Positions 1-64,000 of a stretch of 64,000 nucleotides of DNA are shown here, one piece after another (the first letter of the stretch is position 1; each line of letters starts with the position of its first letter). A program made the position numbers and the translations under genes. Source of the DNA: Paludibacteraceae bacterium (lineage in GTDB: Bacteria; Bacteroidota; Bacteroidia; Bacteroidales; Paludibacteraceae); the NCBI GenBank assembly GCA_016285885.1, contig JAEERP010000001.1:496001-560000 (forward strand). Reading direction: 5' to 3'. Under the pieces are notes generated by a model. It saw only the letters and a list, made by a program, of their open reading frames with translations, made no database searches and was not told where the DNA came from.

Positions 1-1
1 G

Positions 2-934
2 TCGAAATTAATTCCGGCGGTTGTATGCATACGCAAATACGAGGAGTGTAAGTTTGATCTGCGTTATGACAAGGTGCTGGTTAAGCAATTGTTCGGTTTC
101 ATTGGATGGAATGGATTCGGATGTGCTGTGTGGATGATCAATTCCCAAGGCATCAATGTGTTGATTAATACATTCTTCGGAACGGTAGTTAATGCCGCCA
201 ATGGTATCGCGACGCAAGTCACGCAGGCGGTCAACAGTTTCAGCCTCAATTTCTTCACTGCGGTAAGGCCTCAGATTGTCAAATCGTTCGCAGCCAAAGA
301 TTATGAATACTTCAACAAGCTAATCTATGCGAGTTGTCGCTTCTCATTCTACATGACATGGATGATCTGTCTACCGATTATGGCTAAGTCTGATTATATA
401 CTTCATCTTTGGCTGAAAAACCCGCCAGAGTATGCCTCCGAATTCGTTGTGTGGACATTGTTGTTCAGTGCGATCAACGTATTGTCCAACCCGGTATGGT
501 GCGCGGCTCAAGCTTCAGGAAGACTTGCCAAGTTCTTCATGTTGGGTAGTTCGGTCTTCTTGTTGGGCTTCCCGATCAGCTGGGTGATGTTGTCGTATGG
601 ACATGAGCCTACCATCGTATTTCAAGTGATGTGCGCAGTGCGTGTGGCTTATTTGTTTACGATTACGAAGGTGTTGGGTGGTTATATCGACTTCCCTATG
701 AAGCGCTTCTTGAAGAACGTGATACTTCCCGTTCTGAAGGTTGGAGTATGTAGTGCATTGGTTGTATTTTACCTTTCAAGATTCTTTTCCGATAATATGT
801 ACTCGCTCTTCTATTTTATCATGATGGTGCTCTTCGTCACCGGACTCCTTTCCTATGTGATAGGCATGAGCTCCAAAGAACGGCAAATGGTAAAAGACAA
901 AGCGACGGGTTTCATACAGAAATTGAAACGATAG
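2..934 (+). CDS. Polysaccharide flippase (Wzx/MATE-like), C-terminal part; gene continues upstream of window
   Basis: Frame is open from base 2 through the GTG at 74 (SKLIPAVVCIRKYEECKFDLRYDK...). Multi-TM. Shares the 'NAANGIATQVTQAVNSFSLNFFTAVRPQIVKSFA' pattern with the flippase at 19951-21495. Confidence 0.85.
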   Translation, partial: SKLIPAVVCIRKYEECKFDLRYDKVLVKQLFGFIGWNGFGCAVWMINSQGINVLINTFFGTVVNAANGIATQVTQAVNSFSLNFFTAVRPQIVKSFAAKDYEYFNKLIYASCRFSFYMTWMICLPIMAKSDYILHLWLKNPPEYASEFVVWTLLFSAINVLSNPVWCAAQASGRLAKFFMLGSSVFLLGFPISWVMLSYGHEPTIVFQVMCAVRVAYLFTITKVLGGYIDFPMKRFLKNVILPVLKVGVCSALVVFYLSRFFSDNMYSLFYFIMMVLFVTGLLSYVIGMSSKERQMVKDKATGFIQKLKR

Positions 935-974
935 GTATACGCTTGAAAATGTGAATAGTAAAATAAATACTTGT

Positions 975-2129
975 ATGTCGATGAAAAAGGTGATGTTGGT
1001 TTTCGGAACACGTCCGGAAGCAATCAAGATGTGTCCGTTGGTTAAGGAATTCCAAAAGAATCCGAATGATTTTGAAACGATTGTATGTGTGACGGGACAA
1101 CACAGAGAGATGTTGGATCAGGTGTTGAACATCTTCGGTGTGAAGCCCGACTATGATTTGAACATCATGAAGCAAGGGCAGGATTTGTATGATGTGACGG
1201 CGCGTGTCCTCACAGGTATGCGTGATGTCTTTGCGCAATGTAAGCCTGATGTTGTATTGGTTCATGGGGACACTACGACCTCTACCGCCGCGGCGTTGGC
1301 TGCATTCTATCAGCAGATACCTGTGGGACACGTGGAAGCGGGTCTCCGCACGCACAATATCTACAGTCCATGGCCGGAGGAGATGAACCGGCAGATCACA
1401 GGACGTATCGCCACGTATAATTTCGCACCCACTCCGCTCTCTGAGCAGAACCTCAAGGAGGAGAAGGCTCATGGTAAGATCTATGTGACGGGTAACACCG
1501 TCATTGATGCCCTCCATATGGTAGTGGATAAACTGAAGTCCGACAAAGCGCTCGCCGATGAGCAGATCAAGATTCTGAAAAATGCGGGCTATGATGTCAC
1601 CCGTCTCGACAATGGTAAGCAACTCGTGTTGATCACGGGTCACAGAAGAGAGAATTTCGGTGAGGGATTCATCCACATGGTGACTGCGATGAAGGATCTT
1701 TCCGAGAAGTATCCGGAGGTGGATTTCGTTTACCCTATGCACTTGAACCCGAATGTCCGCAAACCGATCCATCAGGTGTTCGGCGAAGATCTTTCCGCCT
1801 ACAATAACTTCTTCTTCATCGAGCCTCTTCAATATTTGGAGTTCGTCTATCTGATGGAGAAATCCGCCATCGTCCTCACCGACTCGGGTGGTATCCAAGA
1901 AGAGGCGCCGGGATTGGGCAAGCCGGTGCTCGTCATGCGCGACACGACCGAGCGTCCAGAGGCTCTCTCTGCAGGCACGGTGAAACTAGTGGGAACGGAC
2001 TATAATGCGATCTTCGACAACGTCTCCGAGTTGTTGGAGTCTCCTGCCGCCTACGAGAAGATGTCGAAAGCGGTCAACCCTTACGGAGACGGTCTTGCCT
2101 GCGGCAGGATCGTGAACGCTTTGAGGTAG
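975..2129 (+). CDS. wecB: UDP-N-acetylglucosamine 2-epimerase (non-hydrolysing)
   Basis: MKKVMLVFGTRPEAIKMCPLVKE, HGDTTTS, HVEAGLRT, ITGHRRENFG, DSGGIQEEAP motifs. ATG at 975 preferred over the ORF start at 951. Confidence 0.96.
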   Translation: MSMKKVMLVFGTRPEAIKMCPLVKEFQKNPNDFETIVCVTGQHREMLDQVLNIFGVKPDYDLNIMKQGQDLYDVTARVLTGMRDVFAQCKPDVVLVHGDTTTSTAAALAAFYQQIPVGHVEAGLRTHNIYSPWPEEMNRQITGRIATYNFAPTPLSEQNLKEEKAHGKIYVTGNTVIDALHMVVDKLKSDKALADEQIKILKNAGYDVTRLDNGKQLVLITGHRRENFGEGFIHMVTAMKDLSEKYPEVDFVYPMHLNPNVRKPIHQVFGEDLSAYNNFFFIEPLQYLEFVYLMEKSAIVLTDSGGIQEEAPGLGKPVLVMRDTTERPEALSAGTVKLVGTDYNAIFDNVSELLESPAAYEKMSKAVNPYGDGLACGRIVNALR

Positions 2130-2216
2130 TTTTTATTTGATTGTAAAATATTTATTAACAACACACGTATACAGTCGGTTATTGTCCGATTCTATCGTTT
2201 TTATATTCTATGATTT

Positions 2217-3437
2217 ATGATTAATGTAATTGGATTGGGCTACATTGGACTTCCAACTGCTCTTATGATGGCATCCCATGGTGTGGAAGTGATTGGTACA
2301 GATTACAACAAAGAACTTGTAGCCACGCTGAATGAGGGTAAAACGACCTTCAAGGAGGATGGCCTCGATGAATTGTTCAATGCCGCTGTCAAGGCTGGTA
2401 TTAAGTTCACGACTGAATATCAGAAGACGGACATGTACATCGTCTCCGTGCCAACTCCTTACAATAAGTTTTCGAAGAAAGTGGACGCTTGCTATGTGGT
2501 GGCGGCCGTCAAGGAGGTGATGAAGGTTTGCCCTAAGGGGGCAACTGTCGTGGTAGAATCTACGGTTAGCCCGGGTACGATGGACAAGTACATCCGTCCT
2601 GTGGTCGAGGCGAACGGTTTCGTGATCGGCAAGGACATCAACCTCGTGCATGCGCCTGAACGTATCATACCAGGCAATATGGTCTACGAGTTGCTCCACA
2701 ACAACCGTACGATCGGAGCGGACGACAGGGCGATCGGTGAGAAGGTGAAGAAATATTATGCATCCTTCTGCCAAGGCGAGATCGTCGTGACGGACATCCG
2801 CACGGCCGAGATGACCAAGGTCGTCGAGAACACCTTCCGCGCGGTTAACATCGCATTCGCCAATGAACTTGCCAGAATCTGTCGTCACGACAACATGGAT
2901 GTCTACGAGATCATCAAGATTTGTAACATGCACCCTCGAGTGAATATCCTACAGCCTGGCCCTGGGGTGGGTGGACACTGTATTTCGGTAGATCCATGGT
3001 TCTTGGTGGGTGACTATCCGCAATTGGCGAAGGTGATCGACGAGTCCATGAAAACGAACGATAGCCAACCTACATTCGTCCTCAACCGTATCTATGAGAT
3101 CATGCAGGAGAATAACATCACAGATAATCGTAAGGTTGGCTTGTATGGTATCACCTACAAGGAGAATGTGGACGACTTCCGTGAGTCACCGACCTTGCAG
3201 CTGCTCGAAGCGCAAGAGCGTCACTTGGCCCGTCCGCTGAAATGTTACGATCCGTTCTTGAAGCAGGATATCGTGAAGAACCAATTCCACGACCTCGACG
3301 AGTTCCTCAACGATGTGGACATGGTGGTTATCATGGTGAAACACGATCAGATCAAGCAGAACTGGGATAAATTGAAGGGTAAGGTCATCTTGGATTGCCA
3401 TAACATCTGTCCATTGGAGGGTGTATATCACATCTAA
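2217..3437 (+). CDS. wecC: UDP-N-acetyl-D-mannosamine dehydrogenase (UDP-glucose/GDP-mannose dehydrogenase family)
   Basis: MINVIGLGYIGLPTALMMA Rossmann motif; ESTVSPGTMD; GPGVGGHCISVDPWFL active-site region; directly follows wecB. Confidence 0.95.
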   Translation: MINVIGLGYIGLPTALMMASHGVEVIGTDYNKELVATLNEGKTTFKEDGLDELFNAAVKAGIKFTTEYQKTDMYIVSVPTPYNKFSKKVDACYVVAAVKEVMKVCPKGATVVVESTVSPGTMDKYIRPVVEANGFVIGKDINLVHAPERIIPGNMVYELLHNNRTIGADDRAIGEKVKKYYASFCQGEIVVTDIRTAEMTKVVENTFRAVNIAFANELARICRHDNMDVYEIIKICNMHPRVNILQPGPGVGGHCISVDPWFLVGDYPQLAKVIDESMKTNDSQPTFVLNRIYEIMQENNITDNRKVGLYGITYKENVDDFRESPTLQLLEAQERHLARPLKCYDPFLKQDIVKNQFHDLDEFLNDVDMVVIMVKHDQIKQNWDKLKGKVILDCHNICPLEGVYHI

Positions 3438-3542
3438 TCGGACCTCATCAAAGGAAGCAGCCACGCAGGTGGAACATCTATGTTTGTGGTTCGATACCAC
3501 TGGCTGCTACAATAAAACAAAGAGAGTAGAGCTGTTTGCGTT

Positions 3543-4946
3543 ATGTTAGAAAAAATGGTTTATGACACGGTGTGGGACAAGATCAATGCCTATCTTGTCT
3601 TTCTAATGCCCGTGCTGATAATTGGGGTGCTTTTGAATGTGATCAAGATCCCGATTATTGCCATGTTGATATTCTTTTCCTTCATCTTCTTGTGCAATAA
3701 TCATGAGAAGAGCGTGGTCTGTGCGTTGGTCTTCTGTAAGATGATAGGAACCTTTGGTCCGGCGTTGGGCATTCACTTGCCTGGTACGGTCGTGGCCTTC
3801 TTCCTGATCCTCGTCTTCATGCGGAAGGAGTTACTGCTTTTGTTCAATAAGCATACCACCAAACCGCTCGTTTTTATTTTCACCATTTTCTTCATCTTCA
3901 TGGTCTATTACCTGTTGACTGGCGAGACGAAGAACTCGGCGTCAAAGTTCAGCGTTATGACCATATCGCTTGTTGTGGATGTCGTCGCTTTTCTTATCTT
4001 GGTGACATTCAGTGACATACGAATGAATCGTCTAACGATTCCATTCCTTCTATTTGCCATGTTGCAATTGGGCTATGTGGAGTCCTTCTCGGGGCATCGG
4101 CCATCCGGCATCCTCGATTTTTCCTTCTTCCGTAGCGCATGTACTGAAATGATGCGAAAGAACATACCGGTGCTCTCGTACCATAACATGGGTATATCGG
4201 CCTTCATAGCCGCCGCCTTCATGATTAGTCAGCGTAAGAAGATCAACAGCTACTTCGATGTGGTTTTCCTGTTCACCTCTTTTTGGCTGATCCTTTTGTC
4301 GGGTGCCCGTCAAACCATCTTCGGATTCATCTTCCTAATCTTCGTCTGGATGGTCTTCCGTACGGGTCGGTTTAAGCTCTCCACAGTATTCCTGGCCTCG
4401 GGCGTCATGATCGGCATATATCTATGCCTCAAATTGCTTGATGTGCCGATCCTGCAGGAAAGCTCTGCCAGAGGCGCCCACATGGGTAGCGACTTGAACC
4501 GTAACTACGATTACCCTTTGATGGTCATATCGTACCACTTCTTAGACGGTATCGGTTTTGGCAACTACCATAATCCTCATACGCAGGAGATCTATCCCCA
4601 CAATATTATTCTCGAGATCCTTTGTGAGATGGGCTTCGTCGGGTTCCTTTTTGTCGTGACGGTGGTTGTCTTCTTCATACGGTCCCACCACTTCCTCCTG
4701 AGGAATGAGCTGCCAAGCGGAGGCATCTGTCTGCTCCTCTGGATCCCGTACCTCGTGCGTTCCATGATCAGTGGTGACGTTAGTGAGAACATATCGCTGT
4801 TCATTTCGATGTTCCTATTGTTCTATTATAGGGGTATTGTGTTGACTAGTAAGCAGATGGAACGGTTGAGGAGACTTCGCCATTCGCCTAAAATCGTTTA
4901 TCAACGCCCTCTGAAGGAGGAGACTTCTTCCGCTACCAATGAATAG
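3543..4946 (+). CDS. O-antigen ligase/polymerase-like (Wzy) multi-spanning membrane protein
   Basis: Highly hydrophobic, ~10+ TM segments; late periplasmic loop with 'GFGNYHNPHTQEIYPHNIILEILCEMGFVGFL', typical of the Wzy_C/O-antigen ligase family. Confidence 0.8.
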   Translation: MLEKMVYDTVWDKINAYLVFLMPVLIIGVLLNVIKIPIIAMLIFFSFIFLCNNHEKSVVCALVFCKMIGTFGPALGIHLPGTVVAFFLILVFMRKELLLLFNKHTTKPLVFIFTIFFIFMVYYLLTGETKNSASKFSVMTISLVVDVVAFLILVTFSDIRMNRLTIPFLLFAMLQLGYVESFSGHRPSGILDFSFFRSACTEMMRKNIPVLSYHNMGISAFIAAAFMISQRKKINSYFDVVFLFTSFWLILLSGARQTIFGFIFLIFVWMVFRTGRFKLSTVFLASGVMIGIYLCLKLLDVPILQESSARGAHMGSDLNRNYDYPLMVISYHFLDGIGFGNYHNPHTQEIYPHNIILEILCEMGFVGFLFVVTVVVFFIRSHHFLLRNELPSGGICLLLWIPYLVRSMISGDVSENISLFISMFLLFYYRGIVLTSKQMERLRRLRHSPKIVYQRPLKEETSSATNE

Positions 4947-5047
4947 GAGACCTGCAGCACTTAGTCTACATTTCCTATTCGCATATGTATGATGATCTCT
5001 TGAATTACTCAGGAATTTCTATTTACGGTTAATAATAAAGGATTGGT

Positions 5048-6097
5048 GTGTATATGAAAATATTGATTAACACTCCTCATTTCAAGTTCTGTGGTGGTGT
5101 TGCGAACCATTTCATGGGGCTGGAGCATTTTTGGACGGAGAATGTAAAGTACAATTTTGTGGGGAAACGATTCAGGAACACACCGTGGCTGACTTACATG
5201 ATCTTGCCCTACGATATCCTGAAATTTCTCTTCCGCCTCTTATTCTTTCGTCCGGACATGGTGATGGTGAATCCATCCATGGCGCCTAAGGCGGTCAAAC
5301 GCGACTTCTTCTACATGAAAATCGCCCGGTTCTTCGGGTTCAAGTGTGCCGTCATGTTCCATGGTTTCCACACGGAGTCTGTGATGGACATAAAACCGTA
5401 TATCGTAGAACAATTGAATAAAACCGCCTTGATATTCGTCTTGGCGAGGGAATTCAAGTCCATCCTGGAGGAGTGGGGGGTCACCGCCCCGATCGAGTTG
5501 ACCACGACCAAGGTGGACGACCGCCTGTTGGATGGATTCTCCTTGGAAGAGCGACAAGGCAAGGTGGAGAATATTCTCTTCCTGGCGCGCGTCACGAAAC
5601 CGAAAGGCATCATGCTCTCTTTGGACGTCTTCAAAGCCTTGTCCAAGCGATACCCTGAGTTGCGCTATACGGTCGTGGGCGATGGCGTGGACTTGGACGA
5701 AGCGAAGGCATACGTCAAAGAGCAGACGATTCCGAACGTCACATTCACGGGCGCGTTATCCGGAGAGAGACTGACCGAAGAATTCAAACGGGCCGATTTA
5801 TACCTTTTCACCTCCTACCACGAGGGAATGCCTACCTCCGTGTTGGAGGCGATGGCTTTCGGACTGCCGGTCGTGACACATCCAGTGGGCGGAATGGTGG
5901 ATTTCTTTGACGAGAACATGGGCTTCGCAGTTGATACCTTCGAGGCTGCCGACTTCGTTCCACCAATCGTGGAACTAATCGGAAACCAAGAGAAAACAAA
6001 ACAGATCTCCGAATATAACTACCATTATGCGCATGACCATTTCTTGGCATCGATGGTGGCAAAACGGATGGAAAACATTTTCCGCAGATATATTTAA
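5048..6097 (+). CDS. Glycosyltransferase family 4 (GT-B)
   Basis: LFTSYHEGMPTSVLEAMAFGLPVVTHPVGGM EX7E motif; FLARVTKPKGI. Likely start at ATG 5054. Confidence 0.88.
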   Translation: MYMKILINTPHFKFCGGVANHFMGLEHFWTENVKYNFVGKRFRNTPWLTYMILPYDILKFLFRLLFFRPDMVMVNPSMAPKAVKRDFFYMKIARFFGFKCAVMFHGFHTESVMDIKPYIVEQLNKTALIFVLAREFKSILEEWGVTAPIELTTTKVDDRLLDGFSLEERQGKVENILFLARVTKPKGIMLSLDVFKALSKRYPELRYTVVGDGVDLDEAKAYVKEQTIPNVTFTGALSGERLTEEFKRADLYLFTSYHEGMPTSVLEAMAFGLPVVTHPVGGMVDFFDENMGFAVDTFEAADFVPPIVELIGNQEKTKQISEYNYHYAHDHFLASMVAKRMENIFRRYI

Positions 6098-6106
6098 TCT
6101 TATGAT

Positions 6107-6544
6107 ATGAAACTAAGTCGTATACGTAAACTCATATTCCTCCATCTGCAGCATCTGCCGATGAAGTCGAGAGGTTGGCGCGCCACTTGCTGCAAATGGG
6201 GCGGCGTCAATGTGCTTTGTCCGCAACGTACCTTCGTGGGCGAAAACGTCACCTTCGACACCAACTTCCCTGAGGACATCACCTTGGAGGAGGGTGTCCG
6301 CCTCACCACGGGCGTATGCATCGTGACGCACTTCATGAACCCTAAGACGGGCAAGTATGACCGAGGCAAGGTACACATCAAGAAGAAGGCTTATCTAGGC
6401 ATGCACACTTTGGTGGTTAAGCCTGTCACCATCGGTGAGGGTGCTATCGTGGGAGCGGGTAGTGTTGTGACGAAGGATATCCCGGACTACGAGGTCTGGG
6501 CAGGTAATCCTGCACGTTTTATTAAAAAAAGGGATTTGGAATGA
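6107..6544 (+). CDS. Left-handed beta-helix (hexapeptide) acetyltransferase
   Basis: Hexapeptide repeats (VKPVTIGEGAIVGAGSVVTKDIPDYEVWAGNPARFIKKR). Confidence 0.88.
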   Translation: MKLSRIRKLIFLHLQHLPMKSRGWRATCCKWGGVNVLCPQRTFVGENVTFDTNFPEDITLEEGVRLTTGVCIVTHFMNPKTGKYDRGKVHIKKKAYLGMHTLVVKPVTIGEGAIVGAGSVVTKDIPDYEVWAGNPARFIKKRDLE

Positions 6545-7788
6545 GCGTAGCGTTAGATTCTTTCAAGAAGCTCAAAGCATATTGCGAGAAGGAACAGTTC
6601 AAGGGGTGGGATCCGTACGACGGACTGAACTCCAAACTCTTCAAAGCGGTGTTGCCATTGAAGCATTCCGCATTGTTACGCCTAACAATCATACAGGGAT
6701 TCAAGCGATGCCCCTTCAATCTAAGAAGGATCGCCCTCGTCCCGAAACAACATAATGCGAAGGGCATCGGTCTCTTCCTCCAAGGCTACTGCAACTTGGT
6801 GAGGGCGGTGGAACAGAACCCCTCTCTTGAACATGAATTGGGCACGAAGGAGACACTCACGGCACGTGTGAACGAGTTGGCAGAGTTGTTGCTCTCCATG
6901 CGTTCGCAAGGCGATTACCATGGCGCCTGCTGGGGTTATAATTTCGATTGGCAGGCAAGGCGTCTCTTCCTCTTTCCGGCCTACACACCGACGGTCGTCG
7001 CCACGAACTTCTGCGCCTCCGCGCTTTTCGACGCTTATGAGGTGACGGGGGTGGAGCGATACAAGGAGGTGGCGCTCTCCTCTGCGGAGTTCGTTATAAA
7101 AGACCTGCACCGCCATACAATCACGGAAGCGACAGAGGGTCGGGGAGAGTCCTTCCTCTTCTCCTATAGCCCGCTACAGGGAAACGACACGGTCTACAAC
7201 GCCTCCCTCTTGGGCAGCAAGCTATTGAGCCTCTGCTACAAATATACGGGCAATGAGGAGTACAAGCGACTAGCCGCCGCATCGGTGTGCGCCGCATTGG
7301 ACGGACAGGGCGAGGATGGTTCCTGGGTCTACGGACTGCTCCCCGTGCAACAATGGGTGGACTCTTTCCATACAGGCTATAACCTCGACGGACTCATCGC
7401 CTTCTACGAGAACTGCGTGAAGGGAATCGATCCGGACGAAGTGGCGAAACCTATCCTCGCAGGCATCGAGAAGGGCTTCGACTTCTACGTCAAGAACTTG
7501 TTCGACGAGCAGAATGTGCCGAAATACTACTCAAACAAGATGTATCCAATCGATATCCATTGCCCTGGACAGCTTTTCGTCACCCTGCACCGTCTCCATA
7601 AGACGGCGGAGTTCACATCGAAGGAGGATGATGTCCTGAACTGGACAATTCGGAACATGCAGGATCCGAAAGGATATTTCTACTATCAACTGAAACAAGG
7701 AATTAGTAGCAAGATCAGCTATATGAGATGGAGCAACGCATTCATGTTCAATGCGTTGACTTATTACATCGTTGATAGGGAGGCTTAA
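6541..7788 (+). CDS. (alpha/alpha)-toroid / six-hairpin-like protein of polysaccharide loci, function unknown
   Basis: Repeated helical-hairpin pattern (YHGACWGYNFDWQARR, GEDGSWVYGLLPVQQWVDSFHTGYNLDGL); overlaps upstream acetyltransferase stop by 4 nt (ATGA). Confidence 0.6.
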   Translation: MSVALDSFKKLKAYCEKEQFKGWDPYDGLNSKLFKAVLPLKHSALLRLTIIQGFKRCPFNLRRIALVPKQHNAKGIGLFLQGYCNLVRAVEQNPSLEHELGTKETLTARVNELAELLLSMRSQGDYHGACWGYNFDWQARRLFLFPAYTPTVVATNFCASALFDAYEVTGVERYKEVALSSAEFVIKDLHRHTITEATEGRGESFLFSYSPLQGNDTVYNASLLGSKLLSLCYKYTGNEEYKRLAAASVCAALDGQGEDGSWVYGLLPVQQWVDSFHTGYNLDGLIAFYENCVKGIDPDEVAKPILAGIEKGFDFYVKNLFDEQNVPKYYSNKMYPIDIHCPGQLFVTLHRLHKTAEFTSKEDDVLNWTIRNMQDPKGYFYYQLKQGISSKISYMRWSNAFMFNALTYYIVDREA

Positions 7789-7790
7789 CC

Positions 7791-8540
7791 ATGAGCGATT
7801 ATTGTTTTTCTCAATATTTATCAGATAGAAATATGCAGAAAGAAGCATGTGTTGAGGTGAACGGACTTAATATATATCCATTCACCACCTTTGACCAATT
7901 ATTAAAACATGTGGACGAGAACAAGGGTATTCTCGTCGCCATCAATGCGGAGAAGATTCTCCACGCAACAGACCAGACCCGTGAGATTATCAACCGTAAC
8001 ATCGGCTACTGTGATGGTGCGGGTGCCGTGATGGTGCTTCACAAAAAGGGGTACTATGACGTGACCAAAATACCAGGCTGTGTGCTTTGGCTTCGTATCA
8101 TCGCCAACACATACAAGGACAAAACATTCTACTTTGTGGGTGGCAAACAGGAGGTCATCGAAGAGACCATCGACAAGCTGAAGAAGGAATATCCGGGCAT
8201 CAACATCGTCGGTTACCGCAATGGTTACATCAAAACGGATGAGGAGCGCCAAGCACTCATAGATGATGTGGCGGAGAAAAAACCGGATGTCGTGTTTGTC
8301 GCCATGGGTTCCCCGAAACAGGAACTGCTGATGATGGATATGGCTAAGCAACATCCGGCCATCTACCAAGGCTTGGGCGGTTCATACGATGTCTATACCG
8401 GTCATGTGAAACGTGCTCCGGCTTGGTGGCAGAACCACAACCTGGAATGGCTCTACCGTCTGATCAACCAACCTTCGAGAATAAAGAGACAAATCAAACT
8501 GCTGGGGTTTGTTTGGAACGTGAAAACGGGAAGATACTAG
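7791..8540 (+). CDS. WecG/TagA/CpsF family glycosyltransferase (GT26)
   Basis: GYCDGAGAVMVLHKKG, KTFYFVGGKQEVIEETIDKLKKEYPGINIVGYRNGY, VAMGSPKQE, GLGGSYDVYTGHVKRAPAWWQNHNLEWLYRLINQPSR. Confidence 0.93.
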   Translation: MSDYCFSQYLSDRNMQKEACVEVNGLNIYPFTTFDQLLKHVDENKGILVAINAEKILHATDQTREIINRNIGYCDGAGAVMVLHKKGYYDVTKIPGCVLWLRIIANTYKDKTFYFVGGKQEVIEETIDKLKKEYPGINIVGYRNGYIKTDEERQALIDDVAEKKPDVVFVAMGSPKQELLMMDMAKQHPAIYQGLGGSYDVYTGHVKRAPAWWQNHNLEWLYRLINQPSRIKRQIKLLGFVWNVKTGRY

Positions 8541-8615
8541 GGAATTATGAATTTTGAATTATGAATTATGAAACGTCAGTTCAACGTAGTCAATTTTGAA
8601 TTCATGAATTAGGGG
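8540..8615 (+). repeat. Interspersed intergenic element (GAATTATGAATTTTGAATTATGAA-ACGTCAGTTCRACGWAGTCAATT family)
   Basis: Same motif family as at 12052-12110 (inverted), 32283-32361, 32449-32500, 33392-33420, 33506-33560, 38968-39042 and 57972-58045 (inverted). Confidence 0.85.
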
Positions 8616-8757
8616 GGAAGCGTGTGTTGGAAATATGTTTGTGAATCCATAATTAATGATTTTTTTATAATTTCGCGTCATGAGCGGATGTGTATGGGGC
8701 TTGGAGACAGGTCTACGGATGATTGAAAGATGCTATTGGAATATATTTTGAGTTAAT

Positions 8758-9606
8758 ATGAATAGATTATTCAACCTTTTACTGATTCTACTATTGGGTG
8801 TCACGTTTTTTTCCTCGTGTAACCCGCAAAAGAATGTCACTTATCTTCAAGACACAGAGAATATGATGAAGCTGCAGGCTTCCTACGAGCAGAATATCGT
8901 GTTGAAACCGGAAGACCAAGTATTCATCATCGTGAGCTGCCGCGACCCGCAGATCTCCGCCATGTTCAACCTGCCATACTTCACCAACCGTATCGGCGGG
9001 GTGGAGTCTTTCAGTTCTTCCAATTACACGGTCAACAGCTACTCTTCCGCTAACAGCGTCGTCGGCTACACTGTGGACAATGAGGGCGACATCGATTTCC
9101 CGATCTTGGGTAAGATTCAGGTGGCGGGTCTCAAACGTCAGGAGGTCGCTGAATTGGTGAAGCGTAAGTTGATCGAGAGCAATCAAATCAAGGATCCTGT
9201 CGTGACGGTGGAGTACATGAACCTCGGCGTGGCTGTCTTAGGCGAGGTGGCTCGCCCGGGACGTTTCCGCATCGACCGTGACCACTTCTCCATCTTCGAC
9301 GCATTGAGCATGGCGGGCGACCTGAACATCAACGGTCAACGCAAGAATATAACTCTTCTCCGCCACACATTGGAGGGCGATCAGGTCTACAAGATCGATC
9401 TGACCAGCGGTAAGAACATCTACAAATCGCCTGCCTTCTACATACAGCAGGGGGATGTGGTCTATGTCTCGCCCACCTCGAAAAGGGCGAGAGAATCTTC
9501 CGTCAACGGTAACACGATACGGTCGGCCTCATTCTGGGTCTCCATCGCGTCCTTGGCCACATCCGTGACATCCGTCGTGGTGTTAGTTCAATCCAAAAAC
9601 AAATAA
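8758..9606 (+). CDS. Polysaccharide export outer-membrane lipoprotein (Wza-like, SLBB)
   Basis: Signal peptide with lipobox (GVTFFSSCNPQK), KPEDQVFIIV, GLKRQEVAELVKRKL, LGEVARPGRFRID. Confidence 0.93.
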   Translation: MNRLFNLLLILLLGVTFFSSCNPQKNVTYLQDTENMMKLQASYEQNIVLKPEDQVFIIVSCRDPQISAMFNLPYFTNRIGGVESFSSSNYTVNSYSSANSVVGYTVDNEGDIDFPILGKIQVAGLKRQEVAELVKRKLIESNQIKDPVVTVEYMNLGVAVLGEVARPGRFRIDRDHFSIFDALSMAGDLNINGQRKNITLLRHTLEGDQVYKIDLTSGKNIYKSPAFYIQQGDVVYVSPTSKRARESSVNGNTIRSASFWVSIASLATSVTSVVVLVQSKNK

Positions 9607-9668
9607 ACAGCGAGACCTTCATCTCTCCGATGACATGGTACTTTAATAGATTAATCATCTAAACATTT

Positions 9669-19106: not shown

Positions 19107-19916
19107 ATGACACAACTTTATTGGCAGGTATATTTGAATTTAGAACGTGATTTTCTATCACTTGCGGACACTATACATATCAACGACGCCCAACAAGAAG
19201 TGTATTCTATGAGGATAGCTGATATGCTGATACGCACAGTGATAGAAATTGAAGCCTTGGCAAAAGATCTGTATTTGTCCAATGGTGGGAAAGTGATGGA
19301 CGATAAGGATATGTACTTCGATACTGTTTGTATGGAGCATCTTAACAATTTGTGGAAACTCGACCAAAAAATTGTTTTGGTGACTTCTCCTGCAATCTAC
19401 TTAGAGAAAGAAGAAAATATAATTCTTAATCCTTTGTACAAGGCAAATAAACGTGGATCCAGTTCCTCTGACTGGAATAAAGCCTATCAAGCAGTAAAAC
19501 ATAATCGAGTAAAAGATATATCGGAAGGGAGCATCAAACACTTACTTCACGGATTGGCAGCACTCTATGTGCTTAATCTATATTATAGAAACGAATCCAT
19601 CAAAGATATATCTTTAGATGATATAACAAGTGTAAATCCAAGTTTCGGATCATCTTTATTTGCTGTGAAGATCCACAAACTAATAGATCCTAAAGTGGAT
19701 GGACCATACCAGAAGAGATGCGACTATGACCAATGTGTTTATATTGAAGATTATGAGCAAAGAAGCAAGAAAAACACCATGAAATCAACGTCTGCAATGA
19801 GAAAAAAGTGTAATGATTTATTATCTGATGTGGATCCTAAATTACCTGAATTGATTCTTGAATGTTTTAGAGTGTTGCTGCGTTATGATATCGTTTTAAA
19901 CAAACAGCAATACTAA
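19107..19916 (+). CDS. Hypothetical protein, possible HEPN-like fold
   Basis: All-helical; 'SSDWNKAYQAVKHNRVKDISEGSIKHLLHGLAALYVLNLYY' resembles the W..AY..VKH.R...(N)LL.ALAALYVL motif of HEPN-like hypotheticals. Confidence 0.5.
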   Translation: MTQLYWQVYLNLERDFLSLADTIHINDAQQEVYSMRIADMLIRTVIEIEALAKDLYLSNGGKVMDDKDMYFDTVCMEHLNNLWKLDQKIVLVTSPAIYLEKEENIILNPLYKANKRGSSSSDWNKAYQAVKHNRVKDISEGSIKHLLHGLAALYVLNLYYRNESIKDISLDDITSVNPSFGSSLFAVKIHKLIDPKVDGPYQKRCDYDQCVYIEDYEQRSKKNTMKSTSAMRKKCNDLLSDVDPKLPELILECFRVLLRYDIVLNKQQY

Positions 19917-19950
19917 TATATTAAGGCTCAAAAAAACACACTTATAACCC

Positions 19951-21495
19951 ATGCCATCCCCCGTATCAAATAACAAACGTATAGCAAAAAACACGTTGAT
20001 ACTATACTTCCGCATGCTTCTAACAATGGGTGTGTCGTTGTATACGTCGAGGGTGATACTTGAAGCATTGGGAGTGGCTGACTACGGAATCTACAATGTG
20101 GTTGGTGGTGTTGTAGCGATGTTTGGGATTCTGAGTGGATCTCTTTCGACTGCAATCAGTCGGTTTATCACTTTTGAATTAGGGAAAGGAAATTTTGATC
20201 GATTAAAGCGTATTTTTTCGACCTCTGTAAACATCCAGATTATACTAATAGCAATCATTACGGTTTTGATGGAGACCATTGGACTATGGTTTCTCAACTA
20301 CAAGATGGTGATTCCAGAAGGAAGAATGACTGCGGCAAATTGGGTGTTCCAGTTCTCTGTTATAACATTTGCAATCAATCTTCTGAGTGTTCCCTACAAT
20401 GCGGTGATTGTTGCTCATGAAAAGATGTCGGCGTTTGCCTATATCAGCATTGTAGATTGTACGCTAAAACTGATTGTCGCCTTAATTATCGCATATAATC
20501 CATTTGACAGACTTGTCTATTATGGATTGTTAATTATGATTGTCGGACTGATTAATCGTTCCATCTATGCAATCTATTCTAAAAGACACTTCGAGGAAGC
20601 AACCTATAAATTCCTTTTAGATAAAGATTTAATGAAGGAAATGTTTGGGTTTGCGGGGTGGAATTTTATCACGAGTGCAAACCATATGCTCAACAATCAA
20701 GGTGTTAATATGTTGATTAATATCTTCTTCGGTGTTGTGTTTAATGCGGCACGTGCGGTTGCCATTCAGGTGGAAACCGCTGTTGTCTCTTTCGTCAATT
20801 GTTTTACAACGGCAGTAAATCCACAGATAACAAAGTGTTATGCGTCGGGAGAATATGACAACATGTACAAGTTAGTGTGTACGGCAGCAAAATATTCATA
20901 TTTCCTCATGTTAATGCTTGCGCTACCCTTGATTTTTGAAGCTGATACAGTACTCAATATATGGTTGAAAAATGTTCCTGAAAAAGCAGTTTTGTTTGTT
21001 CAATTATCTTTGGTTTTGGGAATGATGGATTCCATAGGCTCTTCAGGTTATACGGCCTGTATGGCAACAGGAAATCTGAAAAAATACACTATTGTTATTG
21101 GCATTATTAGTGCTTTTGAATTCCCTCTTACATGGATTTTATTTTTCAGTGGTTTTGCCATTGAAAGTTCATATTATGTTTATATTCTTGTGAAAGTCTG
21201 TGTCTTGGTGGCAAGATTGTTCCTTTTAAAAGAACTTACGGGTTTGAAACCTGAAATGTATATCAAAGAAGTTTTCTGGCCTATTTTCAGAGTTACAGCA
21301 TTGTCTATAATTCCATTAGTATTGATTAGTCATTATGTAGAACAATCTTATTTAAGATTAGCATTGACTATCGTAGTTAGTTTGCTAACTGTCGGACTTA
21401 TTACATTTTTCTTAGGGATGACATTCAAAGAAAGAATGTTAGCGGTAAAAAAGGTTAAAGATATTTCATCTCGTATAACAAGTATAATTGAATGA
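19951..21495 (+). CDS. Polysaccharide flippase (Wzx/MATE-like)
   Basis: SKNNKRIAKNTLILYFRMLLTMGVSLYTSRVILEALGVADYGIYNVVGGVVAMFG; multi-TM. Confidence 0.92.
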   Translation: MPSPVSNNKRIAKNTLILYFRMLLTMGVSLYTSRVILEALGVADYGIYNVVGGVVAMFGILSGSLSTAISRFITFELGKGNFDRLKRIFSTSVNIQIILIAIITVLMETIGLWFLNYKMVIPEGRMTAANWVFQFSVITFAINLLSVPYNAVIVAHEKMSAFAYISIVDCTLKLIVALIIAYNPFDRLVYYGLLIMIVGLINRSIYAIYSKRHFEEATYKFLLDKDLMKEMFGFAGWNFITSANHMLNNQGVNMLINIFFGVVFNAARAVAIQVETAVVSFVNCFTTAVNPQITKCYASGEYDNMYKLVCTAAKYSYFLMLMLALPLIFEADTVLNIWLKNVPEKAVLFVQLSLVLGMMDSIGSSGYTACMATGNLKKYTIVIGIISAFEFPLTWILFFSGFAIESSYYVYILVKVCVLVARLFLLKELTGLKPEMYIKEVFWPIFRVTALSIIPLVLISHYVEQSYLRLALTIVVSLLTVGLITFFLGMTFKERMLAVKKVKDISSRITSIIE

Positions 21496-22628
21496 ATATA
21501 TTAATATTGGGAGGAACTGGTGCCATGGGTGTTCCTCTAGTTAATGATTTGTCGAAAGTGGCAACAAACAATATATATGTTACTTCAAGGAAGAAACATA
21601 TATCAGAGCATAATATTCGATATATTCAAGGAAATGCTTGCGATGATAACATTTTGATGGATATATTAAAGTTAAAAGAATGGGATGCTATAGTGGATTT
21701 TCTAGTTCATGGAGAGAAGTTTGAACATATTTTGCCATTTATACTTGACAGCACAAAGCAATATGTATTTATCTCATCTGCAAGAATATATTCTGAATCT
21801 GACAGTCCTATAACAGAAAATACCCCACGATTGTTAGACGTATCAAAAGATGTCGAATATCTTAAAACAAACGAATATGCATTAGCTAAGGCACGACAAG
21901 AAAATCTTCTTTTTAATTCAGGAAGGAATAACTTTACTATCATTAGACCATCAATCACCTACAACAACTTTCGATTACAACTAGGTGTATTGGAAAAGGA
22001 AAATTGGCTATATCGTGCACTGCACGGACGAACTATAGTCTTTTCTAATGACATTGCAGACAAAATCACGACAAATACATTAGGCGATGATGTCGCAAAA
22101 GGGATTGCTTCAATTATCGGACAAAAAGAAGCCCTAAATCAAGCTTTTCATATAACTTGCAATCATTCTCTTAAATGGAGGGATGTTTTAGAGATATACC
22201 TTGTCGTGTTAGAGAAACATTTTGGCAAGAAAATCCCAGTAAAATATACAGAGAAGTCGACCAATTTTAAATTTAAAGACAGAATATACCAAATAATCTA
22301 TTGTAGATATTTCAATCGAAGTTATGACAATAGTAAAATTAATCAGTTTTGTGACATCCAATTGTTTACTGATCCCCATAAAGGATTGACAGATTGTCTG
22401 TCAACATTTTTGTGGAATCCTTCTTTTTCCTATATCGATTGGAGAATTGAAGCTGTCAACGACCGAGTCGTCAACGAAAGGACACCATTGAACGAGATAC
22501 CTTCATTAAAAGACAAGATATACTATCTTTTGTATAGATATGATCTCTCAATTTTGATTTTATCTTTGAACTATATGATAAAGGCGCTCAAAACATTCAA
22601 ACATAAAATACATATTTATGGAAAATAA
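21492..22628 (+). CDS. NAD-dependent epimerase/dehydratase (extended SDR)
   Basis: MNILILGGTGAMGVPLVNDL; VFISSARIYSESDSPITENTPR; YALAKARQE (atypical YxxxK). Confidence 0.85.
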   Translation: MNILILGGTGAMGVPLVNDLSKVATNNIYVTSRKKHISEHNIRYIQGNACDDNILMDILKLKEWDAIVDFLVHGEKFEHILPFILDSTKQYVFISSARIYSESDSPITENTPRLLDVSKDVEYLKTNEYALAKARQENLLFNSGRNNFTIIRPSITYNNFRLQLGVLEKENWLYRALHGRTIVFSNDIADKITTNTLGDDVAKGIASIIGQKEALNQAFHITCNHSLKWRDVLEIYLVVLEKHFGKKIPVKYTEKSTNFKFKDRIYQIIYCRYFNRSYDNSKINQFCDIQLFTDPHKGLTDCLSTFLWNPSFSYIDWRIEAVNDRVVNERTPLNEIPSLKDKIYYLLYRYDLSILILSLNYMIKALKTFKHKIHIYGK

Positions 22629-24360
22629 GTATTACAATTCAGAAAAAAATGTTCAAATTTTAGTTGCATTACTAAAGAAAAACAATATAAAGAAAATTAT
22701 AGCCTCTCCTGGCACTACGAACCTTGCTTTTTTAGGAAGCCTTCAAAATGATCCATATTTTGAAATATATTCCTCTGTGGACGAACGCTCGGCGGCATAT
22801 ATGGCTTGCGGATTAGCTGCGGAGAGCGGAGAACCTGTGGTTTTGACATGCACAGGAGCAACTGCTTCAAGAAATTACATTCCAGGATTAACAGAGGCAT
22901 TCTATCGTAAGCTTCCAGTTTTGGCAGTGACATCCCATCAAGGAACCGATCGAATTGGACAGTTGATCTTCCAAAATGTTGATCGTCGGCAGTCTCCTGA
23001 TGATATTGCACGTTTCAAAACAGAATTGCCAGTGGTGAAGGATGACCGTGATTTCAACTATGTTGTAATGGAGGCTAATAAAGCCATATCAGAACTTACT
23101 CGTGATGGTGGAGGTCCTGTACATATCAATCTTTTTACCACATATAGTAGAGATTTTTCGATAATGGAACTGCCTGATGTTAGAGCTTTCAAAAGATTCT
23201 GTGCATGGGACACTCTTCCTGAGATTCCCAAAGGTAAAATTGGTATTTATGTAGGTTCTCATAGAAAATTCACAGAACATGAACAAAAAGCCATAGATTG
23301 CTTTTGTGCCACTTATGATGCAATTGTCATCTGTGACCATACAAGCGGATATTACGGGAAATACAAGATTTTGCCAACATTGAATTTTATGCAGAAAAAT
23401 GCTTCATTTGCGATGGAAACATTGGATTTGATGATTCATGTTGGCGAGGTTTCTGCAGCTGTTTTCTCGGGCGGAATTCCGTGTAAAACAGTCTGGCGCA
23501 TAAGTGAAGACGGAGAGTTCAGAGATCCATTTAAAAAACTTTCGTATGTATTTCAAATGCCAGAGTTATGCTTTTTTGAACATTATGCAAAAAAGGATGC
23601 TGACTGTCATGCTTTTGTGGATAAGTGTCGTTCTGATTTGTATGAGATATACGATCATATTCCCGAACTTCCGTTTAGCAATATATGGTCGGCAATGACT
23701 CTTTCAAAACGACTTCCGAAAGGATCATTGTTTCATTTGAGCGCATCAAACACAAGACGTTGTTGGAATATGTTTTTGTTACCTGAGGGTGTAGAGTCGG
23801 TATCAAATGTTGGATGTTGTGGCATTGACGGTAGCAACTCTGCTTTGTTAGGTTCTTCCTTGGTGAACCCCAACCGTTTGTGTTATCTTGCTACTGGTGA
23901 TTTGGCATTTTTCTATGATTTAAATGCATTAGGAAATCGCCATGTGGGAAAAAACATAAGAATTTTGCTTGTGAATAATGGTGTGGGAGCAGAATTTAAA
24001 CTGAGTGCTCATCCATGTTTCTTATTTGGAGATGATGCCAACAACTATATGGCCGCAGCAGGTCACTTTGGCAATAAATCACCCGAATTAGTGAAACATT
24101 TTGTGCAGGATTTAGGATTTACGTATTTGTCGGCGACAAATAAGGAAGAATATCTTGCAGCGGTAAAAGAGTTCACACGCCCTGAAGTTGGAGATAAACC
24201 AATTGTGTTTGAAATTTTTACAAATCATGAGGACGAGAATAACGCACTTTCGATAATGTGCAACATTGAAAAAACGGTTGTTTCGAGTGCGAAAAATCTA
24301 TTTAAAGATGTTCTGGGTGACAAAGGAGTTAGTTTCGTAAAAAAAATCGCTAAAAAGTGA
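22618..24360 (+). CDS. Thiamine-diphosphate-binding enzyme, MenD/acetolactate-synthase-like
   Basis: IIASPGTTNLAFLGSLQ...VDERSAAYMACGLAAESGEPVVLTCTGATASRNYIPGLTEAFYRKLPVLAVTS; C-terminal TPP motif GDLAFFYDLNALGN...ILLVNNGVGAEF. Confidence 0.88.
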   Translation: MENKYYNSEKNVQILVALLKKNNIKKIIASPGTTNLAFLGSLQNDPYFEIYSSVDERSAAYMACGLAAESGEPVVLTCTGATASRNYIPGLTEAFYRKLPVLAVTSHQGTDRIGQLIFQNVDRRQSPDDIARFKTELPVVKDDRDFNYVVMEANKAISELTRDGGGPVHINLFTTYSRDFSIMELPDVRAFKRFCAWDTLPEIPKGKIGIYVGSHRKFTEHEQKAIDCFCATYDAIVICDHTSGYYGKYKILPTLNFMQKNASFAMETLDLMIHVGEVSAAVFSGGIPCKTVWRISEDGEFRDPFKKLSYVFQMPELCFFEHYAKKDADCHAFVDKCRSDLYEIYDHIPELPFSNIWSAMTLSKRLPKGSLFHLSASNTRRCWNMFLLPEGVESVSNVGCCGIDGSNSALLGSSLVNPNRLCYLATGDLAFFYDLNALGNRHVGKNIRILLVNNGVGAEFKLSAHPCFLFGDDANNYMAAAGHFGNKSPELVKHFVQDLGFTYLSATNKEEYLAAVKEFTRPEVGDKPIVFEIFTNHEDENNALSIMCNIEKTVVSSAKNLFKDVLGDKGVSFVKKIAKK

Positions 24361-24402
24361 ATTCGATCATATAAAATACATCTACGGGGGAAAACAGATT
24401 AC

Positions 24403-25530
24403 ATGAAAATAGGAATACTAACCCACCCATTAACAAATAATTATGGGTGTATTTTACAAAACTATGCATTACATCTTGTATTGCGGGAAATGGGGCATGA
24501 ACCAATCACTATGGATTATACAATGTCTATGCCTTATAAGACTATTTTCACTTCTTTTGGAAGTAGAATATTAAAGAGAATCAAAGGAATACATTTGCCT
24601 TTAAGAGGATGGCCAACACAAAAAGAACAGGATATAATAAATCAAAACACTCGTGAATTCGTAAAAGGACACATAGCAATAACAAAAACAGTAGCTATAA
24701 GAAATCTAGATGTATTTTGTAACGCTGGGTTTGATGCTATTATTGTTGGTAGCGATCAAGTGTGGAGAGGCGATAGAAAGTATATTGAGAAATTCTTTTT
24801 GAGTGATTTCCAAAATATGGATATTCATAAAATTGCTTATGCTGCGTCATTTGGTGTAGATTGGTGGTCATTTTCAAAAAAGAAAACAATAGAATGTGCT
24901 TCTCTATTAAAAAAATTTAAAGGCATATCTGTTCGAGAAGATAGTGCTCTAAATTTATGCAAAAAACACTTTGGTGTTGATGCAGAATGGGTATTAGATC
25001 CTACATTTTTGATTAATAGGGAAGTATATGAGCAATTAGTTAGAGCAAAATATCCACAAATCTCTTCATGCAAAAAAATGATGGTATATGTACTTGACAA
25101 GTCAAATGGGAAGAAAAATATTGTGAGTCAGGTATCAAAATCTTTACAACTAACACCCAATGAGGTGATGGCCAAAGAAAAGTTCTCAAAAGTTGGATCA
25201 AAAGGTTTGTCAGATTGTATTTTCCCTTCCGTGGAGGAATGGTTGAAAGGAATCATGGAAGCCGATTTTGTGGTTACCGACTCATTCCATGGCACAGTCT
25301 TCTCCATCATATTTAACAAGCCTTTTCTAACAATGACAAACAATAGCAGAGGGAATAGCCGTCTTATATCTTTACTCGGCTCATTACGCCTAATGGATCG
25401 GCTTGTAGGAGAAGATGAAGTGAATATTGAGAACGTTATAAAGTCGTCAATCAATTATGAAGAAACAAATGCATTATTATCTTCTTGGAAAAATGACAGC
25501 ATTCGTTTCATAGAAAAAGGATTGCAATGA
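24403..25530 (+). CDS. Polysaccharide pyruvyl transferase family protein
   Basis: MKIGILTHPLTNNYGCILQNYALHLVLREMGHE; IIVGSDQVWRG; KIAYAASFG; VVTDSFHGTVFSIIFNKPF. Confidence 0.93.
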   Translation: MKIGILTHPLTNNYGCILQNYALHLVLREMGHEPITMDYTMSMPYKTIFTSFGSRILKRIKGIHLPLRGWPTQKEQDIINQNTREFVKGHIAITKTVAIRNLDVFCNAGFDAIIVGSDQVWRGDRKYIEKFFLSDFQNMDIHKIAYAASFGVDWWSFSKKKTIECASLLKKFKGISVREDSALNLCKKHFGVDAEWVLDPTFLINREVYEQLVRAKYPQISSCKKMMVYVLDKSNGKKNIVSQVSKSLQLTPNEVMAKEKFSKVGSKGLSDCIFPSVEEWLKGIMEADFVVTDSFHGTVFSIIFNKPFLTMTNNSRGNSRLISLLGSLRLMDRLVGEDEVNIENVIKSSINYEETNALLSSWKNDSIRFIEKGLQ

Positions 25531-26489
25531 AATTGTCAATTATCATACCCATATATAACGTTGAGCCTTATATAGCTCGATGCCTTGATTCGATCTACAA
25601 ACAAAACATATCAGACAATCAGTTTGAGGTGATATGTGTGAATGACGGTTCCCTTGATAACTCATCAAACATAATAAAATGTTACCAAACGAATCATGAC
25701 AATATATTGTTGATCGAACAAAAAAACCAAGGGGTTTCTATCGCACGGAATGAAGGTATGAAACATGCAAGTGGAGATGTTATCATATTTGTTGATCCTG
25801 ATGATAAATTAGGCGATTCGGCACTATCTCAGGCAATTAGCGACATTGATAACTGTGTTAAAGCAGATATTGTTATCTGTAATTTTATCATTGAGAAGAA
25901 AAAAATTTATGATTGGAACCAATTGTTCAAAGAGAATCAATTGTACGAAAGCATAAATATTTTAAATGCTGGCTATTTACGTGGAAGTGTATGTGGAGTA
26001 TGTTTCGATCGAGAATTCATCCTCAGTCACAAAATCATGTTTCTGCCTTCAATAAAGAATGGAGAGGATACAAATTTCATGCTTCAAGCAATGTATTACT
26101 CTAACAAGGTTAGATTTTCAGACATAAACTTTTATTATGTCATTGGTAGAGAGGGAAGCGCCTCAAATTCATATTCTAAAGAACGTATCGATTGCATGTT
26201 GAAATCCGTGGGAATAATCAGTGATTTTATTGGCAAAATTGAGCACAATCCAGGAGAAAAAGCAATACTGAATTACATGCAATACATATCTTTTTCCAAT
26301 CTTGTGAATGATTCCCTAAAAACAAAAGATGTAAATTTCAGATATTTAAAAAAATCGAACATATCTGGGATTTATCGATATAAGATTGATAGTCAAGTTC
26401 GATTCCTAAGAAAAAAAATGCAACTATTATACTTATCTTTCCCACTTTTTTATTTTCTATGTTGGCTAAAGTCCTATAGGAATCAATAA
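25527..26489 (+). CDS. Glycosyltransferase family 2
   Basis: LSIIIPIYNVEPYIARCLDSIYKQNISDNQFEVICVNDGSLDNS; FVDPDDKLGD. Confidence 0.93.
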   Translation: MKLSIIIPIYNVEPYIARCLDSIYKQNISDNQFEVICVNDGSLDNSSNIIKCYQTNHDNILLIEQKNQGVSIARNEGMKHASGDVIIFVDPDDKLGDSALSQAISDIDNCVKADIVICNFIIEKKKIYDWNQLFKENQLYESINILNAGYLRGSVCGVCFDREFILSHKIMFLPSIKNGEDTNFMLQAMYYSNKVRFSDINFYYVIGREGSASNSYSKERIDCMLKSVGIISDFIGKIEHNPGEKAILNYMQYISFSNLVNDSLKTKDVNFRYLKKSNISGIYRYKIDSQVRFLRKKMQLLYLSFPLFYFLCWLKSYRNQ

Positions 26490-26534
26490 AATACATTAGT
26501 TACAGTTAACAATAACACGTGAAATATATAGACT

Positions 26535-27329
26535 ATGATTAACTTGATACCATACGCAGGTTTAGGAAATCGGTTAAGAGTTGTATCTTCCGTTGTCAAT
26601 TTTTGCAAAAAGCAAGATGTTGACCTAAAGATATTTTGGATCAGAGAACCAGGGTTTAATTGCTGTTTTAGTGATATTTTCGAGCCTAATGAGCTGTTAA
26701 ATATTGATGACCACTCGTTATTAAATCATTTTTTGTATAATAGAGCCTCTGCAAGGAATCTATTTATTCCGAAAATACTAAATTCTCTACTGAATAGAAA
26801 TTTCTATTATGACTTGCAACTTGATGCACTAAATAGTATTAATTTCTCCAATGACGTGTATATTACAACGTATAGCCAGCAAGGTGATTTATATCCAATA
26901 AAAGAACTTTTTGTACCAAAGGAAGATATACGAGAAAAAATAGAAGTTATAACATCTCAGTTTTCTTCAAACACCTATGGCCTGCATATTAGGAGGAAAG
27001 ACAACAAAGCATCTATAGAACAATCTCCAATTGAACTGTTTGAAAAAGCAATCGATTCAAAGCTATCCGAAGAAAAGGATGCAAGGTTTTTCTTGTGTTC
27101 TGATGACCAAGAGGTAAAAAAATATCTAAAGAACAAATATGGAGGAATAATATTATCTTATGACTCCGTCCTTTCAAGAGCATCCAAACAGGGTATTAAG
27201 GATGCTGTTGTGGAATTGTGGGCATTATCTCTCACAAAGGAAATCTGGGGCAGCTTTTATAGTAGCTATTCTGAAATGGCTTCATTTATAAATGGATCTA
27301 TCTTAAAAATTATGAAGGCACATGAATAA
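26535..27329 (+). CDS. Putative fucosyltransferase-like glycosyltransferase (GT11/GT23-like)
   Basis: Starts MINLIPYAGLGNRLRVVSSVVNFC (GLGNR(L/Q)); later YGLHIRRKDN resembles the H-x-R-R-x-D motif of fucosyltransferases. Confidence 0.55.
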   Translation: MINLIPYAGLGNRLRVVSSVVNFCKKQDVDLKIFWIREPGFNCCFSDIFEPNELLNIDDHSLLNHFLYNRASARNLFIPKILNSLLNRNFYYDLQLDALNSINFSNDVYITTYSQQGDLYPIKELFVPKEDIREKIEVITSQFSSNTYGLHIRRKDNKASIEQSPIELFEKAIDSKLSEEKDARFFLCSDDQEVKKYLKNKYGGIILSYDSVLSRASKQGIKDAVVELWALSLTKEIWGSFYSSYSEMASFINGSILKIMKAHE

Positions 27330-28476
27330 TAAAAGAATTCTATTTATAGCCTCATATTCTGGATTAATGGGAGCAAATTTATCTATGCTCCAACTGATGA
27401 TCGAATTGAAAAAAATGGGACATACTCCGCTCCTATTAATTCCTAGTGAAGGCCTATTATCCAATGAACTAAAAAAAAATAATATTGAATATGTCACATC
27501 TCTATTCTTTTTGTCATTATGTGATACTTCGTCTATAATATGTTGGGCAAAAGGATTAATTAGAGTTCTAATTAATCCAGTTTTTTATTTGTTTGCATAT
27601 GCAAAAGTCCGATACAAATTCAATAAAATAGATATAATTCATAGCAACTCGTCGGTTATCCATATTGGTGAGTTCTTCAACTTGATATCAGGTATAAAAC
27701 ATGTGAAGCATCTTCGTGAATTTGGCTCCATTGATTATAATTTAAATTATGCTTTGGGGAAATGGTTACAAAAAAAAATAAACAATTGGTTTGTAAACCA
27801 AAATATTGCGATCTCTGATTCTATTAATAAGCACTACACTAAAACTGGATTTAAAAACATAATCACAATATATAACGGAATTAGTGATGATCGGATATAC
27901 AAAAAAAATATTTGTGAAAAACGTGATTATACAAACATCATATGTATAGGTGTAATTAACGAAAAAAAGAATCAGAAACAAGTCGTTGAATCAGTGATTT
28001 CGATTATTGAAAACACTCAAAAAAAAATATGTCTATATTTGTTGGGCGGAGACAATAGTATATATGCCGAATCATTAAAAAGATATGTGATAGAGCATAA
28101 TGCGGAAAAATATGTTATATTTTGTGGATATAAAAAAGATATCTCTACCGAAATCTCAAATGCAGACATAGCCGTTGTTCCTTCATTAAACGAAGCTTTC
28201 GGACGTGTTACAATCGAGTATATGCTTAATCATATTCCTGTAATTGTAAGCAATAAAGGTGCCAATATAGAGTTGGTAGAGAATCACATTTCAGGACTTG
28301 TCTATAACATTGAGAATACATCATCTTTGGAAAAATGTATTTTAAGCCTATGTGAAGATTATTCGTTAAGATATAAATTGTCTGATGCAGCATATAATTT
28401 TGCGAAATGCAAATATACGTCATTGGTTAATGCGAAATGCATTAGTGACATTTATGATAAGACAGAAAAAATATGA
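27322..28476 (+). CDS. Glycosyltransferase family 4
   Basis: ICIGVINEKKNQKQVVES; VVPSLNEAFGRVTIEYMLNHIPVIVSNKGANIELVE. Confidence 0.9.
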   Translation: MNNKRILFIASYSGLMGANLSMLQLMIELKKMGHTPLLLIPSEGLLSNELKKNNIEYVTSLFFLSLCDTSSIICWAKGLIRVLINPVFYLFAYAKVRYKFNKIDIIHSNSSVIHIGEFFNLISGIKHVKHLREFGSIDYNLNYALGKWLQKKINNWFVNQNIAISDSINKHYTKTGFKNIITIYNGISDDRIYKKNICEKRDYTNIICIGVINEKKNQKQVVESVISIIENTQKKICLYLLGGDNSIYAESLKRYVIEHNAEKYVIFCGYKKDISTEISNADIAVVPSLNEAFGRVTIEYMLNHIPVIVSNKGANIELVENHISGLVYNIENTSSLEKCILSLCEDYSLRYKLSDAAYNFAKCKYTSLVNAKCISDIYDKTEKI

Positions 28477-29594
28477 TACAAACAGTCTTAGTATACTCAA
28501 TCCTTACAATTATTATGTATTTGCTTTGTAAAAAGGCAGATGAGAATTGTTCATGGAAATACGTTGTCTGTGCACTTGTAATTTATTCGTTAGTTTTTGG
28601 ATTTAGATATGGTGTCGGTTTTGATTATTTTTCCTATATCGGAATGTACCAAGATGTGTTGAATAATAATCCAATTAGAGATGTTGAAATTGGTTATTTG
28701 TTTCTAATGAAACTGTCCGCTTTATTTAATTTACCGAAGGAAGGCTTCATGATTGTGACATCATTTATTCCAATATATTTTACTTTTAGAGTGCTAAAGG
28801 ATGAACTATACATCTGCAAATTTTTGGTACTCTCTTTTATGTTGACTGCAGTCTGGCTATCTTACATGAATGGCATTAGACAGATTATTGCCATAGGTTT
28901 TTGGATATTTTCCATGAAGTATATAGTTGAAAAAAAAATTATTAAGCATTACCTACTAATATTTTTGGCAATATTATTCCATAACTCAGCAGCCGTATTG
29001 CTGTTATTTTACCCTTTAGTTAATTATAGGAAAGAATGGATTAACAATATAGCACTACAATTGGTTCTATTGGTTATTTCATTAATATTAATGAGGTTAA
29101 TTTTTATTCAAAACATCGTATCCAATCTGGAATATATTTTAAATATATCAGGGTATGGATGGTATGTCGATAATGCTAGTCAAAAACTCATACAAGAAGA
29201 ACAAAGTATATTAGGCATAGGTTTCTATTTAAATTTAGCCCGAGTCATATTCCTCATATATCTAAGTCCCAAAGTAAAAGAATGGGCAAATTCAGATCTT
29301 TTTGTAATAATATATAATTTCTTCTTTCTCGGAGTAATTATCACATACCTATTATGGGGTAGTCACATAATAGATAGATTAAACTGGTATTTTTCTTTGA
29401 CATCAACAATAATTGGTGCTTATACATTAGCATATTGTTATTCAAATTTATCAAAGTATTTTTCACTTATACTATTTGTTTTTTTCATAATGACTTTTGT
29501 AGCAACAATGTATAAAGCCATTGGTAATACATCATTCTTTGTATTTACATGGCAACAGGAGTTATATCAATTTAAAAGTTTTTTAATACGTTAA
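28473..29594 (+). CDS. EpsG family polysaccharide polymerase (Wzy-like)
   Basis: Hydrophobic; FGFRYGVGFDYFSYIGMYQDVLNNNPIRDVEIGYLFLMKL; WLSYMNGIRQIIAIGFWIFSMKYI. Confidence 0.85.
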   Translation: MIQTVLVYSILTIIMYLLCKKADENCSWKYVVCALVIYSLVFGFRYGVGFDYFSYIGMYQDVLNNNPIRDVEIGYLFLMKLSALFNLPKEGFMIVTSFIPIYFTFRVLKDELYICKFLVLSFMLTAVWLSYMNGIRQIIAIGFWIFSMKYIVEKKIIKHYLLIFLAILFHNSAAVLLLFYPLVNYRKEWINNIALQLVLLVISLILMRLIFIQNIVSNLEYILNISGYGWYVDNASQKLIQEEQSILGIGFYLNLARVIFLIYLSPKVKEWANSDLFVIIYNFFFLGVIITYLLWGSHIIDRLNWYFSLTSTIIGAYTLAYCYSNLSKYFSLILFVFFIMTFVATMYKAIGNTSFFVFTWQQELYQFKSFLIR

Positions 29595-29627
29595 TTAAGA
29601 CGATAAACTACATATTAATCTTCAACA

Positions 29628-30707
29628 ATGAAAAAATTTCTAGTAATTATACCTGCAGTAAAAGAGGTCTTGCCTTATATTGACACATATACTTCTATTC
29701 TAGATAAATACAATATCAGCTATAACGTTATTTATTGGAATCGACATGGAGAGGTATGTAAATATGGGAGTAACTATATTGCATATGAAAAGAAAACCAA
29801 TGATGAATATTCTGCGCCAAGAAAAATATACGATATATATAGATTTTATCGATTTGTACTAAAACATCTAAAAAAAGTATCATATGATGGAATATTTATA
29901 TATACCATAGCAGATTCTATCTTCTTTTATAAATATTTAAGCAAACATTACAAAAATAGATATGTGTTTGATATAAGGGATTATTCTCCCATCCTTAAGT
30001 TCCCTTATTTCAGGTATGCTTTAAATCATCTTTTAAATAAATCTGCATTTAATGTTATATCTTCAGAAGGGTTTAAACAATTTTTACCACAAGAAGAATC
30101 ATATGTAATTACCCATAATATCACATTAAATGAGATTGGAAATGCCAATATACACAATAACAATTGTAATCAGGACAAGCCATATAATATAATCACCATA
30201 GGTAAATTGAGAGATGAAAAAGTGAATATAGATATTATAAAAACATTAGGTAATCGAACAGATATAAAATTATCTTTTGTTGGCATGGGACCTGCCTCAC
30301 AAACAATAAAAAATCATGTTGAGAGAAACAAACCATTCAATGTAACTATCACAGGAAAATATCTAAAACAGGATGAGGACAAATATGTGTTAAACGCAAA
30401 TATGCTTAATGTATGTATGGAGCAAAATATATTGAGCAAATATTTGCTTAGTAATCGATTGTATTTAGGTGCTCGTCTTCGTAGACCTCTTTTAACTTAT
30501 GATGATGATTACCAATCATTAATTATAAAAAAATACAAATTAGGATTGCTTGTTAGTCGTAATGAAAACATATATGATAAAATCATAAACTATTGGGAAA
30601 CATTTGATTATGACATGTATAACCAAGGTTGTATATGGTTTTTACATGATGTGGAAAACGATTTAAAAAATTTCGAAAAAAAAATAGTAAAATTCATCAC
30701 TGAATAA
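29628..30707 (+). CDS. Glycosyltransferase (GT-B, GT4-like)
   Basis: IIPAVKEVLPYIDTYTSILDKYNISYNVIYWNRHGE; YNIITIGKLRDEKVNIDIIKTLG; divergent acceptor half. Confidence 0.7.
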   Translation: MKKFLVIIPAVKEVLPYIDTYTSILDKYNISYNVIYWNRHGEVCKYGSNYIAYEKKTNDEYSAPRKIYDIYRFYRFVLKHLKKVSYDGIFIYTIADSIFFYKYLSKHYKNRYVFDIRDYSPILKFPYFRYALNHLLNKSAFNVISSEGFKQFLPQEESYVITHNITLNEIGNANIHNNNCNQDKPYNIITIGKLRDEKVNIDIIKTLGNRTDIKLSFVGMGPASQTIKNHVERNKPFNVTITGKYLKQDEDKYVLNANMLNVCMEQNILSKYLLSNRLYLGARLRRPLLTYDDDYQSLIIKKYKLGLLVSRNENIYDKIINYWETFDYDMYNQGCIWFLHDVENDLKNFEKKIVKFITE

Positions 30708-30755
30708 TGCCAATAAAAAGATATATTTCTAAACATAAAAGGTATATACAGTTTT

Positions 30756-31310
30756 ATGAAGAAAATAGATTTGAACACATATGACAATTCATGGTACCAG
30801 ACTGGCGGGAGTAAAATAAAAATGCTTGTTTGGTACTTTGTGAATGAACTATGCATGAATAGCGGATGGTTATTCGTCAGTAGCATCAGAAGGTCTATTT
30901 TACGAATTTTTGGAGCAAAAATAGGAGAGGGGGTAATTATCAAACCGCACGTAAGCATCAAATATCCATGGAGACTCTCCATTGGCGACAACTGTTGGAT
31001 AGGCGAAAATGTATGGATAGACAATCTTGCAGAGGTGACGATAGGAGATAACGTATGCATCAGCCAAGGGGCTATGTTGTTGTGCGGCAACCATAACTAC
31101 AAGAAAACAACGTTCGATCTGATGATTGGAGAAATCAAACTGGAAGACGGTGCATGGATATGCGCAAAATCCGTAGTTTGTCCAGGCGTGACGATGAAGT
31201 CACATAGTATACTTACAGTAGGCTCAATGGCAACAAAAGATTGTGAAGCATATTCTATCTACCAAGGAAATCCGGCAGTCAAAATAAAGGAAAGGGAAAT
31301 CGAAGATTGA
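30756..31310 (+). CDS. WcaF-like colanic-acid-type acetyltransferase (LbH)
   Basis: NSWYQTGGSKIKMLVWYFVNELCMNSGWLFVSSIRRSILRIFGAKIGEGVIIKPHVSIKYPWRLSIGDNCWIGENVWIDNL. Confidence 0.92.
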   Translation: MKKIDLNTYDNSWYQTGGSKIKMLVWYFVNELCMNSGWLFVSSIRRSILRIFGAKIGEGVIIKPHVSIKYPWRLSIGDNCWIGENVWIDNLAEVTIGDNVCISQGAMLLCGNHNYKKTTFDLMIGEIKLEDGAWICAKSVVCPGVTMKSHSILTVGSMATKDCEAYSIYQGNPAVKIKEREIED

Positions 31311-31346
31311 TTCGAAACATTTTGTTGAAAAACACACAAAAACCCA

Positions 31347-31377
31347 TTGTAAGAAATTTAAATAAATCGTATGTTTG
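31347..31377 (+). promoter_or_regulatory. Predicted Bacteroidetes sigma-ABfr promoter (TTG-N20-TATGTTTG)
   Basis: TTG at 31347-31349 and TATGTTTG at 31370-31377, upstream of the GT2 at 31523. Confidence 0.5.
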
Positions 31378-31522
31378 CACCCAAAAGTGTATAATGTATT
31401 ACCCAAATATCAATTGAAGTAAAATCAGGATAAAAATGCAGAAGAAATCTGCGCAGATGGATAAAAAACGTCAAAAAATTAACCGAATTGAGTATGTAAG
31501 CCGTTAATGTGTAAAGTTTCAT

Positions 31523-32305
31523 ATGGCAAAGAAGATATCGATCATCACCACGTCGTATAACAGTGGCGAGACCATACGGGACACGTTGGAGAGCGTGTTG
31601 CGACAGACCTTCCGGGACTACGAGCTGATCGTCAAGGATGGAGGTTCGACAGACGACACCCTCGCCATCTGCCGGGAGTACGAGCCTCGCTTCGGCGGTA
31701 GACTCACCATCGTCTCCGAACCCGACAAGGGCATCTACGACGCCATGAACACGGGCCTCGCCATCGCAACGGGCGACATCATCGGCATCCTCAACTCAGA
31801 CGACTACTACACCGCGGACAACGTCCTCCAAATGGTCGCCGACACCATGCGCGACCCTATGCTCGACGCAGTCTATGGCGACGTGCACTACGTGTCGCCC
31901 GAAAACCTCGAACGGTGCGTCCGATACTACTCCTCGAAGGTCTTCCGCCCTTCCCTGATGCGCTTCGGCTTCATGCCCGCGCACCCTTCCTTCTACTGCC
32001 GCAAAAGCGTCTACGACCGCTACGGCACCTTCGACAAGCGCTACCGCATCGCGGCAGACTTCGACCTGCTCCTCCGCTTCATCTACCTCGGTAAGATCAA
32101 GACCAAATACCTGCCCCTGGACTTCGTCACCATGCGCACGGGCGGCGTCTCCACCTCCGGCCTCCGCAGCCACCTCAAAGTGCTCAAGGAACACCACGCC
32201 TCCCTCAAACGCAACGGCGTCAAATCCAACTACTTCACCTCGGCGTGCAGGTTCCTGTACAAGCTGAAGGAGTTGAGGATTGGAAAATTAAGAATTAAGA
32301 ATTAA
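31523..32305 (+). CDS. Glycosyltransferase family 2 (WcaA/WcaE-like)
   Basis: KISIITTSYNSGETIRDTLESVLRQTFRDYELIVKDGGSTDDTLAICREYEPRFGGRLTIVSEPDKGIYDAMNTGLAIATGDIIGILNSDDYY. Confidence 0.95.
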   Translation: MAKKISIITTSYNSGETIRDTLESVLRQTFRDYELIVKDGGSTDDTLAICREYEPRFGGRLTIVSEPDKGIYDAMNTGLAIATGDIIGILNSDDYYTADNVLQMVADTMRDPMLDAVYGDVHYVSPENLERCVRYYSSKVFRPSLMRFGFMPAHPSFYCRKSVYDRYGTFDKRYRIAADFDLLLRFIYLGKIKTKYLPLDFVTMRTGGVSTSGLRSHLKVLKEHHASLKRNGVKSNYFTSACRFLYKLKELRIGKLRIKN

Positions 32306-32361
32306 GAAACGATAGTTCGACGAAGTCAATTAAGAATTGTCAGTCCGACGTAGTCAATTTT
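32283..32361 (+). repeat. Interspersed intergenic AATTC/CGTCAGTTCGACGAAGTC element (two cores)
   Basis: 'attaagaattaagaattaagaaacgatagttcgacgaagtcaattaagaattgtcagtccgacgtagtcaatttt'. Confidence 0.8.
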
Positions 32362-32631
32362 GGGAATGCGTATCCCCACATGATGCGCACAATCCTGCTC
32401 TGAAAGAGCGCAACATATATAGCCTAGGGCAACGCCCTAGGGGAATTAAGAATTTTGAATTATGAATTTTGAAACGTCAGTTCGACGAAGTCAATTAAGA
32501 AAGCCTGGATAGGAGGCGATGAGCTAATTAACCCAACGGAAAAAGCAGCGAACGATCACATTTCGCTGCTTTTTTCTTATCCCGTTGGAGGATCACCAAG
32601 AAAATCATTATCTTTGCGAGAAAGGTAGCAA
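32362..32631 (+). repeat. ~270-bp direct repeat, copy 1 (CCTAGGG hairpin + AATTC/CGTCAGTTCGACGAAGTC motif + terminator + promoter), upstream of MNT/HEPN
   Basis: Near-identical to 33423-33688: 'gggaatgcgtatccccacatgatgcgcacaa...gcctagggcaacgccctaggggaattaag...aaagcagcgaacgatcacatttcgctgcttttttcttatccc.ttgga...tatctttgcgagaaaggtagca'. Confidence 0.95.
32540..32576 (+). terminator. Rho-independent terminator-like hairpin (copy 1)
   Basis: AAAAAGCAGCGAA-cgatcacat-TTCGCTGCTTTTTT. Confidence 0.8.
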
Positions 32632-32636
32632 AATTA

Positions 32637-32960
32637 GTGTCAGCTATGAGAAGGCCAGAAATTGTGGAACGGATAAGGAAAGAAGCGGTAAAGTTACTGC
32701 CGAAGGTGCAAACGATCCTGTACGGGTCGGAAGCGAGGGGTGACGCGCGCCAGGATTCCGACATCGATCTGTTACTGCTGGTCGATGCCGACAAATTGTC
32801 ATACGACGACAAAGACCACATCATCGCACCATTTTATGACATTGAGTTGGAAACAGGTGTCAACATAAGCGCATTGGTCCTTCTACGCAAGGATTGGGAA
32901 AACCGACCTTTCATGACACCATTCCAATGCAATGTGAACAGGGAGGGGATAGTACTATGA
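32637..32960 (+). CDS. MNT-type nucleotidyltransferase (antitoxin of MNT/HEPN module)
   Basis: VQTILYGSEARGDARQDSDIDLLLLVD (GSxARGDxxxxSDID). Start may be the ATG at 32646. Confidence 0.93.
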   Translation: MSAMRRPEIVERIRKEAVKLLPKVQTILYGSEARGDARQDSDIDLLLLVDADKLSYDDKDHIIAPFYDIELETGVNISALVLLRKDWENRPFMTPFQCNVNREGIVL

Positions 32961-33373
32961 TTCAACAAATGTCAGACGAAAACATTGATGCCCTTGTGCA
33001 TTACAGATTGGAAAGAGCGCACCAAACACTTGCGGAGATTCCATTCCTGCGTGAACAAGGATACTATAACACAGCAACCAACCGATTGTATTATGCGTGT
33101 TACTACGCAGTTGTTGCCTTGCTAACAAAAAATCACATACCGACAGACACCCACGCTGGCGTTAAGACAATGCTGGGGTTGCATTTCGTTTCGAAAGGCC
33201 TAATATCAAAAGAAAGCGGCAGAGCATTCACCAATTTGTTCGATTGTCGTCAGCACAGTGACTATGACGAATTTGTATATTCGACAGAAGAGGAAGTTGA
33301 CGAACTTTACGAGAAAGCTCAGAGACTCATCGAAGAAGTCGACACGCTACTGCATACATCTTCAACAGACTGA
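32957..33373 (+). CDS. HEPN domain protein (toxin of MNT/HEPN module)
   Basis: ALVHYRLERAHQTLAEIPFLREQGYYNTATNRLYYACYYAVVALLTKNHIPTDTHAGVKTMLGLHFV ... FDCRQHSDYDEF. ATGA overlap with MNT stop supports start 32957 rather than 32894. Confidence 0.93.
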   Translation: MIQQMSDENIDALVHYRLERAHQTLAEIPFLREQGYYNTATNRLYYACYYAVVALLTKNHIPTDTHAGVKTMLGLHFVSKGLISKESGRAFTNLFDCRQHSDYDEFVYSTEEEVDELYEKAQRLIEEVDTLLHTSSTD

Positions 33374-33422
33374 AAAGATCAGTTAATAACCAAAGAAACG
33401 TCAGTTCAACCTAGTCAATTAA

Positions 33423-33688
33423 GGGAATGCGTATCCCCACATGATGCGCACAACCCAGCTCTGAAAGAGCGCAACACATATAGCCTAGGGCAACGCCCTA
33501 GGGGAATTAAGAATTTTGAATTATGAATTTTGAAACGTCAGTTCGACGAAGTCAATTAAGAAAGCCTGGATAGGAGGCGATGAGCTAATTAACCAAACGC
33601 AAAAAGCAGCGAACGATCACATTTCGCTGCTTTTTTCTTATCCCATTGGATCACCAAGAAAATCATTATCTTTGCGAGAAAGGTAGCA
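33423..33688 (+). repeat. ~266-bp direct repeat, copy 2, upstream of the DUF3791 module
   Basis: Near-identical to 32362-32631, with a few substitutions and a ~3-4-nt indel between terminator and promoter. Confidence 0.95.
33600..33637 (+). terminator. Rho-independent terminator-like hairpin (copy 2)
   Basis: AAAAAGCAGCGAA-cgatcacat-TTCGCTGCTTTTTT. Confidence 0.8.
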
Positions 33689-33706
33689 TAACCCCCAAAT
33701 ATAAAC

Positions 33707-33979
33707 ATGCGCATTATGAACCCGAAAGACAAATATGAGTATTGCCCCTCAGAAGACGAAAAAATCGCCATTTTTGTCGCCTCATGTGTCGAGTCTGTGG
33801 CAAAAGCCTTAGATGTCGCCCCGGGGACCATGTATCAACGTATGGCGAGAATAGGATTAATCAAGGATTATATCATTCCGTGCTACAATGTATTGCACAC
33901 CGAAAGTCGCCAACATGTGACGGAAGACCTGATTAAGACCATCGAGATTTGGGAAAAGAAACAAGGAGTAGCCATATGA
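33707..33979 (+). CDS. DUF3791-like protein
   Basis: MNPKDKYEYCPSEDEKIAIFVASCVESVAKALDVAPGTMYQRMARIGLIKDYIIPCYNVLHTESRQHVTEDLIKTIEIWE. Confidence 0.8.
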   Translation: MRIMNPKDKYEYCPSEDEKIAIFVASCVESVAKALDVAPGTMYQRMARIGLIKDYIIPCYNVLHTESRQHVTEDLIKTIEIWEKKQGVAI

Positions 33980-34086
33980 TAGAAGTTTACCATGGAGGTG
34001 TGGAAAAACACTCACCGAATAATCAAATATGCATCCTGAACCAAGAGGTGATAGACCAATGTCTGACATTTAAAAACATCTTATGA
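33976..34086 (+). pseudogene. DUF3990-like protein with large internal in-frame deletion
   Basis: Translates MIEVYHGGVEKHSPNNQICILNQEVIDQCLTFKNIL*. The N-terminal 'YHG' start and C-terminal 'NNQICILNQEVIDQCL.F' ends of DUF3990-type proteins are fused. ATGA-overlaps the DUF3791 gene. Confidence 0.6.
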
Positions 34087-34087
34087 T

Positions 34088-34300
34088 ATGCTGAGCGACT
34101 TGAACATGTGGAATAAGATCGGACGTGTCGTGATGCGCCTCTCCGAACGTCTGGACATAAATATGGAAAAGGCCTTTGAACTTTTCTATACTTCCAAAAC
34201 TTGCGAGAACCTCCATGATCCACAAATGGGGCTATATCTGTTAGGAGATAACTGCATCGTGGACGAATTGATCGAGGAAATCCGGTCGAGACACAGTTAA
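34088..34300 (+). CDS. Second DUF3791-like small protein
   Basis: MLSDLNMWNKIGRVVMRLSERLDINMEKAFELFYTSKTCENLHDPQMGLYLLGDNCIVDELIEEIRSR. Confidence 0.7.
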   Translation: MLSDLNMWNKIGRVVMRLSERLDINMEKAFELFYTSKTCENLHDPQMGLYLLGDNCIVDELIEEIRSRHS

Positions 34301-34447
34301 TTAAGAGTTAAGAGTTAGGGTGAATTAACTTTCTATCCCTGAAAGGGCGTAACAGCACAGGCAGGGGTGTGAACCCCTGTGAAGCACTGTACGGTATCCC
34401 CCTGTTGACGACACGCCCCTTGCATATTGAAAAAAACCGCCGATAAA

Positions 34448-34478
34448 TTGACAAATAAAAAAACATTTCCTATATTTG
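34448..34478 (+). promoter_or_regulatory. Predicted Bacteroidetes promoter (TTG-N20-TATATTTG)
   Basis: TTG at 34448-34450, TATATTTG at 34471-34478, upstream of the epimerase. Confidence 0.6.
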
Positions 34479-34563
34479 TACCGAACGATGTTTGGCATTT
34501 ACCCCAAACAATCTATCTACGAGTTTAACCTGAATTATTAACTTTTAAACCAATTAATTGTAT

Positions 34564-35580
34564 ATGAAAATCTTAGTGACAGGTTCGGCGGGATTCATAG
34601 GGTACCACCTGACGAAACGTTTGCTGGAAGAGGGCCACGAGGTGGTCGGCCTGGATAACCTGAATGAATACTACTCCGTATCGCTGAAACGAGCGAGATT
34701 GGCCGAATCTGGGGTGGTGGACCCGATGCTACCGTATGGCGTCCACATCTGCAGCGAGACAAAACCCAACTATAAGTTCGTCCGCATGGACCTCCAGGAT
34801 AGGCAGCAACTGCCGAAACTATTCGTCCAGCACCACTTCGACTGCGTCGTCAACCTGGCCGCCCAATGCGGTGTGCGTTACTCCACCGAGAACCCGTTCG
34901 CCTACATCGAGAGCAACCTGCTCGGTTTCGCCAACCTGCTCGAATGCTGCCGCCACAACAACGTGAGACACCTCGTCTACGCCTCCTCCTCCAGCGTCTA
35001 CGGCGGCAACGCCAAGACCCCTTTCACGGAAGAGGATAGGGTGGACACCCCGGTCAGCCTCTATGCCGCCACGAAAAAGGCGGACGAGCTCATGGCCAGC
35101 TGCTACAGCAAACTATATAACCTCGCCTGCACGGGCCTCCGCTTCTTCACAGTATACGGTCCGTGGGGCCGCCCCGACATGGCTCCCATGCTCTTCGCCG
35201 ACGCCATCCGCAGCGGCAAGGAAATCAAAGTGTTCAACCACGGCGACATGCTCCGCGACTTCACCTACGTCGACGACATCGTGGAGGGTATCACCCGCGT
35301 CATGGGCAAGACACCGAAGCCCCAGGAGGACGGCAGACCGCATAAGATCTATAACCTCGGCTGCTCCAACCCAATCCGCCTCATGGACTTCATCCAGACC
35401 ATGGAGAGCATCTTCGGCAAGGAAGCCAAGAAGGTCTTCCTCCCTATGCAACCAGGCGACGTCTACCAAACCTACGCAGACACTTCCGCCCTGGAACGTG
35501 ACTTCGACTATAAACCGTCCACCGAACTCAAAACCGGTCTGGAAAAATTGGTGGAATGGTACAACGCATACTACAAGTGA
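34564..35580 (+). CDS. UDP-glucuronate 4-epimerase-like NAD-dependent epimerase (CapI type)
   Basis: MKILVTGSAGFIGYHLTKRLLEEGHEVVGLDNLNEYYSVSLKRARL; YASSSSVYGGNAKTPFTEEDRVDTPVSLYAATKKADELMA; FTVYGPWGRPDMA. Confidence 0.93.
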   Translation: MKILVTGSAGFIGYHLTKRLLEEGHEVVGLDNLNEYYSVSLKRARLAESGVVDPMLPYGVHICSETKPNYKFVRMDLQDRQQLPKLFVQHHFDCVVNLAAQCGVRYSTENPFAYIESNLLGFANLLECCRHNNVRHLVYASSSSVYGGNAKTPFTEEDRVDTPVSLYAATKKADELMASCYSKLYNLACTGLRFFTVYGPWGRPDMAPMLFADAIRSGKEIKVFNHGDMLRDFTYVDDIVEGITRVMGKTPKPQEDGRPHKIYNLGCSNPIRLMDFIQTMESIFGKEAKKVFLPMQPGDVYQTYADTSALERDFDYKPSTELKTGLEKLVEWYNAYYK

Positions 35581-35700
35581 ATTAAGAATTAAGAATTATG
35601 TAGGAGGGGGCATAATTCGCAATGTTTTTTTGAAATCTTTTTTGTGGTTAACTTTTTTTGAGGTAACTTTGTTAGCTCAATTCGAAAACATACAGATAAG

Positions 35701-36513
35701 ATGATGCATAGAGGTTATCTTTCAGCAATAGGGGCGGCGCTCCTCGCCATTTCACTGAATTCCTGCAAAGAACAGCCGGAATACGTGGAGAAAATCTATC
35801 CCATACAAGAGGAGGTGGAACTAAAGCTGGCGGGCAAGTGGGAGATCGCTACCGTGGACAACGTGCCGGTGCTGACCAACGAGAAGCAGGTAGTCACCTA
35901 CCAAGAGGGGTGGACCGCGCACCGTAGCATCGCCGACACGGAGGTAAGCCCTATCTGGATGAACAAGCAGGCGTTTAAATGTAGCCTATATGGCCATGAC
36001 GTTACGGAGACCAACACCGTGGAGCAGAGCGCACCGACGAAGATCACCTCCAACGTCGAGACGATAGAGGGGAGCCAAATGGTCGCCATCGTGAAGACCA
36101 TCTACTCGACTACCGACACAACACAAAACAGGTGCCATTTCATCGTCTATAGGAAGATCGACAAAGACTTCACGAAAGAGATCGTGGGCTATTGGGAGGT
36201 TAAGCTGGCCCAGCCGGGCATCCCGGGCATCACAGACCACCGCCTCGCCTTCCGTGAGGATGGTACCTTCCTCGTGTTCGACCGTGACACCACCGAGAAC
36301 GAATGGGTGGAGAACCGCACCACCACCAACCGCTACATGATGGACGGGTGCTGGCTCGCCCTACGCAAACAAACACTGGAGCCCGCCACCGATGTGAGGG
36401 AGTGCTGGGACATCTCCATCGAGGGTGACAAGATGTATTGGAACGCACTGCGCGCCGACAGCGCCGACGTACGCCACGAAGATCAGTTAGAACTGACCCG
36501 CGTCACCGAATAA
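35701..36513 (+). CDS. Hypothetical lipoprotein
   Basis: Signal peptide with lipobox (IGAALLAISLNSCKEQ). Confidence 0.75.
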   Translation: MMHRGYLSAIGAALLAISLNSCKEQPEYVEKIYPIQEEVELKLAGKWEIATVDNVPVLTNEKQVVTYQEGWTAHRSIADTEVSPIWMNKQAFKCSLYGHDVTETNTVEQSAPTKITSNVETIEGSQMVAIVKTIYSTTDTTQNRCHFIVYRKIDKDFTKEIVGYWEVKLAQPGIPGITDHRLAFREDGTFLVFDRDTTENEWVENRTTTNRYMMDGCWLALRKQTLEPATDVRECWDISIEGDKMYWNALRADSADVRHEDQLELTRVTE

Positions 36514-36595
36514 GATGCGTCGCATATTTGGGGTTTCCCTATCGTTGTATGCATGAGTTGCGCCCGTAAATGAGCGTTTTAGTATATTTTATATA

Positions 36596-37456
36596 ATGAT
36601 TAAAAGGATTTTAAAACATATTCTGAATCCTACGATGATTCGTGGGGCGAAAAGAGGTTTGCGCCGTCTGCGGAATAAACTGAAGCATGCGGATAAGACG
36701 ACATTGAAGGATTTCAAACGCGCACTCACGGCAGACCTTGGGCTCAAAAGGGGCGACCGCATCTTCGTGACCTCAGGCTTCGCCAACCTCAACGCGGAGG
36801 ACTACTCTCCGGAGGACCTCCTCCTCTCCCTCATGGAGATCGTGGGTCCAGAAGGATTGATCATGATGCCCTATTACCCGCCCGTATCCTCGATGGATTG
36901 GGTCAAAAGCGGAGAGGTGTTCGATATGCGCACCACGAAATCGGGCATGGGTATCCTCACCAATGTCTTCGCACATATGTCGGGCGTCGTGATGAGCGAA
37001 CACCCCACTAAGGCGGTCTGCGTGTGGGGAAAGGATGCGGAGTGGTTCGCTTCGCGCCACTACTTGTCGGTCGACCCCTATGGAGAAGACACACCATACG
37101 GAAGACTGCTCGAAAAGGGTTCCAAGTCGCTCTCGCTCGGGGTAATCAACCTGCCGATGTTCCATGCGATAGAGGATCTCTACCAAGATCCCAAGACCCT
37201 CTACTACAGCGAGCAAATCTACGACGTGCCGCTCAGAACGCTTCAGGGAAAGCTGATTTCCTGCCACACGATGGTGCATGATCCACTCCTTTCCGAGGGG
37301 ACCATGATGGGAGGCGAATTCGTGAAACGGTTCTCCGAACCGATCCGAAAGGTAGTCCGCTTCGGCTACGACCATCTCTATTTAATCGACAACACCCTGC
37401 TGAAAGAGGCGGCCATCAAGGAGTTCGCCGCAGGGAATACACGAAGGAAAAAGTAA
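36596..37456 (+). CDS. AAC(3)-family N-acetyltransferase-like protein
   Basis: DRIFVTSGFANLNAEDYSPEDLLLSLMEIVGPEGLIMMPYYP; SVDPYGEDTPYGRLLEKGSKSLSLGVINLPMFHAIED. Confidence 0.75.
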   Translation: MIKRILKHILNPTMIRGAKRGLRRLRNKLKHADKTTLKDFKRALTADLGLKRGDRIFVTSGFANLNAEDYSPEDLLLSLMEIVGPEGLIMMPYYPPVSSMDWVKSGEVFDMRTTKSGMGILTNVFAHMSGVVMSEHPTKAVCVWGKDAEWFASRHYLSVDPYGEDTPYGRLLEKGSKSLSLGVINLPMFHAIEDLYQDPKTLYYSEQIYDVPLRTLQGKLISCHTMVHDPLLSEGTMMGGEFVKRFSEPIRKVVRFGYDHLYLIDNTLLKEAAIKEFAAGNTRRKK

Positions 37457-37464
37457 TTTATGCA

Positions 37465-38541
37465 ATGAAAGAGATTATACTGACATTAGACTACGAGTTG
37501 TTCGGTAACGGTAAGGGCGACGTTTTCCGCCATATCGTGGAGCCGACCAACCATATCATGAAGGTGGCGAAACGACACAATGCCCAACTGACCTTCTTCT
37601 TCGAGGTCGTCGAATATTGGCGCATGAAGGAGGAGTGGGAGAGAGGTAACCACATGGGCTACACGGACAACCCTATCTCCGCCATGGAGAAACAGATCCT
37701 CGAGGCGGTACGTGAGGGGCATGACGTACAACTGCATATCCACCCGCAATGGGTGAAGGCGGAATGGACAGATAATGGATGGGAGGTGGACCCGGACGCC
37801 CATCGTTTCGGCTTCTACGAGGGGACGGGCGACAACTCCGTCGAAGGACTCCTGCGCAGGGGCAAAGAGACGTTGGAACAGCTCATCACGCCCGTGAAAC
37901 CATACTACCGTTGCGTGGCGCTCCGTGCCGGCGGCTATAACGCTCAACCCTCCGAGACAATCGTCAAGGCGATGCGTGAGGTGGGCATGAAACTCGACAC
38001 ATCACTCTATCCAGGCGGCTTCGCCCAAGGCAGCATCGCGGAGTATGACTACCGCTCATTGCCGAAAGAGAAGGGAATCTGGAACGTGGCCGACCGCTTG
38101 GAGGTGCCGGCAGAAGAGGCTACCGGGCTCTATGAGCTGCCGATCTGCAGCCTGGACATCACCCGCTGGCGCAAATACGCCTCCTTCGAAAGGGTGAAGA
38201 GCATCCTCGGAAACACGAAGCAATCCAAGGAGTTCTATGAGGCCAAAGTGTCTCAATCAGCCCCTAGCTCCGGCAAGAAGAGGGGATTGCTCGAAAAGTT
38301 CAAATTCCTGCTCGAAAAGGAGTGCCAGACGTGGGACTACTGCTTGCTGCCCGAGTCTGTACACAACCAATTCATCGAGACAATGACGCAACAGGAGAAA
38401 CGTCAATACTTCACGCTGGTGGGTCACCCGAAGAGTTATATGGGCGACCAAGGCTTCTCCACGCTGCTGAAATCGCTGAACGACAACGGATGCCGCTTCG
38501 CCACAGTACAAAAAATATTGTCTGATTTAGAAAATAAATGA
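37465..38541 (+). CDS. Polysaccharide deacetylase-like (NodB-like) protein
   Basis: LTLDYELFGNGKGD; NAQLTFFFEVVEYW; GHDVQLHIHPQW (HxxxH-like metal site); YRCVALRAGGYN. Confidence 0.75.
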   Translation: MKEIILTLDYELFGNGKGDVFRHIVEPTNHIMKVAKRHNAQLTFFFEVVEYWRMKEEWERGNHMGYTDNPISAMEKQILEAVREGHDVQLHIHPQWVKAEWTDNGWEVDPDAHRFGFYEGTGDNSVEGLLRRGKETLEQLITPVKPYYRCVALRAGGYNAQPSETIVKAMREVGMKLDTSLYPGGFAQGSIAEYDYRSLPKEKGIWNVADRLEVPAEEATGLYELPICSLDITRWRKYASFERVKSILGNTKQSKEFYEAKVSQSAPSSGKKRGLLEKFKFLLEKECQTWDYCLLPESVHNQFIETMTQQEKRQYFTLVGHPKSYMGDQGFSTLLKSLNDNGCRFATVQKILSDLENK

Positions 38542-38545
38542 TTCC

Positions 38546-38974
38546 ATGGTTAACGCAATCTTCTTCTATCGCATCGCGAGATGGTTCTATCTGCACCATA
38601 TACCGCTTATACCGAAGCTGATCACTTTGCTTATCTTTCTGATATACAACAGCAAAGTATCCTATAAATGTGAGATCGGCGCAGGCACGAAGCTAGGCTA
38701 CGGAGGCATCGGCGTCGTGATCCACCAGAACGCGAAAATCGGGCGGAACGTCTCCATCGCACAACAGGTGACCATCGGCGGAGGTAACAGCCATTACCCG
38801 GGCGTGCCTACCATCGGCGACAACGTCCATATCCACAAGGGCGCCATCGTATTCGGAGGCATCACCGTGGGCAATAATGCGGAGATCGGGGCGAACGCTG
38901 TGGTGAATAAGCCTGTGCCGGAGAACGCTGTGGTCGTGGGGGTGCCGGGAAAGGTGATACGAATTAAGAGTTAA
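38546..38974 (+). CDS. Serine O-acetyltransferase-like (CysE/LbH) protein
   Basis: EIGAGTKLGYGGIGVVIHQNAKIGRNVSIAQQVTIGGGNSHYPGVPTIGDNVHIHKGAIVFGGITVGNNAEIGANAVV. Confidence 0.88.
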   Translation: MVNAIFFYRIARWFYLHHIPLIPKLITLLIFLIYNSKVSYKCEIGAGTKLGYGGIGVVIHQNAKIGRNVSIAQQVTIGGGNSHYPGVPTIGDNVHIHKGAIVFGGITVGNNAEIGANAVVNKPVPENAVVVGVPGKVIRIKS

Positions 38975-39042
38975 GAATTAAGAAACGATAGTTCGGCGTA
39001 GTCAATTTTGAATTTTGAAACGTCAGTTCGACGAAGTCTATT
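38968..39042 (+). repeat. Interspersed intergenic AATTC/CGTCAGTTCGACGAAGTC element (two cores)
   Basis: 'agttaagaattaagaaacgatagttcggcgtagtcaattttgaattttgaaacgtcagttcgacgaagtctatta'. Confidence 0.8.
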
Positions 39043-39538
39043 AGAAGCGATAGGTAGCCCAGAGACCAAAGGATTTGATGCCGATAACGGGAGACCATGT
39101 GCGATCTATGTATTCTTGAACGCCAAAGATACCTGCGTCGGCGGTGATGTCCCAATGCTCGGAGAGGCGGAAACGGAGGGCCGGTATGAGTCCATGCTGC
39201 GCCATGAGGAATTTATTCTCTTCCCCTGAAGGAAGCCAAGCCCATGCTGAATTTAGCCTTAAATCCAGAAAGAAGAAATCATTGTGATAGGGGGTGAAAC
39301 GGACAAACGGCTCCGCGATCATAAATATATTCACCACTTCCGAGTTATATCCGACTCCCAATCCGGTGCCAACTGCGATGAAATCATTGAATTCCAAGCC
39401 CACAGTGGGTTCAACTGAGGCAGAAAAATAATCGGTGTAGGTAATCGCTCCCGTAAAACCTAAATCAAAGTGCTTCTCCGCTATGACTGAAAAGTGGCAA
39501 GCGACCATCACTATCAACAGAATACTTAATTTCCTCAT
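39041..39538 (-). CDS. Hypothetical outer-membrane beta-barrel-like protein
   Basis: Signal peptide MRKLSILLIVMVACHFSVIAEK; alternating aromatic strands; terminal ...SFGLWATYRF. Confidence 0.6.
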   Translation of the reverse strand: MRKLSILLIVMVACHFSVIAEKHFDLGFTGAITYTDYFSASVEPTVGLEFNDFIAVGTGLGVGYNSEVVNIFMIAEPFVRFTPYHNDFFFLDLRLNSAWAWLPSGEENKFLMAQHGLIPALRFRLSEHWDITADAGIFGVQEYIDRTWSPVIGIKSFGLWATYRF

Positions 39539-39664
39539 TTCTAAATACTTTTAATTTGTAACATGAAAAATTTCCCCAAATATAACACATCTCACTTAAC
39601 TCTTTATTCATAACTCTTAATTTCTTAATTCTTTTTTCTATTTTCGCGCCAATAAATAGATTCT

Positions 39665-40219
39665 ATGAGCGCATTAAAGAAAATTTGTAAGTTTATATTC
39701 GACCGAATCGGCTGGAAGGCGCAGTTGAGTGTGGCGATTCCACCGAAATGTGTCTTCGTCGTGGCACCCCACACGAGCAACTGGGACTTCATCATGGGCG
39801 AAATCATGTACCAAGCCTTCGAAGGCGATGGAAAGGTTAATTTCCTCATCAAGAAAGAGTGGTTCAATTTCCCTTTCAACTACATCATGGGACCGATGGG
39901 CGGTGTGCCGGTGAACCGCGGACACAGCACCTCGCTCGTCACGCAGCTGGTCAACGAGTTCCAGAAGCGCGACAAGATGCGCTTGGCCATCACGCCGGAG
40001 GGTACCCGCAAGGCGAACCCCAAGTGGAAGATGGGCTTCTACCACATCGCCAAAAGCGCCAACGTGCCCATCCTGCTGGTCTATCTAGACTACGAAAAGA
40101 AGGTGGCGGGCATCGACGAGATCTTCATCCCGACGGACGACGAGGCGGCCGATATCCAATACATCAAGCAATACTATACCCAATTCAAGGGCAAACACCC
40201 TGAGTCTTTCGCCATATAA
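39665..40219 (+). CDS. 1-acyl-sn-glycerol-3-phosphate acyltransferase family protein
   Basis: VAPHTSNWDFIMGEIMY (HxxxxD-like), AITPEGTRKANPKWKMGFYHIA. Confidence 0.88.
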   Translation: MSALKKICKFIFDRIGWKAQLSVAIPPKCVFVVAPHTSNWDFIMGEIMYQAFEGDGKVNFLIKKEWFNFPFNYIMGPMGGVPVNRGHSTSLVTQLVNEFQKRDKMRLAITPEGTRKANPKWKMGFYHIAKSANVPILLVYLDYEKKVAGIDEIFIPTDDEAADIQYIKQYYTQFKGKHPESFAI

Positions 40220-40225
40220 CGCACG

Positions 40226-40990
40226 ATGAGAATAGCGATCGCACAGATGGATTTGGCATGGCGCGACGAAGCCGCCAACCTTCGGAAGGTGGAACAACTC
40301 GCCCAACAAGCCCATGAGGCGGACCTCCTGGTGTTGCCGGAGATGTTCACCACGGGCTTCTGCATGGACGCGGCCGAACTGGCCACCACCATGGAAGGCG
40401 CTGTCATCCAGCAATTGAAGGAGATATCCAAGCGATACGACCTCGCCCTATACGGCAGCCTCATTGTCGAGGAGAACAACCGCCACTACAACCGAGGGCT
40501 CTTCATCACCCCCGACGGCGACGTGCGCACCTACGACAAGCACCACCTCTTCAGCCCCGGCACCGAGGCGGAAAGCTACAGCGCTGGAAAAGAGAAGGTG
40601 ATCGTCTCCTACAAGGGTTGGAACATCTGCCTGCAGATATGCTACGACCTGCGCTTCCCCGTCTTCGTGCGCAACGTCGGCAACGAATACGACCTCATCC
40701 TCTACGTCGCCAACTGGGCGGAGTCCCGGATATCCTCATGGAGCCGACTGTTGCCCGCCCGCGCCATCGAAAACATGGCCTACGTCTGCGGCGTGAACAG
40801 GGTAGGCGAGGACCCCTACGGCGCACAGGGAGGAGAATCCGTACTGCTCGATCCGCTGGGCAATAGCCTGCTCAGCTGCGGCAAGGAAGAGACGCTCCTC
40901 ATCTCGGAAGAGCTCACCAAGGAGCGCTTGGAAAGAATGCGCCTGAAATTTCCCGTACACAAAGATGCGGACCATTTCACAATTCAATAA
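40226..40990 (+). CDS. Carbon-nitrogen hydrolase (nitrilase superfamily, omega-amidase-like)
   Basis: LLVLPEMFTTGF (E), YDKHHLFSPG (K), NICLQICYDLRFPVF (C). Confidence 0.93.
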   Translation: MRIAIAQMDLAWRDEAANLRKVEQLAQQAHEADLLVLPEMFTTGFCMDAAELATTMEGAVIQQLKEISKRYDLALYGSLIVEENNRHYNRGLFITPDGDVRTYDKHHLFSPGTEAESYSAGKEKVIVSYKGWNICLQICYDLRFPVFVRNVGNEYDLILYVANWAESRISSWSRLLPARAIENMAYVCGVNRVGEDPYGAQGGESVLLDPLGNSLLSCGKEETLLISEELTKERLERMRLKFPVHKDADHFTIQ

Positions 40991-41012
40991 AAAAAATTAT
41001 ATTTGCGTATAG

Positions 41013-42992
41013 GTGATGACGGGTCAGACGCAAACGGCCCATCCCATCCCCGCAGATATGAGTATGAATGGTTTCGCTAAAATAATCACAATAACCGCTT
41101 TGATGGCGGGCGTTCCCCTGACGGACGTGGGCGCCGCGGATACGCTGACGGTGGATCTGACACACACGATCCGCCCCGCGACCCATTGCGCTTCCGGTTC
41201 CCTCTACGGTCTGACGGAGACACTTCCGGCAGACATCAACGAGATGGTCGCTCCCCTCAAACCCAACGTCTTCTGCCAAGCCGCCTCGGCGTTGTCAAGC
41301 AACCAGCATGACTTCGGCGATGGATTCGTGGTGGCCGAAAGGTTGAGAGGCACCACGGGAAGCGTGCAGTTCCTGCTAGCCGACCTGCTTCCCAACTGGC
41401 CCTACCAATGGCCCGGGCAGAAGAAGTGGCTGGAACTGGTGGAGGCGGTCCTGAAGCGGCACGAAGAGGCCAATCCATCGAACATAGACAGCTACGTCAT
41501 CTGGAACGAATCCAACGAGACATGGCAGGAGTCCAACGGAGATTTCCTCAAGGATCTCTGGGAACCCACCTACCGATTGATCCGCCGCTATCAACCCAAC
41601 ACCAAAATCGTGGGGCCCGCCACCTCCTTCTACAGCAGGGGATACTTCGAGCCCTTCCTGACGTTCTGCAAGGAAAACGATTGCATGCCAGACCTGATCT
41701 GCTGGCACCAGTGGGGCAGTGGCGGATTCGTCGCGGCCGTGGAGGACCTCCACAAGCTGGAGAAGGAGCTGGAGATACCCGACCTGCCCCTCTGCATCAA
41801 CGAGTACAGCGCTAGTTCAGACTACGAGATGAGGAAGTACGAGGGATGTCCCGGCTACTGCGTTCCCTTCATCTCCAAGTTCGAGCGCAACAACGTGGAG
41901 AGCGCCACCATCTCCTGGTGGTTCACCCACTTGGCCGGACGCTTGGGCAGCCTACTGACGGAAAGCAACGAACGGGGCGGCGGCTGGTGGCTCTACAAAT
42001 GGTACGGTGAGATGGAGGGCGACATGACCATGGTCACACCCCCTAACGACAAGAGCGACGGATTGGACGGCTTCGCCTGCGTCAACAAGTATTGGCACAC
42101 CGCCAGCGTGGTGCTGGGAGGCAACTATGTGGGAGACGTGGACGTCATATTCCCGCAACTGCCACAATGGCTGCAAGGGAAGGCGAGGATAAAGATAGAG
42201 CGCGTCACGTGGGAAGACAAAGACATACCGGTGGACGGCACCGACCTGATCGACGAATATGAGACCACCCTCACAGGGAAACCCTTCACACAATCCGTGA
42301 AGGTCGAGAGCGAGCTATACGCCTACCGCATCACGTTGACCGCCATCGATGTTCCCCGCAACCCATACAAGAACACGATCGCCACCGTGCCAGGCATCAT
42401 CGAGGCGGAGAACTTCGACGAGTCAGGACAGTCCATCTCGTATTACGACGCCGACGACAAGAACAACGGAGGAGAATACCGTGATGAATGCGTGGATATC
42501 GTCACGACAGAAGCGGAAGGATACGCCATCGGATACACGCAAAAAGGAGAATGGGTGGAATATACCATCCAAGTGGAGGAAACAGGCGACTACGTCATCA
42601 CCGCCCGCGTCTCCGACGCATGGGAACTGGACGGGTTCCATCTCTATGTCGACGGGAAGGAAATCACCGAAGCCTACACGATCCCAGCGACCTGCGACGA
42701 TTGGAGCCAATACGAGGAAATAGGCGTTTCCACCGCACATCTGACCCAAGGGAAGCACATCCTGAAACTGCAGATCGAGGGAAGCTACGTGAACATCGAT
42801 TGGCTGAAGTTCGAGCCAGACCAACAAACTAAAATAACGGAGGTGCTGGCCTTCGCGGAGAGATTCACCCTGAAGGATACACAGTTCTACGACCTGCAAG
42901 GGAACACAATTGCCACAGAGAGACTGCAACCCAACACGCTCTACATCGCCGTGCAGGCAGGACAAAGCAAATTAATACTATTAAAACAATAG
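41013..42992 (+). CDS. Secreted glycoside-hydrolase-like protein with C-terminal CBM6-type domain
   Basis: N-terminal (beta/alpha)-like region with SYVIWNESNETWQES; C-terminal PGIIEAENFDESGQSISYYDADDKNNGGEYR...GEWVEYTIQVEETGDYVITARVSD = CBM6-like. True start may be ATG 41058. Confidence 0.75.
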   Translation: MMTGQTQTAHPIPADMSMNGFAKIITITALMAGVPLTDVGAADTLTVDLTHTIRPATHCASGSLYGLTETLPADINEMVAPLKPNVFCQAASALSSNQHDFGDGFVVAERLRGTTGSVQFLLADLLPNWPYQWPGQKKWLELVEAVLKRHEEANPSNIDSYVIWNESNETWQESNGDFLKDLWEPTYRLIRRYQPNTKIVGPATSFYSRGYFEPFLTFCKENDCMPDLICWHQWGSGGFVAAVEDLHKLEKELEIPDLPLCINEYSASSDYEMRKYEGCPGYCVPFISKFERNNVESATISWWFTHLAGRLGSLLTESNERGGGWWLYKWYGEMEGDMTMVTPPNDKSDGLDGFACVNKYWHTASVVLGGNYVGDVDVIFPQLPQWLQGKARIKIERVTWEDKDIPVDGTDLIDEYETTLTGKPFTQSVKVESELYAYRITLTAIDVPRNPYKNTIATVPGIIEAENFDESGQSISYYDADDKNNGGEYRDECVDIVTTEAEGYAIGYTQKGEWVEYTIQVEETGDYVITARVSDAWELDGFHLYVDGKEITEAYTIPATCDDWSQYEEIGVSTAHLTQGKHILKLQIEGSYVNIDWLKFEPDQQTKITEVLAFAERFTLKDTQFYDLQGNTIATERLQPNTLYIAVQAGQSKLILLKQ

Positions 42993-42995
42993 CCT

Positions 42996-43448
42996 ATGAA
43001 CCGTCGGGAAATCATGTATAGTGCAGTGAAGGCATTGCCCTATGTCGCCATTTTACTCATATCGAGCACCCTTCTTTTCCTCTTCACCCCAGAAAAAATC
43101 AACGGGCATTGCTTACCACCGTGCTTCTTTTACATACCCGTATTGTTCTGCATCTCGCCCATATTCTTGTTCCTGCTGAAGAAATATCCCTATATACCAG
43201 GAATCATCTGGGGCATTATAGTACCCATATTGGCCTTTTCTTCATCAAACTACAAAAATGACCCATGGGTTTTGGTCCCTATCATATTGTTCCCTATAGG
43301 GGTATGGGCCTTCACATACTATTACCATAAAAAAATGTACGATGAAATGGAGAATAACCAGCAAACGCTGGTAGCATCATTAACACTCTTTTTTATAATA
43401 TCGTTCATTGCAATAATATCCACAGTGATCTTTTTTAGCGTGATATAG
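42996..43448 (+). CDS. Hypothetical membrane protein
   Basis: 4 predicted hydrophobic segments. Confidence 0.6.
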   Translation: MNRREIMYSAVKALPYVAILLISSTLLFLFTPEKINGHCLPPCFFYIPVLFCISPIFLFLLKKYPYIPGIIWGIIVPILAFSSSNYKNDPWVLVPIILFPIGVWAFTYYYHKKMYDEMENNQQTLVASLTLFFIISFIAIISTVIFFSVI

Positions 43449-43620
43449 GCATTGTCCCATACCACACCAACCACTCATCCCACCATCAATTAGGATACTT
43501 CTTACAATCAAAAAGTAAAATAGTGGAAATACCACTAATCCATCACAAATGTTCCCTTTTAGGAAATAACATATTATCTTTGTGGTACAAAATATAAACC
43601 GATAAAAAGGAGGTATTGAA

Positions 43621-44436
43621 ATGTCAGTACACAGTGAAATCAAGAAAGTGACCACGAAAGTCCTCGCAGACATGAAAGCCCGTGGCGAGAAAATCTCCAT
43701 GTTGACCGCCTATGACTACTCCATGGCGAGCGTCATCGACCAAGCCGGTATGGACATCATCTTAGTCGGAGACTCCGCATCCAACGTGATGGCAGGCAAC
43801 GCCACCACATTGCCCATCACATTAGACCAGATCATCTATCACGCGCAGTGCGTGGTACGTGGCGCAAAACGAGCCTTCGTGGTGGTGGACATGCCTTTCG
43901 GCACAACGGAAGTCGGCAAGGAAGAGGCGGTGAAATCAGCGATCAGGATCATGAAAGAGAGTGGGGCGGACGCAGTGAAGATCGAGGGAGGCGAAGAGCT
44001 CATCGATTCCATCCGCGCCATCATAGCAGGAGGCATACCCGTCATGGGACACCTCGGCCTCATGCCACAATCCATCAACCAATACGGCTCCTACGCCCTG
44101 CGCGCCAATGACGACGCGGAGGCACAGAAGCTCATCAACGACGCCCTGTTGCTCGAGAAGGCGGGATGTTGCTCCCTCGTCCTCGAGAAGATACCTGCGG
44201 CGCTTGCCAAAAAGGTGGCCTCACAGCTCCATATACCAGTCATCGGTATCGGCGCCGGCAACGGAGTGGACGGACAAGTGCTCGTCATGCACGATATGCT
44301 AGGCATCAACAAAGGCTTCTCACCTAAGTTCCTCCGCCGCTACGCCAACCTCTTCGACGTGATGACGGAAGCTTTGCAACACTACATCTCTGATGTGAAA
44401 TCGGGCGACTTCCCGAACGAGAACGAATCCTATTAA
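43621..44436 (+). CDS. panB: 3-methyl-2-oxobutanoate hydroxymethyltransferase
   Basis: [74 protein letters not shown]. Confidence 0.97.
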
Positions 44437-44462
44437 GCTGTTAATAAGAACCATAAGGATGG

Positions 44463-44496
44463 AAAAAAGGGGAATCTTCACAGACTCCCCTTTTCT
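44463..44496 (+). terminator. Rho-independent terminator downstream of panB
   Basis: AAAAGGGGAatcttcacagacTCCCCTTTT. Confidence 0.8.
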
Positions 44497-44573
44497 ACTT
44501 TATTTAACCTAAACCATAACTAAGAAAATATAATATGTTTATGCTTTGTAAAGTTCCCATATTTTTATGATAT

Positions 44574-45440
44574 TTGAAAGTGCAAAACAAAAAAAATATG
44601 GGTTTAATCAAAAAAAATGTTAACATACTACGAAAATTGACCCAAAGACCCGAAGGATTAGGGTGGAAGGGGCTATTGAAGTATGTCTTGAAGCGGGTTA
44701 TATTCATATTTTTTGCGTCGAGCATCTTCATGACCCTCGTCTACCGATTCGTGCCCGTTCCGATCACGCCGCTCATGGTGATCCGATGCATGGAGCAACT
44801 CGCCGAGGGAGAGGATCTGCGGCTCCAGAAGGATTGGGTCTCCATCGAGAAGATTTCCCCGAACATGGTCAACGCCGTGGTCGCCTCCGAGGACAACCTC
44901 TTCATGAAACACTGGGGCTTCGATTTCAAGGCCATCGCCACGGCCAAGAAGAAGAACGAGAAGGGCAAGAAGCTCTATGGCGCCAGCACCATCTCGCAGC
45001 AGACCGCCAAGAACGTCTTCCTATGGCCCGACCGCTCCTGGGTGAGGAAAGGGTTGGAGTGTTACTTCACCGTGCTAATAGAGCTCTGCTGGCCCAAGGA
45101 GCGCATCATGGAGGTCTACCTCAATGTGGCGGAGACCGGCAAAGGCATCTACGGAGCAGAGGCCGCCGCCCAGCACTACTACAAGAAGAGCGCCAAGAAC
45201 CTGACCCCGGAGCAGGCCGCCCTCATCGCGGCATCGCTGCCCGCACCCCGCCGGTACAACCCTGGCAACCCCACCGCATACATACGCAGCAGGCAACAGA
45301 AGATCCTCCGCCTCATGAAACAGATCGGTCCCGTACAACTGAAAAAGACCGATAAAAAGGAGAAAACGGAGGATTCGCCCCAAATAACGAAGCCGAAAAG
45401 CACAAAAAGCAAGAAAAAATCGAGCAGGAAGGGGAAGTGA
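44574..45440 (+). CDS. mtgA: Monofunctional biosynthetic peptidoglycan transglycosylase
   Basis: NAVVASEDNLFMKHWGFD, GASTISQQTAKNVFLWPDRSWVRKGLECYFTVLIELCWPKERIMEVYLNVAETGKGIYGAEAAAQHYY. Confidence 0.95.
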   Translation: MKVQNKKNMGLIKKNVNILRKLTQRPEGLGWKGLLKYVLKRVIFIFFASSIFMTLVYRFVPVPITPLMVIRCMEQLAEGEDLRLQKDWVSIEKISPNMVNAVVASEDNLFMKHWGFDFKAIATAKKKNEKGKKLYGASTISQQTAKNVFLWPDRSWVRKGLECYFTVLIELCWPKERIMEVYLNVAETGKGIYGAEAAAQHYYKKSAKNLTPEQAALIAASLPAPRRYNPGNPTAYIRSRQQKILRLMKQIGPVQLKKTDKKEKTEDSPQITKPKSTKSKKKSSRKGK

Positions 45441-45694
45441 GACCAACAACAAGGTCTATATGTGATGATGAAAAAATAAGCCGATTCAAATTATTCCGAT
45501 GAGCAAGAAACATTCGCCAGCCCAGCAGGAATCACGCACCATACAACCATTCATCAATTAAAACTAATAATGTTAAATAAATTTGGACATTTTATTTTAT
45601 AAATACGTATATAATCCATAAATTTGCGATGATTTATATCTAATGGACCCTTTAAGGAATATATAAATATGATGTATATAGATAATTTTATGTT

Positions 45695-45802
45695 ATGGCA
45701 AAAAACTACTCATTCTCAGATATCCACACCCTGAAGGCACCTATCCAAGGCATCTATCTCGTCAGAACCAACGGTGAGACCTTCACCACTATCGTGAAGT
45801 AA
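45695..45802 (+). CDS. Small ORF (35 aa) with sorting-domain-like tail
   Basis: MAKNYSFSDIHTLKAPIQGIYLVRTNGETFTTIVK*; followed by a strong terminator at 45833-45889. Not in the supplied track. Confidence 0.35.
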   Translation: MAKNYSFSDIHTLKAPIQGIYLVRTNGETFTTIVK

Positions 45803-45832
45803 ACCGACCGTTCGATTCGGCGATAATCGCTT

Positions 45833-45889
45833 GAACCCCGGAAGCGTGAAATGATTTAGGTTTCACGTCTCCGGGGTTCTTTTTTTTTA
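45833..45889 (+). terminator. Strong Rho-independent terminator
   Basis: GAACCCCGGAAGCGTGAAA...TTTCACGTCTCCGGGGTTC followed by T-run. Confidence 0.85.
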
Positions 45890-45925
45890 ATAATAAAGAC
45901 CCGCTACAATTGTCGGTGCCATCTA

Positions 45926-45955
45926 TTGCACGAATGAAAAAATTGTTTATATTTG
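45926..45955 (+). promoter_or_regulatory. Predicted Bacteroidetes promoter (TTG-N19-TATATTTG) upstream of GH5
   Basis: TTG at 45926-45928; TATATTTG at 45948-45955. Confidence 0.6.
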
Positions 45956-45987
45956 TATGAACAAGTTTTACAATTAAATCAGTGCTT

Positions 45988-47247
45988 ATGTTGAAACGTA
46001 TTCTAATACCATGTTTGGCAACTTTGATGATGGCTTGCGGAAATTCCAACACGAACGAACAAGCGGGCAAAGATGCGAAGGAGAGTGAAGGAAAGAGTGT
46101 AGAGAATAAGGAACCCAAGAAAGTATCAGGCATTGGTGTGATTACGCAGGATGCGCTGAATGCGGAGATCCTTCCGCCGATGGAGTATCCGGCCAACTCC
46201 CCTGTAGGCAAGTGGGGCAAGCTGAAGGTCGCCCCGAACGAAAAGGGCGTGCGCGTGCTCTGCGACGAAAAGGGCAATCCTGTCCAACTGAAGGGCATGA
46301 GCTCGCACGGACTGCAGTGGGCCGGTGTGGCGGACATCACAGAAGAGAACATCAAGGCATTACGCAACGACTGGAACTGCTCAGTCTTCCGTATCGTCTT
46401 CTACGTGGACGAGGAGGGCGGATACGCATACAATGAGACCCACCGCTCCCGTCACCTCGAAAATGCGGTGAAATGGTGCGGAGAGAACGGTATGTACCTT
46501 CTGATCGACTGGCACGTGCACAACCCTGGCAACCCGGAGGCTAAGCAGTACCGCAAGCACCCATCGTCGGGCATCGACTTGGCGGGCGACTTCTTCACCT
46601 ACTGCGCACGTCGTTTCCAGAACCAAAAACATGTGATCTACGAGCTTTGCAACGAACCGAACCCTCGCAACGGCGCCACGACTTGGCCTAACCACATCAA
46701 GCCTTACTGCGAGGATATGCTGAAGATCATCCGTTCCTACGACAAGGACGTCATCTGTATCTGCGGTACGCCAAACTGGAGCCAGGACGCCCACGTGGTC
46801 ATCGGCAACGAGCCTCAGGACGAGAACGGAAATGTATATGACAACATCATGTACTCTTTCCACTTCTACTCCGCCTCCCACTACGACGGCATAGACCCGG
46901 ATTCCCCTTACAGAGGCCATGACTACATGAAACCGCTGCGCGAGGGAGATTCCGCTTCCCATACGCCTTGTATTTTGGCTACTTTGCCTATCTTTGTGAC
47001 AGAATTCGGAACGACTGACGCAAGCGGTTGGAACAACTTCAGACCTGACATCACAGACCGTTGGTTGAAGATTCTGGACGGCGATAACCTCGGCGGACAA
47101 AAAGTCAGCTGGTGCAACTGGAGCTTCAGCGCGGAGGGTGGTGCGAGCGCAACCCTGAAGTGGAACGAGGGTAACCTCCTGATCTGCGACAAACGTATCC
47201 TTACGGAGTCGGGCAAATATATTTACAAGAAACTACATGAAAAATAA
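45988..47247 (+). CDS. GH5 family cellulase/endoglucanase-like lipoprotein
   Basis: Lipobox LMMACGN; VQLKGMSSHGLQW; FRIVFYVDEEGGY; HVIYELCNEPNPRNG (acid/base NEP); FVTEFGTTDASG (nucleophile E). Confidence 0.92.
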   Translation: MLKRILIPCLATLMMACGNSNTNEQAGKDAKESEGKSVENKEPKKVSGIGVITQDALNAEILPPMEYPANSPVGKWGKLKVAPNEKGVRVLCDEKGNPVQLKGMSSHGLQWAGVADITEENIKALRNDWNCSVFRIVFYVDEEGGYAYNETHRSRHLENAVKWCGENGMYLLIDWHVHNPGNPEAKQYRKHPSSGIDLAGDFFTYCARRFQNQKHVIYELCNEPNPRNGATTWPNHIKPYCEDMLKIIRSYDKDVICICGTPNWSQDAHVVIGNEPQDENGNVYDNIMYSFHFYSASHYDGIDPDSPYRGHDYMKPLREGDSASHTPCILATLPIFVTEFGTTDASGWNNFRPDITDRWLKILDGDNLGGQKVSWCNWSFSAEGGASATLKWNEGNLLICDKRILTESGKYIYKKLHEK

Positions 47248-48781
47248 AAGAGTTATATCAGAGGCATTCGCGATCTTCTTTCTATTATTCACCTTCCTCT
47301 CTGACGCTACCGCACAGAAAAAGAGGGAAATGCGCGGCGCTTGGGTGGCGACGGTCGCCAACATAGACTGGCCGACGGACAGAACAGCTCCCGCCGAAAC
47401 GCAGAAAGAGGAATTGGTTAAAATGATCGATTCGCTGCACCACTGCGGTGTCAACGCTATCATGTTCCAAGTGAGACCTACCGCCGATGCCCTATATAAG
47501 TCTAAGATAGAACCGTGGTCGGAATGGTTGACGGGGGAGCAAGGAAAAGCCCCGTCAACCGACTTCGACCCCCTACAAGTGGCCGTGGAGGAGTGCCACA
47601 AACGATGCATGGAACTGCACGCTTGGATCAATCCCTACCGTGTGACCAACACGCCGACCTCCCAACTCGCCGCCAACCATATCTACCACAAAAAGCCTGA
47701 ATTATTCATCACCTACGGGGAGAAAATCTATTTCGACCCAGGAAAGGAGGAGACCGCGAAGTTCCTGCTGAAAGTGCTCAAGGACATCGTCACACGCTAC
47801 GACATCGATGGTCTGCACCTCGACGACTACTTCTATCCATACCCCATCAAAGGGAAGGAATTCCCCGACGAGGCCACCTTCCGCGACAACAGCCACGGAT
47901 TCAAGGATAAAGGTGACTGGCGCCGCGACAACGTCAATCGTATCGTGAAACGCATCCACGAAATGTTGCTCGACACCAAGCCTTGGGTGCAGTTCGGCAT
48001 CAGCCCGTTCGGCGTGTGGCGCAACAAATCGCAAGACCCGAAGGGCTCCAACACGAAGGCGGGATGCACCAACTACGACGACCTCTACGCCGACGTGCTA
48101 CTGTGGGCGGACAAGGGATGGATCGACTACATCGCCCCACAACTATACTGGGAAGTGGGCAAGACCGTGGCGGACTATGCGGTGCTGGCTCCTTGGTGGC
48201 GCGAGAACGTGAAGAACTGTAACCTCTACTTCGGACTCTACGCATCGGGCCTCGCCGTGAACAAGACCAAGGCATGGAAGACCCCGAACGAACTCGCCCG
48301 ACAGTTGCGTTTCAACGAGCAATGCGTTGACATTGAGGGAGTCATCTACTACAGCACAAGTTACTTCCTGCGCAATCCACAGGGTCTATTAGATAGTCTA
48401 AAGAGCACTTTCCAACCTTATCCAGCCTTGACGCCTACCCATGGCAGGGGAGCGGAGGCGTTCTTCCCTCTGAATGTGCGCATAGACTCGGACACGCTCC
48501 GCTGGAGCCCAGTCGTGGCGGATGGGGGAGAGGCCATCTCCTACTACGTGGTCTATGCCTTCGATGACACGGAGGTGTGCGACTTCGACAACCCGAAAAA
48601 CATACTCTGCTTAACCACCCAGACAGAAGTAAACCTGTCTCAGTATAATCTCAACGATACGATTTACAATATCGTCGTCACAGCTGTGAACCGCTACGGA
48701 AACGAATCCGAACCGGAGACCCTCCTTTACTGGAAAAAACAACCAGCAGTGAAGACGATCCCGATAAAAATATACGAATAA
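47237..48781 (+). CDS. Glycosyl hydrolase-like family 10 (GHL10/DUF187) secreted protein
   Basis: KREMRGAWVATVANIDWPTDR; VNAIMFQVRPTADALYKSKIEPWSEWLTGEQGKAP; YDIDGLHLDDYFYPYP. Confidence 0.93.
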   Translation: MKNKRVISEAFAIFFLLFTFLSDATAQKKREMRGAWVATVANIDWPTDRTAPAETQKEELVKMIDSLHHCGVNAIMFQVRPTADALYKSKIEPWSEWLTGEQGKAPSTDFDPLQVAVEECHKRCMELHAWINPYRVTNTPTSQLAANHIYHKKPELFITYGEKIYFDPGKEETAKFLLKVLKDIVTRYDIDGLHLDDYFYPYPIKGKEFPDEATFRDNSHGFKDKGDWRRDNVNRIVKRIHEMLLDTKPWVQFGISPFGVWRNKSQDPKGSNTKAGCTNYDDLYADVLLWADKGWIDYIAPQLYWEVGKTVADYAVLAPWWRENVKNCNLYFGLYASGLAVNKTKAWKTPNELARQLRFNEQCVDIEGVIYYSTSYFLRNPQGLLDSLKSTFQPYPALTPTHGRGAEAFFPLNVRIDSDTLRWSPVVADGGEAISYYVVYAFDDTEVCDFDNPKNILCLTTQTEVNLSQYNLNDTIYNIVVTAVNRYGNESEPETLLYWKKQPAVKTIPIKIYE

Positions 48782-49539
48782 TGGACAATAACAGACCTAT
48801 CATACTGATTACCAACGACGATGGATACGAAGCGGACGGAATCACCCAGCTGACGGAAGTGGCGCGCCAGCATGGGAAGGTGGTGATCGTGGCCCCGGAG
48901 CAACAGCAATCCGGCAAATCATGCGCCATCACCCATAGCGTACCCTTGCGTATGCGTCTCGTCTCCGAATCCGATGACATCACCATATACGCCTGCAACG
49001 GGACACCTGTAGACTGCGTGAAGCTATCGCTCTACACCCTTTTTAGGGAGAGACGTCCCGACTTGGTGATCTCTGGCATCAACCATGGTTCCAACGCCTC
49101 GGTGAACGCAGTTTACTCAGGAACCGTCGGTGCGGCTGTGGAGGGGTGCGTCAACAAGATATCCTCCATCGCCTTCTCCAGCCTACAATACGACAAAAAG
49201 CTCGATCTGGACAATGTACTGCCCATCATCTCCCAAATCATCGGGGATGTGGTAAGAACGCCTCTACCATTAGGCACGCTGCTGAACGTGAACTTCCCGG
49301 TGGGGGAAGTGAAAGAGGTGCGCTTCTGCAGACAAGCCAACGCACGGTGGAGCGAGGAATACGTGCCCCACGACACCGACAGTTTCCTCTTGGCAGGAGA
49401 ATTCTACAACCGCGAGCCAGATGCGGAAGATACGGACGAATGGGCGCTCTCGCACCACATGGCATCCGTAGTTCCACTGCTCGTCGACAGAACAGACTAT
49501 AATTATTTACATAAACTAAATTATAAATATGGCAGATAA
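48781..49539 (+). CDS. surE: 5'/3'-nucleotidase SurE
   Basis: ILITNDDGYEADGITQLTEVARQHGKVVIVAPEQQQSGKSCAITHSVPLR; DLVISGINHGSNASVNAVYSGTVGAAVEG. Confidence 0.97.
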   Translation: MDNNRPIILITNDDGYEADGITQLTEVARQHGKVVIVAPEQQQSGKSCAITHSVPLRMRLVSESDDITIYACNGTPVDCVKLSLYTLFRERRPDLVISGINHGSNASVNAVYSGTVGAAVEGCVNKISSIAFSSLQYDKKLDLDNVLPIISQIIGDVVRTPLPLGTLLNVNFPVGEVKEVRFCRQANARWSEEYVPHDTDSFLLAGEFYNREPDAEDTDEWALSHHMASVVPLLVDRTDYNYLHKLNYKYGR

Positions 49540-49957
49540 GCAATTGAACGAAGATTACTTGGACAAAGACCATCTGGAAGACGACGAAGAGGATGAGTTG
49601 GAAGAGGGCATGTTCGGCGACAACATGATAGAGGAACAATTCCAGGAAGATTGGATGGAAGAGAAGAAGCCAACGGTTCCGTTCGACAACTTCTTCATCG
49701 GCCTTTTCGGTGCGGTAATACTCTCCATCCTCACCATCCGTCTGATGACACTATCCGAACTGCCGGACGTGGGACTGAAAGACCTGCTCAAGCAAGTCTA
49801 TGACAGCAGCAACTTCCAGACCATCATGATGTCCGCCATGATTCCGAACCTCATACTCTTCTTCATCCTCTACAAACTAGAGAGATGGAAGACGAACTAC
49901 GGAGTTGTGGTCGCATCCCTTTTGATCACTGCGTTCTTATTCCTACACATCGTATGA
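49529..49957 (+). CDS. Hypothetical membrane protein
   Basis: Acidic N-terminus, three TM segments; located between surE and lpxB. Confidence 0.75.
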   Translation: MADKQLNEDYLDKDHLEDDEEDELEEGMFGDNMIEEQFQEDWMEEKKPTVPFDNFFIGLFGAVILSILTIRLMTLSELPDVGLKDLLKQVYDSSNFQTIMMSAMIPNLILFFILYKLERWKTNYGVVVASLLITAFLFLHIV

Positions 49958-51108
49958 AATACTTCATCATAGCGGGCGAGGCATCGGGAGACCTGCATGC
50001 CTCCAACCTCATGGCCTCCATCAAAAAGAACGATGGAGAGGCGGATTTTTGTTTCCTCGGAGGAGACCTGATGTCGGCGCAAGGCGGAAAGTTAGTGCGC
50101 CACTACAAAGAGATGGCCTTCATGGGCATCATCCCCGTGTTGCTCCATGCCCGTACGATATTAGGCATCATCAAGCAGTGCAAACAAGCCATCCTCGACT
50201 ACCAACCGGACGTGCTGATCTTGGTCGATTACCCCAGCTTCAACCTGAAGATGGCGCAGTTCGTGAAGGAGGAGATGCCTTCCGTCCCTGTCTATTACTA
50301 CATTTCTCCTAAGCTATGGGCTTGGAAAGAGTATCGCCTGAAATCCATCCGCAAATATGTAGACAAAGTATTCTCCATCTTGCCGTTCGAGGTGAAATGG
50401 TTCGGTGATAGAGGATACACGGTCGAATACGTGGGCAATCCGTGCGTCGACGCGGTAGAGAACCGCAAGCACAAGGGGGAGTCCAGGGAAGAGTTCGAGA
50501 CACGCACCAAGGTAGGCGCACAACCCATCATCGCCCTGTTGGCGGGTAGCCGTGTGCAGGAGATCAAGAGTTCGCTCCCCATCATGTTGGAAGCCGCATC
50601 CCGTTACAAGGATTACCAACCGGTGGTCGCAGGGGTAAAATCGGTCGATTCCACCGTATATGAACCCATCCTGCGGAAATACGGGGCGAAGATCATCTAC
50701 GACGAGACGTACGAGCTGTTGCAACAATCCGAGCTGGCATTGGTCTGCTCAGGCACCGCGACGCTCGAAACCGCCCTGCTCAGAGTACCACAAGTGGTCG
50801 TCTACATGATCTCTGGAGGGTGGTTGGTCCACCGTTTCCTCGAACTGTTCATCCGAGTGCCATATATCTCCTTAGTGAACCTGATAGCGGACAAATGGTT
50901 GGTGAAAGAACTGGTGTCCGAGAACTTCACCGTCGAGAAGGTATGTGCGGAGATCGATCGTCTGCGGGTAGGAGAGGATAGAGAGAAGATGTTGCGGGAA
51001 TACGACGAATTGATTGAGCTTTTGGGTCATGAATCCGCCTCCGACAGGGCCGCCAACGCAATCCAATCCGCCATTGCGCAGTTTTATAGTGGAAAAAAGA
51101 ACAAATAG
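49954..51108 (+). CDS. lpxB: Lipid-A-disaccharide synthase
   Basis: MKYFIIAGEASGDLHASNLMASIKK; LLAGSRVQEIKSSLP; ALVCSGTATLETALLRVPQVVVY. ATGA overlap with previous gene; the track start at 49885 is too early. Confidence 0.97.
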   Translation: MKYFIIAGEASGDLHASNLMASIKKNDGEADFCFLGGDLMSAQGGKLVRHYKEMAFMGIIPVLLHARTILGIIKQCKQAILDYQPDVLILVDYPSFNLKMAQFVKEEMPSVPVYYYISPKLWAWKEYRLKSIRKYVDKVFSILPFEVKWFGDRGYTVEYVGNPCVDAVENRKHKGESREEFETRTKVGAQPIIALLAGSRVQEIKSSLPIMLEAASRYKDYQPVVAGVKSVDSTVYEPILRKYGAKIIYDETYELLQQSELALVCSGTATLETALLRVPQVVVYMISGGWLVHRFLELFIRVPYISLVNLIADKWLVKELVSENFTVEKVCAEIDRLRVGEDREKMLREYDELIELLGHESASDRAANAIQSAIAQFYSGKKNK

Positions 51109-51409
51109 ATTCATTCTTTACTCATAAGAAGGGGGAAATAATATCAAACGGCCATATTTAGGAAATAAAAAATCAAGATAGTAAACTAAACTAATCAAAT
51201 ATTACAAAATAAGGGCTGCTTTAGATAATATCGGGAAGTGATTTGGAATCCACAAATTAATTTATTATATTTGTTTTAATGTGTGATACGAAATACAAAT
51301 AAAGGGGTCACAAATTGGAACTGATGTAAGTTATATGTGTATATGATGCAATACCATTTAGTGACTTTTGAGCTAATATAAATTCAGTGTCATTTAAATT
51401 TTATTTCGC

Positions 51410-51895
51410 ATGCTAATGGTAAGTTGTAGTAAGTTGTTAAAGCCGATTCAAGGTTTTTTTGCCTCGTTGTCGAAATCGATATCGACAGATTCGAAGTGTT
51501 TGACGATCGAGACTTTATCAGGGAAAAAGTATTCTTTTTCGATTACGGACAATCCTATGATTTCGATCAGGAAGGGGTGTCTCACAGTCGAGAGTTCATC
51601 TGACCGTTCTTATATGGTGGAGAATGTTAAAGGCTACCATTTCTACGAGAACATGTCATCCATTCCCGAGTTATTATCCGATGCCATCCGCATCATCTCA
51701 TCCAACCGGCACAGTGACATCCAGCTGACGGGCGTACCGCCATCCTCTGAGATCGCCATCAGTTCGGTGAATGGAATGATGCGCGACAGTATCCACTCCG
51801 ATAATCAGGGAAACGCATGGATTTGTGACCGCTTTTCCGCCGGCACCTATCTGATTACAGTCGGAAACAAGTCATTTCAACTAATAAAAAAATAA
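51410..51895 (+). CDS. Hypothetical protein with T9SS-like C-terminal tail
   Basis: Ends SAGTYLITVGNKSFQLIKK. Confidence 0.5.
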   Translation: MLMVSCSKLLKPIQGFFASLSKSISTDSKCLTIETLSGKKYSFSITDNPMISIRKGCLTVESSSDRSYMVENVKGYHFYENMSSIPELLSDAIRIISSNRHSDIQLTGVPPSSEIAISSVNGMMRDSIHSDNQGNAWICDRFSAGTYLITVGNKSFQLIKK

Positions 51896-52244
51896 AAACG
51901 GGAAGTTGCCTATGGGTATATTTTTACGCAAGCCTTAATAAACTACATATATTGGGTCAGGTATCCCCTGACACCCTATTTCAAAAAGATATACTGGCAT
52001 GTTCAGTGTGAATGTGAAGTTATCCTTTGTGAGATATTTCCCTCCATCCGTATACGATCGTGTACGAACACAGGAGAGGAATTTGACAACCCATAGGAGC
52101 GTCTTTTATCGTTGAATGTTTTCTAACTTATCGGCAACATTGGCCAACCATTATGTATGCCACAACGAACTTGGAACCAACGCTTTGTTGGTTCCAAGGG
52201 AGAAAAACGGGACGTTAGAGCCCTATTTCCTATCCACTATCTCT

Positions 52245-53915
52245 TTATTGATACCTAAATCGTTTGATGCTCTTCTTGGCAGTCTTCTCGAAAGGCTCAG
52301 CCTGCACTTCGATGGCGCTGAGGTACTCGTAGGAGGCTAAGTTACGGTTGACCTTGAGCCTCATATCCTCCATCATCTCCGCCACTCTCTGCGGATCGAC
52401 ATCTTCCCCTATGTTCGGGTAATTCGGGTAGACAAGCGCCACCAAACGGTTCTTGCCACGCAGGACGACCAAACTCTCTGCCACGATAGGCTGGTGGTTC
52501 AGACGATCCTCGATCTCCTCCGGATAGATGTTCTGCCCCGTCGACATAAGGATCATGTTCTTCGTGCGGCCCTTGATATAGAGGAAATCGTCCGCATCCA
52601 AAATACCCACATCCCCGGTCTTGAGCCAACCATCCTCGGTGAACACCGAACGGGTCGCCTCCTCGTTCTTGTAATAACCTTTCATCACATTCGGTCCCTT
52701 CACAAGGATTTCGCCCGCCTCCGTATATGGGTCGGACGAGTTGATCTTCACCGTCACCTGATCGATGGCCTTACCCACCGCATGTGGTTTCGGATGCTTG
52801 TAAACCAGACTGACGAGCGGCGAACACTCCGTCATGCCATAGCCCACCGCATACGGGAACCCGATCTTATGGTAGAAATCCTCCACCTCATGGTTCAGAC
52901 CCGCACCACCGACGAACATCAGCTTGATGTGGCCACCATAAGCCTCCATCACACGTTTCTTGAGCTTGGAGCATACGATACGGGAAAGCAACGGAAGCCT
53001 ATAAAGGATTTGAATATGCTTTTTCTTCAAGGAAGGCAGGGCATGCTTCTTGTAAATCGCCTCGAAGAACATCGGCACCATCGAGGTCCATTCCGGCTTC
53101 ACCTCCTGCATCGCCTTGATCAACACATTCAGACTCGGCACCTTGTAGAGGTAGACGATGTAGGAACCCAAGACCACGGGCAAGAAGAGATCGTTCATCA
53201 GGGCCATGCCATGCGCAAGCGGAAGGAAAGAAATCACCTTGTCGCCCGGACCCGCCGCAATGGAGTGACGAAGGAAGTCCACCACACAACGGAAATTGCC
53301 GCCAGACAACATGACACCCTTCGTGAAACCGGTGGTGCCGGAGGTGTAGATGAGCACCAACATCTCATCGTCACCCTTTCCCGGGAAACAGATGTCTTGG
53401 GCCTGAAATCCGTTAGGATAGCGTTGCTCGAACATCCTATCGATCTCACGCAACGCCTCCTCGCCACGCTCGCCCCGCAATTGGCGCATATCTTTTAATT
53501 CAGAAAAAGAAAAGACCGTGTCGATCCGCTGAATATTCTCACTACGAAGACGCTCCCAGTTCGCATCGGATATGAAGAGAATCTTACTCTCCGAATGGTT
53601 AAGGATCTCCTCGATGACGTCAGGGTGGAAATCCTCTTGGATAGGCACCGCCACCGCACCATAGGTGATGACCGAAAGGAACGAAACAGCCCATTCCATC
53701 GAATTAGGACCCACCACAGCGATTTTATCCTCACGTGTGACGCCGAGTCGCTCGAAAAGCAGATGCATCTTGGCGATTTCCTTCGCCACTTCTCCATAGG
53801 AATAGCTCACCTGCGTCGAATAATTGTACAAAAAACGTGAACCCCAATTCTGTTTGAATGAACGTTCAAAATACTGAGTAAAAGAATCAGACATATTCTG
53901 CGCCATATACATCAA
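52245..53915 (-). CDS. AMP-binding long-chain acyl-CoA ligase family protein
   Basis: LVLIYTSGTTGFTKGVMLSGGN; VGYGMTECSPLVSLV; GWLKTGDVGILDADDFLYIKGRTKNMILMSTGQNIYPEEIED. Confidence 0.95.
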   Translation of the reverse strand: MMYMAQNMSDSFTQYFERSFKQNWGSRFLYNYSTQVSYSYGEVAKEIAKMHLLFERLGVTREDKIAVVGPNSMEWAVSFLSVITYGAVAVPIQEDFHPDVIEEILNHSESKILFISDANWERLRSENIQRIDTVFSFSELKDMRQLRGERGEEALREIDRMFEQRYPNGFQAQDICFPGKGDDEMLVLIYTSGTTGFTKGVMLSGGNFRCVVDFLRHSIAAGPGDKVISFLPLAHGMALMNDLFLPVVLGSYIVYLYKVPSLNVLIKAMQEVKPEWTSMVPMFFEAIYKKHALPSLKKKHIQILYRLPLLSRIVCSKLKKRVMEAYGGHIKLMFVGGAGLNHEVEDFYHKIGFPYAVGYGMTECSPLVSLVYKHPKPHAVGKAIDQVTVKINSSDPYTEAGEILVKGPNVMKGYYKNEEATRSVFTEDGWLKTGDVGILDADDFLYIKGRTKNMILMSTGQNIYPEEIEDRLNHQPIVAESLVVLRGKNRLVALVYPNYPNIGEDVDPQRVAEMMEDMRLKVNRNLASYEYLSAIEVQAEPFEKTAKKSIKRFRYQ

Positions 53916-54151
53916 AAAAAATACATTGCCTTATTATCGAAAACCAATTCGAATTATCGTAACGTAAATCATCGGAATGAAGATCAAACAACGGACGAAG
54001 CCATACGATTCTTCATAATCCACCGCGAATTTATTGAAAAAAATTCATGATTCAACAAATAAATAAAAAAAGCGATTACCTGAATCTTTTACGATAAAAA
54101 GGGAAAAAACAAAGAGAAATCCTTACCTTTGGGAACGCAATAGGCAAGCAG

Positions 54152-54907
54152 ATGAAAGACTTAAATATATTGTTCATCATTATCTTTATCCTCTTCTTCG
54201 CGATTTGCCTTCTCGTCTACTTCCGGTCGAGCGACCGATCGTACGAGAAGACCAAAGAGGGCAGGGTGGCGCGTGACATCATCGCGCTCTTCTCCATCGT
54301 GATGAAGATGAACGGAGTGGTGGACAAAGTGGAGCTCAACATCGCGAGGAAGTACTTCTTCCACCACTTCCACGGCCACCTCATCTGGGCGGTCAATATG
54401 CTGAACGATCTGAACGCTAAAAAACTGAAACAATACCTGTACTATTGCACGGAGATACTAAACCTCCATATCCTGAAATACAACGACCGCCTCGAACTGC
54501 TCAATGTCCTCTTCGAGATCGGGTACACCTGCAACGGCATAGACGACCAGAAGATCGAACTGTTGCGCGGCATCGCCAAATACCTCCTCATACAAGATTG
54601 GGACCTCGCCTCGCTGGAGTACAAATACGAATGCGGGAAGTACAGCAACAGGGAGAAGCAACAGCAAGCGCTCGAACAAGCCTACAAATACAAGATGGAG
54701 GTGGCCTACACCATCCTCGGACTGAAACCGGGCGCTCCGCTCAGCGCCATCAAAGCCGCCTACAGGGACTTGGCGAAGAAATATCACCCCGACCATATCC
54801 CGGCGGAACTGGACGAGGAGATGAAAGAGATGTCCGCCACCCTCTTCCGACAAATCACCGAAGCCTACAATTATCTGAACGAAATATTCAATCCATCCAA
54901 CAGATAG
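54152..54907 (+). CDS. TerB-like + DnaJ-domain protein (DjlA-like)
   Basis: TerB-like helical region, then YTILGLKPGAPLSAIKAAYRDLAKKYHPDHIPAEL (HPD). Confidence 0.9.
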   Translation: MKDLNILFIIIFILFFAICLLVYFRSSDRSYEKTKEGRVARDIIALFSIVMKMNGVVDKVELNIARKYFFHHFHGHLIWAVNMLNDLNAKKLKQYLYYCTEILNLHILKYNDRLELLNVLFEIGYTCNGIDDQKIELLRGIAKYLLIQDWDLASLEYKYECGKYSNREKQQQALEQAYKYKMEVAYTILGLKPGAPLSAIKAAYRDLAKKYHPDHIPAELDEEMKEMSATLFRQITEAYNYLNEIFNPSNR

Positions 54908-54912
54908 AAAAA

Positions 54913-55542
54913 ATGAAACACGAACTTTTTTACCACATGCGGGGGAAAAGATACCCGACGCTTCTTGATATACTCCTCTCCCTATTCCTTATAATCGGGA
55001 TACTATTCACCATCATAATGTATGTTGGTCTAATAATGTCACAGGAGAGGTCATTATTAATCCATATCTACCTTGTCATGGGCCTCTTCCTTATCTACGC
55101 GTTCATAGATTATTGGAAGGGACGCAAAAACACCAGGAAATACTATATGTTTGTGAGCCAAAGAGGCATTTTTATCCGCCAGGAAGATACAATGGATATA
55201 CTATGGTCTGATATCGAGCGGATTACTATGAACCGGGGGGGCATGTACATTTACTGCAAGCCCAAGGAGAACGAGGAGGAGCAGAATACGGAGGAAGAAG
55301 GGAAACCCATTTACATCGACTTTGAAGACTTCAAAATCGACAAGAAGGATCTATGCGTGGAGATGATGCGTTACAATCCGTCGCTGGAGCTGGAACATCC
55401 CGTTTGGGATTCGCCCCTCGACATCTTCTACCTCACCAAGCACGATGTACAGAACGCGAAGGAACTCAAATCCTTGGGCATATCGCAGGAAAAGATATCC
55501 CGCATCATACATTTGCCCGAGAAGGAGATTGAAAAACTCTAA
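54913..55542 (+). CDS. Hypothetical membrane protein
   Basis: MKHELFYHMRGKRYPTLLDILLSLFLIIGILFTIIMYVGLIM; two TM segments. The track ORF start 54445 is an artefactual extension. Confidence 0.75.
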   Translation: MKHELFYHMRGKRYPTLLDILLSLFLIIGILFTIIMYVGLIMSQERSLLIHIYLVMGLFLIYAFIDYWKGRKNTRKYYMFVSQRGIFIRQEDTMDILWSDIERITMNRGGMYIYCKPKENEEEQNTEEEGKPIYIDFEDFKIDKKDLCVEMMRYNPSLELEHPVWDSPLDIFYLTKHDVQNAKELKSLGISQEKISRIIHLPEKEIEKL

Positions 55543-55675
55543 TATTTACGATTTAACAATTTACAATTTACTACATTAGAAGATATACTGTTTTAAGATA
55601 CGGGGCACACAATCTCTATGTCCTCTTCTGAATGGAACCATCTGGACGGTTATCGTTGTTAATTTTCATAACAGT

Positions 55676-55704
55676 TTGAAAATTAAATATTTTTTGTAAT
55701 TTTG
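55676..55704 (+). promoter_or_regulatory. Predicted Bacteroidetes promoter (TTG-N18-TAATTTTG)
   Basis: TTG at 55676-55678 and TAATTTTG at 55697-55704. Confidence 0.45.
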
Positions 55705-55774
55705 CATCGTCTTATGACTGATGTGAGAGTATTGAATTATGGTTTTCTGATACGAAAAAATTAGAACATAAGAG

Positions 55775-56800
55775 ATGGTTACAGAAAGTTCACCCCAACG
55801 AAACTACGGATTAGACAACCTAAAAATGACCATTTGTCTCATCGTGGTGATAGCCCACACGATGTTGCCCTACACGAACATGAGCTTGCCATGGTTTTAT
55901 TTCCCAGCACTTCCCAACGAAGCGCTTTCCTCTAATCCGCTGATACAATTCAACCATCAGTACAGCATGCCTATCTTCTTCATGATAGCAGGCTATTTCG
56001 TCCCCTCCAGCTATGACAAACAAGGGTTCTGGACATTCCTGTGGAAGAAGACCAAACGTCTGCTGATACCGGCCTTCGTCATGCTGACCTATTGCATGGT
56101 GTTCATCCAACCGATATACCACGTCTGGTTCCTTCAGATGCTCTTTTTCTTCTGCCTGCTATATGCACTTTTCAGGAGAGTGACACGGTGGAGGACACCA
56201 GAAGGCTGCAAGGTGCCGCTAACCATACCTCTGCTGTTGATGATATGCTTTATCGTCTGCGTCCTAACCCTCATAGTACGCATAAGATATAACGTCACCT
56301 ACTATTCTATCCCCTTCGGCATATTATATTTCGAACCGGCGAGATTTCCCCAATACCTCATGGTCTTCATCTTCGGCATCGTCGCCAGGCGATTCGATTG
56401 GTTCAAGTTCAATTCCAAGCGGCAACTCATCACGTTGGGAATCTTTGGCTTCATCGTCTCGACCATCATGTTCCTCCGCGTCAATGAATCCAACTACATA
56501 GGCAACAGACTATACACGATATTGGAATCAATCCTATGTATCTGCACCAGCCTTCTGATCATATGGATATTCAACCATTACATCACCAAAACCAACCATT
56601 TCATCGCCTCCTTCTCCGAGAATTCATTGGGCATATATCTCTTTCATATCCCGATACTCTATTACATACAGACCTACACGAAAATGTGGGAAATCTATTT
56701 CCCGCTCAAACTGACGCTCATCATAATCGTCACCCTCGCCTCCGCCTACACGCTAAGCTACTTGCTGCGTAAGTTCAAGTTCTTCCGGAACTTCCTATAA
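55775..56800 (+). CDS. Membrane acyltransferase family 3 protein
   Basis: YGLDNLKMTICLIVVIAHTMLPY; FMIAGYFVPSSYDKQGFWTFLWKKTKRLLIPAFV; SENSLGIYLFHIPILYYIQTYTKMWEIYFPLKL. Confidence 0.88.
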   Translation: MVTESSPQRNYGLDNLKMTICLIVVIAHTMLPYTNMSLPWFYFPALPNEALSSNPLIQFNHQYSMPIFFMIAGYFVPSSYDKQGFWTFLWKKTKRLLIPAFVMLTYCMVFIQPIYHVWFLQMLFFFCLLYALFRRVTRWRTPEGCKVPLTIPLLLMICFIVCVLTLIVRIRYNVTYYSIPFGILYFEPARFPQYLMVFIFGIVARRFDWFKFNSKRQLITLGIFGFIVSTIMFLRVNESNYIGNRLYTILESILCICTSLLIIWIFNHYITKTNHFIASFSENSLGIYLFHIPILYYIQTYTKMWEIYFPLKLTLIIIVTLASAYTLSYLLRKFKFFRNFL

Positions 56801-56938
56801 GGGAAGAGTGGACAGACCCCGTGAGCGCAACAGGTCCTATATGGTTGTAGACTAATTTTTTTGTTGTAAATTTGTAACGCATAAACAAGCGAAAGCAGAT
56901 TAGAAGATTTTTTCCGAACAAGATTAATTCATTGAAAG

Positions 56939-57967
56939 ATGGTCAACGAGAACACCCCTAAAAGAATATACGGATTAGATAACCTAAAAGTATTGATATG
57001 TTTGATCGTAGTCATCTCCCATGTGATGATCCCCTACATCAACATCGGAATTCCTTGGTATTTCGAGCCGGAGCTGCCGAACGAGACGCTTGAGATGAAT
57101 CCGCTCATAAACTTCCTGAGGATATGCGGTATGTCCATCTTCTTCATGGTTTCGGGCTATTTCATACCCACCAGTTACGACAAGCAGGGCTTTGGCATAT
57201 TCCTCTGGAAAAAAGCCAAACGCCTCCTGATACCCGCCTTCGCCTTCTGGGGGCTCAGCATTCTCTGCACACCATACCCGATGTATCACGTATGGTTCCT
57301 TCAGATGCTTTTCGGTTTTTGCCTCCTGTACGCCCTCTTCAGGAAACTGACCAATTGGAGGATCAAGGAGGGAAGCAAGCTAGAGCTCTCCATGCTCATT
57401 CTGGTGGCCTATTTCGCACTGATCTGCGTGACGTCACTGCTTATCCGCCAGAAGTTCTATCTGAGCCATTTCACGGTCTATTTCAACCTCTTTCTGGTTG
57501 AGGAGTCCAAGTTCCCACAATACATTCTTTCGTTCATATTCGGCCTTCTCGCCCGTCGTTTCGATTGGATCAACTGTGTCTCGAAAAAGGTGGTCATCCA
57601 GACCACCATCGTCATCGCCATCACCTACATCATCAAGGAGTGGCGCATCACCGAGCTGAACTACATCGGAAGCCGGCTCTTCACCATCCTCGAATCGAGC
57701 CTCTGCCTCTTCGCCAGCCTCATGATCCTGTGGATATTCAACAGATACGCCAACATAACCAACCGATTCATCGCGACGCTTTCGGAGAATTCCCTGGGCA
57801 TCTATCTAATCCACATGCCCATCCTCTACTACGTCCAGACCTACACGAAGATGTGGGAGATCTATTTCCCGCTCAAACTCGCGCTGATAATGGCTTTCGT
57901 CTTGGTTACCGCTTTCCTTTTAAGCTATCTGCTGCGGAAGTCCAAATTCATCCGTAACTTCTTGTAG
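56939..57967 (+). CDS. Membrane acyltransferase family 3 protein (tandem paralogue)
   Basis: YGLDNLKVLICLIVVISHVMIPY; FMVSGYFIPTSYDKQGFGIFLWKKAKRLLIPAFA; SENSLGIYLIHMPILYYVQTYTKMWEIYFPLKL. Confidence 0.88.
   Translation: MVNENTPKRIYGLDNLKVLICLIVVISHVMIPYINIGIPWYFEPELPNETLEMNPLINFLRICGMSIFFMVSGYFIPTSYDKQGFGIFLWKKAKRLLIPAFAFWGLSILCTPYPMYHVWFLQMLFGFCLLYALFRKLTNWRIKEGSKLELSMLILVAYFALICVTSLLIRQKFYLSHFTVYFNLFLVEESKFPQYILSFIFGLLARRFDWINCVSKKVVIQTTIVIAITYIIKEWRITELNYIGSRLFTILESSLCLFASLMILWIFNRYANITNRFIATLSENSLGIYLIHMPILYYVQTYTKMWEIYFPLKLALIMAFVLVTAFLLSYLLRKSKFIRNFL

Positions 57968-64000: not shown

What the first reader, a model, noticed from the sequence alone, without database searches (positions are those of the whole stretch)
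32362..33979. Duplicated ~268-bp terminator-promoter segment, each copy placed directly in front of a different TA-like module
Copies 32362-32631 and 33423-33688 are nearly identical. Each holds a CCTAGGG-CAACG-CCCTAGG hairpin, the AATTC/GACGAAGTC motif, a Rho-independent terminator and a TTG...TATCTTTG promoter. Identity ends at the promoter/leader ('gaaaggtagca'), just before MNT/HEPN in copy 1 and before DUF3791 in copy 2. This looks like a modular cassette header: it insulates from upstream transcription and supplies a promoter to whatever cargo follows. Direct repeats flanking MNT/HEPN would also allow precise excision by homologous recombination.
Basis: partly seen in the sequence, partly recalled or inferred. 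Interest (0 to 1): 0.78.

Follow-up and report, generated by a model that had tools for sequence, protein, structure and literature searches.

The report
Duplicated scar between toxin-antitoxin genes
The repeated 'header' in front of two toxin-antitoxin modules is real, but it looks like leftover DNA from deleted genes (repeats, an old gene's terminator, a neighbour's promoter) that was duplicated and now serves as a stretch where related rumen bacteria exchange such modules, not a purpose-built cassette part.

Summary
The repeat is confirmed: 32332-32630 and 33393-33688, 94.6% identical over 299 aligned positions, 1061 bp apart. The host is a ruminant-gut Bacteroidales MAG whose genus mates are deposited as Paludibacteraceae. 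It is not a widespread cassette header. The left half is two dispersed intergenic repeats (34 and 82 sites in this genome). The right half (32503-32640) occurs only twice here and is confined to a few species of the genus. Its parts can be read from relatives. Bases 32499-32522 are the 3' tail of a small Rpn-family (PDDEXK_2) ORF. The terminator is the bidirectional terminator that elsewhere sits 15-25 bp from the stop codon of a convergent rpn gene; that stop codon survives at 32593-32595. The promoter is the one DUF3791 carries in a relative that still has rpn. So the header is a deletion scar: rpn was lost, fusing its terminator to DUF3791's promoter. The fused segment is now present twice, with MNT/HEPN between. 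The two fusion junctions occur in all four combinations across species, and MNT is 99-100% identical between species with less similar flanks, so exchange with breakpoints in the header is well supported. Precise excision was not seen. The downstream DUF3990 toxin gene is truncated here.

The parts
31523..32305 (+). GT2 glycosyltransferase, left boundary of the variable slot
   Evidence: Pfam PF00535 E 1.8e-29; same left boundary in L046, L048, L049, L050, L053; cut to a 300-bp piece in L047
32332..32630 (+). Header copy 1 (A), whole repeat
32362..32443 (+). Dispersed intergenic repeat 1 with CCTAGGG/CCCTAGG hairpin (32423-32441)
   Evidence: 34 merged sites in the genome, 33 intergenic against 9.7% expected; 92-bp tandem array on C45
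32440..32503 (+). Dispersed AATTAAG/GACGAAGTC repeat, identical in the two copies
   Evidence: 82 merged sites, 77 intergenic
32499..32522 (+). Remnant 3' tail of a small Rpn C-terminus-like ORF (ends ...ESLDRRR*; longer in L047, whole 70 aa in L049/L050/L053)
32533..32588 (.). Bidirectional intrinsic terminator, copy 1 (core stem 32540-32574, outer stem 32533-32539/32582-32588)
   Evidence: fold -26.8 kcal/mol, z -6.9; matches rpn 3'-end terminators
32593..32595 (-). Relic of the rpn stop codon (TGA on the minus strand); deletion junction to the DUF3791-type promoter follows
   Evidence: alignment with L048, L049, L050, L053 and L052
32585..32631 (+). Promoter and leader copy 1: TTG - 21 nt - TATCTTTG - GAAAGGTAGCA
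   Evidence: sequence; Bacteroidetes-type -7 element from own knowledge
32646..32960 (+). MNT nucleotidyltransferase, putative antitoxin (GSx10DxD)
   Evidence: PF01909 37.3 bits; PADLOC PDC-S09 E 1e-18
32957..33373 (+). HEPN-domain protein, putative toxin
   Evidence: PF05168 65.8 bits
33393..33688 (+). Header copy 2 (B), whole repeat
33560..33583 (+). Same Rpn-like ORF tail in copy 2
33601..33635 (.). Terminator core, copy 2
   Evidence: fold -16.4 kcal/mol, z -5.4
33646..33689 (+). Promoter and leader copy 2: TTG - 18 nt - TATCTTTG
   Evidence: native to DUF3791 in L052
33707..33979 (+). DUF3791 protein, candidate antitoxin-like partner
   Evidence: PF12668 58 bits; PADLOC PDC-M13A
33976..34086 (+). 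DUF3990 remnant (36 codons left of 158; in-frame internal deletion shared with L052)
   Evidence: intact homologue L046:7107-7583, PF13151 153 bits
34088..34300 (+). Second DUF3791-like small protein
   Evidence: PF12668 17.1 bits, below cut-off
34564..35580 (+). NAD-dependent epimerase, right boundary of the slot
   Evidence: PF01370; found right of the slot in L046, L048, L049, L052, L190

Best explanation
The 'header' is a composite scar, not an evolved cassette part. In the ancestral arrangement, still seen in related species, a small Rpn-like ORF and a convergent rpn (PDDEXK_2) gene share one bidirectional terminator, and DUF3791 with its own promoter follows. Deletion of rpn from its last codon to the DUF3791 promoter fused terminator to promoter; dispersed intergenic repeats replaced the body of the small ORF. 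The fused segment became duplicated with MNT/HEPN between the copies, most simply by homologous recombination between alleles through the header or the repeats (inferred). It now works incidentally as a terminator plus promoter for each module (inferred from sequence) and as a homology stretch through which TA modules are exchanged between species (supported by mosaic identity and junction combinations).
For: Terminator-promoter half unique to these two copies in the genome; left half is dispersed repeats. In the relatives and in own contig C24 the same terminator lies at the 3' end of an rpn coding region ending ...EIDNL* or ...EIEDL*, within about 25 bp (L048, L049, L050 twice, L051, L053, C24; also L054 by coordinates). 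The header keeps TGATCC, the rpn stop and 3' flank, then switches to ACCAAGAAA(T/A)TCATTATCTTTG, which in L052 precedes DUF3791 without terminator and next to an rpn upstream region. The tail GAAAGCCTG(G/A)A.AGGA.G(C/T)(G/A)ATGA matches the end of the 70-aa PDDEXK_2-like ORF. Junction 1 (repeat|tail) and junction 2 (terminator|promoter): L048 +/-, L047 -/+, window and L046 +/+, L049/L050/L053 -/-. MNT segment 99-100% against L046 and L047 while the adjacent GT is 65-93% per 60-bp window against L046.
Against: All genomes are metagenome assemblies, and the G001 and G008 slots are split over two contigs whose adjacency is inferred. Terminator and promoter function is from sequence only. The exact route of the MNT/HEPN duplication is not resolved, and junction 1 could have arisen twice through the shared GAAA.
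Confidence: 0.8

Rival explanations
1. Modular cassette header: a selected insulator-promoter unit that accepts different TA cargo.
For: Two copies in front of two different modules, with terminator and promoter intact in both; cargo between the same flanks differs between species.
Against: Only two copies in the genome; confined to a few species; parts are relics of named neighbouring genes; in L048, L049, L050 and L053 the terminator serves rpn, not a header; other MNT homologues lack it.
Confidence: 0.1
2. The direct repeats are the site of active precise excision of MNT/HEPN, a small recombination-mobile element.
For: 117 bp exact homology between the copies; copy 2 shares one promoter base with copy 1 against the DUF3791 promoters of L046 and L052, as after gene conversion.
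Against: No header-DUF3791 allele without MNT/HEPN in 16 genus genomes; the one loss seen (L046) is an imprecise deletion from the end of MNT into the copy-2 terminator. Copies A and B (95%) differ more than A does from the L046 copy (99%), so the arrangement is not a recent toggle.
Confidence: 0.07
3. The header is the end structure of a transposable element, for example an rpn-encoded transposase or a REP/RAYT system, that carried MNT/HEPN in.
For: rpn-like genes and three Y1_Tnp genes are present; the left half contains a palindromic dispersed repeat.
Against: No inverted terminal repeats bracket MNT/HEPN; the right half is not dispersed; the Rpn paper reports that rpn genes lack such ends (PMC10327210).
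Confidence: 0.03

Closest known systems
Rpn (PD-(D/E)XK) genes-within-genes toxin-antitoxin (PMC10327210, PMC5350276)
   Same: The terminator and gene tail in the header derive from an rpn locus; L050 rpn matches NCBIfam TIGR01784 (82 bits, cut-off 52.1) and has 4-residue repeats like those described for RpnS.
   Different: The window itself has lost the gene; only 3' remnants are left.
HEPN/MNT type VII toxin-antitoxin (MntA-HepT; PMC7641770, PMC11586414)
   Same: Adjacent, overlapping MNT and HEPN genes; GSx10DxD in MNT.
   Different: MNT scores 30.5 bits against the NCBIfam MntA cut-off of 60; the HEPN is Pfam PF05168 type with R..SDY in place of a C-terminal RX4-6H.
PADLOC candidate defence system PDC-M13 (DUF3791/DUF3990)
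   Same: DUF3791 and, in L046, intact DUF3990 match PDC-M13A and M13B.
   Different: DUF3990 is truncated in the window.
Chromosomal TA/defence hotspots with exchange through flanking homology
   Same: Same boundary genes (GT2 and epimerase), different TA or defence cargo in different species.
   Different: Sits inside a polysaccharide locus; the homology includes a relic terminator between modules as well as the flanks.

Membership tests
HEPN/MNT (type VII) toxin-antitoxin | Adjacent MNT nucleotidyltransferase and HEPN genes | tested here: met
   PF01909 and PF05168 above cut-off, ORFs overlap by 4 nt
HEPN/MNT (type VII) toxin-antitoxin | GSx10Dx[DE] motif in MNT | tested here: met
   GSEARGDARQDSDID in the translation
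HEPN/MNT (type VII) toxin-antitoxin | RX4-6H RNase motif at the usual C-terminal place of HEPN | tested here: inconclusive
   RQHSDYD at that place; the only RX4H seen in the protein is N-terminal (RLERAH)
HEPN/MNT (type VII) toxin-antitoxin | Curated MntA model | tested here: not met
   30.5 bits against cut-off 60
HEPN/MNT (type VII) toxin-antitoxin | Toxicity and neutralisation | not testable with these tools
   needs expression assays
DUF3791/DUF3990 (PDC-M13) module | Intact DUF3990 | tested here: not met
   36 of 158 codons remain in the window; intact in L046
Modular cassette header | Same unit in front of many unrelated genes | tested here: not met
   two copies in the genome; 301 family genomes
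Transposable element with defined ends | Terminal inverted repeats around MNT/HEPN | tested here: not met
   no such arms; the flanking repeats are direct and mosaic
rpn 3'-end terminator | Same terminator adjacent to the rpn stop codon in relatives | tested here: met
   L048, L049, L050 twice, L051, L053 and own C24

The most novel reading that the evidence does not exclude
A relic intergenic unit (rpn terminator fused to a TA promoter) has become a shared recombination joint: TA modules inserted behind it are expressed at once, insulated from upstream transcription, and exchanged between rumen species by homologous recombination within about 100-280 bp, so that a scar behaves as a cassette site without any recombinase.
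Probability: 0.3. Interest if true: 0.5.

Novelty: new member of a known kind. Interest (0 to 1): 0.32.

Why it matters
It shows step by step, from living relatives, how an apparently designed 'insulator plus promoter' unit can arise by deletion and duplication, and how small TA/defence modules turn over at one chromosomal slot of gut Bacteroidales by exchange through short non-coding homology.

Tried and rejected
Metagenome-wide scan for the terminator motif found only the window's own contig; viral contigs none. Rfam gave only tRNAs, so the hairpin repeat is not a catalogued RNA. The simple terminator scan missed the terminator, probably because its 9-nt loop exceeds the tool's 8; folding was used instead. 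MNT homologues elsewhere (L057-L077) were checked for the header and lack it. A search for local intergenic repeat pairs showed that this genome has about 20 others of 120 bp or more within 6 kb, many of them tandem arrays or near Y1_Tnp genes, so a duplicated intergenic stretch as such is not exceptional here. Paper searches gave no description of DUF3791/DUF3990 modules or of these repeats.

Full report
Observation. Two direct copies exist, 32332-32630 and 33393-33688, 94.6% identical over 299 columns, 1061 bp apart, with a longest exact block of 117 bp. Copy 2 has a 3-nt deletion that shortens the TTG-TATCTTTG spacer from 21 to 18 and spoils the outer terminator stem. The copies differ at about 15 positions, and an independent MAG (G009) has the same order header-MNT-(header)-DUF3791, so this is unlikely to be an assembly artefact.

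Host. The motif scan matched JAEEGH010000295.1, 904,710 bp, the same length as window contig C13. Two genus relatives with the same MNT are Paludibacteraceae MAGs from yak rumen and omasum. The slot lies between a GT2 glycosyltransferase and an epimerase in a polysaccharide biosynthesis region.

Anatomy. The left half of the header is made of two dispersed repeats: a hairpin repeat (34 merged sites, 33 intergenic) and an AATTAAG/GACGAAGTC repeat (82 merged sites, 77 intergenic), against 9.7% intergenic for random positions. The right half, 32503-32640, has only two copies in the genome. In the genus, 7 of 16 genomes have a match to it, counting the window's own genome; in 301 family genomes four more have only weak partial matches.

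Where the right half comes from. In G004 (L049), G013 (L050) and G001 (L053) a 70-aa ORF that matches the C-terminal part of PDDEXK_2 (positions 162-218, 19.0 bits, below the cut-off of 27.4) runs into the same terminator, and an rpn gene (PDDEXK_2 124 bits; NCBIfam TIGR01784) converges on it from the other side. In every non-header instance examined (L048, L049, L050 twice, L051, L053 and own contig C24) the sequence after the terminator, read backwards, encodes the rpn C-terminus ending in EIDNL* or EIEDL*. The header retains the 3' end of the small ORF (GAAAGCCTGGATAGGAGGCGATGA), the terminator, and the rpn stop codon with its 3' flank (TGATCCTCC on the minus strand). It then switches within the last rpn codon to ACCAAGAAAATCATTATCTTTGCGAGAAAGGTAGCA. 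In G001 (L052) this promoter and leader run straight into DUF3791 without a terminator, and the start of that contig is an rpn upstream region: its first 55 bases are identical to the sequence just upstream of rpn in G008 (L190). The simplest reading is that deletion of rpn fused its terminator to the DUF3791 promoter.

Recombination. Junction 1 is the repeat fused to the ORF tail; junction 2 is the terminator fused to the promoter. G005 has 1 but not 2; G008 has 2 but not 1; the window (both copies) and G009 copy 1 have both; G004, G013 and G001 have neither. All four combinations exist within about 100 bp, which needs recombination in the header or the same join arising twice. The identity profile agrees: against G009 the glycosyltransferase is 65-93% identical per 60-bp window, and from about 32480 through MNT it is 97-100%; against G008 MNT/HEPN is 97-100% and identity ends 11 bp after the HEPN stop. 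The order of events (rpn deletion, repeat replacement, duplication with MNT/HEPN, exchange between species) is inference; the junctions and identities are shown.

Function. Terminator structure is strong in both copies, and on both strands of copy 1, and the TATCTTTG element fits a Bacteroidetes -7 box (own knowledge), so each module very likely has its own promoter behind a terminator. It is not a generic header: other MNT homologues have unrelated upstream DNA.

Excision. No allele with one header and DUF3791 alone was found. The only loss seen, in G009, is an imprecise deletion from the end of MNT into the copy-2 terminator, removing HEPN. Homologous excision remains possible but unobserved.

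Modules. MNT/HEPN is Pfam-supported but below NCBIfam's MntA cut-off, and the HEPN lacks RX4-6H at the usual place. MNT resembles PADLOC PDC-S09, and DUF3791/DUF3990 resembles PDC-M13. DUF3990 in the window is cut to 36 codons by a deletion shared with G001 and is intact in G009. Across the slot, cargo includes rpn, MNT/HEPN, DUF3791/DUF3990, a DUF6364 RHH antitoxin-like gene (L047) and SocA/Panacea antitoxin genes (L047, L190).

Verdict. A real duplication with a mostly ordinary origin. It is informative about how TA/defence slots turn over, but it is not a new kind of element.

Noticed in passing
33976-34086; L046:6700-6750; L048:6837-7625(-); L051:6115-6501(-); G000 C24:32261-32770(-): In unrelated TA families at this slot or at rpn sites the toxin part is lost and the antitoxin part kept: DUF3990 truncated between two DUF3791 genes, HEPN deleted behind MNT in G009, rpn nuclease domain lost while the RpnS-like C-terminus remains. 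This fits addiction logic; events were not counted on a tree.
   Followed up: partly
L050:7400-7741, L048:6837-7166, L053:6774-7103: Extra tandem copies of exactly the RpnS-like C-terminal ORF (start MEFIDPS) next to rpn or an rpn remnant, as the Rpn paper mentions for some homologues (PMC10327210).
   Followed up: partly
L047:5063-5930: In G008 a lone SocA/Panacea antitoxin gene adjoins a 300-bp piece of the glycosyltransferase; a second Panacea gene with a 150-aa partner lies at L190:675-1696.
   Followed up: partly
G000 C45:15160-15959: Tandem array of about eight 92-bp units that combine the hairpin repeat and the AATTAAG repeat.
   Followed up: no
G000 C7:396043-396384, C42:57777-58115, C24:79865-80206: Three Y1_Tnp (IS200/RAYT-type) genes, all with palindrome-rich duplicated intergenic sequence close by; a possible source of the dispersed hairpin repeats.
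   Followed up: no
36596-37456: Antibiotic_NAT-family (PF02522) gene inside the polysaccharide locus, more likely a sugar N-acetyltransferase than a resistance gene.
   Followed up: no
38958-39053: Another copy of the AATTAAG/GACGAAGTC repeat.
   Followed up: no
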